From the NCBI GenBank assembly GCA_029582155.1, contig CM055899.1:86276056-86340055 (forward strand): a stretch of DNA of 64,000 bases, given 5' to 3'. The translations under genes were made by a program, and so were the position numbers. Positions 1-64,000 of the stretch are shown one piece after another. Under the pieces are notes generated by a model. That model was not told the origin of the DNA and did no database searches. It was given only the letters and a program-made list of their open reading frames with translations. Each line of letters starts with the position of its first letter. Within the stretch, counting starts at the first letter, position 1. This stretch comes from Panopea generosa (lineage: Eukaryota; Mollusca; Bivalvia; Adapedonta; Hiatellidae).

Positions 1-980
1 ATGAGAAATTCGCTTGGTTTGATTTTTGGTAATTTTGATTTGAAGCCGTTTTTACGAAAAAATCGAGAGAAAAAATAGTTTCCGTTTTTCGCTAGTATTT
101 TCAAAATGTGGGGTTCGTCATAATTTTTGCATCTGTAAATGCATACATCCGTCAAATGTGTACATGGTGATATATGTTTCTATTCTGTGTATTAGGAATA
201 ACTCAACTGAGGTCGAAAAAAATACGCGATTTTGCTGCTATACATTGGGACGTCAAAAAGGCTGAACATGGCCATGTTTACGACGTCACATATAAATATA
301 TATTCTATTGACCGCTGCAAAAAATACATATTCACATTGGAAATTTCTTATAGTTTCATAATATACTAATTGAACCACTGATTTAGAAAATAATTTGACC
401 TTAATCAACTGCCGAAAATCTTATGGAAAACGTATAGAATTATGCAATATGTTGACGTCTTTTTAGATGTAGGGTGGGGTTAAATAATTAAAAATAAAAA
501 AAAATCTAGTTTGTCAATTGTTCTAAAAATCTCACAATCACTGTGAAGCATATTGTTAAAAATCAAATAAAAATTATTCCAAAATCGCTCGGTTTGTTTT
601 TTGGTAAATTTGATTTGAAGCATTTTTTTCGAAAAAATCGAGATAATAATAATTTCCGTTTTTCGTTAGTATTTTCAAAATGTGGCATTCGTCGTAATTT
701 TTGCATCTGTAAATTCATATATCCGTTGAATGTGATCGTGGTGATATGTGTTTCGATTCTGTACATTCGGTATAACTTGACTGAGGTCGACAAATACGCG
801 AATTTGCTGCTATAAATCGGGACGTCAAAAAGACCAAACATGGCCATGTTTACGACGTCATAGGTAAAGAAGTGTTATCTTTACCGCAGAAAAAAAAGCA
901 TATCCAAATTGGAAATTACTTCTAGTTTCATTACATACCAAATATTCCCTTGATTTCGAAAATAATTTAAAAGGTATATT
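1..980. repeat. Two diverged copies of a ~400-bp unit, ~573 bp apart
   Basis: Positions about 11-400 and 585-975 align along their length: both run from a CGCTYGGTTTG start through TTTTCAAAATGTGG, ACTGAGGTCGA, CATGGCCATGTTTACGACGTCA and GAAAATAATTT. The offset is 572-574 bases, and the 180-base spacer (401-584) is AT-rich with no match. The first copy may continue left of the window. The short frames here on either strand (90-94 codons) fall in the second copy and resemble no protein I know. This could be a segmental duplication or part of an unknown transposon. Confidence 0.75.
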
Positions 981-1032
981 CCTCCTTAACCGCGACTTAT
1001 ATACTATGGTTTTATATGCAACATATTATTTT

Positions 1033-1265
1033 GTCTTAGAAAGGGTCTGAATGATGACATAAATGTTGTCAAGCAGTATTTAAGTGCTATCTATTTTTAG
1101 AATGGGGATTTTGTTTCAAATTCACCATTATAATTTAAATATTGATTTTGTCATGTTTTGTTGGATTTTAAACATTCGGATTTTAATTATTTATGTTTTA
1201 TCCATTTCAAACTTTTTTAATTTTTTAATACATTTTTTTTCTGATAAATTCTCCTATGGATAGAA
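1033..1265 (+). repeat. Dispersed repeat, copy 1 of 3
   Basis: The core around 1070-1110, AAGCAGTATTTAAGTGC followed by CTATTTTTAGAATGGGGA, recurs at 43.3 and 50.3 kb. Downstream similarity continues through TTTAAATATTGATTTTGTCA and then fades into a T-rich stretch. There is no tRNA-like head and no inverted termini. The class is unknown; it could be a low-copy SINE tail, a MITE interior or a LINE 3' end. Confidence 0.7.
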
Positions 1266-2067
1266 TTGGCCAAATTACCAAATGTCGAGTATTTTTTTTA
1301 AAAAAAGTCAGTATTTTGATTATCCTTTTACAAAATGCTCAATATTTTTTCTATAACAATCAATTTTAATTTTTTATCTTTAATTTTCTCCCTGTGCACA
1401 AGATACTACTGATTACTTCCCCTTAAAATTAATATAAACACATAATCTAAAACATAAACACATAATCTGAAATACACATAATCTGAAATGAAATGCATAA
1501 TCTGAAATATAAAATCGTATTCTGAAATAAAACTGGCATAAACTGTGAAATGCCAGCCAGTTCTGAGATCAGATTTTTTTTAAACAAATAGAAACTCTAG
1601 TTATGTGACCACAATATATGTGTTTTATTTAAAAACAAAAAGAACATTTTGTTTGCGTTAATACTAGCGCTAGCGTAAGGTACAACTTGTCAGATGAAGA
1701 AAAATTTTGTTTTTACAATAAAATCTCTTTCTTTGAATTGTTGATTGCACGTACAGCTCAAAAACACCTTCCTGGCTCATTGAGATATTATACATAAAAC
1801 AGCAATGAATAACTTGCTATTTATTAAATGATATTCAGTAATAAAGTTAATGGCCATCTGCAGATTGTTTCTATAACTTTGAAACCACAGGTGCAACATA
1901 AAACATTTGTACTGAGATTTCACGAGTCCTTATATAAAAATGTAGTTTGAAGGGACACGTTTAAATTTTGAAGAAGCTTTACTCATTTAAATATTTTTTG
2001 TTTGTTTTATAAAGCATTCCTATAATGTGTCTGAAAATCAGGTCTTGTATAAAAGTTTGATATGGTT
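1266..2067. other. AT-rich stretch with a small CACATAATCTGAAAT repeat
   Basis: Positions 1437-1530 hold about five irregular copies of a 15-20-base unit, CACATAATCTGAAAT. The rest is AT-rich with many short A and T runs. I see no gene, splice-bounded exon or transposon end here. Confidence 0.5.
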
Positions 2068-2099
2068 TTAATTAAATGAGTCTGTATTTACATTTATCT

Positions 2100-2320
2100 G
2101 AAATTCATTAAAAGTGTTTATGGATATATTTATCTGATATTCCTTCCTGGTTTGCCAGGGTACGTTTATCTGATATTCCTCCCTGGTTTGCCATATCTGA
2201 TATTCCTCCCTGGTTTGCCAGGGTATATTTATCTGATATTCCTCCCTGGCTTGCCAAGGTATGTTTATCTGATCTTCCTCCCTGGCTTGCCAGGGTATGT
2301 TTATCTGATATTGAGACAGA
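2100..2320. repeat. 36-bp minisatellite, about 6 copies
   Basis: The unit contains TTTATCTGATATTCCTCCC and TGGYTTGCCAGGGTA. One copy is shortened near 2190. The unit is 12 codons long, so frames stay open on both strands (up to 104 codons on the minus strand), giving a repetitive peptide with QINIPWQTREEY units. I regard that as a by-product of the array, not a gene. Confidence 0.9.
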
Positions 2321-2529
2321 GGGTTTGTGCTTATAATATTATTTGACTGACACTGATCCCAGGAGTTCATGGTAATGTACACTTTCTGATATGGCTCCCT
2401 GTTTTTTGTGGTTGTATTTATCTGATTGTTTGTGGCCTATCTTATATTTATATAAATTGGTAACTGTTATCTAATGTTATATTTATCTAACAATATTTCC
2501 CATTTATCTGACATTAAGCCGCATATTTC

Positions 2530-2700
2530 CTGGCAAGCTCAGTCAGTAATGACTGTATACGACTACCCATCCAGGAGTCAAAAATTCAAATCACTGCTTG
2601 GCCATTGTCTCTGTGATGACTGGCCATGAACTTTATTCTATAGCAATGTGTCTCCCACCTCTGAATATGTGGGGAAGTACCTAGTGACTTGGGGAGAAAA
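2530..2700 (+). mobile_element. SINE A, variant copy (A1)
   Basis: A degraded tRNA-like head (AGCTCAGTCAGTAATGACTG, then AAATTCAAATCACTG in the B-box position) is followed by a body with GTCTCTGTGATGACTGG, GTCTCCCACCTCTGAATA and AGTGACTTG. The nearest relative in the window is the copy at 29.87-30.02 kb, which has the same variant body. It lacks the usual SINE A 3' part and passes into SINE B-like sequence. Family assignment is by eye. Confidence 0.65.
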
Positions 2701-2774
2701 AGGTATTTAGTACCAGCTAACCGCCTAGCATATCCAAGAACGCTGATATGTTATTGTCCAAGGACGAGTTATAT

Positions 2775-2878
2775 ATATATCCCCCATTGGTGCAAAAAAG
2801 TACTAAGTACCTTCTTACTTCTCCTACAAGTGGTATCTTATTGCACTAATGGGACAAATTATGTAACTTAAACACTGG
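2775..2878 (+). mobile_element. SINE B long-form fragment with internal hairpin (B4)
   Basis: CCCATTGGTGCAA, AGTACTAAGTACC, GGTATCTTATTGCAC and TAATGGGACAAATTATGT match, in order, the minus strand of 24305-24395 within the fuller SINE B copy there. The segment carries an imperfect inverted repeat (ATTGGTGCA...TGCACTAAT). No tRNA-like head is attached, so it is 5'-truncated or fused to the SINE A copy just upstream. Confidence 0.6.
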
Positions 2879-3019
2879 TGAACCACATATAAACAAATCA
2901 TCTGATAATGATCATCCATTAACATAAAATTTTATATTTTCTAAACACAAGATCCAGTCATTATTGTAACCACATTAATTTTCTGACAATCATTTGCTTT
3001 GCAAATCTTGGCTTCACCG

Positions 3020-3953
3020 ATGAGTTCCATGCATTTCTGTATAGTGGTTATATAATCTGAGTTCCATGCACCTCTGTATAGTGGTTATATAATCTGAGTT
3101 CCATGCACCCCTGTATAGTGGTTATATAATCTGAGTTCCATGCACCTCTGTAAAGTGGTTATATAATCTGAGTTCCATGCACCTCTGTAAAGTGGTAAAA
3201 TAACCTGAGTTCCATGCACCTCTGTAAAGTGGTTATATAATCTGAGTTCCATGCACCTCTGTAAAGTGGTTATATAATCTGAGTTCCATGCACCTCTGTA
3301 AATAGGTAATATAAACTGAGTTCCATGCACCTCTTTAAAGTGGTTATATAATCGGAGTTCCATGCACCTCTGTATAGTGGTTATAAAATCTGAGTTCCAT
3401 GCACCTCTGTAAAGTGGTAATATAATCTGAGTTTCATGCACCTCTGTATAGCAGTTACATAATCTGAGTTCCATGCACCTCTGTAAAGCAGTTACACAAT
3501 CTGAGTTCCATGCACCTCTGTAAAGTAGTTATATACTCTGAGTTCCATGCACCTCTGTATAGTGGTTATATAATCTGAGTTCCATTCACCTCTGTATAGT
3601 TGTTATATAATCTGAGTTCCATTCACCTCTGTAAAGTAGTTATATACTCTGAGTTCCATGCACCTCTGTATAGTTGTTATATAATCTGAGTTCCATTCAC
3701 CTCTGTAAAGTAGTTATATACTCTGAGTTCCATGCACCTCTGTATAGTGGTTATATAATCTGAGTTCCATGCACCTCTGTATAGTGGTTATATAATCTGA
3801 GTTTCATGCACCTCTGTAAAGTGGTTATATAATCTGAGTTCCATGCACCTCTGTAAAGTGGTTGTATAATCTGAGTTCCATGCACCTCTGTATAGTGGTT
3901 ATATAATCTGAGTCCCATGCACCTCTGTATAGTGGTTATATAATCTGAGTTTT
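3020..3953. repeat. 37-bp minisatellite, about 25 copies
   Basis: Units begin TGAGTTCCATGCACCTCTG and continue TAWAGTGGTTATATAATC. A 37-base unit cycles through all three frames, so a minus-strand translation repeats every 37 residues and gives open frames of 129 and 77 codons. Variants (CCATTCACC; AGTTGTTATATAATC; AGTAGTTATATACTC) recur as a block at 3500-3735, suggesting local block duplication. I see no coding signal beyond the open frame. Confidence 0.95.
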
Positions 3954-4317
3954 CAGCATTAAGCTTGTTGTTTGTTTTTTTCATATATTAAACAATTCCA
4001 TATTAAACAGCAAGATGGTATGGATTGAAATAAGATCAAATGAAATCAGAATTACATCTGAACAAGATAATAGACATTCTGTAGACAGGAGGCCATTGCT
4101 CTTGCAAGGGTATACTTATGATTGGAAACTAGAATTTCTTGGCGGAGCATTCATATTGTTCTCATCTGTTAGAATAATTTGTTGGTTTATTATTCTTGAT
4201 TCAAATGCAAGATTACTGATTCGGAAATTTGGAATGTCAACAATTTCTGCAACAACAACTGGGGATGTTATTTCCTCTATTTACAGTTGATATAGTTGAG
4301 ACAAACCAGACACGGAA
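3954..4317. other. No recognised feature
   Basis: This stretch lies between the 37-bp array and an inverted SINE pair. A 91-codon frame starts at 4015 but matches nothing I know, shows no repeated or conserved domain, and ends just before the SINE tail. It could be a chance open frame or an exon fragment; I cannot support either. Confidence 0.4.
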
Positions 4318-4595
4318 ATGATCATGAAAATGATGAATATTAAGCATCATTTTTATGCCATCGAGGGCAAACAGATGATAAGTTTACTTAACCATTCTTT
4401 CCTGGGATCCTGAAAGGTGAACCAGTACTCAAGCACAACCATCTCCGCAAGTAACTGATAACTTTTCCACTTGAATCAGTGGTGTCAATGAGTGACAATG
4501 ATATGCAATGTTGTAGATCAATCATCACAGAAACTGGCTGGACCTTGACCCCTTGATTCATAATCAGACACGCTGCCGACTGAACAAACCAGGAC
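4318..4595 (-). mobile_element. SINE A copy (A2), minus strand
   Basis: Read on the minus strand it has a tRNA-like head (TTCAGTCGGCAGCGTGTCTG), then TGTGATGATTGAT, TGATTCAAGTGGAAAAGTTA, TCAGTTACTTGCGGAGATGG, CAGGATCCCAGGAAAGA and the tail TTAATATTCAT. This is the complete SINE A order seen at 11.1, 23.9 and 41.2 kb. It faces SINE A3 across about 200 bases. The 98-codon minus-strand frame here is SINE sequence, not a gene. Confidence 0.85.
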
Positions 4596-4790
4596 TGACA
4601 GCTGTTACAAAATATTAACTGCACATACAAAAGGATAAATATGGATTTTACTTTAACAACATGGCTACTGTGCATGTGTGGCACTAACAGTTCTTCCTTA
4701 ATCCAGTCACATTATACTGACAGCATGGGCCAACCAGTTCTAGAACTTTCCTCTACAAACCGAGTGCCAGTTAATTTTTTCAAATCTTTT

Positions 4791-5050
4791 GGCCGGGCCC
4801 GATTAGCTCAGTCAAATCCCTGTCAGGTAACAGTCTCCCCGATTATTGATATACGACATTGTGTGTATTATCATTCTTCTCTCACTGGTGATTCAAGTGG
4901 GGTAGTTATCATTTACTTGTGGAGATGGGGTGTGCTCGAGTACTGGTTAACCTTTCAGGATCCCAGGAAAAAGTGGTTAGGTTAAACGATCATCTGTTTG
5001 CCCTTGGTGGCATAAAAATAACACTAAATATTCAATCAATCAGTCAATAA
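4791..5050 (+). mobile_element. SINE A copy (A3), B-box region deleted
   Basis: It begins at GGGCCCGATTAGCTCAGTCA (A-box-like). The next part of the tRNA-like head, including the B box, is missing, since the text jumps to ATCCCTGTCAGGTAACAGTC. The body is intact: GATTCAAGTGGGGTAGTTAT, CTTGTGGAGATGGGGTGTG, TCAGGATCCCAGGAAAAAG, then the tail AATATTCAATCAATCAGTCA. Loss of the B box should prevent its own Pol III transcription (established for tRNA-type promoters). Confidence 0.85.
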
Positions 5051-5510
5051 AGTCTTTTGTGTGACCTACCAATGGATCTAACCCACAACCTCCAACATAC
5101 AAGGAGAATGATCTATCACTAAATTACCACGGCAATTCTTGGAATTTAAAATAAATGAATAAGTAAAAACTGGTGCGATATCTTAAAATAAGAAACACAC
5201 CTGTTGTACAAGCATAGAAATATATTTATTTTTTTGCTGTATTTATTTTACATAAGGCCTAGTAGTAATTTTTCTGAGATGTACTGCTACGAGAATATTT
5301 ATTAATGTACCGGTAGTTTTTGCCATTCTTCGCACTAATACTGCAGAAGAATCACTATCAATTATATTTTAGAAACAAAGTCTAAATGGGGAAATTATGT
5401 TCAAAGATTTTAGCGGAAATCAAATACATGTATATTATGCAGACATTTCAGTTTTATATCTTTATAATGTGTTTTAATTTTAAAAGTGATGCAATAAATA
5501 GAACATTATA
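5051..5510. other. No recognised feature
   Basis: AT-rich sequence between a SINE and a MITE-like element. I see no long frame, tandem array or terminal inverted repeat. Confidence 0.5.
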
Positions 5511-5680
5511 AATTAATTGCTAGATTCTCATCCAAAGTTTTCTTATAAACAGTGTGGGAGAAAACGTTTTGTTTTTTTTAAAAAAAATTATTTTATTTAT
5601 TTTTTAATGAAAATAAAAAAGGTTGGGGTGGCATGAAAATAAGGGAGGGCTGGCGGGGATGATAATCAGGCAATTTATTA
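5511..5680 (+). mobile_element. Small MITE-like element, copy 1
   Basis: It is about 170 bp. The ends AATTGCTAGATTCTCATCC and GGATGATAATCAGGCAATT are inverted repeats, with 16 of 19 positions matching. The interior is an A/T-rich run followed by GGTTGGGGTGGCATGAAAAT. A second copy lies in the opposite orientation at 40.97-41.13 kb. There is no coding capacity, and the target duplication is uncertain because both flanks are AT-rich. Confidence 0.7.
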
Positions 5681-5794
5681 ATTATTGCCATAATTGTGTT
5701 ATTCTTGTTTGTAATTCGAAATATTGATAATCACAATTAACAAACCAGTTTCATTCTTAACTAATATAATGTTTTATATTGTAAATTTGTTCAA

Positions 5795-6150
5795 ATAATA
5801 ATGACCTTGACTTTTCACCTTTAACCTCTATGACTCACATTTTTTATTATAACAACACTGGTTTGTTCTTAATTGTTAATTCATATTTAAAGTTTTATAA
5901 ATATTTTACTCTTTCAGATCTTGCATAAAAAAACGAAAAATTCACTTAAAATGACCTTGAACTTTGACCCATTTTGTTCATGTGAAAACACAACAGTTTA
6001 ATTGCATTTATCATTCAACAAAACAAGATTCGCTTTCAAACAATTCAGATGCTTGACAACATAAATGCAAATTATGCGCACATCAGATTATGACCAAATT
6101 ACCTAACCTCTGACCCTTGGATTCATGTGAAATAAGTCTCTCGGCCACTT
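5795..6150. repeat. Decayed ~150-bp repeat with TGACCTTGA motifs
   Basis: ATGACCTTGACTTTTCACCT (about 5801), ATGACCTTGAACTTTGACCC (5951) and CCTCTGACCCTTGGATTCAT (about 6108) are spaced about 150 bases, each followed by a partly similar stretch (TTCATGTGAAA in the last two). This looks like a degenerate relative of the array at 34.7-36.1 kb. Confidence 0.45.
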
Positions 6151-6194
6151 ACCTCTTATAATGGAAGTTGTGAGTTGTGACTTGGTCAAAATAA

Positions 6195-6392
6195 CTATTG
6201 TACGTGAGAAATTTTGCCAGTTACTTATGGAAGGACAGTGGTTCTACTCAGATTGAATGGAATGACAGTGGTTCTACTCAGATTGAATGGAAGGACAGTG
6301 GTTCTACTCAGATTGATTTTGCGGTTTCCTCTATCAATAAAACTGAATATTATCTGTCCTGTGCTGGAAATGGTGTTAAAACCCATTAAAAA
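6195..6392 (+). mobile_element. SINE E copy (E1) with internal 30-bp triplication
   Basis: CGTGAGAAATTTTGCCAGTT, TATCAATAAAACTGAATAT, CTGTCCTGTGCTGGAAATGG and TGTTAAAACC match SINE E2 at 44.3-44.4 kb in order. Between them, 6231-6316 holds three copies of a 30-base unit (GACAGTGGTTCTACTCAGAT) where E2 has one related segment (GGAAAGTTATTCTACACAGA). The 5' tRNA-like head is not recognisable. Frames of 63-102 codons crossing it are by-products. Confidence 0.7.
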
Positions 6393-8131
6393 AAATCTAA
6401 AAGATTGCAAGAAATGTTTTGATGGCAGAGGGTGCAGGTGCACCATTCCATCATTGAGAAGCTTGCAGACGCAGATATGTGTCTATAAACCATTTACTCG
6501 AGTGCATTTTTCTACTGTTTAATCACATGATAATTATAAAAGCAGAAAACAGTCACCTGTTGCCAAGAAAAGACAAAATGAACATGCAATTTTAGCTCAG
6601 TTTATAAATCATTATCGCACCACTAGCAATAAATCTGTTGTTTAGGTGCTTTACAATATAATATCTTCCTGTGAAACTCTATAAATAAAGGAAATCTTTC
6701 TAAATATACCGTTCACATAAAATACGTAAAATTCCAAAACGTTGATAACGTTGCAACATTAGGTTTTGTGAGTTCTCTTTGGAAAAAAAAAATCTGTTCC
6801 AACTGTCACAAGATTCCTAACAATTAATTTGTTTGTGAAATATTTGGTTTTATTGATTGGGTTATGTGCAACATCATAATCTCTTTCAATATTTTCATCT
6901 AGTTATCCGCCGATAGGTAACAGCTGTAAAAGTGGCGTTTAGATGGAACGACATTGTGTGACACGCTAAACATGTGTTGCAATATAATAGTTTTAGCTCA
7001 CCCGAGACAAGAACAATATATCCTTTTTCATCAGCCTTAAATGACTGTGTGATATTATGATATCTGCTCAAATAAGCACAATGTGTATCTGATACCGCAA
7101 TTACCCTTTGTATTGGGACATCCTTATTTTTTAGAAAAATAATTTTTTTTTCGATAATAAAAGTTACAACACATCACAATTTTAAGAAGAACTTCCTTTT
7201 TAGTGGGAAAACTGAGAAATACATACCCTGCTATTAATAGGCCAATAAAAAAATTGTAACTTACACAAAAGTAAATGTTAAAACAATAAACAGTAGAAGA
7301 TGAAGTTGATACATTTATGTAATGATTTTAATAATTAAATATACATGTGACCAATACTGACCTATAAAAAAAGTGTCATGAATTGATTGGTGGTTTAACA
7401 AATTCATCGCAGGATATGACACTCGGTCAGTGGATAATTTAAGGTAATTCACGATGTTCCTATCAGATTTTTTGACATCTGGCATAAATTAACAAAAATC
7501 TGTACAATTATAATATGAAATATCAGCTTTCATTTTAACTTCATTTTATTTTGATAGAATCTTGTTAACACTTAAAAGCATATAATGTTTCCCTGCTAAT
7601 TCGGACAACATCTTATTTGTTCGTAAGTATCTTCCAAAATCGTAAGCGAACGTCTTATTTTTTTAAGTGTTTCCTTTGAATTTAAATTCCATTTAAGAAA
7701 AAAAAATAGCGTGAACACCACCCCCTCTATTTAAATCATTAGTCTAAAAACATTCTGCATCAGGAGAGCAAATGAATGCTTATTTTTCCTCTCTTGCTTT
7801 CTCAGTACTGGTAGTATCAATATTTTCTACTCCAATACAGAGATATACTACAGCACCATATGTTTTATGTATTAAATAACTGCAATACAATTAATGAAAG
7901 GAAGCAGCTAATTGCACCACAGTGCACCACATGTTTAGACAATTCCTCCAGAGGTTAGACAGTGAAAATGTAATTGATTAAATATTTTTTCTTCACTCTA
8001 TCTTTGTTTCTTCAATAAACAAATCACTGCAGTTCTAAAACATTTAAATATTGATAAACGTATCTGACACTGGAGAATTATTCTAAATAAATAACAAATA
8101 TAACTTTGTAATTATGTAGTTAACACAAGCA
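6393..8131. other. 1.7 kb AT-rich stretch with nothing recognised
   Basis: Unstructured AT-rich sequence. I note only short inverted words (for example AGTGTCAT and ATGACACT near 7371-7434) and homopolymer runs. No open frame, SINE head or array is visible. Confidence 0.5.
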
Positions 8132-8585
8132 GCTTCTGACAACTTGGCAACTACAGGTTCTGGCAAATTGGCAAGAATAGGTTCTGGCAAATTGGCAAAA
8201 ATATGTTCTGGCAAATTGGCAAGAATAGGTTCTGGCAAATTGGCAAAAATAGGTTCTGGTAATGTACAGGTTCTGGTAAATTGACAAGGACATGTTCTGG
8301 CAAATTGGCAAAAGTAGGTTCTGGTAAATTGACATAAACAGGTTCTGGTAAATTGACAAGAATAGGTTCTGCTAAATTGGCAAGAATAGGTTCTGGCAAA
8401 TTGACAAGATCATGTTCTGGTAGATTGGCAAAAAACAAAATCTGTCAAGTTGGCAAGTACAAATTTTGGCAAGTGTGCTAGAACAGGTTCTGATAAATTG
8501 GCAAAGACAGGTTCTGGCATGTTGGCAAATACAGGTGGTGGCAAGTTTGCAAGTATAGGTTTTAGCAAATTGGCAAGAACAAATT
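8132..8585. repeat. 24-bp minisatellite, about 19 copies
   Basis: The unit is GGTTCTGGCAAATTGGCAAG plus a short AT end. Units are 8 codons long, giving overlapping minus-strand frames of 79 and 95 codons with LPEPILVN-type repeats. Copies toward the right end are more diverged (GGTGGTGGCAAGTTTGCAAG), a usual sign of an ageing array edge. Confidence 0.93.
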
Positions 8586-9645
8586 TAGAAGTGTAAAAAC
8601 AGGTTTGAAGTAGAAATTTACAGATATTTTATTGTTTTATAACGAGACTAATTGTTTTTAAGTTGAGCATGAAATCTTGATTTAAGCATGGAACAAAGTG
8701 TTATAACTCTGACCTAGGTCTGCCAAACCTATATGCTGAGCACCATGTGAGAAAATGACTCCAGTCTTTGGCATGACCGTTCACCATAATCAAACCAGAT
8801 GGTCACTAAGTTAAATTAATTATAAACTTGAAGTCCTACTTTCACTTTAAATATTCACTTACTTCACAAAGTCCTTAAATTCTAATTCACTACCTTTAAA
8901 ATCACAAAGTTTTCACTAAAGATATATTCAAAAAGTTGTTTTATTTTAATTCTGAAATCACATAGTTACGAAGTTATGTTTATCACGAAGTTAAGTTATT
9001 AAATTATTTTTTGAATCACAAAGTTATAACACAAAGTTTTTCCTATTTTCTGCACAAACTTATCCTAAATTCCTATTCTATTAATGTTACTGTTCTTAAT
9101 GTCTATGTTCTATATATACCAACAAAGATATTGTTTGACTTTGAAGGTGTGAATATGGTATCAAAGACTTCCTTCCCATCAAGGTGTAAAACCATATGTC
9201 AAAGGGGAAGTGATAATTAATAGTGATTAAACAAATAATACAATTTCCTGCTTTGAACATATTGAGTTAATTGATATAAATAAGTTGGCATATTTGAAAT
9301 TTTAACAAAATATAAATTGTAGGTTTAACAAATAATGGTAATATATTTATTTTTTCTAATTAAAGATTAAATATTTACATCATGTACATAAAGACAATCA
9401 TTTTGATATAAAACATGGTTACAATATTTTATCAGTAGAGATAGAAATGTGTGAATGTCAAATTATCCAAATTTGCTTATTATACACACATAAATCCAAA
9501 CTGACCAACTGATATAAAACAGTAAAAAAGTAGTTCCAAACTGTTGCTAGCATTTTAATAACTAACCCAAAATTTTGTATCAGCATAACTGTGGCAACTT
9601 TAGGAATACGATTGTCATCTCTTTTAAAAATTGACATTCTAACAA
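8586..9645. other. No gene seen; scattered CACAAAGTT words
   Basis: Between 8840 and 9050 the words TCACAAAGTT and CACGAAGTTA recur irregularly, perhaps a heavily decayed short repeat. The rest is plain AT-rich sequence. The 69-78-codon frames match no family I recognise. Confidence 0.45.
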
Positions 9646-9647
9646 AC

Positions 9648-10980
9648 CTGAGGTTGTAGAAAAATAGCACAGACAATAATTTGGTCACAGACACAATAAA
9701 AGGGCCATAACTCTGTGAAAATCATCAAACCGGAACACAAAGACAATATGCACATCTCCACTTGGTAGTTATGCATCCTAGGAAGTTTCATAAAATTCCA
9801 ACATAAGGTTGTAGAGAAATAGCGTGGACAAAAATTTGGTCACAGACAAAATCAAAGGGCCATAACTCTGTGAAAAATCATGGAACCCAAACATAAATAC
9901 AATATACGCATCTGCAATTAGTAATGATGCATCCTAACAAGTTTCATAAAATTCCAACCTGAGGTTGTAGAGAAATAGTGTGGACAAGAATTTGGTCACA
10001 GACTCAATTAAAGGGCCAAAACTCTGTGAAAAAAATCATCAAACCAGAACACAAAGATCTAATGAGCATGTCCACTTGGTAGTGATGCATCCTAGCAAGT
10101 TTCATAAAATTCCAACATTGGGTTGTAGAGAAATAGCCCAGACAAGAGTTTGGTCACAGACAGAATCAAAGGGCCATAACTCCGTGAAAAACATTGAACT
10201 GGAACAAAAAGATATTTTGCACATCTCCACTTGGTAGTGATGCATCCTTGCAAGTTTCATAAAATTCCAACAAGAGGTTGTAGAGAAATAGCACGGACAA
10301 TAATTTGGTCAGACTCAATTAAAGGACCAAAACTCTGTGAAAAAAACATCGAACCAGAACACAAAGATATTATGTGCATCTCCAATTCGTAGTGATGCAT
10401 CTTAGCAAGTTTCATAAAATTCCAACATTGGGTTGTAGAGAAATAGCCCGTATAATAATTTGGTCACAGACAGAATCAAAGGGCCATAACTCTGTGAAAA
10501 AACATTGAACCGGAACAAAAAGATATTATGCACATCTCCACTTGGTAGTGATGCATCCTAGCAAGTTTCTTAAAATTCCAACCAGAGGTTGTAGAGAAAT
10601 AGCCCGGACAAGAATTTGGTCACATACTCAATTAAAGGGCCATAACTCCATGAAAAATCATCGAACAGGAACTCAAAGATATTATGCACATCTCCACTTG
10701 GTAGTGATACATCTTTATAAAATTCCAACATTGGGTTGTAGAGAAATAGCCCGGACAAAAATTTGGTCAGAGACAGAATCAAAGGGTCATATCTCAGTGA
10801 AAAAACATCTAAGTGGAACAAAAAGATACTATGCACATCTCCACTTGGTAGTGATGCATCCTAGCAAGTTTCATAAACTTCCAACGAGAGGTTGTAGAGA
10901 AATAGCCCTGACAAGAATTTGGTGACGCACACACAGATGAAGCGGCGACTATATGCTTCCCCCCTTTGGAGGAGCATAAA
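9648..10980 (+). repeat. ~155-bp satellite-like array, ~8.5 units, hairpin 3' end
   Basis: GGTTGTAGAGAAATAG recurs at about 9652, 9806, 9963, 10123, 10275, 10432, 10587, 10733 and 10890, a mean spacing near 155. Each unit also has AAAGGGCCATAACTCTGTGA, CATCTCCACTTGGTAGTGAT and AAGTTTCATAAAATTCCAAC. The array ends in unique sequence with an imperfect hairpin, TATGCTTCCCCCC and GGAGGAGCATA, followed by AAAATAAAA. I see no AACAAGA-type left end, so it may be 5'-truncated. Confidence 0.9.
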
Positions 10981-11091
10981 AATAAAAGAATAGAATGTCT
11001 ATTAAGTTTGATCATATCTTTAAAGGTGCAAAATGGAAATTTTAGTCCTTTTCAAGCACCAAATCAACTTTACATGGAGATATGTTCCTTC

Positions 11092-11392
11092 AAGCTGGCA
11101 ACTGTTAGCTTAGTCGACAGTGCGTCTGACTATCAATCCAGGGTCATGAGTTTAAATCCCAACCTGAACACAGTCCCTGTGATGATTGATATAACATATT
11201 TTGTTTCATTTTCATTCATCTCCCACTGCTAAATCAAGTGGGAAAGTTATCAGTTACTTGCCAAGATGGATGTGTGTGCTTGGGTACTCGTTAACCTTCC
11301 AGGATTCCAGGAAAGAGTAGTTAGGTTTACTGATCATCTGTTACCCCTTGATGGCATAAAATTATACTTAAATATTCAAACAAACATTGGTT
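11092..11392 (+). mobile_element. SINE A, near full length (A4)
   Basis: The A-box-like TTAGCTTAGTCGACAGTGCG (about 11104) and the B-box position GAGTTTAAATCCC (11148) form the tRNA-related head. The body follows with CCTGTGATGATTGATATAAC, CATCTCCCACTGCTAAATCA, AGTGGGAAAGTTATCAGTTA, CCAGGATTCCAGGAAAGAG and CTGATCATCTGTTA, ending in TTAAATATTCAAACAAAC. Along with the copies at 23.9 and 41.2 kb it defines a family of about 290 bp. No convincing target duplication. Confidence 0.88.
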
Positions 11393-12560
11393 TAAACAAT
11401 TTTTTATTCAAGAACTGTACATAGTATATTACATAATATTTGCAATTCATAAATGACAAACAATTCTAAGAATTGGGATTTAGAAAAAAGCTAATTAGCT
11501 GGTATGAATCTAGCTCCCAGAAAAACATTCAAATGTATCTTGGAATAATACTATCTGCTACCTCATATTGGAGACAAAAGTAACAGTTTTTGTGAAACTA
11601 ATGGTGTCATGCTACAAGTTCTTTCAAAATATAAAATAATATAACTGTGAAATTAAAAAAACTCTCATACCTGATTATTTAAAATATAAATTACCTCTTT
11701 TGTCATAGATGCTGTTGTAGACGTGTGAAATATGATAGTTTTTTTCCAGAGTTATAGCCCTTTTGTCAAAGATGATGTTGAAGATGTGTGAAATAGGATA
11801 GTTTTCTATCAGGGTTATACCCCTTTCATCAAGTATGATGTAAATGTGAGAAATAGGAAAGTTTTCTTCAAGAGTTTTTTTATACTAATATAAATAGCTG
11901 AAACAAGAATATATTATGCACTCTTTGCCACATATGTGCACAAATCTGCAAAGAAGGACACCTTTTAATCATTTACAAGAGTAATGGCCCTTGACAAAAA
12001 TATAAATGTAATTATGATCCTGCACACATACTGGGGCATTCATTTTGATATTTTTACATCATGAAAATATTCAATTTTCTAAAACAGATTTTTTTTATCA
12101 AAATTGGTGTGTGTCTCTTTAAATTACCTAACACAAGCAAGAGAAGCTCAATTAGATAATCTTCTTGCTGCCTGATATAACATAAATGAAGTTCTTATAA
12201 AATGAATTGTAATGGTTAATTACAAAATAACTGCTCCAACCATACATCTTCAACCCTCATTTTTGTCATTATGCTGCATCGTTATTCCCCATGCAAAGTT
12301 CACAGACATGCTATTATGGATATGAAATGAAATGAAACTCTGAATTTAGAAAAATGGTTAATAAATCAAAATTGATTCATTTTTTTACTCATTAAATTCT
12401 CGTCTTGTGGTGGCCTAGACAAGTAACCAGATTTTGTTCTACATAAATCTATATGAAATTGATGATATTAAACAGGAACTAGAAATATCAATGCAATTGA
12501 GGATAAATGCAACCTCTCCAATTTGACATATTTTTTTTCTCAAGACTTTTGTGTCTTCAC
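11393..12560. other. AT-rich; short TTTTGTCA-linked duplication
   Basis: Near 11700-11860 three loosely similar stretches (CTTTTGTCATAGATGCTGTT, CTTTTGTCAAAGATGATGTT, CTTTCATCAAGTATGATGT), each followed by a GTGAAATA(T/G)GATAGTTTT-like run, make a ~65-bp degenerate tandem repeat. Nothing else stands out and no gene is seen. Confidence 0.45.
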
Positions 12561-14655
12561 TATGGAAAACCTCAGTCTAACTAGGTAGAAGGCATCAGTC
12601 TATCTAGGTAGAAGACCTCAGTCTAACTATGTAGAAAACCTCAGTCTAACTTGGTAGAAGACCTAAGTCTATCTAGGTAGAAGACCTCAGTCTAACTTGG
12701 TAGAAGACCTCAGTTTAACTAGGTGGCTGGGCCTCAGTCTAACTATGTAGAAGACCTCAGTCCAACTTGGTAGAAGACCCCAGTTTGGTAGAAGACCTAA
12801 GTCTATCTAGGTAGAAGGCCTCAGTCTATCTAGGTAGAAGACCTCAGTCTAACTTGGTAGAAGACCTCAGTCTATCTACGGGTAGAAGGCCTCAGTCTAA
12901 CTAGGTAGAAGACCTCAGTCTAACTTGGTAGAAGACCTCAGTCTATCTAGGGGTAGAAGACCTCAGTCTATCTAGGGGTAGAAGACCTGAGTCTTACCAG
13001 GCAGATGAAGACCTCAGTCTGTCCAGGTAGAAGACCTGAGTCTAACTAGGTAGAAGACCTCAGTCTAACTAGGTTAAAGAAGACCTCAGTCTATCTGGGT
13101 TGAAGACATCAGTCTATCTAGGTAGAAGACCTCAGTCTGTCCAGATAGAAGACCTCAGTCTTACTAGGTAGATGAAGACCTGAGTCTGTCTAGGTAGAAG
13201 ACCTGAGTCTAACTAGGTAGAAGACTGCAGTCTAACTAAGTTAAAGAAGACCTAAGTCTATCTAGGTTGAAGACATCAATCTATCTAGGTAGAAAAACCT
13301 CTGACTAACCAGGTAGATGAAGACCTCAGTCTGTCTAGGTAGAAGACCTTAGTCTATCTAGATAGAAGACCTCAGTGTAACTAAGTAGATGAAGACCTCA
13401 GTCTGTCTAGGTAGAAGACCTCAGTCTCTCTAGGTAGAAGACCTCAGTCTATTTAGGTAGAATACCTCAGTCTAACTAGGTAGAAGAAGACCTGGTCTAT
13501 CTAGGTAGGAGACCTCAGTCTGGCTAGGTAGAAGATCCCCGGCTAACTAGGTAGAAGACCTCAGTCTAACTAGGTAGATGAAGACCTCAGTCTGTCCAGT
13601 TAGAAAAAGACCTCAGTCTATCTAGGTAGTAGACCTCAGTCTATCTAAGTAGAAGACCTCAGTCTAATTGGGTAGATGAAGACCTCAGTCTGTCTAGGTA
13701 GAAAAAGACCTCAGTCTATCTAGGTAGAAGACCACAGTCTAACTGGGTAGATGAAAACCTCAGTCTGTCTAGGTAGAAGATGACCTTGGTGTATCTAGGT
13801 AGGAGACCTCAGTCTAACTAGGTAGAAGACCACAGTCTAACTAGGTAGATGAAGACCTAAGTCTGTCCAGTTAGAAGAAGACCTCAGTCTATATAGGTAG
13901 TAGACCTCAGTCCATCTAGGTAGAAGACCTCAGTCTAACTGGGTAGATGAAGACCTCAGTCTGTCTAGGTAGAAGATGACATCAGTCTATCTAGGAAGGA
14001 GACCTCAGTCTAACTAGGTAGGAGACCTCAGTCTAACTAGGTAGATGAAGACCTCAGTCTTATTGGGTAAATGAAGACCTCATTTTGTCTAGGTAGAAGA
14101 TGACATTGGCATATCTAGGTCGGAGACCTCAGTCTTACTAGGTAGATGAAGACCTCAGTCTGTCTAAGTAGAAGATGACCTTGGTTTATCTAGGTCCAAG
14201 ACCTCAGTCAACTAGGTGGATGAAGACCTCAGTCTATCTAGGTAGAAGATGACCTTGGTCTATCAAGGTAGAAGACCTCAGTCTAACTAGGTAGATGAAG
14301 ACCTCAGTCTGTCCAGGCAGAAGATGACCTCAGTCTATCAGTCTAACTAGGTAGAAGAAAACCAAAATCTATTTAGATAGAAGAACACCTCAGTCTATCT
14401 CGGTATAAGATGCCCTCATTCAGTATCTAAGGTAGATCTCAGTTTATCCAGGCAGAAAATGTCCTCAGTCTGTCCAGTTAGAAGCAGACCTCACTCTATT
14501 TAAGAAAATAAGAAGACCTCACTCTGCAGAGGTAGAATACCACAATGAATACCTAAGGTAGAAGACCTTACTCTTGGTAGAAGAAAATAAGAAGACTTAA
14601 GTCTGTGCAGGTAGATGGCCCCACTCTATCTTGGTAAAAGAAAATAATAAGACCT
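12561..14655. repeat. 23/26-bp minisatellite, ~2.1 kb
   Basis: Two unit types are interleaved: GACCTCAGTCTAACTAGGTA with GAA, and a longer form with GATGAA between units. In the middle (about 13300-14340) they alternate in a loose higher-order order of about 75-100 bases. The right edge (from about 14340) decays into AGAAAATAAGAAGACC variants. Unit-length changes keep all frames closed, which fits non-coding DNA. Confidence 0.93.
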
Positions 14656-15850
14656 AGTACATTTCTTTGCTGATACTTTCATAGCAAATATTTGTTTTTC
14701 AAAATGTTAATATTTTTATCATTAAACTTAACTAGTTGGTCATATGAATGAAAATGAAAACATAATTAATACTTTCAAATATCACAAAATTGGTGAAGAC
14801 TAATGACTTTATACAGTTCAATTAACAAATACAAATATTTACAACATTGTCAAAAATCAACTTCTCAAACGAACACTTAAGATGGGGAATAAATCATCCA
14901 AGACAACTGATGTTAGGGCAAAAATAAGCAATTAGGAAACAATATGCTAGCTATTTAGTAGAGACTGCAGCTGCCAAATTATTGTAAAAACTTAATGAGA
15001 TGAGATAACGCTCTCCAAGTCCTGCCAAAACAATGCACATCTTTTCACTTTGATTTCCCCCAGCAATGTACAAAACAGTATCTTTCCCAGCGGACACTGT
15101 AGACTGCTCCAAATCCTGTCATTTTTTATAAAGCAGAACCATTTTCATATAAGTTTTGTTAAAGATTGTCTTATTCCATGGGAGGATCAAGGATTTTCAG
15201 TTGGGGAGATTCAATGCAAATGTTACATTTCAGATTATTAAGCAATTTCTCTGCAACACATATATATGTGATGGTGTGCACAATTTGTTGTTATATAGGG
15301 CATGCCGCTGTAGGGATTAGGAGTTTAGAAAATTAGCCATTTATGTTTTTGATCAACTTCACTGAAATAGATATTGGATATGAATATTCTGTTAAAATCA
15401 GTTGGTAGGTGCTCACCCCAAATACCCGACCCCCTACTTTAAATCTGCAAATGTCATCTATATCAGAATGATCACTTGTGCGTATAAGTTGCTGATCATG
15501 AAAGAAAATATAAATATTTATGCAGTGGATAATGTCTCTGATGCATTTTAACTGTGTCCCTTATGCATTTTACCATAAACTGATTGCGTATATTATTATT
15601 ATCTTTAATAAAAATCGCTGGCAGTACTTATAGTATCTCAATGATTACGTGCTATGCTTAATAAATATTCATAAGCTCGCAAGGATTTATCCAGGATTCT
15701 GGAGAAATAACACAAAATAATAAATACAGTATATTGCAAGTAATTTTGAAAATTTGGTTCCTTTTTCGTTGGTGGAATAAGTAATTAACCTGGTTTATTT
15801 TTCCAATGAAAATCTCTCATTTTTTTTTTTTTTTAAATTTGTCTTTTAAA
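14656..15850. other. No recognised feature
   Basis: AT-rich sequence with a 63-codon frame at 15050-15241 that has no recognisable motif. The T run at about 15822 is the only simple repeat. Confidence 0.5.
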
Positions 15851-15852
15851 GT

Positions 15853-16071
15853 ACAGAATGGAACAGTAACCCGCCACCTGACATTTTATGTATTTTCTCA
15901 AATGTAAAAGCAATTTTCTTGAAAACTGAACTTGAAAACAAAGAACATTTAGGTTATGTTATAATACATAATTGTCTGTTAATGACATGTACAGCTTTTG
16001 ATATCACTACTCCATATTTTGACCAAGATATTGGAAATACAAAATTAGCAGGTTAGCTGTTCTGTTCAGTA
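15853..16071 (+). mobile_element. MITE-like element next to the 36-bp array
   Basis: The left end ACAGAATGGAACAGTAACCC and the right end AGGTTAGCTGTTCTGTTCAG (read inverted) match at about three quarters of positions over 23 bases with one gap. The inner left words CGCCACCTGACATTTTATGT recur almost exactly at 30.55 kb next to a better match of the terminus. About 220 bp, non-coding. The tandem array starts only about 35 bases beyond its right end. Confidence 0.55.
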
Positions 16072-16106
16072 TATTATATTCTATGTATTCTCTATATAAT
16101 TTTTCT

Positions 16107-18528
16107 GCCATACCACTGTAACAGAGTACAAAACACATCTGTACCATACCACTATAACAGAGTACAAAACACAACTATACATACCACTGTATCAGAGTAC
16201 AAGACACAACTGTACCATATCACTGTACCATACCACTGTATCAGAGTACAAGACACAACTGTACCATACCACTATAACAGAGTACAAAACACATCTATAC
16301 CATACCACTGTAACAGAGTACAAGACACAACTGTACCATACCACTATAACAGACTACAAAACACATCTGTACCATACCACTGTAACAGAGTACAAAACGC
16401 AACTATACATACCACTGTATCAGAGTACAAGACACAACTGTACCATACCACTATAACAGACTACAAAACACAACTGTATCATACCACTGTAACAGAGTAC
16501 AAAACACAACTATACATACCACTGTATCAGAGTACAAGACAAAACTGTACCATACCACTGTAACAGAGTACAAAACACAACTGTACATACCACTGTATCA
16601 GAGTACAAGACACAACTGTACCATACCACTATACCAGTGTACAAAACACAACTGTACCATACCATTGTATCAGAGTACAAGACACAACTGTACCATACCA
16701 CTGTATCAGAGTACAAAACACAACTATACATACCACTGTATCAGAGTACAAGACAAAACTGTACCATACCACTGTAACAGAGTACAAACACAACTATACA
16801 TACCATTGTATCAGAGTACAAGACAAAACTGTACCATACCACTGTAACAGAGTACAAAACACAACTATACATACCACTATATCAGAGTACAAGACACAAC
16901 TGTACCATACCACTGTATCAGAGTACAAGACACAACTGTACCATACCACTGTATCAGAGTACAAGACACAACTATACCATACCACTGTATCAGAGTACAA
17001 AACACATCTATACCATACCACTGTATCAGAGTACAAAACACATCTATACCATACCACTGTAACAGAGTACAAAACACAACTGTACCATACCACTGTAACA
17101 AAGTAGAAAACACATCTGTACCATACCACTGTATCAGAGTACAAGACACAACTGTACCATACCACTGTAACAGAGTACAAGACACAACTGTACCATACCA
17201 CTGTATCAGAGTACAAAACACATCTATACCATACCACTGTAACAGAGTACAAAACACATCTGTATCATACCACTGTAACAAAGTAGAAAACACATCTGTA
17301 CCATACCACTGTATCAGAGTACAAGACAAAACTGTACCATACCACTATAACAGTGTACAAAACACAACTGTACCATACCACTGTATCAGAGAACAAAACA
17401 CATCTATACCATACCACTGTAACAGAGTACAAAACACATCTGTATCATACCACTGTAACAAAGTAGAAAACACATCTGTACCATACCACTGTATCAGAGT
17501 ACAAGACACAACTGTACCATACCACTATAACAGTGTACAAAACATTACTGTACCATACCACTGTAACAGAGTACATGACACAACTGTACCATACCACTGT
17601 AACAGACTACAAAACACAACTGTATCATACCACTGTAACAGAATACAAAACACATCTGTATCATACCACTGTAACAGAGTACAAAACACATCTGTACCAT
17701 ACCACTGTATCAGAGTACAAGACACAACTGTACCATACCACTATTACAGTGTACAAAACACAACTGTACCATACCACTGTAACAGAGTACACGACACAAC
17801 TGTACCATACCACTGTAACAGAGTACAAAACACATCTATACCATACCACTGTATCAGAGTACAAGACACAACTGTACCATACCACTATAACAGTGTACAA
17901 AACACAACTGTACCATACCACTGTATCAGAGTACAAGACACAACTGTACCAAACCACTGTATCAGAGTACAAAATACAACTGTACCATACCACTATAACA
18001 AAGTATAAAAAACAACTATACCATACCACTGTAACAGAGAGCAAAACACAACTGTACCATACCACTGTAACAGAGTACAAGACACAACTGTACCATACCA
18101 CTATAACAGTGTACAAAACACAACTGTACCATACCACTGTATCAGAGTACAAGACACAACTGTACCATACCACTGTATCAGAGTACAAAATACAACTGTA
18201 CCATATCACTATAACAGAGTATAAAAAACAACTATACCATACCACTGTAACAGAGAACAAAACACAACTGTACCATACCACTGTAACAGAGTACAAAACA
18301 CAACTGTACCATACCACTGTAACAGACTACAAAATACAACTATACCATATCACTGTAACAGAGTACAAAACACAGCTGTACCATACCAGTGTAACAGAGT
18401 ACAAAACACAACTGTACCATACCACTGTACCATACCACTAAATTAGAATACAAAACTCAACTGTACCATACCACTGTAACACAGTATAAAACACAACCAT
18501 ACCATTGTAACAGAGCACAAAACACAAG
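16107..18528. repeat. 36-bp minisatellite, about 67 copies, with higher-order repeats
   Basis: The unit is ACCATACCACTGTAACAGAG then TACAAAACACAACTGT. Because it is 12 codons, it is open on both strands: 302 codons on the plus strand at 17533-18441 (YHTTVTEYKTQL units) and 152, 150 and 218 codons on the minus strand. Blocks recur at 180 bases (5 units; CAAAGTAGAAAACACATCTG at about 17098, 17278, 17458) and about 216 bases (6 units; GTATAAAAAACAACTATACC near 18003 and 18219). Copies are very similar, so the array is young or homogenised. Confidence 0.96.
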
Positions 18529-19675
18529 GGGAAAATTAATAATCACAAACATAACAAGAGAAGTCTTTGAACACGGCTGCTGCACAACAAACACTATATA
18601 AATCCTAACAGTTTTTGCCATTGATTTTTGGCATTTTAATTCTTTGAATGTCTAATCTGTTACCGTGGTGATTCATCGGCAATCAAAAGTACAGAAAAAT
18701 TGTTTTATGTCTGAGAGTTCTTACAAAAGAAAGAACAGTATTTATTTCAAAAAGAAAACATTTACTATTGAAAAGCATTTTTTTCCATATTTTTTTTTTG
18801 TTCATAGTTTAACATTTAAACTTTAGTTATTTTTGTCTGGACTTATTGTTATGCCTCTTAACATAGCAAACAAAACGCATGTAATTTTGACATTTTATTG
18901 TAGTTTAATACTGTTTCCGACATCAGAACATGCTTCCACATCGACAAATTTGACAGAAAATGTGAGTTGTCTGCAAAACTTAAGCGCAACTGTCAGAGAA
19001 ACAATTTTTCAAAATATTTTATTTTTATTTTCTTCCTTTCTAGGCCTTTATTTGCAACCCAGGGGTCTATGGTGATGTTGAAAAATCCATAACCTTTCAC
19101 TGCTGGGGTCATGGGTTCAAGAACAGCTCAATCCAAACATTTAAATCAGATTGTTTACCATTACTTTACAAAAAGGGTGTGCTATTCCATTTATATATTA
19201 TAAATAAATGGGTTTTTTTACAACCTGTTTATAGCCATGGTCACGAGACAGCAAGTCGGGACTGAGGGAAAAATGTGAAATATCACAATAATGAACATGA
19301 TTATCTGAAATAAAAGTCCAGAATTCAAATCCCAATCTAAAACTGAATCTAAGACCATCATATCTTGTTACTGTAATGTCCATACCTCACTAATACACCA
19401 ACAATAAGGCACATTGGCATGGTAATGTTATGCCACATGTCTTGGTCTAAGGAATCTTACCCCTATACCTGGGAGGATATATAATTACAGTAGCGGGTAT
19501 ATTCTGACCCCTATCCGACAAGCCATTCAGATCCTCAGTATATGTTAAATAATTACACCATCTTTTTCCACCATAAACTAAGGCTACCTCAATCAGGACA
19601 TCTTGTAAAAAACTCAAAATTATCAATAAAATGAATGCTGCAACTAAATGCTGAAATTCCTTAAAAAAAGATCTT
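18529..19675. other. No recognised feature
   Basis: The 80-codon frame at 18833-19075 and the minus-strand frames at 19198-19383 and 19447-19701 carry no motif I recognise. GGGGTCATGGGTTCAAGAAC near 19106 resembles a SINE A B-box region, but no body follows it. Confidence 0.45.
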
Positions 19676-20480
19676 AACAAGAGATGTGGAAATTTTAGCA
19701 TTTTTGACTAATTAAAGGGCCATAACTCTGAAGATAATGGTTAGAATTCGCTAGTTATCGAACTTGGCTCAGATTTTATAGAGATACACTCTTTGTGTAA
19801 GTTGGCTTCAGTTCAGATAAAGAATACTCTAGTTACTAAGCAGAAACGGTAAATTTTAGCATTTTTGACTAATTAAAGGGCCATAACTCTAAAGATAATA
19901 GTCTGAATTGGTTGGTTATTGAACTTGATCTAGATTTTATAGAGATTCACATTTTGTGTACGTTTGCTTCAGTTCTGATACAGAATACTCTAGTTATTAA
20001 GCTGAAACAGGCAATTTTAGCATTTTTGACTAATTAAAGGGCCATAACTCTAAAAATAATGGTCCGTATTGGCTGGTTATCTAACTTGGCCTAGAGTTTA
20101 CAGAGATGCACACTTTGTGAAAGTTTGCTTCAGTTCTGATAAAGAATAATCTGGTAACTGAGTGGAAACGGTAAATTTTAGCATTTTTAACTAATTAAAG
20201 GGCCATAACTCTTAAGATAATTGTGTGAATTGTACGCTGGTTATTGAATTTGGCCTAGATTTTATAGATATTCACATTTTGTGTAAGTTTACTTTAGTTC
20301 TTATAAAGAATACTCTAGTGATTGAGCGGAACGGAAAATTTTAGCATTTTTGACTAATTAAAGGGCCATAACTCTGAAAATAATGGTCCATATTGGTTGG
20401 TTTGGTTTAGTTCCAATGAAAAATTCTCTAGTTATTGAACAGAAACCAAAAACTTGACGCCATCCATCCGCATGCCGACT
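19676..20480 (+). repeat. ~161-bp satellite-like array, 5 units, AACAAGAGATGTG start
   Basis: It starts with TTAACAAGAGATGTGG. TAATTAAAGGGCCATAACTC recurs at about 19711, 19871, 20031, 20193 and 20355. Each unit also has ATTTTAGCATTTTTGACTAA, CCTAGATTTTATAGAGAT and GTTTGCTTCAGTTCTGATA. It ends in CCATCCATCCGCATGCCGAC without a clear terminal hairpin. The left end resembles those of the cassettes at 21.25, 34.70, 38.33 and 59.27 kb. Confidence 0.88.
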
Positions 20481-20595
20481 TCGCCAATCTAATAACCAGG
20501 TTTTCAACTTTGAAAAATTAATTTGACATTTGTGAGATTTTTAAATTCTAGTCCAATGGATTACTAGGTTTTGTTGATTGGTATTTTTTGTATAC

Positions 20596-20700
20596 ATGTA
20601 TTCTAAGTACTTGTTCTACTAAGGAACATTTTAAGTGTGATTTGTTTGAATTGTAAGAACTTGTTCCACAATCGAGTTAAAATGAATAGATATTAAGCAA
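20596..20700 (+). mobile_element. SINE B 3' fragment (B3)
   Basis: TCTAAGTACTTGTTCTACTA, AAGTGTGATTTGTTTGAATT, GTAAGAACTTGTTCCACAAT and CGAGTTAAAATGAATAG match the 3' half of the full SINE B at 39.58-39.78 kb. The tRNA-like head is absent (5' truncation). Confidence 0.75.
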
Positions 20701-20768
20701 CAGCCTGTCTTAAAAGGCCACTTTTGCTCCTTCCCATGGCTGGTTGCTTAAGACAGGTTTGACTGTAC
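20697..20768 (-). mobile_element. Loose end of a DNA transposon (CAGTCAAACCTG type)
   Basis: Read on the minus strand the end is TACAGTCAAACCTGTCTTAA followed by GCAACCAGCC. A related end lies at 60.54-60.60 kb. This TA-flanked CAGTCAAACC terminus resembles those of pogo/Tigger-group elements (recalled, not searched). No partner end is found nearby, so this is a solo or broken copy. Confidence 0.45.
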
Positions 20769-20788
20769 ATGTATTTCCTCCTTGAGCT

Positions 20789-21106
20789 GTGTATTACATT
20801 TTGTCACAGTGCAAAGCCATATTGTATTGTACGCTCGCTCTATCATATAACGCCGGGAAACATCTTTGCATGAAAGCTTTCCACTTGCTAAAGAGCTATA
20901 AAGAAATGGGTATAGCAGCATTACAATGGAGAAATAATTCAGAGGAATATTTTTTTTATGGTTCGGGAATGTTAGGGAAACATATTGACTTCATGTACCA
21001 TCGACAGACAGGTATGAGATGTGCCGGTATGCAATACTGCGTAGGTGTTGAAAACAATAGATGTAGGAGTGTAGGAAAACAAGACGCAACACTGCAGGAC
21101 TTGTAA
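20789..21106 (+). CDS. Unrecognised 105-codon open frame
   Basis: This is one of few frames over 100 codons outside a tandem array. Its composition is mixed, with several cysteines and no membrane segment or motif that I recognise. No splice or promoter evidence links it to a gene, and nothing like it recurs here. A chance frame is the more likely explanation. Confidence 0.1.
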   Translation: MYYILSQCKAILYCTLALSYNAGKHLCMKAFHLLKSYKEMGIAALQWRNNSEEYFFYGSGMLGKHIDFMYHRQTGMRCAGMQYCVGVENNRCRSVGKQDATLQDL

Positions 21107-21249
21107 AAAGTAAGTAATATGCTTACTTTGTTATGGTTTAAGTGAAGGAATAAAATCAAATCAAAGTCTGGAAAATAGATATTAAAGCTGTATTGCATTA
21201 CAACTGTGCATTTTAGGATCTCTTGGTATTACAGGGTGATGGAATAAAA

Positions 21250-23397
21250 TGTAAACAAGAGTTGTCAGAGGACAACAAACTCGCAGATGGGATAAAACTC
21301 ACCATCCATGCAAAGACTGAGACTGAAGGCAAACACCAAAACTTAAATGCAACTAAATGGGGAAGATTAACCTGGGTGTCTACTGACAAAAAATTAAGTC
21401 CAAAAGGGCCATAACTTTGCCAAAATGCAACCCTGAGTTGCGGTTCTTGTCTCTGTGTGTTCCAGTGATGATGATGAGCACACATGTGAATTTTCATTCA
21501 TATCCAATGAGTGGTTGCATAGATATGTTACCTGATAATAAAACTTTAACCTGAAAAATTAAGTTGAAAAAGTTTCAAAAACTGTGCCAAAATGCAACCC
21601 AGAGTTATGGTTCTTGTCTGTGTGTCTTCCATTAATGATGGTGAACACACATGCGAAGTTTCATTCACATCCAATGAGTGGTTGCAAAAATATCTTAAAT
21701 GCAACTAAATGTAAAAGTTTAACCTGGGTGTCTAAGTCCAACAAGAGTTGTCAGAAGACAACAAAGCTTGTCGATGGTATAAAACTCACCACCAATGCAA
21801 AGATTGAGATTGGAGGCGAACACCAAAACTTAAACGCATCTAAACGCAAAAGTTTAACCTCGGTATGTACAGAAAAATTAAAGTCTTAAATGGCAATAAC
21901 TCTGCCAAAATGCAACCCTGAGTTATGGTTCTTGTCTCTGTGTGTTTCAATGATGATGGTGAACACACATGCAAAGTTTCATTTATATCCAATGAGTGGT
22001 TCCATAGATATCTTAAGTGATAAAAAGCTTTAACCTGAAAAATTAAGTAAAAAAAGGGCCATTACTGTGCCAAAATGCAACCCAGAGTTATGGTTTTTGT
22101 CTTTGTGTGTTTCAAAGATAATGGTGAACACACATGCAAAGTTTCATTCATATCCAATGGAGTGGTTGCATAGATATCTTAATTAATAAAAAACTTAAAC
22201 CTGAAAAATTAAGTCGAAAAGGGCCATAAACCTGCCAAAATGCAATCCAGAGTTATGGTTCTTATCTCTGTGTGTTCCACTGATGATGGTGAACGCACAT
22301 GTAAAGTTTCATTCACATCCAAAGAGTGGTTGCATAGATATCTTAAACTTAAACGCAACTAAACTCAAAGTTTAACCTGAGTGTCTAAGTCCAAAAAGGG
22401 CCATTACTGTGTCAAAAAGCAATCCAAAGGTATGATTCTTGTCTCTGTGTGTTCCATTGATGATGGTGAACACACATGTGAAGTTTCATTCACATCTAAT
22501 GAGTGGTTGCATAGATATCTTAAACTTAAACGCAACTAAACTCAAAGTTTAACCTTGGTGTCTAAGTCCAAAAAGGGCAATAACTGTGCCAAAATGCAAT
22601 ACAGAGTTATGGTTCTTGTCTCTGTGTGTTCCATTGATGTTGGTGAACACACATGCGAAGTTTCATTTTCATCGAATGACTGGTTGCATAGATATCTTAA
22701 ACTTAAACACAACTAAACGCAAAGTTTAGCCTTGGTGTCTAAGTCCAAAAAGGGCCATAACTGTGCAAATATGCAATCCAGAGTTATGGTTCTTGTCTCT
22801 TAGTGTTCCATTGATGATGGTGAACACACATGCCAAGTTACATCCACATCGAATGAGCAGCTGCATAGATATTTTAAACTTAAACGCAACTGAACGCAAA
22901 GTTTAACCTTGGTGTCTAAGTCCAAAAAGGGCCATAACTGTGCCAAAATGCAATCCAGAGATATGGTTCTTATCTCTGTGTGTTCCATTGATGATGGTAA
23001 ACACACATGCAAAGTTTCATTGACATCCAATGAGTGGTTGCATAGATAACTGAAACTTAAACTCAAAAGTTTAACCTGGGTCTCTACAGACGTCGCCGCC
23101 GCCGCCAACAACACCAGGGTCATGACAATAGTTCTCCTTGGACTTCGTCCTGGCGAGCTAAAAAGGGCCATTACTGTGCCAAAATGCAATCCAGAGTTTT
23201 GGTTCTTGTCTGTGTGTGTTCCACTGATGATGGTGAACACACATGTGAAGTTTCATTCAAATCCAATGAGCAGTTGCATAGATATCTTAAACTTAAAATG
23301 CAAAAGTTTAACCTGGGTGTCTACAGACGACGAAGCCGACAATGCCAGGGTCATGGCAATAGCTCTCCTTGAACTTCATCCCGGCGAGCTAAAAATG
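21250..23397 (+). repeat. Hairpin-bounded ~172-bp tandem cassette (cassette C), composite
   Basis: The left end AACAAGAGTTGTCAGAGGAC is followed by AACAAACTCGCAGATGGGAT. Internal units of about 165-180 bases carry AAGGGCCATAACTGTGCCAA, AATGCAATCCAGAGTTATGG, GATGATGGTGAACACACATG and AATGAGTGGTTGCATAGATA. A second left end occurs at about 21737 (GTTGTCAGAAGACAAC, a perfect hairpin). Right ends occur at 23165 and 23397, each a TAGCTC...GAGCTA-type hairpin then an A-run. So at least two cassettes are fused or nested. Frames of 90-146 codons here are by-products. Confidence 0.85.
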
Positions 23398-23930
23398 GGT
23401 GAAAGTTATTAATGGCAAGCTGTGGTTTTCTGTAATGTTATTCTGAGGTGTAATTCTTTTAAAAATACTACTTGTCCTGTAGGGTTAAGTGACCCACAAA
23501 AACATGTATACCCTTAATGAGGTGTTAATTTGACCTTCAGGTATTGTTTTGTAAAACTTCAAACAAGAAATTTACTCGTCCTGTCAGAATTCTTACTCGC
23601 TCTGTGGCGTGCTTAATGCAAGCAAGCTCAAGTGGAATTTGACATCCCTGTTGTAGTGCATGCAAACTACTTATACTACCAGTTGAGGTCATTTATGGTG
23701 GGGGTGTGGGGGGGGGGGAGGGTCAACTTTTCAAGGCGTTTCTAATCCATTGCTACACAAAATGCCACAGATAAATTCGGCACTTTTCTGTAATCTCTCA
23801 ACTGAGCACCAAGGCCACCTTTCACATTTATTCTTGTTAATTCATTTGTTGAGCCAATGCACTGGATAGAGCCATTACTGGGGAATGTTAATTATAACTT
23901 TATGAAACAAGTTATTACACCTTATACAAA
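23398..23930. other. No gene; G-rich tract at 23697-23722
   Basis: Mostly unremarkable sequence. The G-run (GGTGGGGGTG, then more than ten Gs, then AGGG) has at least four G-triplets within 26 bases, so it could form a G-quadruplex on the plus strand. It may also be just a slippage tract. Confidence 0.5.
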
Positions 23931-23931
23931 G

Positions 23932-24226
23932 CCAAGCCCCATAAGCCCAGTCGTCTGCACATCTATCAAACCTGGGGTCATGAGTTTGAAACCCCGCCCT
24001 GCCACAATCTGCATGATGAATGATATAATTATGACATTGCGTCTCATTATCATTTTTATCTCACCGCCGATTAAAGTGAGAAAATTATCAGTTACTTGCG
24101 GAGATTGGATGTGCTCGAGTACTAGTTAACCTTCCAGGATCCCAGGAAACAGTGGTTAAGTTAGCTGATCATCTGTTAGCCCTCACTGGCATCAAAATGA
24201 CCCTAAATATTCAATTCATTCAACTT
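23932..24226 (+). mobile_element. SINE A, near full length (A5)
   Basis: The head runs CCCAGTCGTCTGCACATCTA, CCTGGGGTCATGAGTTTGAA, ACCCC (B-box region). The body has GATGAATGATATAATTATGA, AAAGTGAGAAAATTATCAGT, TTGCGGAGATTGGATGTGC, CCAGGATCCCAGGAAACAG and CTGATCATCTGTTAGCCCT, with the tail AATATTCAATTCATTCAAC. SINE B2 follows directly in the opposite orientation. Confidence 0.88.
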
Positions 24227-24228
24227 AT

Positions 24229-24467
24229 ACAAATCATGCTTGAAGTCTCCCTGGGTAGAACCAGTACCAAGCATATGCAGAAAAAGTGTCTTGCTCAAGG
24301 ACATAACAAATTGCCCAATTTGTGCAGTAAGGTACCATGTGTATATGAAATGAGTAGGCACTTGGTACCTTATTGCACCAATGAGGCGATACAGCCGTGG
24401 CGGAGGATTAAACTAATGACCCTCCGATCACGGAGTTGATGCTTTACCACTGGGCCATGTGCTCCTT
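24229..24467 (-). mobile_element. SINE B long form (B2), minus strand
   Basis: On the minus strand: GGAGCACATGGCCCAGTGGT (A box), GATCGGAGGGTCATTAGTTT then AATCCTCCGCCACGGC (B box), then about 85 extra bases with an inverted repeat (GTGCAATAAGGTACCAAGTG and CATGGTACCTTACTGCAC). The shared 3' body follows: TGTCCTTGAGCAAGACACTT, TTGGTACTGGTTCTACCCAG. The hairpin insert is absent from B1 at 39.58 kb. The last ~35 bases of the family tail are missing. Confidence 0.85.
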
Positions 24468-25229
24468 ATTTAGAATTGAATCTAAATTTTAACCCGTTAC
24501 CTTAGGCAGCCGACACCCTATCTACTACACCACTATCCCACAAACATTCATTAAATAAAATATCATTAGCATGCATAATATGCATTGGTGGTTTTGCGGG
24601 TGAGATTCCAAACTCAATTTTAAAGTCCATCATTTTCAGACAAATTTTTTGAAAAAGACCAAAGCAGACTTCTTTTTGCTATTTTGTCGAGATCTCTTTC
24701 TGAAAAGTCCGGATACAAATACTGTGCATAGTTGCGTAACAAAAATAATTCAAAATAAGGCTATGTTTTTAAATTTAAAATTCTAAAGTATGAAAGAAAA
24801 TGTATTGATGTTTATAAGTTCACGGTAGCAGACGTTACTAATAAACATAACATGCAGTGGCTGTGTGTTTTACTCATCACTACAGAATGGATCAACGAAA
24901 GGTTCTGCATATTGCAAATATTGTGAGGGAGGAAGCAGATACTGAAGTCTGCTTAATCAATCATATCAATTGCTACATCAATATATCATTAGTTATAATG
25001 ACACTTAGCTCAATGAAAAAATACGGGGAACCATTTTGTGTTATGAATTATTATAGTTCGGTTCCCAGTTAGGTACCTATAAATTTAAAATAAAAGTAGT
25101 AAAATTGTAAGATATAGAAGTTAAACTATTATGTAAAATGTTCATAAAATAATACAAATAATATTAACATAAACCTTACCGTTAAATAAAAAGAAATGGA
25201 GTGAAATTTTGTTGCTTTATGAAACATTT
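24468..25229. other. No recognised feature
   Basis: Includes a 71-codon frame at 24857-25072 with no recognisable motif. CCCGTTACCTTAGGCAGCCG near 24492 has a tRNA-like flavour but no complete A or B box. Confidence 0.45.
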
Positions 25230-25415
25230 AAGGAGTGTGATAGTGGATAGAGTATTGGCTGCTCATGCCAGAGGTTGCGGGTTCGATCCCCAGCTCGACA
25301 TAATGCTGCTCAAATACTCAGTACTGGTTCCACTCTGGAAGTGGACTTGAGAACGGTTCATAAGCGTCTCTGCAATCAAACTAAAACAAATGTGTATATA
25401 ACCTTTAAAAAGAAG
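25230..25415 (+). mobile_element. SINE C, full length (C1)
   Basis: The tRNA-like head has the A box TAGTGGATAGAGTATTGG (about 25241) and a canonical B box GGTTCGATCCC (25280-25290). The body has CTCAGTACTGGTTCCACTCT, GGACTTGAGAACGGTTCATA, AGCGTCTCTGCAATCAAACT and an A-rich end. This plain copy is the reference for the expanded relatives at 28.2 and 41.7 kb. Confidence 0.85.
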
Positions 25416-25737
25416 AATTAATAGAGTGAAAACTATTTAAAACGAAAAATAAAATATTCCACAATTCCCTCCATACAAGATTAGCTTTATAAAGTCTTGT
25501 TTCTTTTATTTGCAACATTATAATTTCACGAGTACACTCCTTATTCAGTTGAAGATTTCATTTGTAAATTCTGCTCATCAAATTAAGCATTGATCCATTG
25601 AGAGACATATCTTACAATAAACTTGTAAAATCACCTTACCATACAAATGACACCATTTTCCATTGGTTGATTATTGTCACATGTATTCATTGTTACTAAA
25701 ATAGAAACTACTGTAACAATTAACTAATGTTAAAGCC
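25416..25737. other. AT-rich; dispersed-repeat match at 25598-25685
   Basis: GAGACATATCTTACAATAAA, CTTGTAAAATCACC, TTACCATACAAATGACACCA and GTCACATG resemble 32205-32295 (GTCATATCTTTATATGAA, CTTGTTAAATTGCC, GTCACATG) at roughly two thirds identity. The class is unknown. Confidence 0.45.
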
Positions 25738-25850
25738 AATTTCTTCCCCCCTAATTCTTTCCCCAGGGAAGAAATCAGCTAGTCAATTCCTTCCCTGGGG
25801 AAGAAATAAACTAGCTAATTCCTTCCCTGGGAAGGAAATCAGTTAGCTAC
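25738..25850. repeat. 32-bp tandem repeat with palindromic core, 3 copies
   Basis: Units start at 25753, 25785 and 25817, preceded by a partial unit. Each holds a near-palindrome (TTCCCCAGGGAA; TTCCCTGGGGAA; TTCCCTGGGAA) followed by GAAATMARMTAGC. Tandem palindromes could pair within or between units. Confidence 0.85.
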
Positions 25851-26750
25851 ACATTTGCAGATTAAGCTAATAAACAGTTACAAGCTTCCCTTCATAAAGT
25901 ATTTCATAACCGACAGTCCCTTATATAAAAATAAGGCATTTGCTGTCAGTACAATTGTCAGAGCAAAACTTCTGTGCAAAACAAACTTATTCTTTTTTTA
26001 AATTGTTTGTACCTTATAGTCATTCAGAGTTCAATATTGCAAACATAATTTTTTTAACTGACAACTAAAATGTGTGAACAGTATTATCATCTTTGTTTTC
26101 ACAGATTGATTATTCTTGCACACTTGATAAGGATATCTGCATTTTTACTGGGGCTAGATATTTCTATTTCACCCTAGGGCCAAACTAAAACTCTCGCGCT
26201 GTGACACTGGAACCATCTTGATGACATATGTATAAAATATATGATGTAAATCATATAATCAAACATTTTAAAAGCGGTTGTTGTAAAATCTTTAATGATA
26301 AATCAAGTTAAAATAATTATTCAGTATGTTTGGTTTGCAAGAAAAAGAATCATTCATGGGTTTTCCGGTTCAGATTGAAAATTCATTCCCTTGGGATGAC
26401 TGTTTTCGCAAGAACTCTGCAGAGATATAATTCTTTGATTCGATCATTATAAAACAAGAAGTGGTTTCAAAATTAATATGGTCTTTATCACTAGTATTTC
26501 TTACAGATGTAATGTTATGTGTGTAATTGGATTACATGGGTATAATTATATAGCCAAATCTTATATGAGGCTGGACATCTACTGGAACCAGGCTCCTGTT
26601 TTACCAAATCTTTCTTAAAGATGCAGCACCTATAAGTTTCTGTTACTTCATATAGATGCCTTTGGACACCTCTAATATAGACGCCTTTGGACACCTTATA
26701 AAGAAGGCTTTTGAATTATTGGGTGGATTATGTTCATATTAACTGACAGA
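25851..26750. other. No gene; 25-bp duplication at 26651-26700
   Basis: Two tandem copies of TATAGAYGCCTTTGGACACC plus five bases lie at 26651-26700. Otherwise plain AT-rich sequence with no frame, SINE head or transposon end. Confidence 0.5.
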
Positions 26751-26754
26751 GTGT

Positions 26755-26819
26755 AAAACAGTGCAGGAAGTGTTCAGACTGCTCGTTACAAGCAATCTGA
26801 ACACTTCCTGCACTGTTTT
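26755..26819. other. 29-bp near-perfect hairpin, 7-base loop
   Basis: The arms at 26755-26783 and 26791-26819 are inverted repeats matching at 28 of 29 positions. The inner part of arm 1 reads GCAGGAAGTGTTCAGACTGC. The one mismatch is an A-C pair in a plus transcript but a G-U pair in a minus transcript. The 65-base size is in the range of animal pre-miRNAs, though such perfect pairing is more typical of a young inverted duplication or a snap-back transposon remnant. Confidence 0.7.
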
Positions 26820-26829
26820 CAAAGGCCTT

Positions 26830-27360
26830 CTGTGATTGGTGCGGGAAAATGTGTATCTATGGAGTAAAGGGGTTAAGTAAATAATGGTAAGTTTAATGAA
26901 TCACAAAGATGAAGGTCCCATCCAAAGATAATGGTTGATACTGTCCTTATAGTTTATCTTATTTATGAAAATTTTGTTATTACACAGGTTGGCATTTTCA
27001 GTTTTATTCATCAATGTTTTAGCATAACCCGATACTTGCCACTGAATGACTTCATCGCGAGCTGCAATTTAGTATTTGGTCAACAAAATCAAAGAATTTT
27101 ACACCATTAGACAAAATACAATACAAGTTATTGAACAGAATATCCATAACATATATTTGATATAAATGTGCAGCTTAACTGATAAGATAAAAAAAATATT
27201 GAGATATAGATGAGGCCTCTTTAAGTTTTACTTAAAAACGTAAATTGATGATGACTGGTTATTTATCTATTATACTATCAGTATCAATGAAACCGTAAGC
27301 AGTTTTAATGGAACCAGTCTAAAATCATGATCACATGACTGCTTTCATAGATTTAAGTTT
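26830..27360. other. No recognised feature
   Basis: AT-rich sequence with no array, no long frame and no terminal repeat. Confidence 0.5.
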
Positions 27361-27362
27361 TA

Positions 27363-27778
27363 AAGGGATTATATTGGCATTTTACCGTCAATTCCCTGTC
27401 CTAAATACACACGCCCAGCATGAAAATACACTTACAACTTAGAGATATACGCGTCTAAAGTGTCTAATTGCATAACTTCTTTATTACAAACATCGGGTTT
27501 CTGTAGCCATGTTTTTGATTTTGTTTACATTTGTAATTTTCAATGAACTGCTTTCGGGAGTCTGATCAATCATTGGATAACATTGTGAAGACTTGTTCCC
27601 GATCTGGTTTTCCAAGCTTTGTCCGGGAAGTTACGGAGTTCAATGCAAACACTGCGCAATGTTTTATTGCGAGACGTATTAAAGTTTTGGCCAATATGCA
27701 ATTACTGTTAATTTGATCTGCATACAGGAAAAGTCTGGATTAACAACGTGTTTGTGTTACTTACCAATATAATCCCTT
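27363..27778. mobile_element. MITE, ~416 bp, TIR AAGGGATTATATTGG, TA flanks
   Basis: The left end TAAAGGGATTATATTGG (27361-27377) is a perfect inverted match of CCAATATAATCCCTTTA (27764-27780). TA on both sides fits a TA target duplication, as in Tc1/mariner-group MITEs. The interior has no transposase frame. It is somewhat richer in GC than its flanks. Confidence 0.8.
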
Positions 27779-27780
27779 TA

Positions 27781-28174
27781 TAGTATATACTTAAATAATG
27801 TTTGTAAAATAGAAGCCTCATGTCTGTGGCTGACGATTAACCAGTAACCGGCTACTGGTACAGTTTCAACACTAATAGAAACAGAAATAAATTCACTTCT
27901 ATCTTTGTTAATTGTAATGACAGACTCAGAAAATCTTGTTTTTTGTTGTAAACAGTATTTTGATTGGTTAATTGATAGCAGGATGTATAAACCAACATAT
28001 TTCTTAACTTTCCTACTTTATATGTTTTGTATTGATGTTCAAGCAGAGGTCAAAACATAATATACATCTAGTAATCTAGTAACAAAGGAGAGTGCCAAAA
28101 CAGACAATATCCCGACATTTAAGTTGCCCCACAGAGGTTACACTACGAGTTATTCAGCTTATTACATATACCTT
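27781..28174. other. No gene; small palindrome at 27839-27859
   Basis: ACCAGTA and TACTGGT flank ACCGGC. The rest is unstructured AT-rich sequence. Confidence 0.45.
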
Positions 28175-28545
28175 AAAACAGAGTGGTAGTGCAGAGGACA
28201 GAAGGTTGGCCACTCACAATGTGGGTTCAATTCCTGGCTTGAACCGCTGGCCTCCCAAAAAACAACACTCAGTACAGGTTCTACCAAATAAAACAACACT
28301 CAGTACAGGTTCTACCAAAAAGAACAACACTCAGTACAGATTCTACCAAAAAAAAAGAGAACAACACTTAGTACAGGTTCTACCAAAAAAAACAACAACA
28401 ACACTCAGTACAGGTTCTACCAAAAAAACAATCAGTACAGGTTCTACTCAGTACAGGTTCACTACCCAAGAAATGGAGTTGAGAGCCATTCATATAAGCT
28501 CTGTCAGCTAATTTCACAATCAACCTAAAATAAATGAGTACAAAT
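28175..28545 (+). mobile_element. SINE C (C2) with internal tandem expansion
   Basis: The head is GAGTGGTAGTGCAGAGGACA (A-box-like) and GGGTTCAATTCCTGG (B box, about 28223). The family word CTCAGTACAGGTTCTACC, single in C1, then occurs about seven times (28255-28463) at 16-38-base spacing, separated by growing A/C-rich linkers. The usual 3' end follows: AAATGGAGTTGAGAGCC, ATTCATATAAGCTCTGTCAG, CACAATCAACCTAAAATAAA. A 139-codon frame crosses it but is SINE sequence. Confidence 0.85.
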
Positions 28546-29317
28546 ACGTTAAAGAAAGTCGAGAAACTTAATAATGATAATAATAGTTGATTGTATGGTT
28601 ACAATATATCGTTCTGATCATCAGTGTATGCACCTATCTCTCTCCTCTCAATGGACTGCTACTGTATAGCTTATTAATAATAATGTAGATGAGAACAAAA
28701 AAAAACAAGTTTATCAGTTCCTGAGCCTATTGCACAAACATTCATAAACTATCAAAACCATTCTTCCACAGTTTTCGCATATCAATAAATAATTAGAACA
28801 GCAGTTGATCTAATCAAACTCCATGAGAAACTATTATTCCACAGTTTTCAGTACATACCTCTCCATCAACGATGGGTGGTTTTTCTCCTCAAGTTATCCT
28901 GCACGTTATCACAATTTTCAGATGGCTTCGGGGGTAAAACAATGGGGTGACTGCACAAATATTTATTGTTTAATTATATTTTTTATAGACATCGAGTTCA
29001 GGAATAAATGGGTCACCAACGAGTTCAGGAATAAGTATGTCAACCATGACATGTAGTTATTAGACATAATTTATTCCATTTATACATGAAGTTGTCAAGT
29101 TCCTTCTCATTTCATATACACTTGGCACGGTGTATACTTTATATATAGACTGAGAGTTCAGTAAAGAAATTATATATACATAAATATATATAAAGGAAGA
29201 TAAATGGAATCACAACACCGGTATTTCCGAATTTTGGTATCTTTTTGGATATACTTTCCAATATATGATAAATACTGTTAACAACCTGGAATCAATTTAC
29301 AGACCAGACTACGGTGA
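28546..29317. other. No gene; TA-rich tract and 26-bp duplication
   Basis: CGAGTTCAGGAATAARTRKG is duplicated at about 28992 and 29018. A TATATA-rich tract lies near 29165-29195. The 77-codon frame at 28823-29056 has no recognisable motif. Confidence 0.45.
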
Positions 29318-29872
29318 GCACGCTTAGCTAGAATGCATACCAATGTAGGTAGCTTAGCTAAAATATAAACTTAGGTAGGTAGCTTAGCTAGAATACAAAC
29401 CAAGGTAGGCAACTTAGCTAGAATGTAAACCAAGGTAGGTAGCTTAGCTTAGCTAGAATGCAAACCATAAAAGGTAGGTAGCTTAGCTCGAATGCAAACC
29501 AAGGTAGGTAGATCAGCTAAAATGCAAACCAAGGTAGGTAGCTTAGCTAGAATGTAAACCAAGGTAGGTAGCTCAGATAGAATGCAAACCAAGGTAGGTA
29601 GCTCAGCTAGAATGTAAACCAAGGTAGGTAGCTCAGCTAGAATGTAGACCAAGGCAGGTAGCTTAGCTAGAATGCAAACCAAGATAGGTAGCTCAGCTAG
29701 AATGCAAACCAAGGTAGGTAGCTCAGCTAGAATGCAAACCAAGGCAAGTAGCTCAGCTAAAAAGCAAACCAAGGCAGGTAGGTCAGCTAGAATGCAAACC
29801 AAGGTAGGTAGCTCAGCTAGAATGCAAACCAAGGTAAGTAGCTCAGGTAAAATGTAAACCAAGGTAGGTAGC
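29318..29872. repeat. 30-bp minisatellite, ~18 copies, A-box-like
   Basis: The unit is GGTAGGTAGCTCAGCTAGAA then TGCAAACCAA. TAGCTCAGCTAG resembles a tRNA/SINE A box (TRGCNNAGYNGG). The array ends by running, in register, into GGTAGCTCAATCGGTAACAC, the head of the SINE A copy at 29866. The unit is 10 codons, giving a 145-codon minus-strand frame (LPTLVCILAE units) as a by-product. Confidence 0.92.
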
Positions 29873-30020
29873 TCAATCGGTAACACGTCTGATTGTCAAT
29901 CCTGGGGTCGTGACTTTAAAACCACATCCAGCCACAGTCTCTGTGATGATTTGTCAGGAGTCTCCCACTCCTGAATATATGGTGAAGTAGTCAGTGACTT
30001 GCAGATGAAAAACATATGTA
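29866..30020 (+). mobile_element. SINE A, variant copy (A6)
   Basis: TAGCTCAATCGGTAACACGT, CTGATTGTCAATCCTGGGGT, GTGACTTTAAAACC, then CACAGTCTCTGTGATGATTT, GTCTCCCACTCCTGAATATA and AGTCAGTGACTTGCAGATGA. It belongs to the same variant as A1 at 2.53 kb and lacks the canonical 3' half (no CAGGATCCCAGGAAA). It adjoins the 30-bp array. Confidence 0.8.
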
Positions 30021-30522
30021 TTGAGCTTTTATGAATGATGGAGGCATATGAAATAGAGCTTTACTGAGCTTTTACAAATGATTGGGCACATAAAAAACAG
30101 CTTAATTGAGCTTTTAAAGCTGAGATAAAATGTGATTTTTAGTTATTATCCATTTCATCATTTTTCATTATGTTTGTCAGCTTGTGAAATTAAAATATTT
30201 ACTTTGAGGTAAACATCAAAAGTGAATTTTGGTTACACAGACTTGACTAACTGGGAGAAAAAGTTTTTTTAGAAATGTTTATTTCAAATATTATTTACTG
30301 TGAGAAATATTGAAATTAGATTTACTGCCAGAAATTAGTTTTTAAACTATTATTTACAGACTCAATTTACTTCAAAGTATAATAATACAGATGCGATTCA
30401 CTGTAAGAAATATCAAATGTTATTAACTGTGAAATGAACTATATCAGAATGATGTAATTTACTGTGATAATTAGAAACTTTATATACAGATGTGATATTT
30501 AGCGAGAACATTAAATATAAAG
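30021..30522. other. Degenerate short repeats, no gene
   Basis: At 30018-30122 about 2.5 copies of a ~45-base unit contain TTGAGCTTTTA. At 30260-30510 the words TTTACTGTGAGAAATATT and TGTGAT recur irregularly. These look like decayed arrays. Confidence 0.45.
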
Positions 30523-30570
30523 AAATATACTGAACAGAACAGCTAACCGGCCACCTGACATTTTATGTAA
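30523..30570 (+). mobile_element. Left-end fragment of the 15.85-kb MITE family
   Basis: TACTGAACAGAACAGCTAAC is followed by CGGCCACCTGACATTTTATG. The first part equals the inverted right end of the 15.85-kb element, and the second its left subterminal sequence. The partner end is not found before the next MITE at 30.75 kb. Confidence 0.5.
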
Positions 30571-30753
30571 GTATCAAAGTTAGTGCTGCACGTGCAAAAC
30601 AAACATTTTGTGCCAAACAATGCGCACAAGTAATTGTAAAGAATTTTGCAATCCGGCTCAGTAAAATCAATATCTCCTTTCAATTATCTACACTTCCATT
30701 CATCTCAAAATCAAAATTCTTACTGTACTGTAAGTTTTTATCAGAATGTTAAC

Positions 30754-31219
30754 GTCTCACTACACAGTTACCCCCTTTTTTCCCCGCAGTAACATGATTC
30801 TTACGCTAAAAAAAAAAGTCCTATGTAATTTGATTTTGAAATATTTCCAAAATAGTTCATAGTGATATGATTTCTTGCTGCATATGAGTAAGGCAAAAGC
30901 TGGCATAGCATATACTGCAATAGGACATCACTGGTGTTAAAAAAGTGACTTCTATAGGATTTCAACATATGCATGAACAAAAATTAATGAGCATTTAAGG
31001 ATGTCTTTTCTTTTAAAAATCTTTGGGCATCACTGTACCCTCTTTCAAAAGAAACAAGCTGGTCAACCTACCAGTTATTGTGCATTTTTATGTAGGTATA
31101 CATTCCTACTATGAAAAAAAAATACTTTAAAATAAATTCTATGTGGAACTTCCTTTTTTTAACATGGAAATCCTAGACCTTATTTCATATAGAAAAAAAA
31201 TTCAACTGTGTAGTGAGAC
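30754..31219. mobile_element. MITE-like element, ~466 bp, 16-bp perfect TIRs
   Basis: GTCTCACTACACAGTT (30754-30769) and its exact inverse AACTGTGTAGTGAGAC (31204-31219). The subterminal regions are C/T-rich on the left and A-rich on the right. The interior is AT-rich with no long frame. No clear target duplication, so superfamily is open. Confidence 0.7.
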
Positions 31220-31246
31220 CTGTACAAGCATCAGGATGCATGCTAT

Positions 31247-31438
31247 ATGTACCTGAAGTGTAAAATTGATCCCCATTCTGCTGAAAAGGAAAACAATGTT
31301 GACATTAAGAATAACTGGAAAAACACAGCCATTCATGAATTCATGTCTAAAAATAGAACAGCAGTACAACAGTACGATCTGGATCTCCCCAGGCTAAAGA
31401 GTGATGTACCCAATTGCTTAAATGATATTATTAATTAG
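31247..31438 (+). CDS. Unrecognised 63-codon open frame
   Basis: A hydrophilic stretch rich in Asn, Lys and Asp (ending LKSDVPNCLNDIIN) lies in a locally less AT-rich patch outside any array. I recognise no domain. It could be an old transposon-derived or exon fragment, or a chance frame. Confidence 0.12.
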   Translation: MYLKCKIDPHSAEKENNVDIKNNWKNTAIHEFMSKNRTAVQQYDLDLPRLKSDVPNCLNDIIN

Positions 31439-32959
31439 CAGGCAATATGGATTGTACATGGAAAAATGCAATATACAGCATTCCTGCAGGTGTTGTTTAT
31501 GCACTAATCGACAGAATATATCACGGGTTCTGACCAATCCTTTAATTAGTCTGCCATTATCCTTGCTTTATTTCACTATCCAATTAAGTTAACAATTATG
31601 AGACTGTATTAATCCAGATTTATTGCTCTGTAATTGTCAGAAATAAATTAAGATTGAGAACAAAACAATAAAGTCATTTTGTTAGGCATCAACAAATGCC
31701 ACAATTTCTAAATGAAACCACCAGGAGAAGGCATATTTCTAAAGCACTACCACATTTCATCACAAGAACATGTTGCACATAAGGAGAAGGCAAATAGGTA
31801 CACAATTATGTAAATACTTACAGGTTATTTGCTATATATTGTATAACTGATTCAATCATACACTTCTTCATCAATTGCCCAATCTTTTCATAATATGGCC
31901 ACTTTTCTTACATTTGACCACATTTTTATTGAATGCTCTTTGACCACTGTGTTTTCATTTTGCCACTTTTTTATTAGTTTAAACATAATTATATTATTGC
32001 CAAATAAACACATATTAAGGTATAATATCATGTTGTGAATATGAATCTTATATCTAAGGGAAACGAGTCTGACTTGCATGCACTAACGTTATTTTATATA
32101 TTAAAAACACTTACTTATAATCAGTTGCTACCTAAAGAAACATAAATGCTCCTTAGACAGCAGACTATTTCCTCGCTTACTCCACATTAAACAACCTATT
32201 TACTTTTTGAGTGTCATATCTTTATATGAACTTGTTAAATTGCCTAACCATACACAAAACCAGTTTTTATTGGTCAACAGCAGTCACATGCCACATTTTG
32301 TCTCAGTCATCCAATGGTGCTGTCAGCAAGAAATAAGTAAATTCAATAAATGGACAATTCAAAACTGATGTATCTGCATATAGGAGTAAAGCAGGAGATA
32401 TGACAATTTTGCACCCAACACTGAAAATGCCTATATACATATATCACAAATAAAATAATTGTCATGACTCCAACACAGATACAAGGAATTGAAGACTTTT
32501 TTACACAAAAATATTGCCAGAAAAAAGAGAAAGTAAACACTAATCCACCAAAAAATCAATTTATTGTGGTAGTCTTTTGTATTATAACCTTCCAAACAAA
32601 AAATGACATAAGCTTATTTTTTTTGTCTATGATGGGAGTGTCATTACTTGGGATTGTCAAAAAGTGTTTTGCAAATATTCCCCCCTCTCCCACTTTACTG
32701 TATCAATGCTGGCATCTACCAGATGGTACATGTAATGACAATGACATCTTCTGATTACCAAAGTAACAGTTAATTGCTATAACAACTGAAGAAGCAAATA
32801 TTTGTGGTTTGTGACACTTTGCCATCTTGCAATATGTGAATATGTCTTCATCACATCTGTATGGCTGGTTGAGGCAGCAAATCTCATAAAATTATCTAAA
32901 CCTTCATAACGTAGCATCTGTATTGCAAAGTACAAAATTAATATTGGTATTTGGGTGGA
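31439..32959. other. AT-rich; no gene recognised
   Basis: 32205-32295 matches the dispersed repeat at 25598-25685 loosely. Frames of 63-96 codons on both strands have no recognisable motif. No array or terminal repeat seen. Confidence 0.45.
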
Positions 32960-34075
32960 ACTTTTACATTGATATACTAGTGGTAACAATTATATTGATA
33001 TGAGTGGTACCTTTGATACTGATCAATTATATTGGTACCAATTATATTGATGTGCAAATGGTACCAATTATACTGATGTGTGAGTGATACCAATTACATT
33101 GATGTGTGAGTTGTACCAATTATATTGATGTGTGAGTGATACCAATTATATTGATGTGTGAATGGTACCAATTATATTGATGTGTGAGTGATACAAGTTA
33201 TACTGATGTGTGTGTTACCAATTATATTGATGTGTGAGTGGTACCAATTATATTGATGTGTGAGTGTTACAAATAATATTGATGTGTAAGTGGTATCAAT
33301 TATATTGATGTGTGAGTGATACCAATTATATCTGATGTGTGAGTGATACCAATTATATTGATGTGTGAGTGTTACCAATTACATTGATGTGCGAGTTGTA
33401 CCAATTATATTGATGTGTGAGTGATACAAATTATATTGATGTGTGAGTGATACCAATTATATTGATGTGTGAGTGGTACCAATTATATTGATGTGTGAGT
33501 GTCACCAATTATATTGATGTGTTAGTGTCACCAATTATATTGATGTGTGAGTGATACCAATTACATTGATGTGCGAGTGATACCAATTTTATTGATGTGT
33601 GAGTGATACCAATTATATTGATGTGTTAGTGATACCAATTATATTGATGTGCGAGTGGTACCAATTTTATTGACGTGTGAGTTTTACCAATTATATTGAT
33701 GTGTGAGTGATACAAATGATATTGATATATTGGTGATACACTGATATGTGAGTTGAACCAATTATATTGATGTGAGTTGAACAATTATATTAATATATGA
33801 GTTGAACCAATTATATTGATATAGGAGTTGAACCAATTATATTCATTTGCAAGTTGAACCAATTATATTGATATATGATTGAACCAATTCTATTGTTATG
33901 TGAGTTGAACCAATTATATTGATATATGGTTGAACCAATTACACTGATATGTGCGTTGAACAATTATATTGATATATAAATTGAATCAATTATACTGATA
34001 TGTGAGTTGAACAATTATACTGATATATAAATTGAATCAATTATACTGATATGTGAGTTGAACAAGTTATATTAA
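32960..34075. repeat. 26-bp minisatellite, about 42 copies, two variant blocks
   Basis: The left block (to about 33735) has ACCAATTATATTGATGTGTG followed by AGTGAT. The right block has GAGTTGAACCAATTATATTG followed by ATATAT. Units in the right block differ more in length. This looks like one array with two homogenised domains. Confidence 0.93.
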
Positions 34076-34189
34076 CCAGTTTTGTGTCTCTTTAAAGTAA
34101 AATATGCGCACCATCTACTGTAAAATAATATAAATCAGAAACAACACTGAAATGTATGCCATAAAGAAGCCCCTATCTTGAATATAAAA

Positions 34190-34690
34190 TGCACCACCAG
34201 TCTTCAGAAGTGTCGGTAAGATTAGCGGGAATAACTGCAGCAATGATGAATAATGAGAAGTCTACGATTTATCACACTATGAATCAGTCGCGATTCCTTG
34301 CCATCTTTGCCGCCTGTCATAAACACACGATTCATCAAACTTTACTTGATCAGTTTAAGTATGTAGCAATCTGAGCGCTACATAAGATTGTTAGTGTGTG
34401 CCTGTGTGTGCAATCAGGGTTTGTAGTTTGCAAAAATTTTAAGCATGTCCTATATTTATGATTAACGATATTACAAATCAGTCATGATTAGTGATTCAGG
34501 ATTCCTTTCCATTTTAAGAACATCTGTGCTGAATTCTTCATTGCATCATCCGATCAACAAGGAGACGTATTTGATCACAGCATGCAGTGTGGCAATTATA
34601 GATACATAAAATGTCAGCATCTGTATCTATCTGTGTGTACATTTAAGGTTTACAATCCCAAGTATACATTTTCCAAGGTTTTCCAAGGAT
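34190..34690. repeat. Diverged ~200-bp tandem duplication
   Basis: 34280-34450 and 34490-34680 share, in order, GATTC.TT.CCAT, CATCA..., TTGATCA, TACATAAAAT/TACATAAGAT, CTGTGTGT and a final GG.TT.TA. Identity is low (my estimate is 60-65%). The 61-codon frame at 34189 lies in the first copy. Confidence 0.4.
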
Positions 34691-34695
34691 TATAT

Positions 34696-36112
34696 AAAAA
34701 CAAGAAATGTCACTGGTAAGTGTCGCATGCCCCACAAATGGCCTGTGAAAAATAACAATATATATTATAATAGGTAGCAATTTATCCTAAATATCAAGAG
34801 TAATGGACTGATGTTTCAGGCTAGACATGCAATTTCAATTGTTTTTTTTACATTAAAGCATGACCTTGACCTTTGTGTAACCTTGACCTTGACATCTGAT
34901 GTAATGGTCTGGGTATTTCAACTGTTAAATGCAGGTGAAACATCATCATGACATGCTGGTCACTTGTGTAAAGCTATTTTAAAATCCCTAAATGTAAGAC
35001 AAAGTTACAGATCAATTGTTGATCAATTGATAAATTGAGCCAAGTGTTTTTGAAATCCATCCATGTATGATAAGTTAAAGACAGACTTGAAATCTCAAAC
35101 AGATTCAAAGTGTTGTCGTACATACTAAAACTGTGACCTTGAACTTTGAGGTACAGGTCTAGGTCTTACTTATGACATGTCATCATGTCATCTTGATAAA
35201 TTGCGCAAAATTAAAGACAAAGCCACAGACCAGACACGCAATATCAAATTAAAAGTGTGACCTTGACCTTTGAGGAAAGGTTCTTGGTCTTACATGCGCG
35301 ACTTTATTATGTCATGTTGATCAACTGAGCCATGTGTTTTTAAAATTTATTCATAGATGACAGATCGGGCAAGAAATCTCAAAATGACTGAAAGTGTTGT
35401 CAAACAAAGTTAAATTCTGACCTTGACCTTTGAAGTTGGAGTCTGGGTATTAAGTGCAACATGTCGTCATGTTATGTTAATTAATTGCAGCAAGTATTTA
35501 TAAAATCCATTTATGTACGACATAGTTACTGGCCAGACATGAAATCTCACAAACTGATAGTGTTGTCAAACAAACTTGACCTTGACCTTTGAGATATGCA
35601 TGTGAGTCTTACACGTTACACATTGTCATGTCATGCTGATGAATTGAGCCAAGTGTTTCTGAAATTTATCCATAGGTGACAAAGTTACAAACCGGACACC
35701 AAATCTCAATCAGATTAAAAGTGTCATCAAACAAAGCTAATTTGTGACCTTGACCTTTGAGGTGGGAATCTGGGTGTAACAGGCGACAAATCCTCATGTT
35801 ATGTTGCTCATTTGTAGCTAGTATTAACAAAATCTATCTATGCACGACAAAGTTACTGGCTGACACGAAATCTCACACAGACTCAAAGTGTTATCAAACA
35901 AACTCAAATTGTGACCTTTACCTTTGAGGTATGGGTGTGAGTCTTACTCGCGACACGTCATCATGTTATGTTGATCATTTGTAGCAAGTTTCAACAAGAT
36001 CCATCTATGCATGACAAAGTTACAGGCGGGACACGAAATACCGGACAGAAGGGCGGACGCTGCGATTACTATATGCCACCCCAAAAATTTTTGTGGGGGA
36101 CGACATAAAAAC
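34696..36112 (+). repeat. Hairpin-bounded ~165-bp tandem cassette (cassette D) with TGACCTTGACCTTTGA
   Basis: The left end is ATAAAAACAAGAAATGTCAC. TGACCTTGA or close variants occur at 34861, 35134, 35258, 35418, 35577, 35745 and 35912, with the later spacing 159-168. Units also share ATGTCATGTTGAT, GACAAAGTTAC and GACACGAAATCTCA. The right end is unique sequence with an imperfect hairpin (TATGCCACCCC and GGGGGACGACATA) followed by an A-run. ATAAAAA at both outer edges could be the target duplication. Confidence 0.88.
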
Positions 36113-36560
36113 CTGAATGTCTCACTACTCCGAGGTTTAAAAAATGTCCATATTTTTACACCAATTTCTACAGATTGTTTTTACCCCTCATACAAATGTC
36201 CATGAATTTTTCTCTCAAAAACCTGGAATTCAATGTCCAAATAATCAGAGGTGTTGAAACCTAGGAATAATCCAGGTTTATATCCAGGGCATGTTCTCCT
36301 ATACTGATGTTTTACTTCATACACAAACATGTACATGACATTGTAACAGGCATAAAATGATGTATTTGTTTGATGTTTGTAAAGCTTTATTAGGTGAGAA
36401 TTTGTTAATATGCAGTTTATGCAAGTTTATTTAGAGTAATCATCTTACAAGCTGTGTTGTAAAAGGAAACCCTTGATGTGTTAATAACAACTGTATTTTA
36501 GTTAATAAGAGAAGGTATTTAAATTTTCATTTCTATGTCATATCAAATATTAAAATCTTT
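36113..36560. other. No recognised feature
   Basis: Plain AT-rich sequence after cassette D. No frame, array or terminal repeat. Confidence 0.5.
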
Positions 36561-36570
36561 GTCAATTAGT

Positions 36571-36772
36571 AATCAAACTGGGTTAATCATAATATCAAGA
36601 CAATGTTCATTTAAAGCAAAAACATAACATAAATCAAACTGGGATAATATCAAGACTAGAACATGTTCCTTTAAAACAAAAATAGAACACTAATCAAACT
36701 GGGCCTAATATTGAGACTAGAACAGGTTTCTTAAAAACAAAAATATAACATAAATCAAACGGGGCAATCAGT
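36571..36772. repeat. ~62-bp tandem repeat, about 3 copies
   Basis: AATCAAACTGGG recurs with ATATCAAGACTAGAACATGT and AAAACAAAAATAGAACA following. A last partial copy ends at AATCAAACGGGGCAATC. Confidence 0.8.
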
Positions 36773-37017
36773 TGATTAACAAAATGATGAATTCTCCCGC
36801 ATCAAAAACTATCAACTATTCAAAATCAAATTTGATGAATACAATTCAATGACAAACCGACCATTTTTCATTTCCACTGAAACAGCGACAACCTTTTCTG
36901 TTAATTCAATCAAATGGTATTGATATATCTGTTAAATGATACAGCTGAATGTGAAACTGTGCACATAATCAAAATTTCCATAGAAGATGCTCTTTCAGGA
37001 GTTCCTGTGATTGGACC

Positions 37018-37290
37018 TTAAAATCAAGTTACAAAATCAGTCAACAACCATTAAAGCAGGTTGTCTGCAGATGCTCCTCCCATAAAATCTAGGGCACATC
37101 TTAAGTTCAAAGTCAAGTTACAGAACCAGTCAACAAACATTAAAGCAGGTTGTCTGCAGGCTCCTCCTATAAAATCCAGGGCACATATTCATAAAAACAT
37201 CTTAAGTTGAAAATTAAGAACCAGTCAACCAACATTAAAGCAGGTTGTCCGCAGATGATCCTGGGATCCTTAAAATCCAGAGCACATAAT
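37018..37290. repeat. ~90-bp tandem repeat, 3 copies
   Basis: Each copy has AGTTACARAAYCAGTCAACA, CATTAAAGCAGGTTGTCTGC, AGATGCTCCTCC and AAATCYAGGGCACAT. The third copy is more diverged (GATGATCCTGGGATCC). Confidence 0.8.
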
Positions 37291-38111
37291 TATCAAGTTT
37301 TATGATTTTCAGAAAATGTAATGATTTCATAGAAATTGGGAAAAACTTGTATGTTCTATGAGCAGAAATGGGTGAAAGTGAGGTTCCAGTTCTACTCAAA
37401 ACACTGAAACCTCCTAATACCTAATACCTATACCGATACAAATAAAAAATTCTTACAGTAATGATTTTGGAAAACTTAGTTGTTGATTTTTCTATTTGTT
37501 TTCACTCTTACACTATCTGATATCGGAATAATAACATTCAATAACTTTTCAATAATTTGTTTGATAATATGTCGTAATACACAAACATTCTCCTCCGTAG
37601 GTCTTAATAAGGTCTTCTCTGTTTACTATTCAGTCAATAGTCTCCTTGATGCGAATGATCCAATCACATGAGCAAGGGAAGATCACAGTGTAAGGCTAAT
37701 TGCCTTCAAGTTACTTCAAGGATGCAGCTCTAAACACCTTCACAAGCAAGCTCACTCAATGAACAGTTGGCGAGATACAGTAATTAGAATAATTAGTAAT
37801 CATACCAACTGCCGAATATTTTAGTATGTAACATAAATACAAGCTCGCTGTGCATAAAAATTCTTCACTAATGATGCATAGAAACTCTCTTAGACTTCTT
37901 GTAATAGAATGAAATAAATGCATCGAGGTATAAAGATTGGTATTTGTATATATAATGTTCGATTCCGACACCCCAAGTCTGTCAGACAGTGCTGTACTTT
38001 GCCGAGAAAAATGTTCAAAACATTCCTTTGGATAATATAAATGGTAAATTTATGTCACACTGATGTAAAGGAGGAAATGTTTTTATACAGTATAGAAACA
38101 GAATAAGGTAG
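37291..38111. other. No recognised feature
   Basis: AT-rich sequence. CCTAATACCTAATACC near 37412 is a tiny simple repeat. The 63- and 71-codon frames show no motif. Confidence 0.5.
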
Positions 38112-38306
38112 TATAAACCCAATACACTAATATGTCATTCTATGTACAGTTAAGACTCATCCATTACAGGTAACACATTAATATTGAATCTATTCTATTG
38201 TATAATTTATGTAATAGTTACATGTGCTGCCATCCCTAATACGGTAGGTTCCATCCAAAAATAGAATGACATAGTTTCAAAATAAAGTACGTGTATTGGG
38301 TTCATA
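38112..38306. mobile_element. MITE, ~195 bp, TIR TATRAACCCAATACAC
   Basis: TATAAACCCAATACAC at the left is the inverse of GTGTATTGGGTTCATA at the right (one mismatch). A second inner inverted pair is ATGTCATTCTAT and ATAGAATGACAT. TA at both edges fits a TA target duplication. Non-coding. Confidence 0.75.
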
Positions 38307-38325
38307 ATGGGGAATGGCTTCAGGA

Positions 38326-38740
38326 AAACAAGAGGTCCAAATATGCCTTAGTCGCTTACTTGATGTCACTTTCACTTGTCAATGCTTTTGAAATTTTGCA
38401 TGGACTAAGCCTATGAAGAACTTATAGATGAGAAAATGAGAATTATGTTTGCTCATAGCATTCCCAAATAAAAATCAAAGTCCCTTTACTGGTAAGCCCC
38501 ACTTGGATAGGGTCAACTTTGACCCCAGGGTCGTGACTTAAACAAACTTGAAAGAGCTTCATGCAAGAATGCTCTACCTCAAATTTTGTGAAAAATCTGT
38601 CAAGGAGTTTCAGAGAAAAAGTTATTTAAATAAATATTTGACATACAGACAGAGGAAAAAGGCATGCAAATGGCTGGAGAGCTGGAGAAAATTGATTATA
38701 ATACCTCAATTGAACCTTTAGGCCAGGTGAGCTAATAAGT
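38326..38740 (+). repeat. Single-unit cassette (cassette E), AACAAGAGGTCC start
   Basis: It begins AACAAGAGGTCC and continues CCTTAGTCGCTTACTTGATG. Inside are GTCAACTTTGACCCCAGGGT, CAAATTTTGTGAAAAATCTG and GTTTCAGAGAAAAAGTTAT. The right end is CCAGGTGAGCTAATAA. The terminal words match those of cassettes C and F (GGTGAGCTAAAAA), but there is no internal tandem array, so this may be the monomeric state. The next tandem array starts about 10 bases further on. Confidence 0.6.
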
Positions 38741-38744
38741 ATAG

Positions 38745-40385
38745 ACATAATGTCAAGGTGACTGATTAACAATTGATGTCTAGGTGTCTGACACACAATG
38801 TCAAGGTGACTGATTGACAATTGATGTCAAGGTGTCTGATTCACAATGTCAAGGTGACTTAAATATAATGTCACTACATGATTGGCACACAATGTCAAGA
38901 TAACTTAATCATAATGGCAAGGTAATGGACACAATTTGTTAAGATGATCAACATATTACGTCAAGGTGACTGACTCACAATGTCAATGTAACTTAACTAT
39001 AATGTCAAAGTGACTAATACAAGGTCAAGGTCAGTGACACACAATGTCAAGATAACTGATAAAGAATAATGACATACAATGTCAAGGTAACTGACACACA
39101 ATGTCAAGGTGACTGACATACAATGTCAAGGTGATTTAAATATATTATGTCACTACATGATTGACACACAATGTCAAGGTGACTTAAATATATAATGTCG
39201 CTACATGATTGACAAACAATGTCAAGGTGACTTAATAATGTCACTTCATGATTGACACACAAAGTCAAGGTGACTTAATCATAATGGCAAGGTAATGGAC
39301 ACAATTTGTTAAGATGATCAACACATTATGTCAAGGTTGAAACATAATGTCAAGGTGACTGACACACAATGTTGATGTAACTTAACTATAATGTCAAAGT
39401 GACTGATACAATGTCAAGGTGAGCTACACACAATGTCAAGATAGCTGATAAAGAATATAAAGGATAATGACATACAATGTCAAGGTAACTGACACACACT
39501 GTCAAGGTGACTTAAATATATAATGTCAATACATGATTGACACACAATGTCAAGGTGACTTAACTATATAATGTCACTGGAGCGCGTGGTCATGTGGTAG
39601 AGCACCAAACCCATGATCGGAGGGTCGTGGGTTCGATCCTCCGCCACGGCTATGTGTGGTGTCCTTGAGCAAGACACTTTTCTGCATTTGCTTAGTACTG
39701 GGTCTAACCAGGAAGACTCCGAGCGTGATTTGCTTAAATTGTAAGAACTTGTTTCACAATCGAAGTAAAATAAATAAGTTTAAACTATATAATGTCACTA
39801 TATGATTGACACATAATGTCAAGGTGACTTAAATGTAATGTCACTACATGATTGATACACAATGTCAAGGAGACTTAAATGTATAATGTCACTACATGAT
39901 TGACACACAATGTCAAGGTGACTTAAATATAAAGTCAATACATACTTGACACATACTGTCAAGGTGATTTAAATATAATGTCACCACATGATTGACACAC
40001 AATATCAAGGGGATTTAAATTTATAATGTCACTACATGATTGACACACAATGTCAAGGTGACTTAAATATAATGTTACTACATGATTGACACACATTGTC
40101 ATATACACACAAGGTAATCATAATGGCAAGGTAATTGACATATTTTGTTAAAGTGATCAACCTATATGTCAAGGTGACCGACACACAATGTCAAGGTGAC
40201 GGACACACAATGCCGATGTAACTGAATTATAATGTCAAAGTGACTCATACGATGTCAAGGTAACTGACACACAATGTTATGGTGACTGACAAACAATGTC
40301 GTTGTAACCTTACTATAATGTCAAAGTAACTGATAAAGAATATAAAGGTTAATGATATACAATGTCAAGGTGACTGACACATGTA
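38745..40385. repeat. Complex ~20/46-bp minisatellite with TGTCAAGGTGACT core
   Basis: CACACAATGTCAAGGTGACT alternates with AATATAATGTCACTACATGA and with CATAATGGCAAGGTAATGGA in higher-order blocks (for example about 38880-39050 and 39250-39420 are near duplicates). The core GTCAAGGTGAC is a palindrome with a 3-base spacer. A SINE B copy interrupts the array at 39579-39782. Confidence 0.9.
39579..39782 (+). mobile_element. SINE B, full length (B1), perfect 17-bp target duplication
   Basis: The A box is TGGTCATGTGGTAGAGC (39588) and the B box GGTTCGATCCT (39630-39640). The body has TGTCCTTGAGCAAGACACTT, TGCTTAGTACTGGGTCTAAC, GTGATTTGCTTAAATTGTAA, GAACTTGTTTCACAATCGAA and an AAAATAAATAAG tail. 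AACTATATAATGTCACT flanks it exactly at 39562-39578 and 39783-39799. Intact promoter boxes and a perfect duplication point to recent insertion, after the host array formed. Lacks the hairpin insert of B2. Confidence 0.95.
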
Positions 40386-40970
40386 GAGAAGTATGGTTGG
40401 ATGGACAATTCATACCACCCACAATCATTATGCAAGATCATACATAATAACCAAAAATCAAATACAAAGATAGACAAAGATACAACATATAAGCTCTGTA
40501 GACATTTACACTATTCCTTGTACTTCCATTATTCCATTAACTTAAGACATTTTTTATTTATTATGTTTTATCTACGACAGCCTCCGTCAAATTTAAAACA
40601 CCTCTGACATCTCACAGAAGTCATCATTAAAAGCCTTCATAATGATGGATAAAAAGCTCTGCCCAATATTTCCCAGAAATTTATGATTACATCATTCTAC
40701 GTTTTTTTTATCAATATTTTGTTTAAAAAAAAATCAATAATTTACAGGACATGTTAAAGGTTGTTTAAAGCCTATATATTGTGGAAATCAAGTTGTGTTC
40801 CATATTGTCGCACTAATTGTCAGAAATTATGAATTGCATGTCTATCATGTGACTGGAAAGCAGAAAGTCCCTTTCAAAATAAAAGTGGATAAATCTTAGA
40901 TATGACAAAAAAATGTAATACTAGAATAGAAACAATAGATTACGTAGTAATTCCACAGTAAGGTTATAAC
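40386..40970. other. No recognised feature
   Basis: A 68-codon frame at 40401-40607 shows no motif. AT-rich, no array or terminal repeat. Confidence 0.5.
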
Positions 40971-40971
40971 A

Positions 40972-41128
40972 AATTAATTGCTTGATTATCATCCCTGTCT
41001 GCCAACTAATTTTCATGCCGCCCCGACCCTTTTTATTTTCATAAAAAAAAATATATATATAAATAAAATTCTCCCCCCACCCCCTCTCCCCCTTTTTCAG
41101 AAAAAACTTATTGAGAATCTAGCAATTC
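40972..41128 (-). mobile_element. Small MITE-like element, copy 2, opposite orientation
   Basis: AATTGCTTGATTATCATCCC at the left and GAGAATCTAGCAATT at the right are the inverted ends of the 5.51-kb element. TTTTCATGCCGCCCCGACCC matches the inverse of its GGTTGGGGTGGCATGAAAAT segment. The centre has an ATATATATA tract and C-rich run. Confidence 0.7.
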
Positions 41129-41198
41129 ATTTTAAGCCTGAGTAACACATTTGCATTTATAACTTCCACTGATAACATCACCCTCTCCTATATGATAG

Positions 41199-41500
41199 CC
41201 AGGCCCATTTAGCTTAAGTGTTAGCATGTCTGACTATTAAGCTAGAGGTTTTGAGTTCGAATCCCTGCCTGCCAACAGTCTCCGCGATGACTGATATACA
41301 ACATTGAATCTTATTATTATTCGTCTCTTACAGCTGATTCAAGTGGGAAAATTATCAGTTAAATGTGGAGATGGGGTGTGCTAAACAACTGGTTAACCCA
41401 TCAGGATCCGAGGAACAACAATGAGGTTAACTGATCATCTGTTAGCAATTGATGAAGAAAAATGATGCAAAATATTCAATCAGTCAATCATTCAATCTAA
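41199..41500 (+). mobile_element. SINE A, full length (A7)
   Basis: This is the best-preserved head: GGCCCATTTAGCTTAAGTGT, TAGCATGTCTGACTATTAAG, then B box GAGTTCGAATCCC (41253). The body has CCGCGATGACTGATATACAA, GATTCAAGTGGGAAAATTAT, GTGGAGATGGGGTGTGC, TCAGGATCCGAGGAAC and CTGATCATCTGTTAGC. The tail is AATATTCAATCAGTCAATCA. Confidence 0.9.
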
Positions 41501-41659
41501 TACAACAGCAATATTTGTGTGTTACACATTGTTTCTTTCTTCATTACACAATGTTAATAATGTGATTCCATTTATAAAGTGGACCAGCTCTATGGTTCCC
41601 ATGAACTGTGTTATAACGAGCCACAGAACTATTACAAATTAAACAAGTGCTGCAAGTTT
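41501..41659. other. Short spacer, nothing recognised
   Basis: AT-rich link between SINE A7 and the SINE C remnant. Confidence 0.4.
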
Positions 41660-41715
41660 TACCTTCTCAAAAAACAAACACTCTGGAAACTGACTCAAGA
41701 GCCTTTCACATAAGC
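41660..41715 (+). mobile_element. SINE C 3' fragment (C3) feeding a tandem array
   Basis: CCTTCTCAAAAAACAAACAC, GGAAACTGACTCAAGAGCC and TTTCACATAAGCCCTGAGC align with C2 (CCTCCCAAAAAACAACAC, AAATGGAGTTGAGAGCC, ATTCATATAAGCTCTGTCAG). The tRNA-like head is missing. The last part is the first unit of the 28-bp array. Confidence 0.65.
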
Positions 41716-42900
41716 CCTGAGCTTTTAATGCAATCACATAAGCCTTGAGTTTTTATTGCAATCACATAAGCCTTGAGCTTTTATTGTGATCAGATAAGCC
41801 CTGAGCTTTTATTGCAATCACATAAGCCTTGAGTTTTTATTGCAATCACATACACCTTGAGCTTTTATTGCAATCAGATAAGCCCTGAGCTTTTATTGCA
41901 ATCACATTAGCCCTGAGCCTTTATTGCAATCAGATAAGCCCTGAACTTTAATTGCAATCACATAAGCCTTGAGCTTTTATTGCAATCAGATAAGCCCTGA
42001 GCTTTTACTGCAATCAGATAAGCCCTGAGCTTTTACTGCAATCAGATAAGCCCTGAGCTTTTATTGCAATCACATAAGCCTTGAGTTTTTATTGCAATCA
42101 CATAAGCCTTGAGCTTTTATTGCAATCAGATAAACTCTGAGCTTTTATTGCAATCACATTAGCCTTGAACTTTTATTGCAATCAGATAAGCCATGAGCTT
42201 TTATTGCAATCATATAAGCCCTGAGCTTTTATTGCAATCACATGAGCCTTGAGTTTTAATTGCAATCACATGAGCCCTGAGCTTTTATTGCAATCAGATA
42301 AACCCTGAGCTTTTATTGCAATCACGTAAGCCTTGAGCTTTTATTGCAATCACATAAGCCTTGAGCTTTTATTGCAATCAGATAAGCCCTGAGCTTTTAT
42401 TGCAATCAGATAAGCCCTGTGCTTTTATTGCAATCACATAAGCCTTGAGCTTTTATTGCAATCACATAAGCCTTGAGCTTTCATGGCAATCACATAAGCC
42501 CTTTACTTTTATTGCAATCACATGAGCTTTGAGCTTTTATTGCAATCACATAAGCCTTGAGCTTTCATCGAAATCACATGAGCCTTGAGCTTTTATTGCA
42601 ATAACGTAAGCCTTGAGCTTTCATCGCAATCACATAAGCTCTGAGCTTTCATCGCAATCACATAAGCCCTGAGCTTTCATCACAATCACATTAGCCCTGA
42701 GCTTTCATCACAATCACATAAGCCCTGAGCTTTCATGGCAATCACAGCAATCACATAAGCCCTGAGCTTTCATGGCAATCACGTAAGCCTTGAGCTTTCA
42801 TCGCAACCACATTAGCCCTGAGCTTTCATCGCAATAACATTAGCAATGAGCTTTCATCGCAATCACATAAGCCCTGAGTTTTCATGGCAATCATGACAAT
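41695..42900. repeat. 28-bp minisatellite, about 42 copies, from a SINE C tail
   Basis: The unit is CACATAAGCCCTGAGCTTTT followed by ATTGCAAT. It corresponds to the SINE C 3' end (CATATAAGCTCTGTCAGCTA, then ATTTCACAATCA in C2). Variants separate left (CTTTTATTGCAATC) and right (CTTTCATCGCAATC) domains. One unit near 42750 has an 8-base duplication (GCAATCACAGCAATCACA). Confidence 0.93.
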
Positions 42901-43307
42901 CAATGTGACTTTTGAATCCACATATTTTCATGAAAGTTTGTATGCTTCTCTTTTTAATTATTTGTATAATTCTATCCCATCTTAAAGAAAGTCATTCCAA
43001 CCCAAAGATGAAGAAGGATCTGCGCCTGGTCACATTCTGCATAATTAAGAGGACTGTACCGAAACCGGCACATAAACGTGTCAGAATTCTCCATCATCTT
43101 GGCAACATGGCTAATCATACTTGCTTGCTTATTATAATGTTTTGCTATTTTGATTGATTCTTTATCTCTCTTCCATTTTTTTTTACAATAAACATAAGTG
43201 GTAAGTGCATTTATCCAGCCATCAAAACCACATGCTAAATTGTTGTTGGATAGAGAGAGTGTACAAGGATTTTGGATAGTGGGAAATAGGTCATTCACCA
43301 GATTCAT
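42901..43307. other. Unrecognised overlapping frames, no supported gene
   Basis: A plus frame (42912-43157, 81 codons) and a minus frame (42972-43307, 111 codons) overlap. Neither shows a domain I know; the minus frame has dispersed Cys and Trp but no recognisable motif. At best weak evidence for a coding fragment. Confidence 0.15.
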
Positions 43308-43520
43308 GGAAAGGTGATGTGAAGGTCATCAAGCAGTATTTAAGTGTCATCTATTTTTAGAATTGGGAAGTCTTTTCAAGTTTACTATTTCAATTCAAAT
43401 ATTGATTTTGTCACGTTGATGGATTTAACATACCAAACCATTGAGATTTTATTTATTAACGATAATGAGACGCTTTTTATCCATCTAAAATCATTTTATT
43501 TTTTACTTTTTTTTTGCTGA
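43308..43520 (+). repeat. Dispersed repeat, copy 2 of 3
   Basis: GTGAAGGTCATCAAGCAGTA, TTTAAGTGTCATCTATTTTT, AGAATTGGGA, then CAATTCAAATATTGATTTTG, GATTTAACATACCAAACC and ACGATAATGAGACGCTTTTT. The last two are shared with copy 3 at 50.3 kb but not clearly with copy 1, so copies 2 and 3 are closer. Confidence 0.75.
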
Positions 43521-43524
43521 TATA

Positions 43525-43840
43525 CTACCTTTTAATATAAACAAAGAAACAAATGCATACACAGTCAGTCTTGTTGTTTGTATTAGAAATGTTACCATCT
43601 GGACCAATGATGTTATCTAAGGCTCTTCCTATTATAATTATCTTATTATATACATCTTTAAATATCTTATTCAAATCAAAATCATTAATTTTGTTTGTGT
43701 AAGAAAATTTAAATCTTACATTAGAAATTGGATTAGTGGAATCTTTTGTCAAATCAACTATTTAATCTTTGTGGTAATAAAGTTTGTTACCATCTTCCTG
43801 TTTACTTAACCACTCTTCTTGTCTATCACAAACATCAATA
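43525..43840 (-). pseudogene. Coding-like fragment, family not recognised
   Basis: The minus strand has a 75-codon frame with protein-like composition (for example NKIFKDVYNK and ALDNIIGPDGN), and the upstream sequence in the same frame also reads like protein for about 25 more codons. It could be a relic of a mobile-element protein or a host exon. I cannot name it. Directly adjacent dispersed-repeat sequence suggests it may be part of a larger old element. Confidence 0.2.
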
Positions 43841-44178
43841 TATAACTTGCTGGTATTTCAGACATGATCTAGACAGAGTCTAGTCCCCATGGAAATTGTT
43901 ATAAAGCTCTTGAATACTTGATATGTTTTATCATGGTTGATCTAGAAATGATAGATCTGGATCTTGGATGATTGAAGGTTCAGTTATCACAGATATGATG
44001 GACTGTCATGCCAAGTAGACAGCCAGGGAATATTGGGATTAAAAGGTTATTACGGGTGATTTGAATGTAGATATAGAGACCGGAAATAAACTCAGACCTT
44101 ATATGCTTGGAGAAGGTGCTAGCTTTTTTTCTGTTTGTACCACAGTCTTTATATTTATCCTTCATCATCACCTAGCTT
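43841..44178. other. No recognised feature
   Basis: Includes short frames on both strands near 43980-44171. No motif, array or terminal repeat. Confidence 0.4.
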
Positions 44179-44192
44179 CAAGACACCTGTGG

Positions 44193-44438
44193 TGTCCTCT
44201 GTGGCGGAGTCCTGTTAAGTGCTGTTGTCATATATTTTTTACACTCACCTCTCACCACAGATTGATTGGGTTCGAGCGCAGCTCTGTAAAAAAAACTTCA
44301 TGTGAGAAAATTTGCCAGTTATTTGCAAAAGGAAAGTTATTCTACACAGAATCATTCTGAGGTATTCCGCTGTCAATAAAGCTGGATATATGCCATATAT
44401 ATAACCTGTCATGTGTTGAAAATGGCATTAAACCTATA
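44193..44438 (+). mobile_element. SINE E (E2) with 14-bp target duplication
   Basis: A B-box-like GGTTCGAGC lies at 44269 in a poorly preserved tRNA-like head. The body is CATGTGAGAAAATTTGCCAG, GTCAATAAAGCTGGATATAT, CTGTCATGTGTTGAAAATGG and CATTAAACC. CAAGACACCTGTGG (44179-44192) and CAAGACACCCGTGG (44439-44452) match at 13 of 14 bases, marking the insertion. The 99-codon frame over it is not a gene. Confidence 0.75.
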
Positions 44439-44452
44439 CAAGACACCCGTGG

Positions 44453-45275
44453 ATCTGAAATAATCCAAAACGGAGATGGCTTTAAGATGAAACATACTTA
44501 ATTAGTTCACACTATAAGCACTTACAGTAAATTCCTCACCGATGTACTTTACTTAATCCCAGGAGAAGCTATTGCTAATCCAGGTGTCTGATTCAAGTTT
44601 CGGAAATATGTTTTTCAATATGTAAACTATTTCTTATACAGATTGACTTTTTGACACCTGCACTCTGAATTTACCATTCACTACCTGGGTTTTATGATTT
44701 AGGAGATGATAAAACTGACTTAACAAGGAAGATATAAAGCCATTCAGTTCTGAGGGCCTGCACATGGGCTTCGAGGAATCTATTTTTGACATTGTATGAA
44801 TGATAAATAATAGGCCCTGCACTTCAAGTTAGAGAACTTTTAGTGAACAATAATAACTGTTTGCTTTCACCTATTCTTACATACAATTGGCTGATTTTGG
44901 ATTAGCTGATATAATATTAATGTACATGCCATATTGACTGTAGTCATTGAAAACTGCTTCAAATGACTGATAGCTAAATTTTAAGCCTTTAATAAATGCT
45001 GACACCAAAATTTCATTAGTCTATCATTGCGAAACATGTGGTAAGGCAGTGTTTTCTCTTTCTTCCACATAAACCTGATGTACATTTCCCATCGTTTTGG
45101 TATTTTTAAACCTCAGGGTATTCGGGCACCAAATCCTGAGGTTTGGAAAGAAAAAATCATATGGACATGTACAGGGTGGAACAAATCTGCGACAATTGGT
45201 ACAAAAACCACAAAAATTCTTGTCAACTTTGATGTAGTCTCAAACAAAAATCTAATAACTTATTTTCTGACACAC
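44453..45275. other. No gene; small stem-loop at 45108-45144
   Basis: AAACCTCAGG and CCTGAGGTTT are perfect 10-base inverted arms with an 18-base loop. Otherwise AT-rich with no recognisable frame. Confidence 0.45.
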
Positions 45276-47640
45276 TTGGAGAATTTACGCTCAGGAAAAA
45301 TTATTCAACCCTTTGAAAATGTATGCTCCGAAAATATTATACAAGCCTTGGAGAATGTACTCTAGGAAAATATTATACAAGCCTTGGAGAATGTACTCTA
45401 GGAAAATATTATACAACCCTTGGAGAATGTACGCTTGGAAAATATTATACAAGCCTTGGAGAATGTACTCTAGGAAAATATTATACATCCCTTGGAGAAT
45501 GTATGCTCGGAAAATATTATACAACCCTTGGAGAATGTACTCTAGGAAATTATTATACAACCCTTGAAGAGAATGTACGCTTGGAAAATATTATACGACC
45601 CTTGGATAATGTACGCTTGGAAAATATTATACAAGCCTTGGAGAATGTACTCTAGGAAAATATTATACAAGCCTTGGAGAATGTACTCTAGGAAAATATT
45701 ATACAACCCTTGGAGAATGTACGCTTGGAAAATATTATACAAGCCTTGGAGAATGTACTCTAGGAAAATATTATACAAGCCTTGGAGAATGTACTCTAGG
45801 AAAATATTATACAACCCTTGGAGAATGTACGCTTGGAAAATATTATACAAGCCTTGGAGAATGTACTCTAGGAAAGTATTATACAAGCCTTGGAGAATGT
45901 ACTCTAGGAAAATATTATACAACCCTTGGAGAATGTACGCTTGGAAAATATTATACAAGTCTTGGAGAATTTACTCTGGGAAAATATTATACAAGCCTTA
46001 GAGAATGTACTCTAGGAAAGTATTATACGACCCTTGGAGAATGTACGCTTGGAAAATATTATACAAGCCTTGGAGAATGTACTATAGGAAAATATTATAC
46101 AACCCTTGGAGAATGTACGCTTGAAAAATATTATACAACCCTTGGAGAATGTACTCTAGGAAAATATTATACAACCCTTGGAGAATGTACGCTTGGAAAA
46201 TATTATACGACCCTTGGAGAATGTACGCTCGGAAAATATTATACAAGCCTTGGAGAATGTACTCTAGGAAAATAATATACATCCCTTGGAGAATGTACGC
46301 TCGGAAAATAATATACAACCCTTGGAGAATGTACTCTAGGAAAAAATTATACAACCCTTGGAGAATGTACGCTTGGAAAATATTATACAACCCTTGAAGA
46401 ATGTACGCTTGGAAAATATTATATGACCCTTGGAGAATGTATGCTTGGAAAATATTATACAAGCCTTGGAGAATGTACTCTAGGAAAATATTATACAACC
46501 CTTGGAGAATGTACGCTCGGAAAATATTATACAACCCTTGGGGAATGTACACTTGTAAAATATTATATGACCCTTGGAGAATGTACACTTGAAAAATAAC
46601 AACCCTTGGAGAATGTACGCTCGGAAAATATTATACAAGCCTTGGAGAATGTACTCTAGGAAAATAATATACATCCCTTGGAGAATGTACGCTCGGAAAA
46701 TATTATACAACCCTTGGAGAATGTACTCTAGGAAAATATTATACAACCCTTGGAGAATGTACGCTCGGAAAATATTATACAACCCTTGGGGAATGTACAC
46801 TTGTAAAATATTATATGACCCTTGGAGAATGTACACTTGAAAAATAACAACCCTTGGAGAATGTACGCTTGGAAAATATTATACAACCCTTGGAGAATGT
46901 ACGCTCGGAAAATATTATACAACCCTTGGAGAATGTACTCTAGGAAAAAATTATACAACCCTTGGAGAATGTACGCTTGGAAAATATTATACAACCCTTG
47001 AAGAATGTACGCTTGGAAAATATTATACGACCCTTGGAGAATGTATGCTTGGAAAATATTATACAAGCCTTGGAGAATGTACTCTAGGAAAATATTATAC
47101 AACCCTTGGAGAATGTACGCTCGGAAAATATTATACAACCCTTGGGGAATGTACACTTGTAAAATATTATATGACCCTTGGAGAATGTACACTTGAAAAA
47201 TAACAACCCTTGGAGAATGTACACTTGGAAAATATTATACAACCCTTGGAGAATATACACTTCTAAAATATAATACAACCCTTGGAGAATGTTCACTTGG
47301 AAAATATTATACAACCTTTGGAGAATGTACGTCAGAAAATATTATACAACCCTTGGGGAATGTACACTTGTAAAATATTATATGACCCTTGGAGAATGTA
47401 CACTTGAAAAATAACAACCCTTGGAGAATGTATGCTTGGAAAATATTATACAACCCTTGGAGAATGTACACTTGAAAAATAACAACCCTTGGAGAATGTT
47501 CACTTGGAAAATATTATACAACCTTTGGAGAATGTACGTCAGAAAATATTATACAACCCTTGGAAAATGTACGTCAGAATATATTATACAACCATTGGAG
47601 AATGTACGTCAGAATATATTATACAACCCTTGGAAAATTT
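45276..47640. repeat. 37-bp minisatellite, about 64 copies, with block duplications
   Basis: The unit is CTTGGAGAATGTACGCTCGG followed by AAAATATTATACAACC. Variants CTCTAGG, GCTTGG and GCTCGG mark units. A rare block (GGGAATGTACACTTGTAAAA, then a shortened GAAAAATAACAACCC unit) recurs at about 46541, 46791, 47143 and 47357, showing segmental duplication of 214-352 bases. A 37-base unit walks through three frames, giving open frames up to 168 codons on both strands; these are by-products. Confidence 0.95.
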
Positions 47641-48037
47641 ACCCTCGGGAACAGTTCTACCCTTTGATGTTTGAAGACATGAACTATCAAAACAAAAATG
47701 TCTAAAGAGTGCAAAAAAGCTGTTGCTTTTTCTTTGTTACTACTGACTTTTGAAGAGGTTCTGCAAACACTGGAATACTTGGATGTATAGCGTCCTAAAG
47801 AAAAGAACATCTACATCAATTTACATCATTTCTGTATCCTATTTAATACGATGATAATTTATACCATAGACTAATGGTATGAGAAAGCATGATATTTTTT
47901 CATTCATGACCCTCATTTTGTAATAATTCACTACAACTGCAGGTGTGTGATCAAACAATTTCTTTTATTGTGTGTTAAAGTACAGGAAAGCGGTTTTAAG
48001 CCACTGAGATGTGCAGTCAACAAATTAATGTTCAATG
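47641..48037. other. No recognised feature
   Basis: AT-rich sequence with no array, no long frame and no terminal repeat of its own. Confidence 0.5.
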
Positions 48038-48039
48038 TA

Positions 48040-48878
48040 CACTGCGGTCCAATATAACGTGAATTCCGTTATAACGTGTTTTTTGCTTGGCTCAAATTTT
48101 TCAGCAGGAGTGGGGTGGGGGGGATGTCATGATATAAAAAACTTGAAAATCTGCACAAATAATCAAATGACAACCAAACAATATACCGTTGCCATGCTTT
48201 GATTTGATCATAGCTCATCTTCTACCCACCGATTAGCCTTGATATAACCGTTACGTCATGGTGGTTTAAAGGATAGTTTAAGTGATTGATTCATGCCAGC
48301 ATTGAGTATTAACAGTTTGTAATAATACGAGTGATTCAATAAATGCTGACACGCACCAAACACGGAAGCCATGTGCAAACTTTGTTATTATCGAATGATC
48401 ATGTGATCAAGCAACTAAGCGGTTGACAGGTATAAATATACTGTGGGTATTTGACCACATCATAAACACAAACTTATTTTTATTATCTTATTGTTGTAAA
48501 TACTCTTGATATTGTTTTAAATATTTTAAGACTAATAGCATTTAGTTAAAATTAAAGCACGATTTTTTATATAGACACAATTTTTTTTTTACTTCCGGGT
48601 TACACAAAAATAGCTGCCAATTTTAGTTTTATCAAAACTTGAAAACGTTTTTCTTTTCTTTTTTTTTATTACATATACATATATAAGTGTATCTGTTAAA
48701 CCCAAACATGCGTTGTATCACATTACAATGCAAACAATACCATTCACTTACAGTCGGACAGCACTTAAGATGTAAATAACATCAATTTTTCAAGGTAATT
48801 TTCTCTGTAACGCGGTCCGTTTATAGCGCGGTTTCATTTTGTGGACCAAAAGATCAGCGTTATAATGGGACCCGAGTG
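48040..48878. mobile_element. Non-autonomous Tigger/pogo-like DNA transposon, ~839 bp
   Basis: The left end CACTGCGGTCCAATATAACG and the right end (inverted) CACTCGGGTCCCATTATAAC match over about 20 bases with few differences, and TA flanks both sides. CACTNNGGTCC...TATAACG ends with TA duplication resemble the Tigger/pogo group (recalled, not searched). A second copy of the ATAACG/GCGCGG words lies inside each end. There is no transposase frame; the interior is AT-rich with a G-rich patch near 48108-48125. Confidence 0.7.
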
Positions 48879-48880
48879 TA

Positions 48881-50277
48881 TATGTAAAATTTTGTTATCA
48901 TGTGACTGCCTATAATTGGTGTACTGTAAAATCAGCATACCATATTTGGCATATTGTCAAAATTGTCACAAAATGGGTACAAAGTATACAGAATATACAT
49001 CCACAGTATACAAGAATACTATAAAAGGGCACAAGCTGAAGTGAGCATATTTGCTTATTTAGTACCCCCTTACCCTGCCCGCTTTTAGAAAACCAACCAA
49101 ATAAATTGTCTTTATTTCACAAACTATATTTTTTGTTGCCACTTCCTTGCTGCAACATACTGACATTAAAACCCTATTTTTGGTTCTTCAAGTCCCTTTA
49201 AGGAAATATATCATTATTTTTCAAAATTTTAAAATTGGCTAAAAGCATTTTTTTCCTAATATATCATGTCTATAATATATACCCAATGACTCCTATTGCC
49301 AAAGGATATGTGACCGAGCTAGGGTCCGGTCCACTATTTGTTGCTGTGGGGAATTAGCTAATACACGAACTGAAACCCATAATTGCCTGCGCATCACAGA
49401 TTGTTATGCTGTTTATAACATTTAAGGTAGATGATCCAATTCAAGATCAATAATTCAATGCCAGATGATGTTAATAATTTCGTTTTTATATATCGAATTA
49501 TATTTTACTTTTCGCATTAATAACAGTTTCAAGTTACATTATATTTCTCCAAGTTCCAAGTATGGCACAATGTTCTTTATTTAACTAAAATAAGTTCTTC
49601 ACCAACAAGCCTAACTTATCACTTCCTAACCCAACACAACTCTACAACAAACTGTCTACAACTTTATTCTGTCGAGTCTCAGTTCCAACTCATTCCACTC
49701 AACTCTAACTCTCCATTTTAAGGATATTCAGATTATCAAAAATGTGTGGCAGAAGCCAATAAAAGTTCTCATTATGTCTTAAGAGTTATTAAAACCAAGC
49801 CAACCAATCTGGATGGCATTTCATTAAAACATTTATACCTTGATGTTGTTACAATAATCAGTAAATAATCAAGCTAATACCTTACAGGAAAAATGGCTGT
49901 TGATGGGATTCACTAAAAGGTGTGAATAACTTTTGTTCAAATACTTTTTATCAAAACAAAGCCAAAAAATAGTGAATTTGTGAAATATAAAAATGTCCAA
50001 ATACTAATTTAGAAATATTTTTAATGAAATTTATAATATATTCAATATCAGGGGGAGACAACTTACAAAACTATATTGTCTTAAAATACACTGTCACAGA
50101 TATCTATTTGAATATGTCAAAATAATATAATGAAAAGGGATTTCTTAGACTTAGACTAAGCGCCTAGGTTAGATTATAAATATGTTTGCATATTTTGCGA
50201 CGTATTAAATGAGTCACATGATTTCTTTTTATATCAATTTGATCCATCATACAGGTTTACATGCAGTAAAAATTGTT
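48881..50277. other. 1.4 kb AT-rich stretch with nothing recognised
   Basis: No frame above 60 codons, no array, no SINE head. CAACTC/AACTCT words near 49630-49715 give a C-rich patch on the plus strand. Confidence 0.5.
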
Positions 50278-50545
50278 TCATCTTAGAACGAGTGCGAATG
50301 ATGATGTGAAGGTCATCAAGCAGTATTTAAGTGCTGTCTATTTTTAGAATGGGGATTTGTGCCAAGTTTACCACTTCAATTTAAATATCGATTTTGTAAC
50401 AATTTGGCGGATTTAACATACCAAAACTATTCAATAACGATAATGAGATGCTTTTTATGCAATTTAATGATCATTTTATTTTTTTAAGACATTTATAGTT
50501 ATTTTTCCTGATTCACTTGGAGACATTTTGGTTGATTCTAGGCAA
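50278..50545 (+). repeat. Dispersed repeat, copy 3 of 3
   Basis: TCTTAGAACGAGTGCGAATG, GATGTGAAGGTCATCAAGCA, GTATTTAAGTGCTGTCTATT, TTTAGAATGGGGA, CAATTTAAATATCGATTTTG, GATTTAACATACCAAAAC and ACGATAATGAGATGCTTTTT. It shares parts with both copy 1 (start) and copy 2 (end), so it defines the longest version of the family. Confidence 0.75.
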
Positions 50546-50960
50546 TATATTTACATTTCAGCCTATGCATCGTCTACATTTTGAGCTCTCAAAGGAATTC
50601 CTACCATTTTAAATGACTAGAACACCTGAAAACATTATCTCTACTTTCTCCCAAATCATTCATCTTCAAAGTATTTATCTAAAAACTATTTAAAATTTCA
50701 TTAATCATGTTTCAATATTTCCGACATCCAGCTGGAGAATTCGGATTGACTATAGTTTTTTCTCCCTGTGAGAGACTGGATTTTAATGAATGTTAGTGGT
50801 CACCTGGGGGAAGACATGTCAAGATCAAACCTGTTTGAGATAACTCAATTGGAGATATAAATTGTGATCAGAAACCAGTTTATTGTAACTCATCAACTAG
50901 TTAGCTTTAAAACCTGTTTGAGATGAAAATTATTATGAAATAAGTAAACTTAATAGTGAT
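50546..50960. other. No recognised feature
   Basis: AT-rich sequence before the 38-bp array. Confidence 0.5.
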
Positions 50961-50965
50961 AGTGA

Positions 50966-51662
50966 GAATAAGATCTACAGAGACGTAGGGCATCACATAA
51001 AGAACATTAGATCTACAGAGACGTAGGGCATTATATACGGAACATTAGATCTACAGAGACGTAGGGCATTATATACGGAACATTAGATCTACAGAGATGT
51101 AGGGCATTATATACAGAACATTAGATCTACAGAGAGGTAGGGCATTATATACGGAACATTAGATCTACAGAGAAGTTGTCAGGCGTTATATACGGAACAT
51201 TACTGTTGGTTTCAGTGAAATATCTTCTTTTTTTTTCATCAAGTGAGCTCTGATCTTCATAGATGTAGGGCATTATATATTGACTATTATAGATGTACAG
51301 AGATGTAAGGCGTTATATACGGAACACTTGATCTACAGAGACATAGGGCGTTATATATGGACCACTAGATCTACAGAGACGTAGGACATTATATACGGAA
51401 CACTAGATCTACAGAGACGTTGACAGCCATATATACGGAACACTATATCTACATAGACGTTGTCAGGTGTTATATACAGAACATTAGATCTACAGAGACG
51501 TTGTTGGGCATTATATACAGAACATTACATCTACAGAGACATTGTCAGGCACTATATACTGAACATTAGATCTACAGAGACGTTGTCGGGCATTATATAC
51601 GGAACATTACTGTTGGTTTCAGTGAAATATCTTCTTTTTTTTTTTAATCAAGTGAGCACTGA
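50966..51662. repeat. 38-bp minisatellite, ~14 units, with a duplicated non-repeat spacer
   Basis: The unit is AGATCTACAGAGACGTAGGG followed by CATTATATACGGAACATT, with a GTTGTCAGG variant. A unique segment (TGTTGGTTTCAGTGAAATAT, CTTCTTTTTTTTT, ATCAAGTGAGC) occurs at about 51197-51250 and again at 51606-51660, so array plus spacer was duplicated as one block of about 408 bases. Confidence 0.92.
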
Positions 51663-51738
51663 AGTGGTATAGTTAGGAGCGCTGAAGTTCTTTTAATTCA
51701 CACTTTTACTAAGTTTGACTCTCAGGACTTTTCATAAC

Positions 51739-52062
51739 ACCCTAGTGGTGATATAATGGTAGAGCACTCACCTCACATGCGGAAGGTCGTGGGTTCAATC
51801 CACGGCAGTGGTCAAACTGAAGGCATGAAAAGTGGTATTAGAAGCTTTTTTGCTTGGCACTCATCATTTATCAGAGGATAGTTCTAGGTCTGGTTGGCCT
51901 GGTGCTCAGTACAAAGTGACTGGGTGGAGTATCATATCATTTTTCTGTGGCACGATTCTCCAGTGTGGCAGCGCTGAGACAGAATAATGTCTCAAGTAAA
52001 AAGCTTAGCAATATGACTGAAAAATTGTTGAAAGCAAAGCTAAACACCATACAACAACCACA
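51739..52062 (+). mobile_element. SINE D, full length (D1) with 12-bp target duplication
   Basis: The A-box region is TAGTGGTGATATAATGGTAG (51743) and the B box GGGTTCAATCC (51791). The body has TCTAGGTCTGGTTGGCCTGG, GTGACTGGGTGGAGTATCAT, TTCTCCAGTGTGGCAGCGCT, GACTGAAAAATTGTTGAAAG and CTAAACACCATACAACAACC. ACTTTTCATAAC (51727-51738) and ACTTTTCAAAAC (52063-52074) are the target duplication, one mismatch. Confidence 0.88.
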
Positions 52063-52074
52063 ACTTTTCAAAAC

Positions 52075-52912
52075 TTTCTTATTAACACCCGTTCTTGCAT
52101 ATTAAACAATAATGGAATACTCCAACTACAAGAATGGACTAGTCTAATGCAAAACCTCAGAGCAAGATGCGGGAGTTCATTTCTTTTCATTGACCAACAA
52201 CTGAAATCAGTAAAGGATATCAAGTGATATATTTTTCATACTTTGTTTCAGTTTGAAACTGTGACTGCCTGCTCATGTAATTATGCTTAGCCGAACATCA
52301 AGCTGTTCCCCTAATACCTATTCCATACCCCACATTTTATACACTTCCAGAAGTACAGGTAAAAAATTCATGGAAGTCAGTAAATCAACCTTGGGGGAAC
52401 CAGTTTGGGCAATTTGCACACATGTTTTGGAAATAATCCCGCACTTCAACAAGCTAAATGAAGTGTGAGCGCATCAGAATCATTAAAACATAGTAAATGT
52501 ACAATTAAATATCAAATTCTCTGATTGTATCAATAGACTCTTGTATGAAATGTTCCGTGTTCATCTTTGCATGATTACTTTTTTCCCAAAAAAATCTGAA
52601 GGGCTTGTTTCACCCATTCATTGGAATTTTGTTTACATCAGTCTTGGGTTTGGTATTGGATAAACATAAACAAATCTCAGATTCTTGAAATAACTGTGTA
52701 AATCTATTTGATAATGGGTATTGTCTGTATTTAAGTGATTCATTAAACTGGCTAATTTTCAATATTTAAATTTTGTTTTTTCAACCATACATATTTTAGC
52801 TTGATTGCTAAATTTTTGTGAGTCTGTCTCAAATCTGTTTCCCAGGTAAAACCAGAAGCCATCAGGTCCAATACTGGGGATTGGCCCCCCACAACCCCCT
52901 CAATCTAGGTTG
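52075..52912. other. No recognised feature
   Basis: A 61-codon frame at 52283 has no motif. AT-rich, with no repeats noted. Confidence 0.5.
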
Positions 52913-53130
52913 AATTAGAGTTTTAATCCCCATCCAGCAACAGCCTCCATGATGGTTGATATACAATGTTGTGTCACATTGTCATTCATCTCTAACTGCT
53001 GATTCAAATGGGAAAATTATCAATTACCTGTGCTCCAGTACTGGTTTATCGTCCAAGATCCTAGGAAAGAGTGGCTAGGTAAACTGATTATCTATTAACC
53101 CTCAATGGCATAAAAATGACGCTAAATAAT
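52913..53130 (+). mobile_element. SINE A, head truncated (A8)
   Basis: It starts in the B-box area (GAGTTTTAATCCCCATCCAG). The body has CCATGATGGTTGATATACAA, GATTCAAATGGGAAAATTAT, CTCCAGTACTGGTTTATCGT, AAGATCCTAGGAAAGAGTGG and AAACTGATTATCTATTAACC, ending in GACGCTAAATAATCCATAAT. Its tail continues into a CTCA microsatellite. Confidence 0.8.
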
Positions 53131-53260
53131 CCATAATCTCTCTCTCACGAACTCATTAATGCACTCACTTACCCATCCATCCACATACCCAAACATCACT
53201 CACCCACTCACTCATTCATTCACTCACTCACTCGACACTCACTCACTAAATAATATTCTT
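53131..53260. repeat. CTCA/CATT-type microsatellite at a SINE A tail
   Basis: CTCTCTCTCACGAACTC passes into CACTCACTTACCCATCCATC and then CACTCACTCATTCATTCACT. Other SINE A tails are AATATTCAATCAATCAGTCA, so this is plausibly an expanded, altered tail. Confidence 0.8.
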
Positions 53261-54685
53261 TCTTTCTTTAATATACAATTGCTGACACATATATATTAAG
53301 TTTACAATCATTGTGTATTCCATAAAATTTAACTTTCTAAATTCCTCCTGGTGGCGGTTTTAGTATCAGTATGAAATCAGTATCCAACATGCATATTTAT
53401 TAATAAACGGCACAATATTATTTATACACTTTTAGATATTTATGGTTTTTGGCAAACCAACCAGCCGAGGAATGCTGCAATGACTGAAGATTGGTTGTAA
53501 TGACATACACATTACATACGAAAATAGAAAGTGCAACCAAAAATATTCAGGGTTAACCACTTGCTGAAGGACCCTTCTCAATATTACGACAAAAAACAAT
53601 AACATTTATTTAAGGGTTCTTAAAAAAGTTTTGAAAATAGATACAAACTTACACCATATAAATCTTTTGTAAAAAAAGCACAAGTTCTTACCAGGCAACA
53701 ACCAAACTAATTTTGTGAAGGGCCCCTGTCATTTGTTTTTTCTACAGGCTGCAGCAAAGAGGTAAACATAAGTTTTATACATACCAATTCATTAGTTGGA
53801 GTGTCAATAAAAGTATGGAACCTCTTCTGCAGCCTCTCAGTAATACAGATTTGCTAGGATAAGAATGTTGTCTCTACTAGCTGTGCAATATCTGAGAATG
53901 ATTATTCTATAATTTTTTCCAAGTTTTATTTAATAAATTCATTAATAAATGAGCACAAATATGAAATTTCTTTAGTCACATTACTTCAAAAATTGGCCCA
54001 TCAGGGCTGCGTTCAACATCATTAAACAGCAACCATGTTTGCTGCCTGGATCCCTAAAATTATCCCGTACTGCATGCTAATTTGAGTTTGATTAGAGTTT
54101 CTAAGAAAATATGTTACTCATAATGTAAGTGTTTAACCGAAGGGAATGCAGCCCAGCATACAAGCAGGAATCAATAGCAGTTTTTGCCTATATTTCCTTG
54201 CTTAATAAGTTTCTTTCGGTAACTTTATATTATAGCAATGTATGAAAATAAAATAAAATAGTCACATTAGGTTTTACTTAAAGAAATACTATCATCAAAA
54301 ATGGTTTATAGTGCTCCTTTGTACCATTCTGCCCCAAACAAAAAACCCTCACCACATAAAACACAGTACAGTGTTTATTTTGAAAGCTTAAGTATTGTAG
54401 ATAATGATATTTGAGATTGTTATTGTAGGTTATTTCCCTTGTTATTGTAACTGAGAAATACTTATTTATTTTATAACAAACTTTGTTTATGATATTAAGT
54501 ACTGTTGAGACAGATTATGATATGATATGATCCAGAGTGTATTTGTAGAGTTTTAACTTTTAAGCTAACCCCTAAATACAGTACAATATTTTCCAGATTC
54601 CAATCTGAGAGCTTTGTAAAGTCTTTCGTGACTCAGAAACAGAATATGTTACAAATTAAATTGGAATTTAATTAAGTAACTATCA
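53261..54685. other. No gene; inverted repeat at 53746-53837
   Basis: AGGCTGCAGCAAAGAGGT (53746) is the near inverse of ACCTCTTCTGCAGCCT (about 53820), with a 2-base length difference and a ~56-base loop. Otherwise AT-rich with no frame or array. Confidence 0.45.
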
Positions 54686-56758
54686 GTAATGAAGCAACAA
54701 AGGAACTTAAAATAGGTAGCTAATGAATATGTAACGAAGGATCTTTAAATAGGTAGCTTATGAATATGTAGTACAGGAACTTTTTATAAGTAGGTAATGA
54801 ATATGTAACAAAGAAACTTTTAATAGGTAACTTATGAATATGCAACAAAGGATGTTTATATAGGTAGCTTATGAATATGTAGAAAAAGGAACTTTAAATA
54901 GGTAGGTAATGAATATGTAACAAATAAACTTTTAATAGATAGCTAATGAATATGTATCAACGGAACTTAATACTGGTAATCTTGAATATGTAACAATGGA
55001 ATTTGAATCTGGTTATTATGAATATGTTGCAACAGAATTTGAAACTGGTAACTTATGAATATGTAACAAGGGAACTTTAAACTTGTAACTAATGAATATG
55101 TAGCAACATAACTTTAAGCTGGTTATTATGATAATGTAACAACAGAACTTTAAACTGGTAATTACCAATATGTAACAACAGAACTTTAAACTGGTTATTA
55201 TGAATATGTAACAAGGGAACTTTAAACAGGTAACTTATGAACATGTAACAACAGAATATGAAACTGGTAATTATGAATATGTAACAACAGAACTTTAAAC
55301 TGGTTATTATGAATATGTAACAATGGAACTTTAAAGTGGTAACTTATGATTATGAATATGTAACAAAGGAACTTTAAAGTGGTAAATTATGAATATGTAA
55401 CAACAAAATATGAAACTGGTAATTATAAATATGTAACAACGAAACTTTAAACTGGTCATTATGAATATGTAACAACTGAACTTTAAACTGGTAATTATAA
55501 AAATGTAACAACAGAACTTAAACCGGTAATTATGAATATGAAACAACGGAACTTTAAACTGGATATCATGAATATGTAACAACGGAACTTTAAACTGGTT
55601 ATCATGAATATGTAACAACAGAACTTTAAACCAGTAATTATGAATATGTAACAACTGAACTTTAAACTGGTTATCATGAATATGTAACAACGGAACTTTA
55701 AACTGGTTATTATAAATATGCAACAATGGAACTTTAAACTGGTCATTAAGAATATGTTGCAACAGAATTTGAAACTGGTAACTTATGAATATGTAACAAC
55801 AGAATATGAAACTAGTTATAATGAATATGTAACCATGGAACTTTAAACTGGTAAAATGAATATGTAACAACTGGTAAAAATGAATATGTAATAACGGAAC
55901 TCTAAACTGGTTATTATAAATATGGTACAATGTAACTTTAAACTGGTCATTATGAATATGTAACAACGGAATATGAAACTGGTTATTATGAATATGTAAC
56001 AACGGAACTTTAAACTTGTAACTTATTGTAACAACTGAACTTTAAACTGGTAATTATGAATATGTAACAAGGGAACTTTAAACTGGTAATTATGAATATG
56101 TAACAACGGAACTTTAAACTTATAACTTATTGTAAAGACAGAACTTTAAACTGGCAATTATTAATATGTAACAAGGGAACTTTAAACTGGCAATTATGAA
56201 TATGTAACAAGGGAACTTTAAACTGGCAATTATGAATATGTAACAATGGAACTTTAAACTGGCAATTACGAATATGTAACAAGGGAACTTTAAACTGGTA
56301 ATTACAAATATGTAACAACAGAACTTTAAACTGGTTATTATGAATATGTAACAAGGGAACTTTAAACTGGCAATTATGAATATGTAACAATGGAACTTTA
56401 AACTGGCAATAACGAATATGAAACAACAGAACTTTAAACTGGTAATTACAAATATGTAACAACAGAACTTTAAACTGGTTATTATGAATATGTAACAATG
56501 GAACTTTAAACTGGCAATTATGAATATGTAACAATGGAACTTTAAACTGGCAATTATGAATATGTAACAATGGAACTTTAAACTGGCAATTACTAATATG
56601 AAACAACAGAACTTTAAACTGGTAATTACAAATATGTAACAACAGAACTTTAAACTGGTTATTATGAATATGTAACAAGGGAACTTTAAACTGGTAATTA
56701 TGAATATGTAACAACAGAACTTCAAATAGATAGCAAATTATGAATATGTTAGGAGATT
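54686..56758. repeat. 36-bp minisatellite, about 57 copies
   Basis: The unit is GGAACTTTAAACTGGTAATT followed by ATGAATATGTAACAAC. The left part (to about 54960) is a different domain, with ATAGGTAGCTTATGAATATG units. At 56140-56710 the units CTGGCAATTATGAATATG alternate in a 5-8-unit higher-order pattern. Minus frames of 223, 201 and 195 codons (LHIHNNQFKVPL units) follow from the 12-codon unit length. Confidence 0.95.
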
Positions 56759-57060
56759 TAACAAGATATATTATTGTAAAGCATATTGATTAGGATATTA
56801 AAGAATATATGTCACAAAGAAAAATTAACATTTAAAATGTGGAACAAATGATATTCAAAAGGCAACCTAAAAATTCAGCACGTCGATGTGAACAACTGAA
56901 GGTTTATCTGTCAGATGTTACAAGTGACTCCCACACCCGCACACAATCAGAGAAGTAAGCTCGCTGCAGCATGGCATAAACACATTCTTCCTGGAGCAAG
57001 ATGAGCCGAAAATTTGTCGGCATAAATCAGAAAACAATAGGAGCAGTCAGTTATTTCTAT
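56759..57060. other. No recognised feature
   Basis: Slightly less AT-rich sequence, including GCACACAATCAGAGAAGTAA. No frame, array or SINE head. Confidence 0.45.
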
Positions 57061-57262
57061 TTATTAAACAGTGTCACTGCTCGGGAGATAAACCAGTCAT
57101 AATGAAGGATCATTATACAAACAGCTTATTATTAAACAGTGTCACTGCTCGGGAGATAAACCAGTCATAATGAAGGAGCATTATACAAACAGCTTATTAT
57201 TAAACAGTGTCACTGCTTGCGAAATAAACCAGTCATAATGAAGGAATATTATACAAACAGCT
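57061..57262. repeat. 68-bp tandem triplication
   Basis: Units start at about 57063, 57131 and 57199. Each has TTAAACAGTGTCACTGCTYG, AGATAAACCAGTCATAATGA, AGGA, TTATACAAACAGCTTAT. The first two copies are almost identical, so the duplication is recent. Confidence 0.92.
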
Positions 57263-57269
57263 TATCACT

Positions 57270-57765
57270 TATTTTTTCTTGTTTAGAAAGTTTGTAGATA
57301 TTTTATCATTTTTTCTTTTTTAAATGTTGAACACAGTTATGTTACTGGCAGACAGGGTGTTTAGAAAGTTTGTAGACATTTTATCATTTATTTTCTTTTT
57401 TAAATGTTAACCACCATACAGGTTATTTAGAAAGTTTGTAGACATTTTATCTTTTTTTTTTTTTAAATAAATGTTGAACATAGTAATGTTATCAGCATAC
57501 AGGGTGTTTAGAAGGTTTGTATACATTTTATAATTTTTTTTCTTTTTTAAATGTTGAACACAGTAAATTAACCACCATACAGAGTGTTTAGAAAGTTTGT
57601 AGACATTTTATCATTACTCATCTTTTTTTAGATGTTAAACACGTTAATGTTACCAGCAGACAGGGTGTTTAAAATGTTTGTAGACATTTTATCACTTTTT
57701 TCTTTTTTTTTAAATGTTGAACACAGTAATGTTACCAGCAGACAGGGCAGGGTTTGACATTAACT
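57270..57765. repeat. ~78-bp tandem repeat, 6 copies
   Basis: GGGTGTTTAGAAAGTTTGTA, GACATTTTATCATTTTTTCT, AAATGTTGAACACAGTAATG and TTACCAGCAGACAG recur. An orphan first part (GCAGGGTGTTTAGAAAGTTT) lies at about 58392, about 630 bases downstream. Confidence 0.88.
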
Positions 57766-58896
57766 CACATCCTACCGACAGAGTCTAGTAAATACATGGT
57801 CCGGTCATGTTCTACTGGAGCGTAGGTAGCCCGACTGGTTGTGTTAAATTAAAATTAAGGAATCAGTTAAAAAACACCAAAACCTGAGCTGAGAATGTTT
57901 ATCATTGAATCAATTAAAATGCAACTGCTGACAAGCATGTTATATCATTGGTTATCAATAATTTGTAGTATTACGACGGACATGAAAACACATAACGTAA
58001 CATTACTAAGCGGCCCTAACTAAGCGGCATAACTCTAATCTGTTTTAATAATGCAATATATTAAGCGGCGTAACTCTTAGAGGTACGGTCAGCCATACCA
58101 TTTGCTTCAGTTATTTCCCTTCTATATTTTACGACATTAGAAGACCAATTTATGATTAATTGATATTAAAGAAGAACAATACCTTTTGACAAGTCTTTAT
58201 TCAATTTTGGCTTCTCCAGGGGGGAAAAGATCGGAATGATAACAATGACAAAAATACAAAAGGCAGAACTGAAACAAAGAAAACTTATGAGAAAGAAAAA
58301 GAAAAAGGCAATTTGTTCCTAAATGGAAGCTCTGAATTTGACCAACTTTCAGTACTATGTTTCCAATTGTTTAACCTAGGTGTCAAACTCTGCAGGGTGT
58401 TTAGAAAGTTTGTAAACATCAAGGCCCCATTCTTAGTGTTAAATTTGAAGTTATGAAATAACAGTCAGGAAATTCTTTAAGTGTGTCGCTTACTTATTTT
58501 ATGATTTATTACAATTCTTAGGAGAAAGTATGCTTTCTAAAATTTGCAAAAATGCTGTGCAAATGAAATGCATCTAGATGTCACAATTTGTTCGTATGAA
58601 ATTCTTAAGACTAAGGAAGATTAGCGGAATGGGCTCCAGTTAAATACATCTTTTTTCTGCCAAGCTGGTCTATACCTATAAATTTTAGGCTTAGATTTAA
58701 CATAATTATATGCTAAACAATTTTAGTCAATACTGCATAGAACAACTTTGCAATGAAAATAAACACTAAATTGGTTGTATGATAAAGTTAAAGTTTAACA
58801 ATTGCATTTTAGGGGTAAAGTTTGGTCATTTAATGATATGCTTTGTGAAATTTAAAAAAACAACAGGTAATTCTTTGCAAGAGTTACAGCCATATA
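57766..58896. other. No gene; small TAAGCGGC repeat
   Basis: ACTAAGCGGCCCTAACTAAG, CGGCATAACTCTAA and TTAAGCGGCGTAACTCTTAG at 57995-58080 form a degenerate repeat that resembles subterminal sequence of CAGTCAAACC-type transposons. The orphan 78-bp unit start lies at about 58392. Confidence 0.45.
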
Positions 58897-59095
58897 ATTG
58901 TTGTTGTTGTTGTTGTATGGTGTTTAGCATTGCTCTCAACAATTTTTCAGTAATATCATGACTGTGTCTACTTGAAATAGTTTTCTGAGCACTACCACAC
59001 TGGAGTATCATGCCCCATACACATGGTATAATACCCCACCCAGTCCTATTGCACTGTAACCAGCTCAACCAGACCTAGAGCTTGCCTATTACATG
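58897..59095 (-). mobile_element. SINE D, head truncated (D2), minus strand
   Basis: On the minus strand: TCTAGGTCTGGTTGAGCTGG, AGGACTGGGTGGGGTATTAT, ATGATACTCCAGTGTGGTAG, TACTGAAAAATTGTTGAGAG, CTAAACACCATACAACAAC and then a run of CAA triplets. It lacks the tRNA-like head present in D1. The CAA run on the 3' side looks like the family's tail repeat. Confidence 0.85.
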
Positions 59096-59264
59096 AGCTA
59101 GCCCGACATGGTAGATTGTAAAGGATGGACAATTATTATTTACCTGTACGTGTATAGCCAATCAGCTACCCCAGATGGTATACGTGACCATTCAATATGT
59201 AGAAGTTGATGGGATCCAATAACTTTTATATTGTACAGTTCAAAACTGAAGATGGTGTTATAAA

Positions 59265-59957
59265 AAACAAGAAATGTCAGAAGACAACAAAGCTCGCAGA
59301 TGGGATAAAACTCGACACCCATGCAAAGATTGAGATTGCAGGCAAATACCAAAACTTTAATGCAACTAAATGTGAAAGTTTAACGAGGGTGTCTACAGAC
59401 GAAAAATTAAGTCCAAAAGGGCCATAACTGTGTCAAAATGCAACCCAGAGTTATGTTTTTATGTCTCTGTGTGTTCCAATGATGATGGTGAACACATGTG
59501 CAAAGTTTCATTCATATTCAATGAGTGGTTGCATGGATATCTTACCTGATAAAAAAACTTTAACCTGAAAAATTATGTCGAAAAAGGGCCATTACTGTGC
59601 CAAATTGCAACCAGAGTTATGGTTTTATGTCTCTGTGTGTTCCACTGATGATGGTGAACACACATGCAAAGTTTCATTCATATCCAATGAGTGGTTGCAT
59701 AGATATCTTACCTGATAAAAAACTTTAAACTGAGAAATTAAGTCCAAAAAAGGCCATAACTGTGCCAAAATGCAATCCAGAGTTATGGTTCTTGCCTGTG
59801 TGTGTTCCATTGATGATGGTGAACACACATGCAAAGTTCCATTTACATCCAATGAGTGGTTGCATAGATATCTCAAACTTAAACGCAAAAGTTTAACCTG
59901 GGTGTATACAGACAATACCAGGGTTATGGCAATAGCTCTCCGGTGAGCTAAAAAGGA
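59265..59957 (+). repeat. Complete hairpin-bounded cassette with 3 tandem units (cassette F)
   Basis: The left end AACAAGAAATGTCAGAAGAC is followed by AACAAAGCTCGCAGATGGGA. Three units of about 165 bases carry AAGGGCCATAACTGTGTCAA, GATGATGGTGAACACA and GAGTGGTTGCATAGATATCT. The right end is the 18-base near-palindrome TAGCTCTCCGGTGAGCTA, then AAAAAGG. It is the same family as cassette C at 21.25 kb but shorter and simple, so it best shows the layout: left end, tandem units, right hairpin, A-run. Confidence 0.85.
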
Positions 59958-60535
59958 AACAAATTTATTAGAAATTTGAACAATAAAAACAACATTCGTT
60001 AGCTTCTTTAATCTTTTTATATGCCGACTTTTTCACAGTTAACGTGTTTACACAAAACACTTTGATCTGTCTATTTTACCAATTACGCGAGCTAAAAATA
60101 GAGATGTGAAAATTATCACGTACTACACTCATGTTTGAGTTGGAAAAATTGTGATTATGTAGAACACAATAACAGCTTTGTTTGGTTTGAGTCGGAAAAA
60201 TGGCGATTATGTAGAACACAATAACAGCTTTGTTTGGTTTGTTTATGGCCAATTAAGAAAGTGTAAACTAAAAGAAACTTATTTTAAATAAAAGATATAT
60301 TATAATTATTTGATTTATTTGGTTTTTAGTACTTTAATTAAATATTAATTCTGTGGCCGTAATGAAATTTTTATATGCCAAAATCAATATTTTACGGTAA
60401 AATTTGGTGGCCGTTTTAGGAGGTTTTTAATGCATTTGGGACCAAAAATGTTGGCCGCTGGCCGTGTTGACCAGGTGACCGCCTACTGCAGTTACTGCAG
60501 TTAAATTAAATAGTAAATTTCGACGGGAGAGTCTG
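59958..60535. other. AT-rich; 52-bp duplication at 60133-60243
   Basis: GTTTGAGTTGGAAAAATTGT and GTTTGAGTCGGAAAAATGGC begin two tandem copies (starts 52 bases apart), both followed by GATTATGTAGAACACAATAA and CAGCTTTGTTTG. No gene. Confidence 0.7.
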
Positions 60536-60600
60536 AAACTGGCTGCTTAAGGCAGGTGGCTGCTTATAACAGGTGACGGTTAGTACAGGTTTGACTGTAT
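60536..60600 (-). mobile_element. Loose end of a DNA transposon (CAGTCAAACCTG type)
   Basis: The minus strand reads TACAGTCAAACCTGTACTAA, then CCGTCACCTGTTATAAGCAG. It shares its first 14-16 bases with the end at 20.75 kb. No matching opposite end is nearby. A TA follows the terminus. Confidence 0.45.
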
Positions 60601-60601
60601 A

Positions 60602-60678
60602 TTGTACTTGTATGTATTGTGGTGAAAACCATATTGGACTCTGTGCCTACAGCGCTACCACAATACATACTTGCACAA
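60602..60678. other. 77-base inverted repeat beside a transposon end
   Basis: The arms 60602-60623 and 60657-60678 match at 19 of 22 positions, including a perfect 14-base core GTATGTATTGTGGT and ACCACAATACATAC. The loop is about 33 bases. It sits one base past the CAGTCAAACC terminus, so it may belong to that transposon. Confidence 0.65.
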
Positions 60679-61520
60679 CATATTCCCATATTGTACAAAA
60701 CACTTTAAAATAACATTATATTATTCACCAGCATGGGATGAGTTTCAAAATCTGATCCAATTATTGGACAGCATCATCTGTCATATAACCTAAAATGAAT
60801 TGCCCTTTTTTTTTATATCCTTTGTTCACCGACTCCACCTGAACTGAATTTATTGGCATAGAGTTTCTGATACTTCATGTTTCATACCCAAAATGGAAAC
60901 TTTGTGAAGACAAGACAGACGACAAATACTGATGAACCTAATTGTTCACAATGATGATGTGGGTAGGGACGGTAACACATGTTTTTACTGTCTGTTTGAC
61001 TCGATGCTTCCATTGCTGTTAAATAAGGAAAATTATACAGTGTAAGAGTCCATGACAAAAATTATTATATAGCAAAACTGTTTGGCACAATGTATCGTCC
61101 TCCAGGGAATGCCAAGAAGAGGATCTTGTTTTCTCGATGCAAAAGTAGAATTTTTAAAGTAGAAACAGACGTAAAACACGTAAAACATATGTAGCAAACA
61201 AACACAGAGCAAGTCTGCCATGTAAATGCCAGGAATGTGTCAATAGGAAGTACAAAGTCAGTTATCCAGTCTACAAAACTGTCACAGTTAACAGATCTAT
61301 GAAAGCAGACAGAGAGCTTTATCTCAATGAAAAATATACAAGGAATATAATCAATCGTTTATAAGCTATATCAACATCTGCGATTATGTTTCTTGGTTCA
61401 GCCATGACAACCTATTCAGACAGATCATATACACCAATCCTGACATCGTATCATAATCTTGGACATCAGTGAAAACCAATGATAAGGACTTTCTAATATA
61501 CTGAAAAGAATTAGCAAGAA
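60679..61520. other. No recognised feature
   Basis: Two minus-strand frames of 62 codons (61033-61221, 61384-61572) show no domain; the second runs into the following array. Confidence 0.45.
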
Positions 61521-61522
61521 AA

Positions 61523-63985
61523 TGAATGTTAATCCACATAGGGGACATTGAAAACCACCCTGCTGGTACCAAGCTACGTTATGTTAATCTACATAGGGGA
61601 CATTGATAGCCACCCTGCTGGTACCAAGCTACATTATGTTAATCTGCATAGGGGACATTGATAGCCACCCTGCTGGTACCAAGCTAGTCATGTAAGTTTA
61701 CACAGGGGACATTAAAAGCCCTGCTGGTATCAAGCTAGTCATGTTAATCTGCATAGGGGACATTAAAAGCTCTACTGGTACCAAACTAGTCATGTTAATC
61801 TGCATAGGGGACATTAAAAGCTCTACTGGTATTAAGCTAGTCATGTAAATCTACATAGGGGGCATTCAAACCCCTACTGGTATCAAGCTAGTCATGTTAA
61901 TCTGCATAGTGAACATTGAAAGCTCTACTGGTACCAAGCTAGTCATGTTAATCTGCATAGGGGACATTGATAGCCACCCTGCTGGTACCAAGCTACATTA
62001 TGTTAATCTGCATAGGGGACATTGATAGCCACCCTGCTGGTACCAAGCTAGTCATGTAAGTTTACACAGGGGACATTCAAAGCCCTGCTGGTATCAAGCT
62101 AGTCATGTTAATCTGCATAGGGGACATTAAAAGCTCTACTGGTACCAAGCTAGTCATGTAAATCTACATAGGGGGCATTCAAACCCCTACTGGTATCAAG
62201 CTTGTCATGTTAATCTGCATAGTGGACATTGAAAGCTCTACTGGTACCAAGCTAGTCATGTTAATCTACATAGGGGACATTGATAGCCAACCTTCTGGTA
62301 CCAAGCTAGTCATGTAAATCTACATAGGGGGCATTCAAAGCCTTGCTGGTACCAAGCTTGTCATTTAAATTAAAATAGGGGACATTCAAAACTCTACTGG
62401 TAACAAGACAGACATGTAAATATACAAAGGGGATATTCTAAGCCTGTTGTTACCAAGCTAGTCATGTTAATCTACATAGGGGGCATATAAAGCCCTGCTG
62501 GTACCAAGCTAGTCATGTAAATGTACATAGGGGGTATTCCAATCCCTGCTGGTACACAGCTTGTCATGTAAATCTACACAGGGATATTCAAAGCCCTGCT
62601 GGTACCAAGCTAGTCATGTAAGTTTACATGGGAGACTTTCAAAGCCCTGCTGGTACCAAGCTAGTCATGTAAGTCTACACGGGGAACATTCAAAGCCTTG
62701 CTGGTACCAAGTTTGTCATGTAAGTCTACACTGGAGACATTCAAAGCTTTACTGGTACCAAGCTAGTCATGTAAGTCTACACAGGGGTCATTCAAAGTCC
62801 TGCTTGTACCAAGCTAGTCACGTAAATTTACACAGGGAATATTCAAAGCCTTGCTGGTACCAAGCTAGTCATGTAAATCTTCACAGGGGACATTCAAAGT
62901 CCTGCTGGTACCAAGCTAGTCATGTAAGTATACAAGGGGAACATTCAAAGCCTTGCTGGTACCAAGCTTGTCATGTAAGTCTACACGGGGGACATTCAAA
63001 GCCTTGCTGGTATCAAGCTAGTCATGTATGTTTACACAGGGGGTATTCCAAGCCCTGCTGGTACCAAGCTAGTCATGTAAGTCTACACGGGGAACATTCA
63101 AAGCCTTGCTGGTACCAAGCTTGTCATGTAAGTCTACACGGGGGACATTCAAAGCCCTGCTGGTATCAAGCTAGTCATGTAAGTCTACACGGGGAACATT
63201 CAAAGCCTTGCTGGTACCAAGCTTGTCATGTAAGTCTACACGGGGGACATTCAAAGCCTTGCTGGTACCAAGCTAGTCATGTAAGTCTACATAGGGGACA
63301 TTCCAAGCCTTGCTGGTATCAAGCTAGTCATGTTAATTTACACAGGGGGTATTCAAAGTCCTGCTGGTACAAAGCTAGTCATGTAAGTCTACACGGGGAA
63401 CATTCAAAGCCTTGCTGGTACCAAGCTTGTCATGTAAGTCTACACAGGGGACATTCAAAGCCTTGCTGGTACCAAGCTAGTCATGTAAGTCTACAAAGGG
63501 GACGTTCCAAGCCCTGCTCGTATCAAGCTAGTCATGTTAATTTACACAGGGGGTATTCAAAGCCCTGCTGGTACCAAGCTAGTCATGTAAATCTACATAG
63601 GGGACATTCCAAGCCCTGCTGGTACCAACCTAGTCATGTAATTCTACACGGGGAACATTCAAAGCCCTGCTGGTACCAAGCTAGTCATGTAAATCTACTT
63701 AGAGGACATTCCAAGCCCTGCTGGTACCAAGCTAGTCATGTAATTCTACACGGGGAACATTCAAAGCCCTGCTGGTACCAAGGTAGTCATGTAAATTTAA
63801 TATGGGGAAATTCAAAGCCTTGCTGGTACCAAACTAGTCATGTAAAACTACATAGGGGACATTCAAAGCAATACTACTGCTATCAAGCATCAAGTCCTGT
63901 AAATCGACATTGGGGACTTTCAAAACAACTTTGCTGGTACCAAGCTTAAAATCATGTAAATCTACATAAGGGACATTCAAAGTGC
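61523..63985. repeat. 51-bp minisatellite, about 48 copies
   Basis: The unit is GCTGGTACCAAGCTAGTCAT then GTAAGTCTACACGGGGA and ACATTCAAAGCC. The left third has longer units with GATAGCCACC. From 62561 to 63949 the plus strand is open for 462 codons as 17-residue units (KPCWYQASHVSLHGEHS). The open stretch starts at TTG, not ATG, and lies wholly inside the array, so I do not call it a gene. Alternating unit subtypes (CACGGGGAACATT; CACGGGGGACATT) at 62640-63480 give a roughly two-to-four-unit higher-order pattern. Confidence 0.95.
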
Positions 63986-64000
63986 TAAAGGTCCTTTAAA

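Follow-up and report, generated by a model that had tools for sequence, protein, structure and literature searches.

A 42-unit minisatellite descended from an internal segment of the tRNA-type element SINE C, and uneven tandem duplication along the same SINE family

The array of 28-bp units at 41706-42893 of the window (the whole stretch of 64,000 nucleotides analysed here, C6 86,276,056-86,340,055) descends from SINE C, an element of about 192 bp that has a tRNA-like head and is dispersed through the genome. The left edge of the array is anchored in SINE C sequence, the unit has an exact place in the SINE C consensus, and the array is very probably a minisatellite founded by a single insertion of this element. 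It lies about 0.7 Mb from the end of C6 (87,023,737 bases) in a genome of 1.47 Gb and 39 contigs, and no function is indicated for the array itself. The features on which this reading draws are as follows:

41665..41736, + strand: remnant of the founder SINE C, consensus ~80-167 minus 15 bp, entering the first array unit (alignment)
41706..42893, + strand: minisatellite with a 28-bp period and 42 units, consensus TCACATAAGCCCTGAGCTTTTATTGCAA (TRF and unit cutting)
42462..42893, + strand: 3' portion of the array, units 28-42, holding every TTTCAT unit
42894..42990, + strand: right flank without a detectable SINE C 3' tail (alignment score against shuffles)

TRF analysis of the window returned 41706-42893 as a tandem array of period 28 with 42.1 copies and 86% matches, and cutting the array gave 42 units, all of 28 bp except one of 37 bp, in agreement with the preliminary description of a 1.2-kb array of about 42 copies. 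With 42 units of 28 bp, the array falls within the range of minisatellites (units of about 10-100 bp, up to about 100 units). Each of the 41 units of 28 bp agrees with SINE C at 22-27 of 28 positions, taking the better of two consensus variants. The SINE state TTTCAT is retained in 12 units, all of them within units 28-42, and in none of units 1-27, which carry derived states instead (TTTTAT or similar). No clear higher-order repeat was found in the array, similarity between units being nearly flat (0.864-0.892) over lags 1-12, with lag 3 at the top.

When 41660-42200 was searched against the genome, it matched its own array, a second array (L005) and 21 dispersed sites covering the first array unit and the piece before it. 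Twenty of these 21 matches were fetched with their flanks (the match at C3:75.6 Mb was omitted) and are copies of one element, SINE C; together with the 30 best full-length copies, they yielded a 192-bp consensus from 50 copies in total; since both sets were chosen by similarity, they form a non-random sample. Most of the fetched copies have the head and a fixed end, ATTAGTATAAACTAA, and a full-length search gave 2879 first-look candidates, of which the 40 scored span at least 188 of the 192 bp at 94-97%. SINE C therefore occurs as dispersed full-length copies with constant ends, as is expected of a tRNA-type SINE. Within the consensus, GTAGTCTAATGG and GGTTCGATCC, recognised by eye, are what we take to be candidate A and B boxes, and apparent target-site duplications were seen at two loci (L089 and L101), likewise by eye.

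The array unit corresponds to consensus positions 136-166 of 192, and about 26 bp of SINE, ending in ATTAGTATAAACTAA, lie beyond it. The preliminary description had called for the unit to be sought in a consensus of SINE C; the whole 28-bp unit is present in the 50-copy consensus, which identifies SINE C as the founder, and the search begun from the start of the array found as its relatives dispersed SINE C copies. The same description had placed the unit at the 3' end of SINE C: the origin from SINE C stands, while the position is corrected, the unit being internal and about 26 bp short of the end. Its division of the unit into parts of 20 and 8 bp is unnecessary, as all 28 unit positions are contiguous in the consensus. 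Shared sequence taken alone would also fit the reverse direction, in which an ancestral SINE captured the unit of a pre-existing minisatellite. We regard this as very improbable, because most SINE C copies have the segment only once (5551 words as opposed to 21 tandem pairs at 3 loci) and because SINE C sequence flanks the array on its left.

That left flank was claimed as SINE C from the outset, and the claim holds: 41665-41736 aligns to the SINE C consensus with a score of 77, compared with a maximum of 32 among 300 shuffles, none of which (0/300) reached 77. Both the motif quoted as preceding the array, ACTCAAGAGCC, and the end of the SINE near 28.5 kb were found as described. An unrelated array could in principle resemble a SINE by chance, the unit being short and A+T-rich; however, the shuffles, the absence of any match to the reversed consensus and the extension of the match through the flank all speak against it, and with the shuffle and reversed-consensus controls we reject chance similarity as having next to no probability. 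Like SINE-derived satellites, the window array is thus built of a contiguous SINE portion, with the SINE continuing past it on at least one side (left, 41665-41705). An extended terminal unit reaching a SINE terminus was not found: the SINE C head (~1-79) was undetectable by alignment upstream of the array, and the 3' tail went undetected in 42894-42990, where the score of 18 was equalled by 71 of 300 shuffles. The founder copy is consequently incomplete, and its target-site duplication is unreadable.

Three further copies of SINE C were recognised in the window:

28185..28544, + strand: SINE C copy with head and tail, its middle segment expanded (TRF, alignment)
25241..25398, + strand: SINE C copy without tandem expansion, consensus 13-186, 79% identity
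39691..39787, + strand: weak, truncated SINE C match, consensus 95-191, 71% identity

The copy at 28.2 kb, the reference for the preliminary description, is itself expanded in the middle, which yields more tandem pairs than either of the other two segments tested; its tandem part, 28257-28447, holds 5.9 copies of 31 bp (TRF). Just upstream of the array, 41195-41500 is an abundant tRNA-type SINE from a different family (8903 first-look candidates), whose core, AGTACTGGTTAACC, is by eye similar to that of SINE C, AGTACTGGTTCTACC. Tandem arrays with periods of 15-200 occupy 36.6% of the window (1-64000), the corresponding figures for two sets of fetched loci being 8.3% and 11.0%. By TRF, a 36-bp period is common to three arrays with differing units (16222-18429, 45275-47642 and 54696-56726); the distant arrays at 21888-23059 and 59401-59873 share nearly one long unit (about 166-177 bp, AAAGGGCCATAACTGTGCC...), and those at 9645-10923 and 19690-20402 have a similar AAAGGGCCATAACTC motif. 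As a source of most minisatellites SINE C was rejected: only 2 of 34 non-overlapping arrays in the window match it, and among non-overlapping arrays at other loci the matches were 1 of 32 clear, with one more by 17 bp only (L030-L058), and 3 of 34, one clear (L062) and two short (L059-L088).

Tandem copies of the array's own segment were sought through its word TAAGCYYTGAGCTTT, which occurs twice within 5-30 bases in the 21 instances noted above (reversed control 0), 11 of them in the window array, 9 at C12:58.82 Mb and 1 at C13:31.93 Mb; given the 5551 single words, dispersed single copies are the usual form of the segment. At the C13 locus (L089), the segment is doubled with a period of 30 in a complete SINE C with head and tail; at the C12 locus (L090), about 20 units of period 37 were counted by eye, with the SINE tail behind them by BLAST and the head by eye; and at L005, on C18, five copies of period 33 stand in a SINE with head and tail present. 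Because L005 escapes the exact TAAGCYYTGAGCTTT pattern, the tandem counts are lower bounds. Paralogous SINE C copies of the same genome therefore carry 1, 2, 5 or about 20 units of the array segment, and the four different periods at the four loci (28, 30, 33 and 37 bp) indicate that at least the breakpoints differ. The 28-bp unit itself was tandem at no other locus among 50 matches from the best 40 of 222 candidates.

Nineteen array loci besides that of the window (L005, L011 and L089-L105) were read for their SINE context. BLAST detected the SINE head at 10 and the tail at 11 of these, either end at 15, both at 6 and neither at 4 (L093, L098, L099 and L104). Of the last group, L093 and L098 extend past the fetched piece, SINE positions 48-167 are present at L104, and the setting of L099 differs, with another SINE adjoining it. 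L101 has exactly two units within a SINE with both ends, of which BLAST scored one, the second being plain in the sequence. Separately, the SINE C copy at 463-763 of L053 is duplicated internally with a period of 127 bp (2.3 copies), far above the spacings at the listed loci of the middle segment.

The three segments of SINE C differ widely in how often they are found in tandem. The middle word, CACTCAGTACTGGTT, forms 1478 tandem pairs within 5-35 bases (793 + 685; reversed control 0) out of 9690 words (reversed control 15), whereas the head word, GAGTGTTGGCCGCTC, forms 47 pairs from 2322 words (8 places, grouped by eye) and the 3' word, that of the array segment, 21 pairs from 5551 words, the latter with an allowed gap of 5-30 bases, slightly narrower than that for the middle. 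The other abundant SINE, that of the family at 41195-41500, gave 6 tandem pairs, all at one place on C15, from 6605 words. Retention of the words is broadly alike (SINE C middle 30 of 50, head 27 of 50, 3' 40 of 50; other SINE 13 of 29), where the SINE C 3' word has two free positions and the consensus of the other SINE was built from 18 loci matching on one strand. The matches listed, the first 100 of the 1478 for the middle segment, represent 28 loci that lie on C1 and on the part of C2 up to 93.67 Mb; extrapolation to the whole genome gives about 212 loci, a rough figure given that the stretch read has 6.8% of the matches and 13% of the sequence. Expressed as arrays per word, the middle founds about 2.2% (extrapolated) and the array segment 0.05%. 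The segment from which the window array grew is thus a rare founder of arrays.

These counts suggest, tentatively and at slightly short of an even chance, that the middle of SINE C harbours an intrinsic minisatellite-founding site around AACACTCAGTACTGGTTCTACCCAGGAA, some property of this 30-bp motif causing it to duplicate far more often than the rest of the element or the other SINE. A hairpin was rejected as the cause: single-strand DNA folding gave z values of -0.51 for the middle, -0.40 for the array segment and -3.95 for the head, and as the segment with the most tandem pairs folds poorly, a simple hairpin offers no explanation of the hotspot. A somewhat doubtful alternative is that a few SINE C sources, already duplicated, were spread by retrotransposition or segmental duplication, so that most loci are not independent births. 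Spacings at the 28 listed middle loci are in keeping with this, 10 loci having only a 29-30-bp and 10 only a 33-35-bp spacing, as are units held in common by two head loci on C2, by two head loci on C13 and by C2:77.99 Mb and C2:79.60 Mb; given the units shared on C2 and C13, the array loci are not all independent. Against a spread from few sources, spacings of 23, 32, 36, 42-45 and 48 bp also occur among the listed middle loci, the founder segments differ (head, middle and 3'), the 28-bp unit was tandem nowhere else among the 50 matches described above, and the 30-bp class varies from 2 to 16 units per locus. If the intrinsic site in the middle is real, one SINE family would seed hundreds of separate minisatellites, and the window array would be an off-hotspot case of the same process.

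Among the head-derived arrays, one unit is found at both C2:93.12 Mb (+) and C2:100.08 Mb (-), and another at both C13:43.47 and 44.37 Mb; one unit at two places on a chromosome implies that finished arrays can themselves be duplicated or moved. With regard to chromosomal position, 12 of the 28 listed middle loci are no more than 10 Mb from a contig end, compared with 4.8 (17%) expected (p 0.0013, with the cut-off chosen afterwards), a comparison for which single SINE C copies were listed for part of C1 only.

We infer the following course for the window array. In an old SINE C copy, a 28-bp stretch (consensus 136-166) bounded by TCA...TCA would have undergone a single duplication, with replication slippage or unequal exchange as the probable mechanism and the TCA microhomology taking part. 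The longer homology thus created may then have permitted further slippage, unequal crossing-over or gene conversion and local growth to 42 units, during which the 5' two thirds would have been homogenised to the derived variant TTTTATTG and the 3' end would have kept older, SINE-like units. Comparable expansions of the array segment and of other SINE C segments exist at other loci. Read by hand, the repeat at the junction is TCA (only 3 bp) for the 28-bp unit; for the 30-bp middle unit it is AAACA. A script applied to 17 junctions gave 5 overlaps (1, 1, 5, 2 and 2 bp) and 12 gaps, many of the latter due to a rearranged unit or to a founder copy differing from the profile; for the window junction it returned a 1-bp gap, since at one position the founder has a C that few of the 50 copies share. 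Simulation against random breakpoints gave p 0.0007 for microhomology, weak and subject to post hoc selection, on seven kept values, namely the 5 overlaps and 2 junctions re-read by hand (3 bp in the window, 1 bp at L005), with 10 dropped.

The tandem duplication might instead have been born at reverse transcription, through template jumping or slippage of the partner LINE's enzyme, and not later in DNA, which we consider unlikely. The two-unit copies at L089 and L101, SINEs with head, tail and by-eye target-site duplications, are what such an origin would produce, and PMC3389668, in the excerpt drawn on here, argues that younger transposable elements are richer in tandem duplications, perhaps pointing to retrotransposition. 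Nevertheless, long arrays with diverged units (the window array and L090) need later growth anyway, and no insertion-time stage is visible for the window array. The scheme of duplication in an old SINE C copy, followed by growth in place, accordingly remains the reading we prefer.

SINE-derived satellites and duplication hotspots within transposable elements have already been published for squamates and humans (PMC10702118 and PMC3389668, cited, like the other sources below, from excerpts). Tandem repeats formed from portions of three SINE families are described for 56 squamate genomes in PMC10702118. As here, the squamate arrays repeat one contiguous part of a tRNA-type SINE and have SINE sequence at an edge, the portions differ between loci, and there are both short and long loci. 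The SINE family and the genome differ, however, the snake unit is 67 bp as against spacings of about 23-48 bp here, and the long terminal unit of the squamate arrays usually reaches the SINE terminus, which the window array does on neither side; both SINE ends were found at 6 of the 19 other array loci, and minor variants without extended terminal units are named in PMC10702118. The subtelomeric preference of the squamate satellites is only suggested here.

In humans, 23% of the minisatellites passing the filters of PMC3389668 derive from transposable elements, with duplication hotspots in AluS at 59-137 and 176-206, and Alu and B1 minisatellites are reviewed, with a short-repeat slippage model, in PMC6947457 (through which we cite Jurka and Gentles, 2006, and the mouse B1 VNTRs of Bois, 1998). 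The human Alu minisatellites resemble the present case in that internal SINE segments are duplicated and extended in place, with hotspots (PMC3389668). They differ in their mean of about 2.3-2.4 units per array, compared with arrays of about 20 and 42 units here, and the contrast between hotspot and other segment is large here (2.2%, extrapolated, as against 0.05% of words). MITE-linked satellites of bivalves (BIV160, PMC6947457; also PMC5139131) likewise tie a mobile element to tandem repeats, in what may be the same animal group, although the element class differs, being a tRNA-type SINE here. A literature word search of titles and abstract openings returned no report of SINE-derived minisatellites in molluscs, which leaves their absence unproven, and an 18-base word of SINE C sought in papers was not found. 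Helitron-linked satellites are also part of the bivalve background.

The points particular to the present case are the series of stages within one SINE family and the strong bias toward one segment. Minisatellite births are rarely caught, and here one SINE family shows founders of 1, 2, 5, 20 and 40 units in one genome; as the ancestral sequence is known, the breakpoints of first duplications can be read and compared. The bias toward one segment leads to a testable question, namely what predisposes a sequence to its first tandem duplication. Whether SINE-derived satellites are restricted to squamates is treated as uncertain in PMC10702118, and SINE-derived arrays in what is probably a non-reptile genome bear on that question.
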